A stretch of 22,049 nt of DNA from a virus. The DNA lies in the IMG/VR virus record IMGVR_UViG_3300020446_000092, positions 1-22,049 of that record, one strand, 5' to 3'. Shown in pieces: positions 1 to 22,049 of this stretch (its first letter is position 1; each line of letters starts with the position of its first letter). The notes under the pieces were generated by a model. That model was given only the letters and a program-made list of their open reading frames with translations, made no database searches and was not told the DNA's origin. The position numbers were made by a program, and so were the translations under genes.

Positions 1-11
1 ATATGTGACAT

Positions 12-1535
12 TTATACCACACCGCCTTGCTGCTGCATTTGCGCCATCATTTGTTGCATTTGCTGAATTTGCTGCCTGTCAGCCTCATCTCGAATAAGAT
101 TATCCGGCACACCAAACTTCTTAGCCAGATACACGGCAGCTTCTTCTGAATCCACAAGAAGATTAACCATGTCCGGCCCGAAGTTACCGCCCACCAGTTC
201 TAAGAAACGAGCAACAGTTGTGATGTCCTGATTAGACTGGGCTTGCGCCAAAGGAGATACACTCCGTATTTTTACTTCACGACCATTAACTGTTGGGAGT
301 TCAATGCGGCCTTGTTTCCGCAAAATATACACTACACGTTGTAGAATCGGCTGCACCATCTCTGCTTGCAAGCGACCAAAAGCAGAACCAATGCGGCGGC
401 TCAAGTCAGCCATGCGTTCTGCAATTTCGGTAGCAGTAGCAGGGGTGCGGTTAGGATCACCAAGCATGTCATTATACAAAGCACGTTTGATATTCAAGCG
501 CATGTCGTTAAGAACAAGATTGGCAACATCAAAGCTTCCGGCAGCAGCAATCGGCTGCAAGCCATTCGAACCCGGCGCTTTAGGTATGACAGTTCCCGGC
601 ACAAGATTGATAGTATCGACATTAATAATCCCGTCATCATCCATCTGATAGATACCAGAGATTGCCATTTGTGCATTCTCTAGCACAAGCTGGATTGTAA
701 GATTCGTTGTCTTAATTGCAGACAGCGCGTTTACCAACGGGCCGCGACCATATACTTCTCCCGAAGCTTTCGACCAACGGAAACAAATAAAAGGATTACT
801 TCCTACACCTTCAAAGATTTCTTGGTAGATTAACTCGCCGTGAGTCTTGTCAATAGCGTAATAGCCGTAACGTTCTTGATTGGGTTTGTCATACAAACGA
901 CATACAACTTCAAGAATTTTACATTTCTCGTCGGGTTTTTTAGATGCCATATCCTGCGTTTTTTGCGACAACTTTGCCTTTGGATAGACAATCTTAATAT
1001 CAGAGTGACGCACTTCACGTTCCCGATATACGTGGTCGATTCGATCATCCGGCCCGTTTTCAAGCACGACTTTAGGAAGGGGAATTGCGCTAAAGCGGAT
1101 TGGATTTACTGCATCACCCTCTTCCACCAGCAAACAGCCAGTTCCGACAGCCAAGTCCATAAATGATTCATGCACCTCTTGGGCAAAGTTGCTGTTTGCA
1201 AGAATCTCAAAGATATATTCAGTAACCTCATCAAGGCTATTGTTTATTTCATCTTGCTCTTCATCTGGGACTTCCGAGCCAGCAACCAAGTCAGACCAAC
1301 GTGCAAAGTTTGGAACAAGGCCAGACTGCAAGCGCGATGCAAACTCTTGAACACCAACTACCGCAGTCTCATCAAAGATGCGGTCATCGCGGCGTTGCCC
1401 CGGCGCATTAAAATAAAAGCCCTCGCGTTGCGGCAGAGCGTAGTCATAGCATTCTTGAAACAAGTCCTCAAAGGGTGTCCGTTGAGTTCGCGCAGTTTCG
1501 TATTTCTTAATGTAATGTTTAGCTGTTTCGTGCAT
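12..1535 (-). CDS. Portal / head-to-tail connector protein
   Basis: 507 aa. This is the dodecameric connector through which DNA is packaged and ejected, at the single capsid vertex where the tail attaches. The sequence reads like the T7-type head-to-tail connecting protein family: an N-terminal YD.ALP.R motif near residue 30, the segment FASRLQSGLVPNFARW near residues 64-79, YGRGP near residue 260, and a C-terminal region with FGVPDNLIRD. The length fits the family (about 500-550 aa). The extreme C terminus is Gln/Met-rich. The ATG overlaps the stop of the upstream gene as TAATG, which suggests translational coupling. It is the last gene of the leftward operon inside the window; scaffold and capsid genes would be expected beyond the left edge. 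The function is assigned from family resemblance, with high confidence. Confidence 0.9.
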   Translation of the reverse strand: MHETAKHYIKKYETARTQRTPFEDLFQECYDYALPQREGFYFNAPGQRRDDRIFDETAVVGVQEFASRLQSGLVPNFARWSDLVAGSEVPDEEQDEINNSLDEVTEYIFEILANSNFAQEVHESFMDLAVGTGCLLVEEGDAVNPIRFSAIPLPKVVLENGPDDRIDHVYREREVRHSDIKIVYPKAKLSQKTQDMASKKPDEKCKILEVVCRLYDKPNQERYGYYAIDKTHGELIYQEIFEGVGSNPFICFRWSKASGEVYGRGPLVNALSAIKTTNLTIQLVLENAQMAISGIYQMDDDGIINVDTINLVPGTVIPKAPGSNGLQPIAAAGSFDVANLVLNDMRLNIKRALYNDMLGDPNRTPATATEIAERMADLSRRIGSAFGRLQAEMVQPILQRVVYILRKQGRIELPTVNGREVKIRSVSPLAQAQSNQDITTVARFLELVGGNFGPDMVNLLVDSEEAAVYLAKKFGVPDNLIRDEADRQQIQQMQQMMAQMQQQGGVV

Positions 1536-1951
1536 TAGGTAAAATACCTTTCAAAAAATCCTGCACCACCAGCAGGGCTAGACAAAAGAGAAGCTTTACC
1601 GCGCTTGCGTGTCATTCCGGCAACCCGCTCTTCTACAATAGTTTTGCGCTTACGCTTAATAGCTTGAAGTTCGCCTTGCTTTTTAATGTCACTTCGCAAG
1701 CGACCCTCCAAATCCTCAACCTCAAGCCTTGCTTTTTGTGCGAGGTCACGATACTTTTCAATGCTACCGCCGCCGCCAATAGAGCGAAGCTTGCCCATAA
1801 GACCGCGCTTCTTCTTTTTTAACGTGCGTCTGTATCGAGCCTCGGCTTTCTCCGCAGCTTTGGTCGCGCTTTCAAAATAGCTAATTGTTCGCGGATCAAC
1901 ACCCGCGCTACGAGCCTCATCAAGAAGGGATGGTTTTTTTGAATTAGCCAT
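1535..1951 (-). CDS. Probable virion protein, paralogue B (GMTRKRGKASLL C-terminus)
   Basis: 138 aa, basic and helix-rich, with a Lys/Arg block near residues 40-50 (RRTLKKKKRG). It shares two blocks with the next gene upstream (1951-2556): AGVDPRTI near the N terminus, and a C-terminal block with GMTRKRGKASLL followed by AGGAGFF and RYF. The two genes are therefore tandem paralogues. They sit between the large terminase and the portal, so a role in the head or connector is likely, but that is inferred from position only. I know short Arg/Gly-Ser-Leu-Leu C-terminal motifs of this style from small podovirus structural proteins but cannot assign a function. The start ATG overlaps the upstream stop (TAATG), and its own stop overlaps the portal start in the same way. 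Confidence 0.8.
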   Translation of the reverse strand: MANSKKPSLLDEARSAGVDPRTISYFESATKAAEKAEARYRRTLKKKKRGLMGKLRSIGGGGSIEKYRDLAQKARLEVEDLEGRLRSDIKKQGELQAIKRKRKTIVEERVAGMTRKRGKASLLSSPAGGAGFFERYFT

Positions 1952-2556
1952 TATCTAAAATACCTCTGAAAGAAACCAGCACCACCAGCTTCGCCTGACA
2001 GCAAAGATGCCTTACCACGCTTTCGCGTCATACCAACAGTAGCTTGTTTTACCGCCCCCTCTCTGCGGCGACGAATCTCTTGGAACTCAGGCTGCTTTTG
2101 AACATCTGATTTGAGTTGCGCACGCAAATCTGCCGTAATTAACCCAATAGTATTTCCAATATTTTTTAATTTACCTTGGTTAAATGCTCCAACTGCTCCC
2201 GGCATGCCAGACTTACTGCGTATTTCTAAAGCATCTTTTTTAGCTTTTTCAGATTGTTTTCTAAAAGATTCAATAGTTCTTGGGTCAACACCAGCAGCAG
2301 CAGCTTCGGCAAACATAGTTTCTGGTATAGAGTATTTATTAATAAAATCTACGTTTTTTTGATAAGCAGCCCTATTAACACTTTCTCTAGTGTTTCCAGA
2401 CCGCATGCTAGAGGCCGAAAAATTAGGAGGCCTGTAAAGACTATCAGCAAGTTGTTTTGTTTTTGGATCTAGGCCAGCACCAAGGTTATACTCTTGTATA
2501 AGGCTTTTTTGCTTACGAGCATCTGATGCTCTTTTCTGCGCTGCTGATATTGCCAT
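1951..2556 (-). CDS. Probable virion protein, paralogue A (GMTRKRGKASLL C-terminus)
   Basis: 201 aa, rich in Lys, Arg, Ala and Gln. The N-terminal half (SAAQKRASDARKQKSL, then PNFSASSMRSGN) is unique. The C-terminal half matches the neighbouring 138-aa protein: AAGVDPRTIESF, then a helix with SDVQKQPEFQEIRRRR, then GMTRKRGKASLL and AGGAGFFQRYF. The duplication is visible at DNA level too: positions 1561-1625 and 1977-2041 align clearly on the plus strand. An AGGA ribosome binding site sits about 8 bases before the ATG. The gene lies 15 bases after the terminase stop, in the same operon. Function is unknown; the conserved C-terminal tail may be a docking peptide for a shared capsid or portal partner (inference). 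Confidence 0.8.
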   Translation of the reverse strand: MAISAAQKRASDARKQKSLIQEYNLGAGLDPKTKQLADSLYRPPNFSASSMRSGNTRESVNRAAYQKNVDFINKYSIPETMFAEAAAAGVDPRTIESFRKQSEKAKKDALEIRSKSGMPGAVGAFNQGKLKNIGNTIGLITADLRAQLKSDVQKQPEFQEIRRRREGAVKQATVGMTRKRGKASLLSGEAGGAGFFQRYFR

Positions 2557-2571
2557 AATTATATCCTAACC

Positions 2572-4110
2572 TTATTTCATCCTATCCCAAAAACTTTGTT
2601 TTGCTTGTTTAGGTTTCCGTGTAAATATATCAAACTCGCGTTTCATAGTAAATGGCTTTGCAGTTTTGTTGTTTCCTAAGATTTCTCGTCCTTCGCCGCC
2701 ACCTAACATTAGATATTGTAACGCATCATGTATATGAGAGAACCTATTCTTATCGGGCTTGTCATCGTAACGCTCACCGGACACTTGCATACGCCGATAC
2801 CCATAGCCACCTTCAAAACCTTTGATCAACTCCTTGCAGCGCGGGTCTATTAAGATACCCGACTTGCCTTCGACCAAACGGTTTAGTGTGCCAGCTACGG
2901 CCTCAATACGCAAGGAAACATCGTTGGATTGTGCGGGTCGTGCAATCAAGCCAGCACCGCGCAATACTTGGAACGGAGTGCTTTCGTCAGTTTGCGCGCG
3001 AAAGTCACCAGCCGGGTCGCCAATGATATTTACTTCGCACCCACTATAACGTGTAGCAATCTCCTGCCGGAGTAACTCTGAGAATCGCACGATTCCCATG
3101 TCGAATGCGACAATCTCTTGGAGGATAAGCCACCGACCACGAACCCGCTGCCCAAAGACAGCAGCAGGAGTAAGACCAAAATCAAGACCGACAAAAATGG
3201 GAACTCCCGATGCAACTGGTATTTCTTCTTTAGCGATGTGTAAGTCTGGTGCAAACATTTGATATACTGGCTTCCCTTCATTAATCGCTCCAAGGCGATT
3301 CATTACATAAACGTCTATCCATGATTTTGTTTTCCCCCGTATCAGATTCGAGTAATAAGTCTTCAACATATTTTTTTGGTTTTCGGCATTCTCGTTTGGA
3401 AGGTATTCTATGACGCTGCCATCTTTGTCCTTTGTTTCTTTCATTGCTGCGGGTTGAGTGTAGAACTGCCAATTATCTGGAGCGACTAACATTCTTGCTT
3501 CTTCTGCGGGTATGTGATCTGGGACTGGGACTTCGCCGGACATGATAGGCCACCAATGATCCTCCTCTGGAGCGTTAGTATCTGCAATTACCCCCGTCCA
3601 ACTCGGCCCGCCCTCACGCATAGATGGGAAGCGTCCAACACGCATCGTGCAAGCATCAATAATAGACTTGGGTATTTCCCTAGCCTCATTAATCCAAATG
3701 CCTGTAAGTTCTAACGATAGCAGTTTTTTTACATCTTCTGGTCTATCAAGAGCCAGAAAAATTACTTCTAAATCAAGGTCGCCTTGTTGAATGTGGTGTG
3801 TGTATGGCACAGACCATTGAAATTTACCCCACTGATTCTCTGGAAACCAATCGAGCCAAGTCTTAATTGTAGTAGTGCGAAGCTGCGGATTTGTATTCCG
3901 AATGATAGCCCAGCGAGAACGGCGTATGCCCTCGTCATTCTTTTGCTGTGCTAATGCCCTGCGAAATACTTCAACGCAACAGCCAACAGACTTACCAGAC
4001 CCAACAGGACCGCGAATGCCACGAAAAAAAGTATCATTCTTCATAAACTCCCTTAGGACATCACCATCAGGTTTATACTTAAATGTTGTCAATTTTGTTA
4101 TCCACGCCAA
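2572..4110 (-). CDS. Terminase large subunit (packaging ATPase-nuclease)
   Basis: 512 aa. It cuts concatemeric DNA and pumps it into the prohead through the portal. The ATPase half shows a Walker A, GPVGSGKS, at residues 34-41, a Walker B region LTGIWINEARE at about 136-145, and a coupling motif VIADTNAP at about 174-181. The nuclease half shows VGLDFG, IIGDPAGDFRAQ and the late HIHDALQYL motif, as expected of an RNase H-fold nuclease. Full length is normal for the family. The start is uncertain. The frame opens with TTG at 4110, directly after AAAGG; another TTG lies at 4092. The first in-frame ATG (4044) has a close AGGGAG but would remove the conserved N-terminal YKPDG...L..FM segment. The gene overlaps the upstream 64-aa gene by 32 bases. 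Confidence 0.93.
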   Translation of the reverse strand: MAWITKLTTFKYKPDGDVLREFMKNDTFFRGIRGPVGSGKSVGCCVEVFRRALAQQKNDEGIRRSRWAIIRNTNPQLRTTTIKTWLDWFPENQWGKFQWSVPYTHHIQQGDLDLEVIFLALDRPEDVKKLLSLELTGIWINEAREIPKSIIDACTMRVGRFPSMREGGPSWTGVIADTNAPEEDHWWPIMSGEVPVPDHIPAEEARMLVAPDNWQFYTQPAAMKETKDKDGSVIEYLPNENAENQKNMLKTYYSNLIRGKTKSWIDVYVMNRLGAINEGKPVYQMFAPDLHIAKEEIPVASGVPIFVGLDFGLTPAAVFGQRVRGRWLILQEIVAFDMGIVRFSELLRQEIATRYSGCEVNIIGDPAGDFRAQTDESTPFQVLRGAGLIARPAQSNDVSLRIEAVAGTLNRLVEGKSGILIDPRCKELIKGFEGGYGYRRMQVSGERYDDKPDKNRFSHIHDALQYLMLGGGEGREILGNNKTAKPFTMKREFDIFTRKPKQAKQSFWDRMK

Positions 4111-4273
4111 CCTTTATAAGCTTTTCGACTACATCAGGAGCAATAATAGATATAAGTTTATCTGCCTCGTAGTCAGTGCAAAACTCTTTGGGGTGATGTT
4201 TTAGATGCACCTTCTTTACAATCGTTCTAAGAATGCGGCGTTCTTCCTCATTTATTGTGTGTAGGAAACTCAT
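4079..4273 (-). CDS. Small hypothetical protein before the terminase
   Basis: 64 aa. It contains a basic His-rich stretch (KKVHLKHHPKEF) and an acidic helix with IIAPDVVEKLIKVGVD. I recognise no domain. It overlaps the terminase start by 32 bases and the upstream 45-aa gene by 26 bases, which is the tight packing seen across this operon. The conserved position just ahead of the large terminase hints at a packaging or assembly role, but nothing in the sequence proves it. The ATG is preceded on the minus strand by an AGGAAG-like purine stretch. Confidence 0.65.
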   Translation of the reverse strand: MSFLHTINEEERRILRTIVKKVHLKHHPKEFCTDYEADKLISIIAPDVVEKLIKVGVDNKIDNI

Positions 4274-4385
4274 TCATACTCTTCCTTATTTCTTGCAGGG
4301 CTTCTGCAAATGACATTTTGCGAGAACTATTGTTCTGCATTTTAATTGCTTTCTTGCGTTGCTTACGCAGTTCTTTCTTGTCCAT
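4248..4385 (-). CDS. 45-aa hypothetical protein
   Basis: A short frame, MDKKELRKQRKKAIKMQNN and onward, ending in ...FPTHNK. The N-terminal third is very basic (7 of the first 13 residues are Lys or Arg) and the middle has FAEALQEIRKSM, a likely amphipathic helix. It fills the otherwise empty gap between the lipoprotein gene (stop at 4389) and the 64-aa gene (start at 4273). An AGG ribosome binding site sits about 6 bases before the ATG. Function is unknown. The evidence is spacing, ribosome binding site and the operon's pattern of overlapping tiny genes. Confidence 0.6.
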   Translation of the reverse strand: MDKKELRKQRKKAIKMQNNSSRKMSFAEALQEIRKSMNEFPTHNK

Positions 4386-4388
4386 GAC

Positions 4389-4598
4389 TTACCTGTGGTT
4401 GATCATATACTCATCGTAACGCTGTTCAGCACAGCGCGTAAACTCTTTCGTGTCTACAGTGTGACCAAATTTCTTGCAAAGGTTGATTGCATTGTTGACA
4501 GCCTCTTGCTCCAATCCAATGTTACGTTTGCCGTAAACCATATCAGCACAACCGCCCAACAGAACGGAAGCAACCAATATAGTGGCAATCTTAGGCAC
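4389..4598 (-). CDS. Small lipoprotein
   Basis: 69 aa. It begins with a short positively charged start (MPK), a hydrophobic stretch (IATILVASVL) and a lipobox LLGGC with the acylated cysteine at residue 17, so signal peptidase II processing and membrane anchoring are expected. The mature part is about 53 aa, polar, with two more Cys (near 41 and 57) that could pair in the periplasm. In phages, small lipoproteins of this kind are often outer-membrane spanins (Rz1-like) or surface-exclusion proteins. It lies far from the holin/endolysin genes and is not proline-rich, so spanin is only one option. The start overlaps the stop of the upstream basic gene by 8 bases. Confidence 0.75.
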   Translation of the reverse strand: MPKIATILVASVLLGGCADMVYGKRNIGLEQEAVNNAINLCKKFGHTVDTKEFTRCAEQRYDEYMINHR

Positions 4599-4848
4599 GA
4601 CGATACGCCCGTGTCTTTTTGGCTATAGACTTTGGTTGTTTGGAGAACTGCTTGCCAGCACGACGAGCCGCACGTTTCTTTGCGGTAGTTCTACGATACT
4701 CTTCATCACTAAGTGCTTTAATGGCTTTCTCTGGCAAGTAGCGTTCACCAGTAGCTTTCGGCCCTTGAGTCGAGGGCTTACCTGATTTGGTTCGCCACTT
4801 CTGCTTTGTCCAAGCGCGCAGCGACTTCTGGCTTTTTGCGAGTGCCAT
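4591..4848 (-). CDS. Basic protein, C-terminal half of a DUF5872-like domain
   Basis: 85 aa, strongly basic. Its visible motif chain is SQKSLRAWTKQKWRTKSG, then ATGERYLP, then AIKALSDEEYRRT, then GKQFSKQPKSIAKKT. From memory this chain resembles the second half of a domain of unknown function (DUF5872) found in marine phages and some giant viruses; I could not check a database. The first half of the same domain appears to be the adjacent upstream gene (4848-5015), joined by a TAATG stop/start overlap. The function of the family is not known. The charge suggests nucleic-acid binding or a virion-packaged protein (inference). Confidence 0.75.
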   Translation of the reverse strand: MALAKSQKSLRAWTKQKWRTKSGKPSTQGPKATGERYLPEKAIKALSDEEYRRTTAKKRAARRAGKQFSKQPKSIAKKTRAYRRA

Positions 4849-5015
4849 TAGGAAGTATAGCCGCCCCCTTTAGCTTTGTATTCTCTAGCAAGCATCTGAG
4901 CCTTGCGCGCAGACCACTGACCCGGCGCGCCGCCTTTACCACCCCGCTTGATTTTCTCAAACAGGTTTTTCCTCATGCGAGGCTTGGTATAGTTTCCTGC
5001 TGCATTAACCGCCAT
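4848..5015 (-). CDS. 55-aa protein, N-terminal half of a DUF5872-like domain
   Basis: A short frame starting MAVNAAGNYTKPRMRKNLFE, then KRGGKGGAPGQWSARKAQ, then MLAREYKAKGGGYTS and stop. The block GGKGG.PGQWSARKAQ..A..YK..GGGY is one I recall as widespread in marine phage and giant-virus proteins, where it can be fused to the WTKQKW...ERYLP block now encoded by the next gene downstream. Here the two halves are separate genes with stop and start overlapping as TAATG. An internal ATG at residue 14 (MRKNLF) is an alternative start; the upstream ATG at 5015 is preferred because its N terminus reads like the family. The start overlaps the preceding 82-aa gene by 11 bases. Confidence 0.75.
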   Translation of the reverse strand: MAVNAAGNYTKPRMRKNLFEKIKRGGKGGAPGQWSARKAQMLAREYKAKGGGYTS

Positions 5016-5253
5016 TCTCTTCTTCCTTCAACTTACGCAAAGAGGTGGGGGTATTTTTTGTTTTAAGTTTTTTTACGCGTTTTTCTGGCACATGCGCTAC
5101 TGCGTCAATGCCGCGATCAGCGAGTTCTTCTTCAGTAAACAAACGGATGCTATCTGTCGTAAATGACTTGCCTGAGTGAGGGCGACCATCAGGAAGAACA
5201 AAATAATCTTTACCAATATATTCCGAACCATCAATCTTATAAAGCTTACTCAC
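5005..5253 (-). CDS. Hypothetical protein with PDGRPHSGKSF motif
   Basis: 82 aa. The N-terminal half holds YIGKDYFVLPDGRPHSGKSF, followed by a short acidic stretch and then a Lys-rich tail (KRVKKLKTKNT). The motif PDG..HSGK......S..LF is shared with the 67-aa protein encoded at 5360-5563, so the two are probably paralogues with one 37-aa gene between them. HSGK is not a nucleotide-binding P-loop: the upstream Gly-rich spacing is absent. Function unknown; it is one of the string of small proteins in the leftward operon. Confidence 0.7.
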   Translation of the reverse strand: MSKLYKIDGSEYIGKDYFVLPDGRPHSGKSFTTDSIRLFTEEELADRGIDAVAHVPEKRVKKLKTKNTPTSLRKLKEEENGG

Positions 5254-5367
5254 TTAATATCCTTTCAACATTGATTTCTTTTTGGCCTTCTTCTTGGAGG
5301 CAGCTTTCTTAGCTGCTTTGATTCCAGAAGGTGTGTATGGGTATTTCTTTCCGGCTGCTTTAGGCAT
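5254..5367 (-). CDS. 37-aa histone-tail-like Lys/Ala-rich peptide
   Basis: Frame reading MPKAAGKKYPYTPSGIKAA and continuing with a run of AAKK-type repeats to ...SMLKGY and stop. More than a third of residues are Lys, giving an H1-tail-like or topogenic peptide. It fits exactly between its neighbours: its stop directly abuts the 82-aa gene start and its ATG overlaps the upstream stop by 8 bases. I have a recollection of very similar short peptides in marine phage genomes. Likely to bind DNA or other polyanions by charge (inference); no known domain. Confidence 0.65.
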   Translation of the reverse strand: MPKAAGKKYPYTPSGIKAAKKAASKKKAKKKSMLKGY

Positions 5368-5563
5368 TATCTTTATCCTTTGCTTTTAACATTTCTACAA
5401 GGGCTTTTCGCTTCACACCCTTTGGAAGATCTTTTAGATGAAAAAGTTTTTCGCTGGTTTTTGTATGCTTTTTCCCACTGTGCAATGTGCCATCAGGCAT
5501 TTTGTGCATAGCACCCTTAAATAAAGATCCGTCCTTTTTAAAATGTGGAGTATCTTTTGCCAT
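5360..5563 (-). CDS. Hypothetical protein, HSGK-motif paralogue
   Basis: 67 aa. It contains FKKDGSLFKGAMHKMPDGTL followed by HSGKKHTKTSEKLFHL, which parallels the motif PDG..HSGK......S..LF of the 82-aa protein at 5005-5253. The C-terminal part (PKGVKRKALVEMLKAKD) is a basic helix. The ATG at 5563 is chosen over the GTG one codon upstream because it overlaps the preceding stop as TGATG, the coupling pattern used repeatedly in this operon. Function unknown. Confidence 0.7.
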   Translation of the reverse strand: MAKDTPHFKKDGSLFKGAMHKMPDGTLHSGKKHTKTSEKLFHLKDLPKGVKRKALVEMLKAKDKDNA

Positions 5564-5889
5564 CACTTATTAAACCCCAATAAACTTTTAAACTTGGTAT
5601 CAATTTTAAGAATCGCATTGCTTAAGTTTCTGTCCATTTTTCTCTTCTCTTGGACTGAAATATCAAGCCCCTTAATTCTTTTTCGTTCCTCTTTAACCTC
5701 TTGGCGCAGTTGTTTTTGCCCAATTTGATACATTCTCCGCGCTTTACCCGGTGTCATTTGATCTATAGACCCAACACTGGAGTCGGTTACCATACCAGAA
5801 ACGCCCATAGCTTTATCTTCAACAGAACCCTTAAATTCCTTTGAAACAGATTCGAATAAGCTTTTAGCGGGTGTAAGTTTGAAATCCAT
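5563..5889 (-). CDS. Hypothetical helical protein
   Basis: 108 aa. The N-terminal half is polar with a Gly/Ser/Asp-rich section (MGVSGMVTDSSVGSIDQM); the C-terminal half is charged and predicted by eye to be one long helix (QKQLRQEVKEERKRIKGLD, then EKRKMDRNLSNAILK). It could form a coiled coil. No family recognised. The gene is 5 bases after the stop of the 96-aa gene and coupled to the next by TGATG. Position suggests a virion or assembly protein, without direct evidence. Confidence 0.65.
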   Translation of the reverse strand: MDFKLTPAKSLFESVSKEFKGSVEDKAMGVSGMVTDSSVGSIDQMTPGKARRMYQIGQKQLRQEVKEERKRIKGLDISVQEKRKMDRNLSNAILKIDTKFKSLLGFNK

Positions 5890-5894
5890 CTAAA

Positions 5895-6185
5895 TCACCA
5901 TTTACATTTATTAGCCCAGTATGCCGCAGACATCTTACCTTTGGCAATGTTTTTTCTATGACGCGCCTTGAAGCTTGCGCGTTTCTTTTTCATACGTTCC
6001 GACTCTCCGGCTTTGGGCTTGCCAGCAGTCTTAGCACCTTGCTCACCAAAACGTATAAGCTTTGTTTTATTTCCTACCTTTGCAACCACCACATGAGACT
6101 TCTTTGGATGGTTAGGAGTTCTTTTGCACTGGTTGTAACCCTTCACTCCAGCACGAACAAGCTTGGGATCACGCTTCTTGGACAT
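5895..6185 (-). CDS. Basic conserved marine-phage protein (AAYWANKCKW end)
   Basis: 96 aa, very basic. The chain MSKKRDPKLVRAGVKGYNQ, then RTPNHPKKSHVVVAKVG, then LIRFGEQGAKTAGKPKAG, then KKRASFKARHRKNIAKGKMS, then AAYWANKCKW is, from memory, a protein type that recurs in marine phages and giant viruses without known function. The ATG at 6185 is preferred to the longer frame from 6266, because the family-like sequence begins there and the extension would run 98 bases into the 372-aa gene; the chosen start overlaps that gene by 17 bases. A role with packaged DNA or inside the virion is inference from charge and context. Confidence 0.78.
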   Translation of the reverse strand: MSKKRDPKLVRAGVKGYNQCKRTPNHPKKSHVVVAKVGNKTKLIRFGEQGAKTAGKPKAGESERMKKKRASFKARHRKNIAKGKMSAAYWANKCKW

Positions 6186-7287
6186 CCATCTCCTCCTGAT
6201 AACGAGTATGATACATGTCGCCACGCCACTCAAACTGGTCTTTTCCTGCGCTGCGGTTTCTAGCAAATGCTTGAGAGAATGTTAAATCCTCTGGGTCTGC
6301 TGGCTTCATTGCTTGAAAAGCGCTTTCTACTGCACCCTTGGCTTGAGCCAAGCGATCTGTGCTTAGTGCCGCAACAGGAAGCCGGGGACGTTCAACATCA
6401 AAGTCCAAGTCAACATCGAGTATGTCACCAAAGTCTACGTCAAGGCGAGGAACATTGAAGTCAATATCAAACCCGTTAGCAACCTTGTTAGAAATGTTAT
6501 AGCCAGTATTTACAACTCTAGCCTGTAGATCCGAAACAAACTCAGGAAGGTTTGGCATATCTGGGAAATCAACTTCCGCTAAATCTATCATCTCAGGAAC
6601 TTCCGGCAGTGCGGCAGCAAAGCGATCAATCCCTTCGCGCATAATAGCATTGAACTCATAAGGAGTCTGTTTATCTAGAATCTTTCCTCCAGCAAGGAGA
6701 GTATCAGAAACAGTATCGTATGCAGCACGAACAAATTTAGCGATATAGTTAGTGTCTAATTTACTGCCGCCCTTGGGAGGAATAGTTCCCGATAAAGAAA
6801 ATCTATAAGTCTGGTCTATATCTTGGGCAGCATACACAGCCTTTGAATAATCATCTTTAGCTTTTCGACTCTTGGGAGACTTGGAGCGATCAAAGTCATA
6901 TGGATCATTGGGAATAACAAAGCCGCCATCGGGAGAATCTTGAAAACGAAAGCCACCAACAGAAGTAAACATTTCAAATACAGGGTCGGTTGCTGACTCT
7001 ACATAAAGATCGAAGTAGTTTCTTGCAGACCTTTTACCGCTATAAAATTTTTCGGGGCGTTCCCCGGAGGCCATAGCCGGATAGTCCTTATACTCAACAT
7101 AGTTGCGACCAGCCTTACGCGCATTGGCAACAGCCTCACGCAATACATCTTTAGCAGGTTCATCTAGCAAAGAAAGGTTCATATCAGTCTGGCTGGCAAC
7201 TTCAATACCTAACGCATTAGTAATCTTGTTGCCGAGATTGAATCTAGCAAAAGCAACAGCGTTAGCTGGAATTATCTTGAAAGCCAT
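6169..7287 (-). CDS. Probable virion protein with FSQAFARNRSAG C-terminal motif
   Basis: 372 aa; first gene of the leftward operon that ends with the portal. The N-terminal third has AMASGERPEKFYSGK followed by a segment with EMFTSVGGFRF and IPNDPYDFDR. The middle is helical (YDTVSDTLLAGGKIL). Residues about 235-315 are rich in Asp, Pro, Leu and Phe with a repetitive feel (DFPDMPNLPEF, FDIDFNVPRLDVDFGDILDV). The end carries FSQAFARNRSAGKDQFEWRG then DMYHTRYQEE, which matches a C-terminal pattern I know from many phage virion proteins (F..AF...R.AG...F.W.G..Y.T). Such proteins are usually internal or tail-associated, but the exact role is unknown. AAAAGG lies 6 bases before the ATG. Confidence 0.78.
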   Translation of the reverse strand: MAFKIIPANAVAFARFNLGNKITNALGIEVASQTDMNLSLLDEPAKDVLREAVANARKAGRNYVEYKDYPAMASGERPEKFYSGKRSARNYFDLYVESATDPVFEMFTSVGGFRFQDSPDGGFVIPNDPYDFDRSKSPKSRKAKDDYSKAVYAAQDIDQTYRFSLSGTIPPKGGSKLDTNYIAKFVRAAYDTVSDTLLAGGKILDKQTPYEFNAIMREGIDRFAAALPEVPEMIDLAEVDFPDMPNLPEFVSDLQARVVNTGYNISNKVANGFDIDFNVPRLDVDFGDILDVDLDFDVERPRLPVAALSTDRLAQAKGAVESAFQAMKPADPEDLTFSQAFARNRSAGKDQFEWRGDMYHTRYQEEMDVQEA

Positions 7288-7503
7288 AACGAACCTTTTG
7301 ACCTAAAAAAAATTTCAGCCCCAATTATACGTTCTTTGTCAGCGAAAGAGAAGGGGGAATGTTGTAGAGCCTTGAGAGGAAATAATGTTTGTTTGAGACC
7401 TGATATAGATAGGACGTCTCCGTTTTTTGCCCCACCCCCCATCTACACTGAGTCACCACGCTAGATTTACGCTCGTCTTTGCCCGGCTCTTTCAAGGGGT
7501 GTA
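7288..7503. other. Intergenic region between leftward operon and small terminase
   Basis: 216 bases without a gene. It holds the TATAAT candidate promoter near its left end, a C-rich tract at 7430-7440 (G-rich on the minus strand), and an imperfect inverted repeat GAGACCT...GTCTC (7395-7420) followed on the plus strand by six T (7423-7428). The repeat looks like a terminator pointing right, but no rightward gene precedes it. No open frame with a ribosome binding site is seen. Confidence 0.5.
7324..7352 (-). promoter_or_regulatory. Candidate promoter for the leftward operon
   Basis: On the minus strand a perfect TATAAT (7329-7324) lies 37 bases upstream of the 372-aa gene start. The hexamer 17 bases further upstream, TTCTCT (7352-7347), is a poor -35, and CTGACA (7342-7337) is too close to serve. 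So either this promoter needs an activator or phage factor, or the match is chance in an AT-rich stretch. Position ahead of a long structural operon favours a real promoter. Confidence 0.4.
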
Positions 7504-7890
7504 TTACCCCAAGTCAATCTCAACCTTGATGTCTCCAGCATGAAGATGCATGTGTTTCTCTGGCGCTTTCAATCCTGCCCTGTCCAACAAATCCTTGGAG
7601 GCTTCAAGCTGCACATACTCAGATTTCGCATTGGCTGACAGTCGCGTCACTTGGTGGAGGGCTTGGGTCGCCTTTGCGCCTAACTCATCTCTTACTCTTT
7701 GCATCATGTAAGACTGCACATGTGGTTTAGCTAAAGCCTTGCTTGCGCTGACTCTTCCCGTTTCACCGTCCGCGTATCCCGCCGCCGCAGCCGCCTCTTT
7801 TATCGTGCCGCCATTGGCTACCAAGTGTTCCACAAGCGCCTCTTGTTTGGCTGTCAATCCTGTATCGGGATTCTTGACCGCATTACCCAT
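7504..7890 (-). CDS. Terminase small subunit
   Basis: 128 aa from the ATG at 7890. The small terminase recognises the packaging site and brings the large subunit to the DNA. The N-terminal half reads as a typical small-terminase HTH: LTAKQEALVEHLVANGGT, then IKEAAAAAGYADG and SASKALAKPHVQSYM. The C-terminal part is helical (oligomerisation) and ends EIDLG, plausibly the tail that contacts the large subunit. The ATG at 7890 has a strong purine ribosome binding site (GGAAGG about 8 bases before); an ATG at 7926 would add 12 hydrophilic residues but has no good site. It is separated from the large terminase by about 3.4 kb of small genes, and its upstream flank carries a perfect hairpin at 7950-7966. 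Confidence 0.85.
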   Translation of the reverse strand: MGNAVKNPDTGLTAKQEALVEHLVANGGTIKEAAAAAGYADGETGRVSASKALAKPHVQSYMMQRVRDELGAKATQALHQVTRLSANAKSEYVQLEASKDLLDRAGLKAPEKHMHLHAGDIKVEIDLG

Positions 7891-7949
7891 TTGCTTGCCT
7901 TCCTTCCTTCCATCTTGCTTGTCCATCGACTAGCACATAATCCTAAGCA

Positions 7950-7966
7950 CGGCACGAGGTGTGCCG
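7950..7966. repeat. Perfect hairpin upstream of small terminase
   Basis: The 6-bp arms CGGCAC and GTGCCG flank a 5-base loop (GAGGT). It lies 60 bases upstream of the preferred small-terminase start (24 bases upstream of the alternative ATG), so it would be in or near that gene's 5' leader. No T-run follows on either strand, so it is not an intrinsic terminator; an operator, leader structure or terminase binding site is possible. Confidence 0.5.
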
Positions 7967-8048
7967 CACTTGCGGAGTTTAAGAGGGTTTGTCAATGAGA
8001 ATCAAGATGCAATTTTGCAACACCCCTTGCACCAATGCAACATGAAGC

Positions 8049-8063
8049 CGGGCGGCAAGCCCG
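8049..8063. repeat. Perfect hairpin in divergent region
   Basis: The 5-bp arms CGGGC and GCCCG flank a GGCAA loop. It is one of three GC-rich dyads in this intergenic region, all upstream of the rightward promoter. No T-run follows. Confidence 0.4.
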
Positions 8064-8080
8064 TCCATGTATAACCAAGC

Positions 8081-8093
8081 CGCGCGTAGCGCG
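8081..8093. repeat. Perfect hairpin in divergent region
   Basis: The 5-bp arms CGCGC and GCGCG flank a 3-base loop (GTA). It lies about 95 bases upstream of the rightward -35 box. Function unknown. Confidence 0.4.
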
Positions 8094-8188
8094 TCCATTC
8101 AACGCCGAGCGAAGCGAGGCCGCGAAAATCTGACGAAAGATTATTGCTAACTTAGTTAAACAACGCAAGATTGTTTCAAACATAGGGC

Positions 8189-8217
8189 TTGCAAATGGGT
8201 ATAACTTTGGGTATAAA
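8189..8217 (+). promoter_or_regulatory. Sigma-70-type promoter of the rightward operon
   Basis: TTGCAA (8189-8194) and TATAAA (8212-8217) are separated by exactly 17 bases, a strong match to the bacterial consensus, 28 bases before the first rightward gene. GGGTATAA occurs twice with a 12-base period (8197-8204 and 8209-8216), so the -10 region is duplicated and could also be an operator. A host-type promoter here fits early transcription by host RNA polymerase. Confidence 0.7.
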
Positions 8218-8231
8218 GAGGAATGATTTTC

Positions 8232-8239
8232 AAGGAGGT
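8232..8239 (+). promoter_or_regulatory. Strong ribosome binding site
   Basis: AAGGAGGT, complementary to the end of 16S rRNA, is spaced 5 bases from the ATG at 8245. It fixes that start and suggests high expression of the first early gene. Confidence 0.8.
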
Positions 8240-8244
8240 AAATC

Positions 8245-8679
8245 ATGTCACAAATCGAATTCAACTTTGAAGCAGCGCAGCGCCACCGTCTTTGTGGCAA
8301 GGCAACCAACAAACTGCCATGCTGTGGCTTGTATGCTTTAAGCAGCCAGTTCGATGTAGACATTCAGACAGTCTATGATTGGTTGGCATATTGGTTCGAC
8401 AAAAAGAAAAACTGGAAAGGTCGGACACACAACGCGCAGCGCCGCGCTTGGGTAAAACAAAACGGCCACGAGTGGGAGCGAGTCGAAGGACACAGAGGCA
8501 AGCAAGTTCTTACAGCAATCAAAGGCCTTGACCCCAACGAAATCTACGACATCGAAACTGGGCAGCATTGCTTGACATATCGAAACGGCTTGCTCATCGA
8601 CCAATACGAAACCAAGTCACCCGAAGCACACGGAAGCCGCAAGCTGCGCGTGCGTCTCATTCATCGAGTTATTAAATAG
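8245..8679 (+). CDS. First early protein; possible papain-like cysteine protease fold
   Basis: 144 aa. No family is certain. A Cys pair sits at the start of a probable helix (LPCCGLYALSS, Cys26/27), and a late segment reads YDIETGQHCLTYRNGLLIDQ, with His108 in one strand and Asp119 at the end of the next. Cys at a helix start followed about 80 residues later by a GH...L....NG...D hairpin is the plan of small papain-like or C39-type cysteine peptidases, some of which occur in phages. A helix-turn-helix-like stretch (VDIQTVYDWLAYWF) and a basic Trp-rich middle are alternatives pointing to nucleic-acid binding. As the first gene of the early operon behind a strong promoter and ribosome binding site, it is placed where host-takeover proteins are often found. 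The functional assignment is tentative. Confidence 0.75.
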   Translation: MSQIEFNFEAAQRHRLCGKATNKLPCCGLYALSSQFDVDIQTVYDWLAYWFDKKKNWKGRTHNAQRRAWVKQNGHEWERVEGHRGKQVLTAIKGLDPNEIYDIETGQHCLTYRNGLLIDQYETKSPEAHGSRKLRVRLIHRVIK

Positions 8680-8691
8680 GAGTAGAAACAG

Positions 8692-9021
8692 ATGAACCTT
8701 TCACGCAAACACTTTGAATTTATCGCAGACGAGATTGCTCCTCTGCTAGAGAAACCAACCAGCATTGAGGTCATAGCTGACAAACTGGTCGCAACAAACC
8801 CACGCTTTGACCATGAAAAATTCACCCAGCGCGCCTTGCGTAATTGGGAAGCTGCAAACATTCCCGCCGAGCATGTCGAAGCATTGGACAATCTGATTAA
8901 TGAAGTGAAGACAGAGAGCAAGCCGGGACTGGTCGCCTCGGTCATGTTCAAGAAAGCCGAGGCCAAACGACAAGCCGAACTGCAAGAAATGTATGCAATC
9001 GGAGAAAATCCAAATGACTAA
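8692..9021 (+). CDS. Conserved phage hypothetical (LSRKHFEFIAD type)
   Basis: 109 aa. The N-terminal half reads LSRKHFEFIADEIAPLLE, then VIADKLVATNPRFDHEKF, a pattern I recognise from small phage proteins that begin (T/S)R.HF.FIA and contain ADAL..TNPRFD..(R/K)F. No biochemical role is known to me. The C-terminal half is a charged helix (KKAEAKRQAELQEMYA). AGGAGT precedes the ATG, 13 bases after the previous stop. It is in the early operon and probably acts in the cytoplasm. Confidence 0.72.
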   Translation: MNLSRKHFEFIADEIAPLLEKPTSIEVIADKLVATNPRFDHEKFTQRALRNWEAANIPAEHVEALDNLINEVKTESKPGLVASVMFKKAEAKRQAELQEMYAIGENPND

Positions 9022-9139
9022 ACTAGGCCGCGACATGATACGGGACGAACTGCACCGCCAAGGCCTCAACCGCTGGCAATGGCGCAAGAGGAAATGGCAG
9101 CGATTCTTAAACTCAATTCTTTTCTGGAGGAAAAAATGA
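9014..9139 (+). CDS. 41-aa basic peptide
   Basis: Frame MTKLGRDMIRDELHRQGLNR, then WQWRKRKWQRFLNSILFWRKK and stop. It is very basic and Trp-rich (four Trp). It overlaps the previous gene by 8 bases and ends in a TGA whose first bases overlap the next ATG (ATGA at 9136-9139), a clear coupling signal. GGAG lies about 9 bases before its start. Such an amphipathic peptide could bind membranes or nucleic acid; function unknown. Confidence 0.6.
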   Translation: MTKLGRDMIRDELHRQGLNRWQWRKRKWQRFLNSILFWRKK

Positions 9140-9507
9140 TTAAATTTTATTTACGCAACATACAAAACAATGGAGGCTGGGTGTCAGGCAAAGAAACATT
9201 TCTTGGCACAGCAGAGACCGAGGAAGTTTATGCGGTAATCACGCCAGCGCTTGAGGAGTATTGCAAGCAAATGGGTGGCGAACTGTCCGAGAGTGTCGAA
9301 GACGACACAAGCGAACTGAATTGGAAGCGAACCATCGGCGTTTATGTCGAAGCATTGGAGGGCAGCAACAAGATTGCAGCAGACGCAGCAGCAAAAGAAC
9401 TTCACTTGATTGCAGACCATTTGAACAAGGAAGGTGTGTCATATCCTGACGGGATACCAGAAACGCCGAAGGTCATTCCGCTAGAAAGTTGGATTAAAGA
9501 TGTTTAG
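9136..9507 (+). CDS. Hypothetical early protein
   Basis: 123 aa from the ATG at 9136 (MIKFYLRNIQNNGGW...). This start is preferred over the longer frame from 9079 because TGGAGG lies 6 bases before it and it couples to the 41-aa gene as ATGA. The protein is acidic, with YAVITPALEEYCKQMGG and a helical DAAAKELHLIADHLNKEG. No family is recognised. It overlaps the following gene by 8 bases. Confidence 0.7.
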   Translation: MIKFYLRNIQNNGGWVSGKETFLGTAETEEVYAVITPALEEYCKQMGGELSESVEDDTSELNWKRTIGVYVEALEGSNKIAADAAAKELHLIADHLNKEGVSYPDGIPETPKVIPLESWIKDV

Positions 9508-9793
9508 GTATGGCTTCACATTAGTAAACCGCGAAGGCACAACGCCAACGCATAGCGAACTCAGCGCAATGTTTGACGCATTGCAGACAGTAACCGGGGC
9601 AAACCTTAACGGCAATGAAGGCTTTTACAATAAGGATGGCAAGCTATTCTATGGTGACAACATCGATCAGCCCGTAACACTAATCAACTATGTAAAGGCT
9701 TCGGTGCTTTGCGGATTCACAAAGGACTACATCGAGGAGTGGTGCTTGGAGTATTGCGAAGAAGGCCGAAGCTGGAACGAGTTACCAGACTAA
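9500..9793 (+). CDS. Hypothetical early protein
   Basis: 97 aa, acidic. It has YGFTLVNREGTTPTHSEL near the start, then DGKLFYGDNIDQPV, and ends with YIEEWCLEYCEEGRSWNELPD. The first residues resemble a small alpha/beta protein but no family is recognised. It overlaps the previous gene by 8 bases and the next by one base (TAATG). Confidence 0.68.
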   Translation: MFRYGFTLVNREGTTPTHSELSAMFDALQTVTGANLNGNEGFYNKDGKLFYGDNIDQPVTLINYVKASVLCGFTKDYIEEWCLEYCEEGRSWNELPD

Positions 9794-9960
9794 TGGCAAG
9801 GAAGAAAGATAAACGAGGCTTGCCAGCGAAGTGCGAGACATGCGGCGAAATTCGCCACGAGTTTGTCGCTTTGCTGGTGAGCATTGAACCAGAGCAGCAC
9901 GAGATAAAGTGCGATGATTGTTATGTAAAGGAGGCAACAAATGTTGGGCGAAAACTATAA
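9793..9960 (+). CDS. Small zinc-ribbon-like protein
   Basis: 55 aa from the ATG at 9793 (MARKKDKRGLPAKCETCGEI...). Two Cys pairs, CETC near residues 14-17 and CDDC about 40-43, make a classical CxxC...CxxC zinc-binding pair of knuckles. The N terminus is basic. The ATG overlaps the preceding stop as TAATG, which decides this start over the longer frame from 9709. A DNA- or RNA-binding or protein-adaptor role is likely but not specified by the sequence. Confidence 0.7.
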   Translation: MARKKDKRGLPAKCETCGEIRHEFVALLVSIEPEQHEIKCDDCYVKEATNVGRKL

Positions 9961-10141
9961 AGAGCCAAGCTTTGAATATGACTTGGTGAAGGCAGTCGCA
10001 CTCTTAAACAGACACATAGAGCAAGAAAGCTTTGTCGAATATGGGACTGAGTCGAAAGTTATTCACGCACGAAATCATGTGCTGAGTGCAATCGGCGCTT
10101 TGCAAGATATGGGGCTAATGACTGATGACCAGCAAGAGTAA
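9941..10141 (+). CDS. Hypothetical early protein
   Basis: 66 aa, one domain, mostly helical: YDLVKAVALLNRHIEQESF, then ESKVIHARNHVLSAIGALQD, ending MTDDQQE. No family is recognised. AAAGGAGG sits 7 bases before the ATG, a strong site. It overlaps the zinc-ribbon gene by 20 bases and the nuclease gene by 17 bases. Confidence 0.68.
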   Translation: MLGENYKEPSFEYDLVKAVALLNRHIEQESFVEYGTESKVIHARNHVLSAIGALQDMGLMTDDQQE

Positions 10142-10463
10142 GGCAAAAGGGACATACCACGAGAAGTGGTTTGTTGACCTGTTCAAACGATGGGGCTTGG
10201 CGGTCAAACGCCAGCCTCTATCAGGCTCACTTGGAGGAGAATATTCGGGCGACTTGGTTATCAACTTGAATGGCCGGGACTACATTGCCGAGGTCAAATA
10301 CCGCAAAGAGAAAGGCTTTCCCTCACCATTCTCAGTTTTGAAGAATCGAGATGTCGCATTGTTCAAGCTAGGCAAAGGTGAGGAAGGCTCACCCAAATGG
10401 GTGCTGATTGTGCCTGACAGAATTATTGAGGAACTAATGGAGAAAGAAAATGGAAGCGATTAA
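10125..10463 (+). CDS. Holliday-junction-resolvase-like PD-(D/E)XK nuclease
   Basis: 112 aa. The pattern is that of the archaeal Hjc / RecB-type small resolvases: KGTYHEKWFVDLFKRWG with Glu13 in the first helix, then QPLSGSLGGEYSGDLVI with Asp43, then RDYIAEVKYR with Glu56-Val-Lys58, then a late basic helix. The catalytic set E...D...ExK is complete. It would cleave branched recombination or replication intermediates before packaging. Its neighbours (DnaA-domain protein, exonuclease, annealing protein, SSB-like protein) fit a recombination-based replication module. It overlaps the gene before by 17 bases and the one after by 14 bases. A VRR-type or restriction-like nuclease is the alternative. 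Confidence 0.8.
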   Translation: MTSKSKAKGTYHEKWFVDLFKRWGLAVKRQPLSGSLGGEYSGDLVINLNGRDYIAEVKYRKEKGFPSPFSVLKNRDVALFKLGKGEEGSPKWVLIVPDRIIEELMEKENGSD

Positions 10464-10872
10464 AATTGAAATGGTTGATGATGTAAAATCAAAATACTAC
10501 TCAGCCGCCAGTGCAACACGCGCAGTGTGCGAAGTGTTTGACATTGAAAGAGAGGAACTATTGGGCAAGAAGCGGTCATTCAAACAGACCAAGCCGCGCA
10601 TGGCGCTTTACTATCTTGCTTATGAGAACACAGCACACACCACCACAACGCTTGGCGAATACATGAACCGAGACCATACCTCGGTCATTCATGGAATACG
10701 CAAATGCAAGCGACTGATGGAAGAAAGCAACATCTACAATTCAAATGTGATGAAGGCTCACTTGCTGGCAATGCAGTATGAAAATGAACGCAAGCCACAC
10801 TTCGAAAAACTAAAAGCAGAAGTGCAGCAAATGGTCGATCGAATTAATATGGAGAGACTCAATGAACTTTGA
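10450..10872 (+). CDS. Stand-alone DnaA domain IV (DnaA-box-binding) protein
   Basis: 140 aa. Residues about 20-92 match the C-terminal DNA-binding domain of the bacterial replication initiator DnaA: VCEVFDIEREELLGKKRS, then KPRMALYYLAYE, then the signature YMNRDHTSVIHGIRK at 71-85. There is no AAA+ ATPase and no DnaB-contact domain; the rest is a helical tail (residues 93-140). It should bind DnaA boxes or similar sites. It might mark the phage origin, recruit or displace host DnaA, or block host initiation. Which of these applies cannot be told from sequence. It is embedded between the resolvase-like gene and an unknown gene with short overlaps. Confidence 0.85.
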   Translation: MEAIKIEMVDDVKSKYYSAASATRAVCEVFDIEREELLGKKRSFKQTKPRMALYYLAYENTAHTTTTLGEYMNRDHTSVIHGIRKCKRLMEESNIYNSNVMKAHLLAMQYENERKPHFEKLKAEVQQMVDRINMERLNEL

Positions 10873-11380
10873 GCAAAGAGAAGCACTGATACATGAGAAC
10901 TTCATCCGCAAGATGACAACAATGTATCTGCCACCAAATAATGTAAAGCAAAGCGATGCATCAAAGAAACTTTATGGCGAGGAACTACGCAAGGCAATCA
11001 ACCAACGATTAAGCAGCGACATACCCAATGCCGAACTGTTCAATGATTTGCTCGGCAAGGTATGGGACAAATGCGTGGCAGCGCATGACTTCCGCATCTG
11101 GTTCACACCTCACTTGGTTGCCAAACATACAGCCAAAGTAAATGCCGAATGGCAACAACGCCAAAGCAAAGCAAACAAATTGTTTGAGATAGCCGGGCAA
11201 GCGGCCGAAGAACGGCCACGGCCTAACAAGCTTGACCCAGCCGGGCAAGGCTGGACAATCGAAAAGTGTGATGCAGCGATTGAATACACCAGACAAGAAC
11301 TGGGCTACACAGCTTCAGCAGATTCTTTTTGCCGCATTGTAGAGAAAGCAAAAGAAAGATTGCTCAATGCACGTGATTAG
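10862..11380 (+). CDS. Hypothetical protein, possible replication accessory
   Basis: 172 aa. N-terminal helices (YLPPNNVKQSDASKKLYGEE) lead to a conserved-looking WFTPHLVAKHTAKVNAEW, then a Pro/Arg linker (EERPRPNKLDPAGQGW) and a C-terminal helical unit (DAAIEYTRQELG). No family is recognised. The 11-base overlap with the DnaA-domain gene means it is probably made together with it; a role in replication is suggested by that position only. Confidence 0.7.
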   Translation: MNFEQREALIHENFIRKMTTMYLPPNNVKQSDASKKLYGEELRKAINQRLSSDIPNAELFNDLLGKVWDKCVAAHDFRIWFTPHLVAKHTAKVNAEWQQRQSKANKLFEIAGQAAEERPRPNKLDPAGQGWTIEKCDAAIEYTRQELGYTASADSFCRIVEKAKERLLNARD

Positions 11381-12044
11381 TCTTTACGATTACACTGGGT
11401 TTGCACTCATGCCGTGGCGCAATGCTGGGTATGAGTGCTACGCCTATGACATTGCTCACGAGGATACGCAAAAGGACGGGATAAACTTCCTTCATGCAGA
11501 CCTTCACCAACAGTCAACGCTTGATGAGATTGCGGCGTTTCACGATGGACGCGCCATGTTCATGTCTTGCTTTCCTGTTTGCACTGACTTGGCTGTGTCC
11601 GGGGCAGCTTGGTTTGCCAAGAAGCGCGAAGCTAACCCACGCTTTCAAAACGAAGCGGCTGGCCACGCAATCGCTTGCGCCGCAGTCGGAGACTATCTTG
11701 GCTGTCCATACTTTGTAGAAAATCCAGTGTCGGTTCTGTCGAGCCTATGGCGTAAACCTGATTATTCCTTTCACCCCTTCGAGTATGGTGGCTATCTGCC
11801 AACAGATGACAAGCACCCGATATGGCCTGACTATATTGCCGGGCAAGACAGGTATTCGAAAAAAACATGCCTATGGACTAATGGCCTATTCAAGATGCCA
11901 AAGAAAAAACCAGTCGACCACACTGTCAAAGGGCGAAGCACGCAGGACTCGCAACTTGGCGGCAAGACAGAAAAGACAAAACGAATTAGATCCGCAACGC
12001 CAAGGGGCTTTGCACAGGCAGTTTTTGAGGCAAACAAATACTAG
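11367..12044 (+). CDS. Small C5-type DNA cytosine methyltransferase
   Basis: 225 aa. Motif I is recognisable as ISLYDYTGF with the acidic YDI at residues 27-29 (SAM binding). Residues 67-78 read SCFPVCTDLAVS, in the place of motif IV, where Cys72 would be the nucleophile of the usual PPC(Q/T) loop; here PV replaces PP. FVENP at 116-120 is motif VI. SATPRGFAQAVFEAN near the end corresponds to the closing motif X region (I..A.P..FA). The protein is much shorter than stand-alone C5 methyltransferases and has no obvious target recognition domain. It could protect phage DNA from host restriction. It overlaps the upstream gene by 14 bases and is followed by the first real gap of the operon (45 bases). 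Confidence 0.75.
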   Translation: MHVISLYDYTGFALMPWRNAGYECYAYDIAHEDTQKDGINFLHADLHQQSTLDEIAAFHDGRAMFMSCFPVCTDLAVSGAAWFAKKREANPRFQNEAAGHAIACAAVGDYLGCPYFVENPVSVLSSLWRKPDYSFHPFEYGGYLPTDDKHPIWPDYIAGQDRYSKKTCLWTNGLFKMPKKKPVDHTVKGRSTQDSQLGGKTEKTKRIRSATPRGFAQAVFEANKY

Positions 12045-12089
12045 ACAAACTGAACCGAATTGGTCTAATTTACATTAAAAGGTAGGTAA

Positions 12090-12917
12090 ATGAGTAGAGA
12101 TAACGACATCAGAAAAGTATCTATCGGCGGCAGTTGCGCCTTGCGAATCATGGATGGTGATTGGCATGGACTCTGGATGGAAAAGATGGGCTATCGTGAA
12201 GGCGCTGACCTATCCAAAGTATTACAAGTGCAGCTTGGCGTTTGGACTGAGGAGTTCAACATCAAATGGTTTGAGAAGTTCAACCAAGTTGAATGCTACA
12301 AAGGTGCAAACGGAGACTATGAACACCGCTACCATTACAAATGGGAAGGTGTGCCATGCCGGGCGACACTTGATGCAGAGTTCAAGATGCGCGGTGAGCG
12401 ATACGGCTTGGAGTGCAAGCATACAAATGAACGCGCTACAATGCGTAAGCAGCTTGAACGTTACATGCCACAGCTACAACTCTACCTAGAAATATCCGGC
12501 GTGAAGGCAATGTATTTTGCAAACATCTTCGGCAACAGCCGATATGAATATGTGAAGGTTGCAAAGGATGACCAGTATCTTGAACAGATGTTTGTCCATT
12601 TGAAAGAGTTCTGGGGCTATGTTGAACGCAAAGAAGAGCCGCCACAATCTATGCCGCACTTTTCTGCAAGCATAGACCAAGTCCCCATCAACGATATGGT
12701 CGCCCGTGATGCCACCAGTGACAACTACTTTGCAGTTCGGGCGGCTGAATATATCAGCACAATGGACGCAGCCAAAGAACACGAAGCAGCCAAGAAAGAC
12801 CTGAAAGGAATGGTCGGGCTAGATGAACGAGAAGTTTACAATGACCGACTGAGCATTAAACGAGATGTGCGTGGTGCGCTGCGCTTCAAAGTAAAAAAAG
12901 GGAGCAGAGCGGAGTAG
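12090..12917 (+). CDS. YqaJ-type phage exonuclease (lambda-exo-like)
   Basis: 275 aa. The PD-(D/E)XK core is complete: LGVWTEEFN at residues 49-57, ATLDAEF with Asp95, YGLECKHTN with Glu108-Cys-Lys110, then YMPQLQLYLEISG at 125-137 (the Tyr/Gln helix typical of YqaJ and lambda exonuclease). It should chew one strand of double-stranded ends to give single strands for the annealing protein two genes downstream. The C-terminal 90 residues are helical and basic at the end. It starts with an AAGGTAGGT ribosome binding site after a 45-base gap. A RecB-like nuclease is a less likely alternative. Confidence 0.85.
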   Translation: MSRDNDIRKVSIGGSCALRIMDGDWHGLWMEKMGYREGADLSKVLQVQLGVWTEEFNIKWFEKFNQVECYKGANGDYEHRYHYKWEGVPCRATLDAEFKMRGERYGLECKHTNERATMRKQLERYMPQLQLYLEISGVKAMYFANIFGNSRYEYVKVAKDDQYLEQMFVHLKEFWGYVERKEEPPQSMPHFSASIDQVPINDMVARDATSDNYFAVRAAEYISTMDAAKEHEAAKKDLKGMVGLDEREVYNDRLSIKRDVRGALRFKVKKGSRAE

Positions 12918-12957
12918 AAACGCCCTGCCCCCACGCTGTCTGAAAGGAGGTAACAGC

Positions 12958-13212
12958 ATGACCGACTATACAGCAACACCACTGATAAGTGAAGAGGCCG
13001 AGCCTCTAAACAAACTGATTGGTAATGAATACGAACTGGGCTGGCGTTCAGTTTGGATTCATACGCCAGACGAAGCTGTGCGGATTGAATACCGCAATAG
13101 CAGACTTGTTCTAACTGTTGTGCGAAAGGAGAAACAGGATGACACAGAGCAACAATATGGAACTATGGGAGAAGGTCTCCCAATCGGACTCACAATATCT
13201 GAAGAAGGTTAG
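12958..13212 (+). CDS. Hypothetical protein between exonuclease and annealing protein
   Basis: 84 aa. It reads as a small beta-rich protein (WRSVWIHTPDEAVRIEYRNS, then RLVLTVVRKEK) with an acidic, Gly-rich tail. It has a very strong ribosome binding site, AAAGGAGGT, 6 bases before the ATG. Its last 74 bases overlap the start of the annealing-protein gene in another frame, an unusually long overlap for this operon. It may be a regulator or partner of the recombinase pair; no family is recognised. Confidence 0.6.
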   Translation: MTDYTATPLISEEAEPLNKLIGNEYELGWRSVWIHTPDEAVRIEYRNSRLVLTVVRKEKQDDTEQQYGTMGEGLPIGLTISEEG

Positions 13213-13585
13213 CTTCAGCTCACGTTCTTTCACCAGTATTGACCCAATGTATCAGATACGCGAGGCAACTCGTGCGTTTGGCCCAATCGGACAAGGATGG
13301 GGATGGGATTCCGAAACAGAAACAGTGACTATGGCGAATGGTGATATGGCTTTTCTTGCACACATCACAGTTTGGCATGGTTCAAAAGACAACAGCTTCG
13401 GGCCATTTAGTGGTTGCCGGACTTTCTACAAGAAAGAACGCATCGCAGAGGACGCACCAAAGATGGCTGTCACAGATGGGCTGACCAAGGCATTGTCGCA
13501 CCTTGGATTCAACGCCGATGTGTTCCTTGGAGAACACGACAACAAGTATGCGGCAGATAGTAAAGGCGTAAAAGGAGATTGGTAA
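13139..13585 (+). CDS. Single-strand annealing protein (phage recombinase)
   Basis: 148 aa from the ATG at 13139, which has AAAGGAG about 8 bases before it; a longer frame from GTG/13118 is less likely. Key blocks are FTSIDPMYQIREATRAFGPI, GQGWGW near residues 51-56, and the C-terminal DAPKMAVTDGLTKALSHLGF followed by NADVFLGEHDNKY. The (D/E)AP...TD...KALS.LGF.AD...G..D(N)KY pattern is that of ERF/Rad52-like annealing proteins of phages. It anneals exonuclease-resected strands, giving a Red-like pair with the gene at 12090-12917. It is shorter than many relatives but has the central conserved core. Confidence 0.78.
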   Translation: MTQSNNMELWEKVSQSDSQYLKKVSFSSRSFTSIDPMYQIREATRAFGPIGQGWGWDSETETVTMANGDMAFLAHITVWHGSKDNSFGPFSGCRTFYKKERIAEDAPKMAVTDGLTKALSHLGFNADVFLGEHDNKYAADSKGVKGDW

Positions 13586-13959
13586 TGAGCCAAACTTACG
13601 ACAACACAGATAGCGGGGCAGTATTCCCTCCCCGTGACAACCACAAGATGATCCTGTCAGGACGAGTAAACAATGATGGCAAAGACAGTCATATGATTGT
13701 CACCATGTCTACACTGCCAGACGGTAGGAAAATTATGGATGTCTATGAAAAGACTGGAACTCTTTTCCCAAATGACAAAAAAGGCGATAACGCTAACGCG
13801 CCAGACTACACTGGCCCGATTGGACATCGCCGCATTGCAGCTTGGCGCAAGCAGAAAGATGATATGAACTTTATGTCTGTTTCACTAAGCGACAAACAAT
13901 CAGGTGGTAATAATGCAGAAACACGTAGCCAGCCAATGGATGACTCAATCCCCTTCTAA
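13585..13959 (+). CDS. SSB-like single-strand DNA-binding protein
   Basis: 124 aa. The C terminus is PMDDSIPF, nearly the acidic tip of bacterial SSB (DDDIPF) that recruits partner enzymes. The body begins YDNTDSGAVF and later has TGTLFPND...APDYTGPIG then FMSVSLSDKQ, matching a family of small phage proteins (Y.N...G.LF.N....HPDYTG......F.S(L/V)S..) that carry this tip. The G(A/T)(V/L)FP element occurs twice, about 48 residues apart (11-15 and 58-62), hinting at an internal duplication. The ATG at 13585 overlaps the previous stop (TAATG) with AGGAG 8 bases before; a TTG two codons earlier is too close to that site. It probably coats single strands made by the exonuclease. Confidence 0.75.
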   Translation: MSQTYDNTDSGAVFPPRDNHKMILSGRVNNDGKDSHMIVTMSTLPDGRKIMDVYEKTGTLFPNDKKGDNANAPDYTGPIGHRRIAAWRKQKDDMNFMSVSLSDKQSGGNNAETRSQPMDDSIPF

Positions 13960-14128
13960 GCTACTGACCATCGAAGAGGTGGGGGCGGCACTGTCCGTCC
14001 CCCCTCAAGATGTGAAGAAGCTATGCCGCAAGCATAATGTGGCAGTAGTCAAGATAGGCCACAAGATTAGAATGACTCCAAAAGACTATGAAGAATTAGT
14101 CGGAAAGATGACAACATATTATGGATGA
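13913..14128 (+). CDS. Small HTH (excisionase/MerR-like) DNA-binding protein
   Basis: 71 aa from the ATG at 13913; a later ATG (13940) would remove nine residues. After a short tail, LLTIEEVGAALSVPPQDVKK then LCRKHNVAVVKIGHKIRMTP is a winged-helix HTH of the excisionase / MerR type (HTH_17-like): the TIEE.A..L.V....V..L....I...K.G...R pattern is clear. In temperate phages such proteins assist excision; here no integrase is seen, so a transcription-regulator or replication-accessory role is more likely. It overlaps the SSB-like gene by 47 bases and the next gene by 8. Confidence 0.7.
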   Translation: MQKHVASQWMTQSPSKLLTIEEVGAALSVPPQDVKKLCRKHNVAVVKIGHKIRMTPKDYEELVGKMTTYYG

Positions 14129-14447
14129 ACTAGAAGCGTGGCAGAAGAGAGCGATACAGGCAGAGTCAAAGCTGCGCGAAATTGCATCCATGCCCAATGA
14201 CTCAATCGGTTGGAAGCAGATGAGAGCAGCGACAGCAATGAAGGCGCTGGAAGAATTAGATATACCAGAAAACATCCTCATCTACCTTCGCCAATCAAAC
14301 GACCCAGACTATCCGGCACAGCTATGTGTTCGGGATAACAACCTAGACCCAGCATACAATGTATGGGGCATGTCACCACGAGCGTTACTGAACATGGTTC
14401 GCATTGGTGTTGGCCTCATAGCACAGGACAAGTTCTTTGAAAATTAA
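14121..14447 (+). CDS. Hypothetical early protein
   Basis: 108 aa. It starts with a probable coiled coil (DELEAWQKRAIQAESKLREI) and a helical middle (MRAATAMKALEELDIPENIL), followed by a more structured second half (LCVRDNNLDPAYNVWGMSP). No family is recognised. It overlaps the HTH gene by 8 bases and the following nuclease by 11 bases. Confidence 0.65.
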   Translation: MDELEAWQKRAIQAESKLREIASMPNDSIGWKQMRAATAMKALEELDIPENILIYLRQSNDPDYPAQLCVRDNNLDPAYNVWGMSPRALLNMVRIGVGLIAQDKFFEN

Positions 14448-14949
14448 ACTGAACGAAACAGAAAAAAGACTTTGCAGCTTTGTGGCGCGATCCCGAAACG
14501 CTGCCGCTCGTGAGGTCGCTCCAGAAGATGCACTTAGGGCTTCTGTACAAGACCCTATCTTCGTTGATTACGAAGGTGCAATGGGAGAACTGGCCTTCTC
14601 CAAACTGTTAGGTATTTACCCGACAGAAATCTTCGAGATTTACCACCGTTCCTCCTCACGTGGTGAAGATCCGGGCGACCTCACATTTAACAATCTAGTC
14701 ATTGATGTCAAAACAACAGTCCATAAAAATGGACGATTAGTTTCAATGAGAAAAAATCCTGCAATCAATATGTTCGTATTGGTGACAGGAAAAGATGGAA
14801 AATATGAAATAGCTGGTGGTATGTGGTCGGAAGATTTATATTTAGAATCCAGATATGGAATGCCACCAAGATTTACTAAACAATGTTACAGTGCCACACA
14901 AGAAGAACTAATGACACCAGACCAACTAATGCAATCAATAAGCTTTTAA
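14437..14949 (+). CDS. PD-(D/E)XK nuclease-like protein
   Basis: 170 aa starting with TTG at 14437; no ATG occurs before the catalytic core, and AGGAC lies about 8 bases upstream, so TTG is the best start. The core is EGAMGELAFSKLLG with Glu51, then GEDPGDLTF with Asp81, then LVIDVKTTVH with Asp90-Val-Lys92, then a strand AINMFVLVTG. This gives E...D...DxK, a restriction-endonuclease fold. It resembles small homing or restriction-like nucleases of phages; target unknown. It is the last rightward gene; its TAA is shared with the stop of the convergent 55-aa gene through TTAA at 14946-14949. Confidence 0.72.
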   Translation: MKIKLNETEKRLCSFVARSRNAAAREVAPEDALRASVQDPIFVDYEGAMGELAFSKLLGIYPTEIFEIYHRSSSRGEDPGDLTFNNLVIDVKTTVHKNGRLVSMRKNPAINMFVLVTGKDGKYEIAGGMWSEDLYLESRYGMPPRFTKQCYSATQEELMTPDQLMQSISF

Positions 14950-15113
14950 TGTAGCTGTTTTGGTTCTTCTTCTTCACCAGTAATAATAGCAAACAACTGA
15001 TTAGCTAATTCTTCTGCCTCTTCCATTGTGTCTAACCCCACAAACTGCAAGGTAATAACAGGAAACCCATCGGTATCCTCTACAATCGACATCTTGAAAT
15101 CATACTCGCTCAT
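14946..15113 (-). CDS. 55-aa acidic protein at the convergent junction
   Basis: Frame MSEYDFKMSIVEDTDGFPVI, then TLQFVGLDTMEEAEELANQL and an acidic end (TGEEEEPKQLH). It is small, acidic and alpha/beta in appearance; no family is recognised. Its ATG overlaps the peptidase stop as ATGA, so it is the last gene of the leftward lysis/tail operon. Its stop meets the stop of the rightward operon in a shared TTAA. Confidence 0.65.
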   Translation of the reverse strand: MSEYDFKMSIVEDTDGFPVITLQFVGLDTMEEAEELANQLFAIITGEEEEPKQLH

Positions 15114-15607
15114 TGAACTAATCCGTTCTGGTATTGCCTACCATTGAACGTTAGAGCTTGTTTGCGGTTCTGTCCATCATTCTTGTAGGACACATGAATC
15201 CAACCACTGTTGGGTTTGCCGGACTCGTAGAACTCTAGGATGAGTTGATCGAACTGGAGGTTATCTTGTATCCACTTAGCGACTGTGTAGTTATCGTTAC
15301 CAATCACCTCGAAGTCTACCGCCTCACCCTTACAGTGCTGGCTGGTGGGCTTGCTGCCTATCTCTTCACACAGGAACTCGCTTCTATAGCCGCTAGAGAC
15401 TATTATAGGGGAGTTGAACTCGCTTCTGGTAGGTTCAAGCACGTTCTCGCACAACGCTCTAAGGGCTTCAATGTGGGCTTCTGTGGGGGTGTTATCCAAT
15501 CCAAGCCGGGTCGCGGTTTGACTCTTGGTCATCTCCTGCAAGGTAAAGTTGGGTGTGATTTGCCCTTTGGTGGAGGCTGGTTTACCCGCAGGAGTTACTA
15601 CTTTTTT
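15110..15607 (-). CDS. M15-family peptidase endolysin; start by -1 frameshift or unclear
   Basis: Endolysin that cleaves cross-link peptides in peptidoglycan. Counting in the full open frame (to 15802), the Peptidase_M15_3-type domain starts at ITPNFTLQEMTKSQTATRLG (82-101). It has SSGYRS at 136-141 and zinc ligands His156 and Asp163 (SQHCKGEAVDF). LILEF at 187-191 may hold the active-site Glu, and WIHVSY gives His203. No good start exists. GTG 15802 lies 205 bases inside the holin gene, and the frame there looks like a shadow of the holin. GTG 15688 (residue 39) has only a distant GGAG, and the first ATG (15532) cuts into the domain. The coordinates given begin at the slippery heptamer at the holin's end. 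Translation by -1 frameshift would add 163 residues to the holin through a VVTPAGKPASTKG linker. Confidence 0.85.
   Translation of the reverse strand, partial: KKVVTPAGKPASTKGQITPNFTLQEMTKSQTATRLGLDNTPTEAHIEALRALCENVLEPTRSEFNSPIIVSSGYRSEFLCEEIGSKPTSQHCKGEAVDFEVIGNDNYTVAKWIQDNLQFDQLILEFYESGKPNSGWIHVSYKNDGQNRKQALTFNGRQYQNGLVQ
15533..15607 (-). other. Candidate programmed -1 ribosomal frameshift signal
   Basis: On the minus strand the holin gene ends AGA AAA AAG TAG TAA. The heptamer A AAA AAG (15607-15601), in the correct zero-frame phase, is the most efficient -1 slip sequence known in bacteria (as in E. coli dnaX). Slipping gives AAA AAA GTA GTA, exactly the M15 peptidase frame. After a 6-base spacer (TAGTAA) comes CTCCTGC (15594-15588), which pairs perfectly with GCAGGAG (15539-15533): a 7-bp GC-rich stem with a 48-base loop. 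There is no Shine-Dalgarno-like stimulator at the usual 10-14 bases upstream (the nearest, GAGGGG, is about 27 away). The geometry is seen directly; function is inferred. Confidence 0.6.
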
Positions 15608-15984
15608 CTGCGCATACTCATCAACTTGTTTGCACCCCTCACCCCAAACGAACTTGTCACTGCTATAAACAGGAGATATTGATACCACTGCGGGAGTGTC
15701 TCCAGCACCGCGAACCCCTCCCGCACGTGCTGGGTCAGCGATGGCACAAAAACTAGGATAGCCGGGAGCGTCAAGACAACCACAAGATACTCGTCTTTCC
15801 ACGAATCCTTGCTGGCATCAGCCATTTGGGACTCCCAATCAACCTTACCCGTTGCAATCTTTTTCTGAACAGCAGCGTCAGCTTTTGCCTTTTCAACTCG
15901 TGCGGTTGATTTAGCTTTGCTTTCCTCTACCTTTCCATTTACCCAGTTACCAGCAATACCAGCAACAGCACTCAAGATATTCAT
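15598..15984 (-). CDS. Holin, 3TM (gene-transfer-agent) family
   Basis: 128 aa. After a Lys/Ala-rich helix (EESKAKSTARVEKAKADA) comes SWKDEYLVVVLTLPAILVF, the first clear membrane segment (about 66-84), then a short acidic/aromatic stretch (FAVLETLPQWYQ) and a second segment YLLFIAVTSSFGVRGANK (about 103-120), closing with a basic tail MSMRRKK. The SWKDE...hydrophobic...LP.WYQY...SFGVRGA.K pattern matches the holin-of-3TMs family known from gene transfer agents and marine phages. It would form inner-membrane lesions at lysis. The ATG overlaps the upstream nuclease stop as ATGA. Its end carries the A AAA AAG slip site leading into the endolysin frame. Confidence 0.8.
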   Translation of the reverse strand: MNILSAVAGIAGNWVNGKVEESKAKSTARVEKAKADAAVQKKIATGKVDWESQMADASKDSWKDEYLVVVLTLPAILVFVPSLTQHVREGFAVLETLPQWYQYLLFIAVTSSFGVRGANKLMSMRRKK

Positions 15985-16403
15985 TTCTTCAACTCTCTCA
16001 CTTTTGCAATCGCTTTGCGAATCTGTGTTCCTTCTGACTCGTCATCCAGAAAACTGCTCTCAGGAACTGTAGTTCTTTTATGAACTATTTCGCTTACATG
16101 ACGAACAACAATCCGGCGCAAATCAATAGCAACCATTACAACTATATCAGTGTCATCAGCCGACAGCAATCGTTTGGCCTTCGAGCCTGTAGCTGTCGCA
16201 AACTTGTAGGACTTGCCGTGACTGCGGCTGGAGGCTTTTATCTCGACTCTGATAGCATCTCCTGTATCATCAAAGACAAGCAAATCAAACCCTTCATGAT
16301 TTACCCTTGCTGTCTTATAGGAGTTATCTTCAAAGATAGCTTGCGCTAAAAACTCGCCCACTCTGCCGATCTGCACTGCTCTAGGAACAGTTGTAAAGGC
16401 CAC
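15981..16403 (-). CDS. PD-(D/E)XK nuclease-like protein in the lysis module
   Basis: 140 aa starting with GTG at 16403, supported by AGGAGAGGG about 8 bases before. Motifs: QIGRVGEFLAQAIFEDN with Glu17, then NHEGFDLLVFDD with Asp40, then IRVEIKASSR with Glu54-Ile-Lys56, then a basic HGKSYKFATATGSKAKRL. The E...D...ExK set is complete for a restriction-like nuclease fold. Such small nucleases in phages act in host DNA breakdown, recombination or as group-exclusion (homing-type) enzymes. Its location between membrane and holin genes is odd for any of these. It overlaps the holin start by 4 bases. Confidence 0.72.
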   Translation of the reverse strand: MAFTTVPRAVQIGRVGEFLAQAIFEDNSYKTARVNHEGFDLLVFDDTGDAIRVEIKASSRSHGKSYKFATATGSKAKRLLSADDTDIVVMVAIDLRRIVVRHVSEIVHKRTTVPESSFLDDESEGTQIRKAIAKVRELKK

Positions 16404-16631
16404 TTACTTTTCCCTCTCCTCTAACCGATCTAGTTTGTCCAGCCTACGCTGCGTCGATTGATTAAAGAAAGTAAAAAGTTGAGTGATTTTGGATTCGCTA
16501 TCTTTCAAGCGTTCATCCATACGATCTGTTTTGTTTTCAAGGTGAGACACAGAACGGCTGAACCACCAGATCATAGCCATTGCTGCCGTTAGGATAGGCC
16601 AGTAGGCAAGTAGTGTCTCGCCAAAGTTCAT
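16404..16631 (-). CDS. Small membrane protein with coiled coil
   Basis: 75 aa. One N-terminal membrane segment (LLAYWPILTAAMAMIWWFS, about residues 7-25) is followed by a charged coiled coil (SHLENKTDRMDERLKDSESK) to the end (RRLDKLDRLEEREK). The membrane-anchor plus helix layout is what an inner-membrane spanin (Rz-like) or an antiholin looks like; no embedded outer-membrane partner gene is seen. AGGA is about 9 bases before the ATG. The stop directly abuts the nuclease start. Confidence 0.72.
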   Translation of the reverse strand: MNFGETLLAYWPILTAAMAMIWWFSRSVSHLENKTDRMDERLKDSESKITQLFTFFNQSTQRRLDKLDRLEEREK

Positions 16632-16635
16632 TGCT

Positions 16636-16791
16636 TTAATCCTGTAAAGCTTTTCTTATTCGAATACCAAGCAAGAATAAGCCGCCGATAGCAATTGCAA
16701 GGTTCAACCAAACAGTCAGCCCGGTTGCCCAGACAGGCGCGGTTATTGCCACGCCGCTTACAACGTAATCAATCGCCGCATCGTCATTCAT
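16636..16791 (-). CDS. 51-aa holin-like protein, two membrane segments
   Basis: Frame MNDDAAIDYVVSGVAITAPV, then WATGLTVWLNLAIAIGGLFL, ending LGIRIRKALQD. Two hydrophobic stretches (about 9-25 and 27-44) and a positively charged end fit a class II-type small holin. I recall similar short proteins with this GG..LL..RI end in marine phages. It lies 4 bases upstream of the 75-aa gene and one base downstream of the 49-aa gene. It could be a second holin or the partner of the 3TM holin (inference). Confidence 0.65.
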   Translation of the reverse strand: MNDDAAIDYVVSGVAITAPVWATGLTVWLNLAIAIGGLFLLGIRIRKALQD

Positions 16792-16792
16792 T

Positions 16793-16942
16793 TTAACCAT
16801 CCTTGCGTAAGTTTAGAGCAAGCTTCTGAACGAAATCGTCCAGCTTTGCCAACCACTCATTGTCGCGCATAGACGGAGTTACGTTAGCAATCACCGAAGC
16901 GGCTGCTACGATAGCGGTAATATAAGTGATAAAAGTTTCCAT
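16793..16942 (-). CDS. 49-aa single-pass membrane protein
   Basis: Frame METFITYITAIVAAASVIAN, then VTPSMRDNEWLAKLDDFVQK and LALNLRKDG. One N-terminal membrane helix (about 3-20) is followed by a short amphipathic helix. The layout (a short I/V/A-rich helix, then .TP..D.....K......ALN..K) is one I know from small phage proteins near lysis genes, whose function is not established. It ends one base before the next ATG. Confidence 0.65.
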   Translation of the reverse strand: METFITYITAIVAAASVIANVTPSMRDNEWLAKLDDFVQKLALNLRKDG

Positions 16943-17058
16943 ATCCAAACTCTCTTTCTGCCGTTGTTTTGGCTGTTTTCAAATGTAACACGTTCCTGCT
17001 CTATTGTTGACCAAAAACGCTCATCAATGTCAGATATGTCTAATTTTATTTCTGGCAT
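16906..17058 (-). CDS. 50-aa hypothetical protein
   Basis: Frame MPEIKLDISDIDERFWSTIE, then QERVTFENSQNNGRKRVWIW, with a hydrophobic end KLLSLILPLS. The ATG overlaps the stop of the 275-aa gene as TGATG, the main support. Its last 37 bases overlap the start of the 49-aa membrane gene in another frame. The hydrophobic tail may be a by-product of that overlap. Function unknown. Confidence 0.5.
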   Translation of the reverse strand: MPEIKLDISDIDERFWSTIEQERVTFENSQNNGRKRVWIWKLLSLILPLS

Positions 17059-17885
17059 CAGTCATCATACCTGTGTCGAATGTAAGCCTTGACGCTGGAC
17101 ATCTCGCCCGTATCATCATTGTAAACAACAGAAAAGCACCACGGCTGTTCGGTCACATCGTCAGGCAATGGGAATGTCAGGCTGTGTTCCTCGCACCATT
17201 CGCTCATATATTTTATGGTCGAAATTAAATAGACATCAACCCACGGCTCGATAGTGCCGTCAGCGTTGTGGATACGCGCATAGAAGATTTGCCGGTTAGT
17301 CGGCAATGGAGATGGTGTGTTGGTCAAGTAAGTGCCGTGGTTTTGAGTAAACACAAACTTAGCTGTCTTGGTCTGGTTGGTCAGGTCGTGCTTGATGCCG
17401 TGCCAATTTAACAGGTCATCGCCATAGGTGTCTGCATCGCAACCATAGGCGGCAAGTGTTTCCGTTGATGGCGTGGTGAAGTCATAAAAGCTGATGCTAT
17501 TATCATTATATGGTGGGCGATATGCGCCGTATTGACCGATGACGTTCTGTGCCTCTGCGGTTAGCTGCTCGACAGTATATTCGGGAAACGCCGCGACAAG
17601 GCGATTGATTTCCGTCAGTGCCTCTGCCCTGTCACAAGAATAGTCAGTGCGTTTGACTTCGCCATCCATGTAGACTTCATCACGAAAGTTTCGCGTGAAA
17701 TTATCCTCAAGGTTTTCAAAGTAAATTTTGCGTGCTTTTAAATCTTCAAAGAACTCGCACAATATAGCTTGATGCTGCTCCTCTGTCGTAACGGCATCAA
17801 TCCTAACTTCACCATACCCAGCTTCAAGGTCGGTAGCTGCAAGACGGATAAAACCTTCATCGTTTATGATTTCATAAGAATACAT
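17058..17885 (-). CDS. Hypothetical tail-region protein
   Basis: 275 aa, acidic and aromatic-rich. The N-terminal third (YSYEIINDEGFIRLAATDLE) looks beta-rich; the middle is helical (EALTEINRLVAAFPEYTVEQ); the rest is again beta-like with many Tyr and Trp (YDFTTPSTETLAAYGC, WCEEHSLTFPLPDDVTEQPW). No signal peptide or membrane segment. The gene follows the tail-fibre genes by 7 bases and precedes the lysis module, so a fibre component or fibre-assembly chaperone is plausible. No family recognised. Confidence 0.7.
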   Translation of the reverse strand: MYSYEIINDEGFIRLAATDLEAGYGEVRIDAVTTEEQHQAILCEFFEDLKARKIYFENLEDNFTRNFRDEVYMDGEVKRTDYSCDRAEALTEINRLVAAFPEYTVEQLTAEAQNVIGQYGAYRPPYNDNSISFYDFTTPSTETLAAYGCDADTYGDDLLNWHGIKHDLTNQTKTAKFVFTQNHGTYLTNTPSPLPTNRQIFYARIHNADGTIEPWVDVYLISTIKYMSEWCEEHSLTFPLPDDVTEQPWCFSVVYNDDTGEMSSVKAYIRHRYDD

Positions 17886-17892
17886 ATTAAAA

Positions 17893-18546
17893 CTAACTCA
17901 TACTAACAGTGAACGAAGTTGTGTTGTTGGTGTTGGGGAAGGGGTTTGTAGAGCCGTTGCTGTGGTCATTAACACCCCAAGTCCACGACCCTCTTGAACA
18001 TAGAGTGGCGCTTCCGCCGCCTAATCCGTAGAGTACAGAATTATTAACATAACTTTGAGCCGACGCACGATTAAAGCTGTAAGTGTATCCGTTCCCTGAC
18101 AGCGTTACTGTTGTCCACCCACTATTGGCAGGATGCCCTGTAGGAACATTTGAGGCGGGGCTATCGACTAATTCAAATTGCCAAGATGGTGTGCCTTGAC
18201 CGCCACTAAAGAATGTAAGACGCAGAAACTCGGTTGTGCGATTATTCAAAGTAAATGGAGTGCCTGTCGCGTAGCCGTTTCGGTTTGAAAAGGCGCTACG
18301 AACATTCATTACTTCTTGTATTACTCCAACATACTGAATACTTGCGTAAGTCGCATTACCAGATGCAACCTGACCGATACCAGCACTCGCACCATAGTAA
18401 TCAGAGAAAGATGCAACCGCGCCGCTGCTTTTACCAATCAAGGCACGCACGGCTGAAGCGTCAAGGTTTATCTGCGTTCCCGCAGAGTTTCCTAGCTCCG
18501 TGTTGAAATCGCTTAATGCAAGTGCGCCTGATGATGGAAGTGCCAT
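17893..18546 (-). CDS. Probable tail-fibre / tail protein
   Basis: 217 aa, almost free of Lys and rich in Ser, Gly, Asn, Thr and Ala, typical of secreted-like beta fibres. The N terminus MALPSSGALALSDFNTELGN, followed by INLDASAVRALIGKSSGAV and SFSDYYGAS, is a pattern found at the start of many phage tail-fibre and appendage proteins (LPSSG.(L/I)...(D/Q)(F/I)N.ELG...S.INL.D..VR.L.G..SG.(I/V)S..D(F/Y)YG). The rest is a beta-rich domain that could contact the host. It is separated from the upstream fibre gene by 12 bases. Confidence 0.78.
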   Translation of the reverse strand: MALPSSGALALSDFNTELGNSAGTQINLDASAVRALIGKSSGAVASFSDYYGASAGIGQVASGNATYASIQYVGVIQEVMNVRSAFSNRNGYATGTPFTLNNRTTEFLRLTFFSGGQGTPSWQFELVDSPASNVPTGHPANSGWTTVTLSGNGYTYSFNRASAQSYVNNSVLYGLGGGSATLCSRGSWTWGVNDHSNGSTNPFPNTNNTTSFTVSMS

Positions 18547-18558
18547 TTGCTTGCCCTA

Positions 18559-19182
18559 TTATGGTGTGCCAAAGGCTGTAATGTCATTTGCTGATATAAC
18601 CGCGCCATTGGATGACAGAGAAAAGACAGTTGTTCCGTTGTAGTTGAAATCTAATCTGTTGCTTGCGCCAAGTTCAATAGTCCACTGGCTTGTGCCAAAG
18701 CTTATACTGTTGCCATTCGTGTCAAGGTTGCCGCCTAGCTGCGGAGTTGTGTCCTCAACTACGTTATCAATAGCGTTTGGGTTGGCTGTTGCACTTGCGG
18801 CGATGGCATCAAGTTTGGTGTGGTCTGCATCAGTAAAAACATTGCTGTCCGTTGCACTATCCACAAGCGTTCTAATCTCCGCTGCGGTTTGGTCAGCCGT
18901 TGCGTTTGCCTCAATGCCATCTAGCTTTGTGCCGTCTGTCGCTACGTCTCGCCCGTCAACTGTGCCGCCTACAGTGATATTGTTTGTTACACTAAGTGAG
19001 GTGGCTGACGGACTCGTCATCGCAACAGTGCCGTCATTGATGTCAGCAAGGTCAGCCATAATCTCGCGGAACGCATTGTTCACATGAGATGGGAACATGG
19101 CACTTTCACCCAAAGGCACATCCTCAACATCAGTATTGTTAGCGGCTGTGTTATCGTATTCTGTAATATTTGATTTAGTCAT
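18559..19182 (-). CDS. Tail-fibre protein with TKLDGIEANATAD repeats
   Basis: 207 aa. The N-terminal 50 residues (YDNTAANNTDV, then VNNAFREIMADLADINDGTV) match those of the gene at 19487-20140, so the two share a virion-attachment domain. The middle holds repeats typical of marine phage fibres: DGTKLDGIEANATADQTAAE and again DHTKLDAIAASATAN. The end is beta-rich (ISFGTSQWTIELGASN). It likely forms a trimeric fibre. It lies 2 bases downstream of the Cys-containing 99-aa gene. Confidence 0.82.
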   Translation of the reverse strand: MTKSNITEYDNTAANNTDVEDVPLGESAMFPSHVNNAFREIMADLADINDGTVAMTSPSATSLSVTNNITVGGTVDGRDVATDGTKLDGIEANATADQTAAEIRTLVDSATDSNVFTDADHTKLDAIAASATANPNAIDNVVEDTTPQLGGNLDTNGNSISFGTSQWTIELGASNRLDFNYNGTTVFSLSSNGAVISANDITAFGTP

Positions 19183-19183
19183 A

Positions 19184-19483
19184 TTAGCCCTCTATCAGCT
19201 TGGGGTTACGCCCCTCAACAGCAGCAGCCATAATCTCTGTGTTTAATTCATTGGCCTTCACCATCTCATTGCGGAAGCTTTCTATTGCCGCACCAGCATG
19301 AGATGTCTGCCTGCCGTTTTCTATTAGTAACACAGGCAGCATGGACATGGAACAACCCCACTCTGAAATCTGCTCCCCCGTTTGTGGGTGCATACCACGC
19401 ACCTCAATAAACCAAGCACACTCCATTTGTTTGCATGGCTCAAAGTTATTTATTGGGCAGTTATGTTTGACCTCCAGCTTCAT
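19184..19483 (-). CDS. Four-cysteine conserved marine-phage protein
   Basis: 99 aa. Cysteines at 9, 17, 22 and 44 fall in the pattern KHNCPINNFEPCKQMECAWF then QISEWGCSMSMLP, which could hold a zinc or an iron-sulfur centre. The second half contains VLLIENGRQTSHAGAAIESF then RNEMVKANE. From memory, this whole chain (NCPI..F.PC....CAWF......P.TG.....(W/Y)GC...(L/M)P.LLIE) is widespread in cyanophages and other marine phages, always hypothetical. It sits between two related fibre genes, so a role in fibre assembly is possible. Function not known. Confidence 0.8.
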   Translation of the reverse strand: MKLEVKHNCPINNFEPCKQMECAWFIEVRGMHPQTGEQISEWGCSMSMLPVLLIENGRQTSHAGAAIESFRNEMVKANELNTEIMAAAVEGRNPKLIEG

Positions 19484-19486
19484 AAC

Positions 19487-20140
19487 CTAGTTCTTTGCTG
19501 CGATAATTACATCCACATAGGAGACATCAAGGTCAATGGGTGTGCCTGTAAACGTACCAGTTGAGTTGGGGTGTCCGTGTCCTTGCCCACCGCCAGCGGT
19601 TTCAGAAACAGTAGCGCCGCGAGAGTCATTAATGTCATCTGTTGCGGCAACCTTTCGGGGAGAGCCGTCTGGCGAGGATGAGTCAAACAAATCAATGTCG
19701 TGACTGTGAGATGGGATTTCAGATAGCGTTAGAGTGTGCGATGCAACAGTAACAGAAATAGAGCCAGCAGGCGTTTGACTTGCAAAGGCAGTTTCAAAAG
19801 CTACGCTGCCGCCAGTACCCACAGTGCCATTAGTAATTCTTAGCGCTTTATCATTGTGCGTAGTGTCTTTTGTCCAGCCAGTCGGTGCGGTAGTTTGCTG
19901 AAACAGCATTTTTGTGCCAGATGGAAAGGCATCAATAGCTGTGCTGCCAATGGTTGCCGCATCAAAAGACGGAGATACAAGCTTGATAGTGCCATCATTA
20001 ACATCAGCCAAATCAGCCATAACCTCACGAATGGCGTTATTGATGCCAGCGGGGCTACAGCCCTCATCAATATTTTGACCCTGCACATCTGTGTTAGATG
20101 CGGCAGTGTTTGCATAATCTCTAATACTGTTCTTAGCCAT
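19487..20140 (-). CDS. Tail-fibre / collar-domain protein
   Basis: 217 aa. The N-terminal part (IRDYANTAASNTDVQG, then INNAIREVMADLADVNDGTI) is the shared attachment domain. Residues about 72-95 read AFPSGTKMLFQQTTAPTGW then HNDKALRIT, a typical phage tail-collar signature (P.G....F....P.GW.....YL.I). Late HSHDIDLF and GHGHPNSTG motifs are His-rich, like the metal-binding His-x-His sites of gp12-type short tail fibres. So this is probably a receptor-binding short fibre stabilised by bound metal (inference). It follows the ejection-type gene by 4 bases. Confidence 0.82.
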   Translation of the reverse strand: MAKNSIRDYANTAASNTDVQGQNIDEGCSPAGINNAIREVMADLADVNDGTIKLVSPSFDAATIGSTAIDAFPSGTKMLFQQTTAPTGWTKDTTHNDKALRITNGTVGTGGSVAFETAFASQTPAGSISVTVASHTLTLSEIPSHSHDIDLFDSSSPDGSPRKVAATDDINDSRGATVSETAGGGQGHGHPNSTGTFTGTPIDLDVSYVDVIIAAKN

Positions 20141-20144
20141 AGTT

Positions 20145-21803
20145 TTATTCCTGTCCTAAAAGGCCACTAGATATTAACCCGCTTGTTGCTGGCACTACTG
20201 ACCTTGCAGCCTCACCTGCTCCAGACAACAAACCGCGAGTAATCGGAACTCCAGCGCGAGAGTACATAGGCGCAGCAACTCCTGCTGTACCTAAAAGCTG
20301 ATAAAGAGGCCCAAGATTACCAGAAAGAGCCTGCTGACCAACAGATAGTCCCGTCAATGGAGCAACCAAAGCGCCCTCACCCCTACGCCTACCCAGAACT
20401 TCTTGTGCTGCTTGAGCAAATTTTTGGTCTGGCGATTTTCCTCTAGCAGTTTTTCTTGGGTCTTGCTGCCTCATAGACTGCATAAGCTGCTTGGGAGTAT
20501 AGTCGCCACCTTCTGCAATGGCCTTATTTACAGCCTTCTCAATAGGAAGAATACGTTTGTAGGCCTCGTTGACATTAGCAAGTGCTTTAGAGCCAGTATC
20601 ATCTTGACGGGACAACTCTTGCCTAAAAGCAGCTTTAACATCATTCAGGGCAAAAGCAACATCTGGGCGACCAGTTTTTATTTTTGTTCTTGCAGCAGAG
20701 CCTAATCGTGACTCAATTTCTTTAAGAACCTTTCCATCAACCTTGCCAGATTCGGGCATTTTAGAAAAAATATTGCCAACAAGGTCACTAAACTCTTTTA
20801 AGTCTTTTCCATAGAGAGTGGGTTGAGCATCGACAGCTTGTGCAATTCCTTTTTGAACTGCCTGCGCCATTTCTTCGGCAGAACCAACGCTCAAGGAGGG
20901 AATAACTTTTGCATACTCTTCTGAAATAATTTCTAGCGCTTTATCGTAAGCCTGAGTTCCGCCCATTTCTTTTGCATCTGGAATAGACCTACCTATAGGC
21001 TGTAAGGCTCTATTCATTGTTGCTCCTGTAAATCCAGATATAGCTCTGGCTCTAGCTTGTTCAACAAATTCCCTAACGACAGGAACAGCACCCATAGCAG
21101 TTTCAATACCTCTAGGGAGGCCGCCCATTGCTTGACCCGCCGTAACAGGGACACCTTCCTTAATTAATAGTTTAGCCTGCTCAGAAACTCTGGGAAGTGC
21201 AGCCCCAGCAGCACCACCAAGCACACCGCCTATTGTGCCGCCCACACCAGCGCCAGCTAAACGCTGACCCTCTTCAGCAGCGCCTGCGCCGTATAAAGCG
21301 CCTTCAGCAGCAGCCGCGCCAGCCGCCCTAGCGGTAGTCGTTGAAGGCATAATTTTTTCAGCAGTTTGTACAACGCGAGAAATAGCTGGCCTAGCGCCGT
21401 AAGGAACAACTTTTTCAGCAGTTTGTGCGGCGGCAGATGCAGCTTTAGGGGCTGCTTTCATCGCAGAGGGAATAAGTCTTCCAGTGGCTTGCAACCCACG
21501 CCCTAAAAGACCAACGCCTAAAAGTGATGTGGGAATAGAAGATGCTACCTCGATTGGATAAGCGTATTGGGGCGACTCTTCCCTAAAACGCTCTAAAGCC
21601 TCACGCTCTTCAGCAAGAGCCTCTTCATATGTTTTGCCACCAAGAGATTTAGCCAAAGCAACAAGCTCGTCACCAAACCCAAAGCTTAATCCCTGCCCAG
21701 CAGCACGCGCTATATCAGAAACAATAGATGATGAATCATCTGCTTGCGTTTTCTTTTTTCTGCGCTCTAGTGCTTTCTTTTTAAGCTCTTCTATAGATGA
21801 CAT
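20145..21803 (-). CDS. Probable internal virion / ejection protein
   Basis: 552 aa from the ATG at 21803 (MSSIEELKKKALERRKKK...). The alternative TTG at 21830 overlaps the upstream gene and has no better site; TTAGG lies about 7 bases before the ATG. The N-terminal 30 residues are very basic; then a conserved-looking GQGLSFGFGDEL; Ala/Gly-rich hydrophobic segments follow (IPTSLLGVGLLGRGL, then GVGGTIGGVLGGAAGAALP), with long helices in the second half and another Gly-rich hydrophobic part at the end. Large Gly/Ala-rich helical proteins with segments able to enter membranes, placed next to tail genes, are typical of podovirus ejection proteins carried inside the head. Assignment is by composition and position. 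Confidence 0.72.
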   Translation of the reverse strand: MSSIEELKKKALERRKKKTQADDSSSIVSDIARAAGQGLSFGFGDELVALAKSLGGKTYEEALAEEREALERFREESPQYAYPIEVASSIPTSLLGVGLLGRGLQATGRLIPSAMKAAPKAASAAAQTAEKVVPYGARPAISRVVQTAEKIMPSTTTARAAGAAAAEGALYGAGAAEEGQRLAGAGVGGTIGGVLGGAAGAALPRVSEQAKLLIKEGVPVTAGQAMGGLPRGIETAMGAVPVVREFVEQARARAISGFTGATMNRALQPIGRSIPDAKEMGGTQAYDKALEIISEEYAKVIPSLSVGSAEEMAQAVQKGIAQAVDAQPTLYGKDLKEFSDLVGNIFSKMPESGKVDGKVLKEIESRLGSAARTKIKTGRPDVAFALNDVKAAFRQELSRQDDTGSKALANVNEAYKRILPIEKAVNKAIAEGGDYTPKQLMQSMRQQDPRKTARGKSPDQKFAQAAQEVLGRRRGEGALVAPLTGLSVGQQALSGNLGPLYQLLGTAGVAAPMYSRAGVPITRGLLSGAGEAARSVVPATSGLISSGLLGQE

Positions 21804-21811
21804 AACAAAAC

Positions 21812-22049
21812 CTAATTTAATCCGCGCCAAGACAAGCGCTCTTCATATGGTGTTTCAGCCCAATCATCCTCATTAAGACCCGCAGCAACAAAAGACGGGG
21901 GCAACTCGAATGTTGGCATGGAAACTGTTTTATGTTCTGGCGCATTTTTAAAGTCGGAACGAGAAGCGCCGTAAAACTGAGAATCACCAACATAGGCTTG
22001 ATATTTTTCTTCCATTACCGATTGAACAGCACGGGCAACAATGCTTGGG
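21812..22049 (-). CDS. Partial protein at the right edge, C-terminal end only
   Basis: An ATG at 22015 would give 67 aa (MEEKYQAYVGDSQFYGASRS...), but the frame stays open to the window edge (upstream residues read PSIVARAVQSV before that Met) and the flow of sequence suggests the Met is internal. I therefore treat it as the C-terminal end of a longer protein whose start lies outside. The visible part contains FYGASRSDF and a C-terminal DDWAETPYEERLSWRGLN. No family is recognised. It ends 8 bases before the ejection-type gene, in the same operon. Confidence 0.6.
   Translation of the reverse strand, partial: PSIVARAVQSVMEEKYQAYVGDSQFYGASRSDFKNAPEHKTVSMPTFELPPSFVAAGLNEDDWAETPYEERLSWRGLN

Follow-up and report, generated by a model that had tools for sequence, protein, structure and literature searches.

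The stretch of DNA analysed here (the window, a 22,049-base IMG/VR record) contains an early operon that spans about 8.2-14.9 kb, within which two overlapping genes, dnaA4 and NB, are embedded among recombination genes, with a tandem DnaA-box-like site at the early promoter (Table 1). The terminase large subunit shares 65% identity with its counterpart in Pelagibacter phage EXVC031P Hodr; the G+C content is 46% compared with 33% in Hodr. A portal-type connector, an endolysin and tail genes are also recognised and, judging from the comparison with Hodr, the portion of the genome absent from this 22-kb fragment should hold the structural genes. Two neighbouring proteins encoded on the minus strand (positions 1535-1951 and 1951-2556) have a common C-terminal stretch, GMTRKRGKASLLS..GGAGFF.RYF, like a partial copy of one another. 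The record named Hodr (EXVC031P) in our set (L004, OQ414635) has locus tags that bear another phage name, EXVC032PBaldr.

In the window, the gene order is RusA-like, dnaA4, NB, methyltransferase-like, YqaJ and ERF. The early operon was originally predicted to combine recombination genes with the lack of a polymerase or helicase, and this holds: it contains four such genes (RusA-like, YqaJ/RecE-like, ERF/Rad52-like and SSB-like), no DnaB helicase was found in the window, and DnaB and PolA are absent from 30/30 related contigs. In the early operon of one relative, an open reading frame of 320 aa (L003:2852-3814) is presumably an ArdC-type antirestriction protein. A more distant relative, MEP301, is described as having no polymerases of its own (PMC8024684).

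Table 1. Genes and sites of the early region of the window.
Feature	Position	Strand	Remarks
Terminase small subunit (terS)	7504-7926	-	Divergent from the early operon
Early-operon promoter-like TTGCAA-17-TATAAA	8189-8217	+	9/12 matches; overlapped by the tandem site
Tandem pair TTATACCCA-aag-TTATACCCA	8196-8216 (8196-8204, 8208-8216)	-	Head-to-tail 9-mers, pitch 12 bp; proposed site for binding by dnaA4 (operator, origin or both)
RusA/PDDEXK Holliday-junction-resolvase-like	10125-10463	+	Upstream border of the initiator slot; Pfam/PHROGs searches
dnaA4	10450-10872	+	140 aa, ATG start; stand-alone DnaA domain IV and long C-terminal helix; proposed replication initiator
NB	10862-11380	+	172 aa, all-helical; start overlaps dnaA4 stop; proposed helicase-loader-like partner
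Methyltransferase-like	11367-12044	+	PHROG DNA methyltransferase phrog_757, E 8.2e-71; no Pfam family reported; next after NB
YqaJ/RecE-like exonuclease	12090-12917	+	Downstream of the initiator slot
ERF/Rad52-like annealing protein	13118-13585	+	phrog_7838, E 6.8e-36; Pfam Rad52_Rad22, E 0.022, below cut-off
SSB-like protein	13579-13959	+	phrog_18154, E 7.3e-6

The dnaA4 product and its overlapping partner

The dnaA4 product had been predicted to be a DnaA domain IV standing alone, and the searches bear this out. The open reading frame coincides exactly with the predicted one, residues 24-85 match Pfam Bac_DnaA_C (PF08299) with an E-value of 1.8e-15 (57.2 bits, over the curated cut-off of 31.5), and neither the AAA+ domain III nor domain I nor any other DnaA domain was matched in the 140-aa ORF. 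In PHROGs, an unnamed family alone is matched (E 0.0026). The nearest solved sequence in a phmmer search of the PDB is that of 1J1V, the E. coli DnaA domain IV with a DnaA box (E 6.9e-10). An AlphaFold model based on an alignment of 20 relatives (pLDDT 86) resembles two DnaA-box complexes, 3PVP and 1J1V, with target-normalised TM-scores of 0.91 and 0.87, respectively. Across the 20 relatives the invariant residues are R42 in the basic loop, R50 and D75-H76-T77, together with M1; the domain IV fold, the basic-loop arginine and the DHT motif are all present, and the DNA contacts on which the original prediction depended are thus kept. R42 aligns to the position called E. coli R399 in PMC9638019. 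Chromosomal DnaA has the domain IV fold and the box contacts in common with dnaA4, whereas dnaA4 is devoid of domains I-III and of the ATPase. Domain IV is preceded by a short N-terminal tail and followed at the C-terminus by a helix predicted to span 46 residues (94-139), which could serve in dimerisation or in holding a partner. A search of bacterial genomes with dnaA4 returned 80 loci, nearly all less than 40% identical.

The start of NB falls within the final codons of dnaA4. NB has no Pfam family and matches only an unnamed family in PHROGs (E 0.099), and no relatives were found in the phage collection or in bacterial genomes. Two viral scans yielded 33 and then 62 NB loci, 63 with the window. 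In 58 of these 63, dnaA4 lies directly upstream with overlapping ends; a 59th locus with dnaA4 (L272) is truncated by the contig end, and in L277 an HTH_36 (O-like) protein is found upstream of NB in place of dnaA4. Three contigs (L259, L278 and L279) start within NB and were left out, and an initiator-type gene is located just upstream of NB in 60/60 assessable loci (59 dnaA4, one O-like HTH_36).

What could NB contribute to such a pair? The NB model is all helical (pLDDT 86, pTM 0.58). In a Foldseek search of the entire PDB it ranks 9OA1 first, a structure of DnaB with the helicase loader lambda P, as a weak match (E 0.6), and VIA-align gives a Z of 8.4 over 87 residues, in a range (below about 13) where, according to the tool, helical bundles may mean little. 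The sequence profile of NB has no convincing match in the PDB. It does align with the second gene of the initiator module of a sister phage, L090, as a remote homologue (hhalign E 2.7e-5, probability 74%, 82 columns); no relation was detected to the corresponding partner gene of L056. NB would be a helicase loader, a role suggested mainly by its gene slot, with weak likeness to lambda P.

The initiator slot and its occupants

The slot of dnaA4 was compared in eight contigs that have the RusA-like gene and are without dnaA4. In five of them (L056, L067, L089, L090 and L092) an HTH_36-type protein comes directly after the RusA-like gene, and in the two that reach further, L056 and L090, it is followed by a second gene and then by YqaJ. 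The slot proteins of these two match Pfam HTH_36 and PHROGs families named 'replication initiation protein' or 'O-like' (phrog_1032, E 6.4e-18, for L056; phrog_270, E 6.6e-31, for L090), while those of L067, L089 and L092 were assigned by their likeness to them. The slot of L096 is filled by another small gene with weak DnaT similarity; as for the remaining two contigs, Hodr is arranged differently and L043 ends at the slot. No match to HTH_36 (PF13730), the winged-helix domain of lambda O-like initiators, was found within the window. The relatives have their own replication-initiation gene in the same place, and therefore dnaA4 is most likely the replication initiator of the phage.

The lambda O/P-type modules of L056 and L090 resemble the window in having an initiator and a second gene between the RusA-like and YqaJ genes and in depending on host polymerase and helicase, and in L090 the second gene is the remote NB relative. 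Unlike in these modules, the initiator in the window has a DnaA domain IV in place of a winged helix. In lambda, the origin iterons are located inside the initiator gene. In the window, by contrast, the predicted site is about 2 kb upstream at the early promoter, and no convincing iterons were found in dnaA4-NB (window 10100-11400) or within the O-like genes.

Comparison of the two genes between contigs reveals that their identities do not run in parallel. The dnaA4 proteins of L119 and L115 are 33% identical and their NB proteins 98%, and the values for L003 and L114 are 54% and 99%. The opposite is found for L114 and L100 (dnaA4 99%, NB 76%) and for L003 and the window (92% and 67%). Other DnaA domains have repeatedly replaced dnaA4 ahead of the same NB, and on a longer scale dnaA4 has been exchanged with O-like genes.

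When 30 long contigs were searched for the two domain families, PF08299 was over the cut-off in 12 and HTH_36 in four, and a single contig, L036 (G007), has both. Its dnaA4 lies outside the slot, next to an unrelated gene that is not NB. Because L036 carries dnaA4 as well as an HTH_36 protein, not every stand-alone DnaA domain IV is the initiator of its phage, and the case suggests a second, perhaps regulatory, use of this domain. Stand-alone DnaA domain IV proteins apart from the NB pair are encoded at L036:3901-4338 and L058:3418-3726, both on the minus strand.

A tandem DnaA-box-like site at the early promoter

A lack of clustered DnaA-box-like sites, which would have counted against the original prediction, was found for strict boxes only. 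The canonical box TTWTNCACA does not occur in the window (0 observed vs 2.96 expected), and a plain DnaA-box cluster was rejected; of all tandems of one-mismatch boxes in the window, however, the best is positioned exactly in the early promoter. This tandem was reached by way of a lone TTATACACA that recurs in relatives, about 2 kb ahead of dnaA4. A stricter promoter scanner, which requires the second hexamer to end in T, omits the promoter-like sequence of Table 1.

Similar pairs at the same 12-bp spacing are found in relatives: TTATACCCA-N3-TTATACACA, head to tail, in L100, TTATGCACA-N3-TTATCCACA in L121 and TTATACACG-N3-TTATCCCCA in L113, as well as TTATCCCCT-N3-TTATACACA in the opposite orientation in L104. 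In most backgrounds -35/-10-like hexamers embrace the pair, as in L113 (TTGACA-16-TATAAG). In L104 and L022 the flanks align (87% and 97%), whereas the site-bearing stretch does not. A TTGCGCAA palindrome is present upstream of the tandem site in some dnaA4-containing contigs (L002, L020, L022, L035, L099, L100 and others) and absent from the window.

Pairs were scored against the plain consensus TTATNCACA, with 8 letters per box and a threshold of at least 14/16; the first scoring was partly tuned after the discovery (C was allowed at position 7), and the counts were repeated with plain TTATNCACA. Loci that share a contig with another locus (L001, L008-L011, L103, L109, L122, L126 and L130-L142) were dropped from the pair, permutation and terS counts. 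At a pitch of 12 there are 28 pairs in 1.26 Mb of loci, compared with 0 to 12 at each of the other pitches from 9 to 30. Twenty-three of the 28 belong to this phage group, four to L014 and L018, which are bacterial dnaA contigs, and one to a Microcystis phage (L007). The 23 group pairs sit in 22 contigs, always within the terS/early region or its homologous counterpart, and dnaA4 is present in 21 of the 22, the remaining one (L032, pair 14/16) being too short to tell, with just 1 kb on the early side. When 60 permuted consensus words were scored, the median was 3 pairs at pitch 12 and the largest count 15, vs 24 for the real word (the 23 in the group plus the one in L007, in the same contigs); this control left out the bacterial contigs L012-L015 and L018. 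Several of the phage-collection records behind these five contigs contain a full-length bacterial dnaA, and L018 is chromosomal DNA, since rpmH, rnpA, dnaA, dnaN, recF and gyrB are present.

Is the site linked to the gene? With terS as an anchor for the homologous intergenic region, a pair of at least 14/16 was found in 19/25 contigs with dnaA4 and in 0/7 contigs without it, all of which have 4 kb or more on the early side and score no higher than 12. Two more dnaA4 contigs, L003 and L120, score 13/16 at the right place and are counted outside the 19. Three are without the site (L025, L058 and L036, with 11, 12 and 10 of 16), and L030 was counted with them because its 13/16 pair is off the promoter, which holds only a single box. 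Among contigs not used for motif discovery, the site is in place in both that have terS (L247 and L252), and in L270 it is in place upstream of dnaA4. A pattern search of such contigs allowing up to 2 mismatches matched 6/23 with dnaA4, most of the 23 being fragments that may end short of the region, and 0/7 without it; the matches lie in the expected place in G041, G045 and G051 (the same three contigs, L247, L252 and L270) and elsewhere in G033, G036 and G052, and a reversed control word matched 3/30 contigs. These site counts are not independent, because many of the dnaA4 contigs are close relatives or near copies, and the independent promoter backgrounds number about five or six at most. 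Furthermore, part of the box similarity could stem from the AT-rich -10, since the site overlaps the -35/-10 elements.

Proposed role of dnaA4 and NB

We propose, with a probability of about 0.63, that dnaA4 is the replication initiator of a podovirus-like phage without polymerase or helicase of its own, working with NB as its partner. A DnaA domain IV would have taken the place that a winged-helix DNA-binding protein has in a lambda O-type module, and its conserved box contacts would grip the tandem pair over the early promoter. Together with the translationally overlapping NB, it would then bring the host DnaB, and hence the host replisome, to the phage DNA, in much the same manner as lambda O and P. 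With its site on the promoter core, dnaA4 is also proposed to repress its own operon. The fold, the kept contacts, the slot, the gene pair, the cassette exchange and the site that goes with dnaA4 are results of computation, from which binding at the site, autorepression, helicase loading by NB, recruitment of host DnaB and origin activity are inferred. The original suggestion that the protein binds DnaA boxes to draw host replication proteins is thus supported by the initiator slot, the loader-like partner and the DnaA-box-like tandem sites of the group. More tentatively, the proposal might extend to an origin run with no AAA+ initiator, for which DnaA domain IV and a small loader suffice, to two promoter-embedded DnaA-box-like repeats acting as operator and origin at once, and to a DnaA-domain initiator cassette that moves freely between phages, and trades places with O-like initiators, ahead of a conserved loader. 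Two boxes are few for an origin, which counts against the site as origin.

The main rival is a pure transcription role, in which dnaA4 would regulate the early promoter only, like the DnaA-like N-terminal domain of GafA from the Rhodobacter gene transfer agent. The position of the tandem site on the promoter core would fit such a regulator, as would L036, where dnaA4 lies outside the initiator slot in a phage that has an O-like gene too. According to PMC9638019, GafA activates transcription via RNA polymerase omega, so a DnaA-like DNA-binding domain apart from DnaA can serve transcription, and in Hyphomicrobiales GafA is split, with the small DnaA-like gene preceding another gene as dnaA4 precedes NB. 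The partner part of GafA is described in the same paper as DUF6456 (the name of the GafA homologues) and sigma-like, whereas no DUF6456 was found in the window NB or among the matches of 18 NB relatives. The minor-groove arginine (R399) is replaced by E8 in GafA and is invariant in the dnaA4 relatives, and DNA binding by GafA-Nc is given as mostly non-specific in that paper. The slot of dnaA4 is that of O-like initiators, and we consider a role restricted to transcription unlikely.

A role directed at the host has even less probability. Having kept the box-reading surface and no AAA+ domain, dnaA4 could bind without opening the DNA and compete with host DnaA for boxes at the host oriC or host promoters, stopping host initiation. 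This is highly improbable, as it accounts neither for the initiator slot and the overlap with NB nor for the exchange of cassettes and the dnaA4-linked phage tandem sites; the block of host initiation offered in the original prediction finds no evidence here and is not needed. Least probable in our view is that the boxes are targets of host DnaA, tuning early transcription to the host replication state, with dnaA4 acting as an anti-DnaA at its own promoter. The sites do resemble ordinary DnaA boxes, and tandems of 12-bp pitch are present in bacterial DNA too (dnaA contigs L014 and L018), but sister phages without dnaA4, which meet host DnaA too, have no site (0/7).

How does dnaA4 as an initiator relate to other DnaA-like genes of mobile elements? 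In the pelagiphages HTVC203P, HTVC100P and Skadi, recombination genes are likewise neighboured by genes for short proteins with DnaA domain IV standing alone; unlike dnaA4, these have no NB downstream and a longer N-terminal part. Genes annotated as 'DnaA' or DnaA-like also occur in Microcystis phage Mae-JY35 and in Bacillus podophage Pascal, the latter likened by annotation, not sequence. In the early promoters of Skadi, HTVC203P, HTVC100P and Mae-JY35 no 12-bp tandem stands out. The DnaA-like plasmid replicases of Rhodobacterales, likened here by their description in PMC9025767, offer a case where an extrachromosomal element has a DnaA-like protein as its replicase. Such plasmid replicases are known, and the label DnaA or DnaA-like initiator has already been given to phage genes in print and in records. 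In the open-licence PMC literature we found no account of a phage DnaA-domain-IV initiator with its sites; as far as this literature was searched, what is new is the bare DnaA domain IV displacing O-like initiators before one partner, the cassette exchange and the linked tandem site.

Many phages carry short 'DnaA'-labelled genes without a stated role, and in a relaxed viral search for DnaA 65 of 70 loci (out of 80) encode fewer than 300 aa. The case of dnaA4 links such a gene to a function via its slot and its partner gene, the exchange of cassettes and a candidate site of binding, while L036 warns that stand-alone DnaA domains can have more than one role. If the proposed role is true, replication can be started by the DNA-binding module of DnaA with no need for the ATPase, the helicase being loaded by a partner, and it would become possible to ask how little initiator suffices for origin opening.
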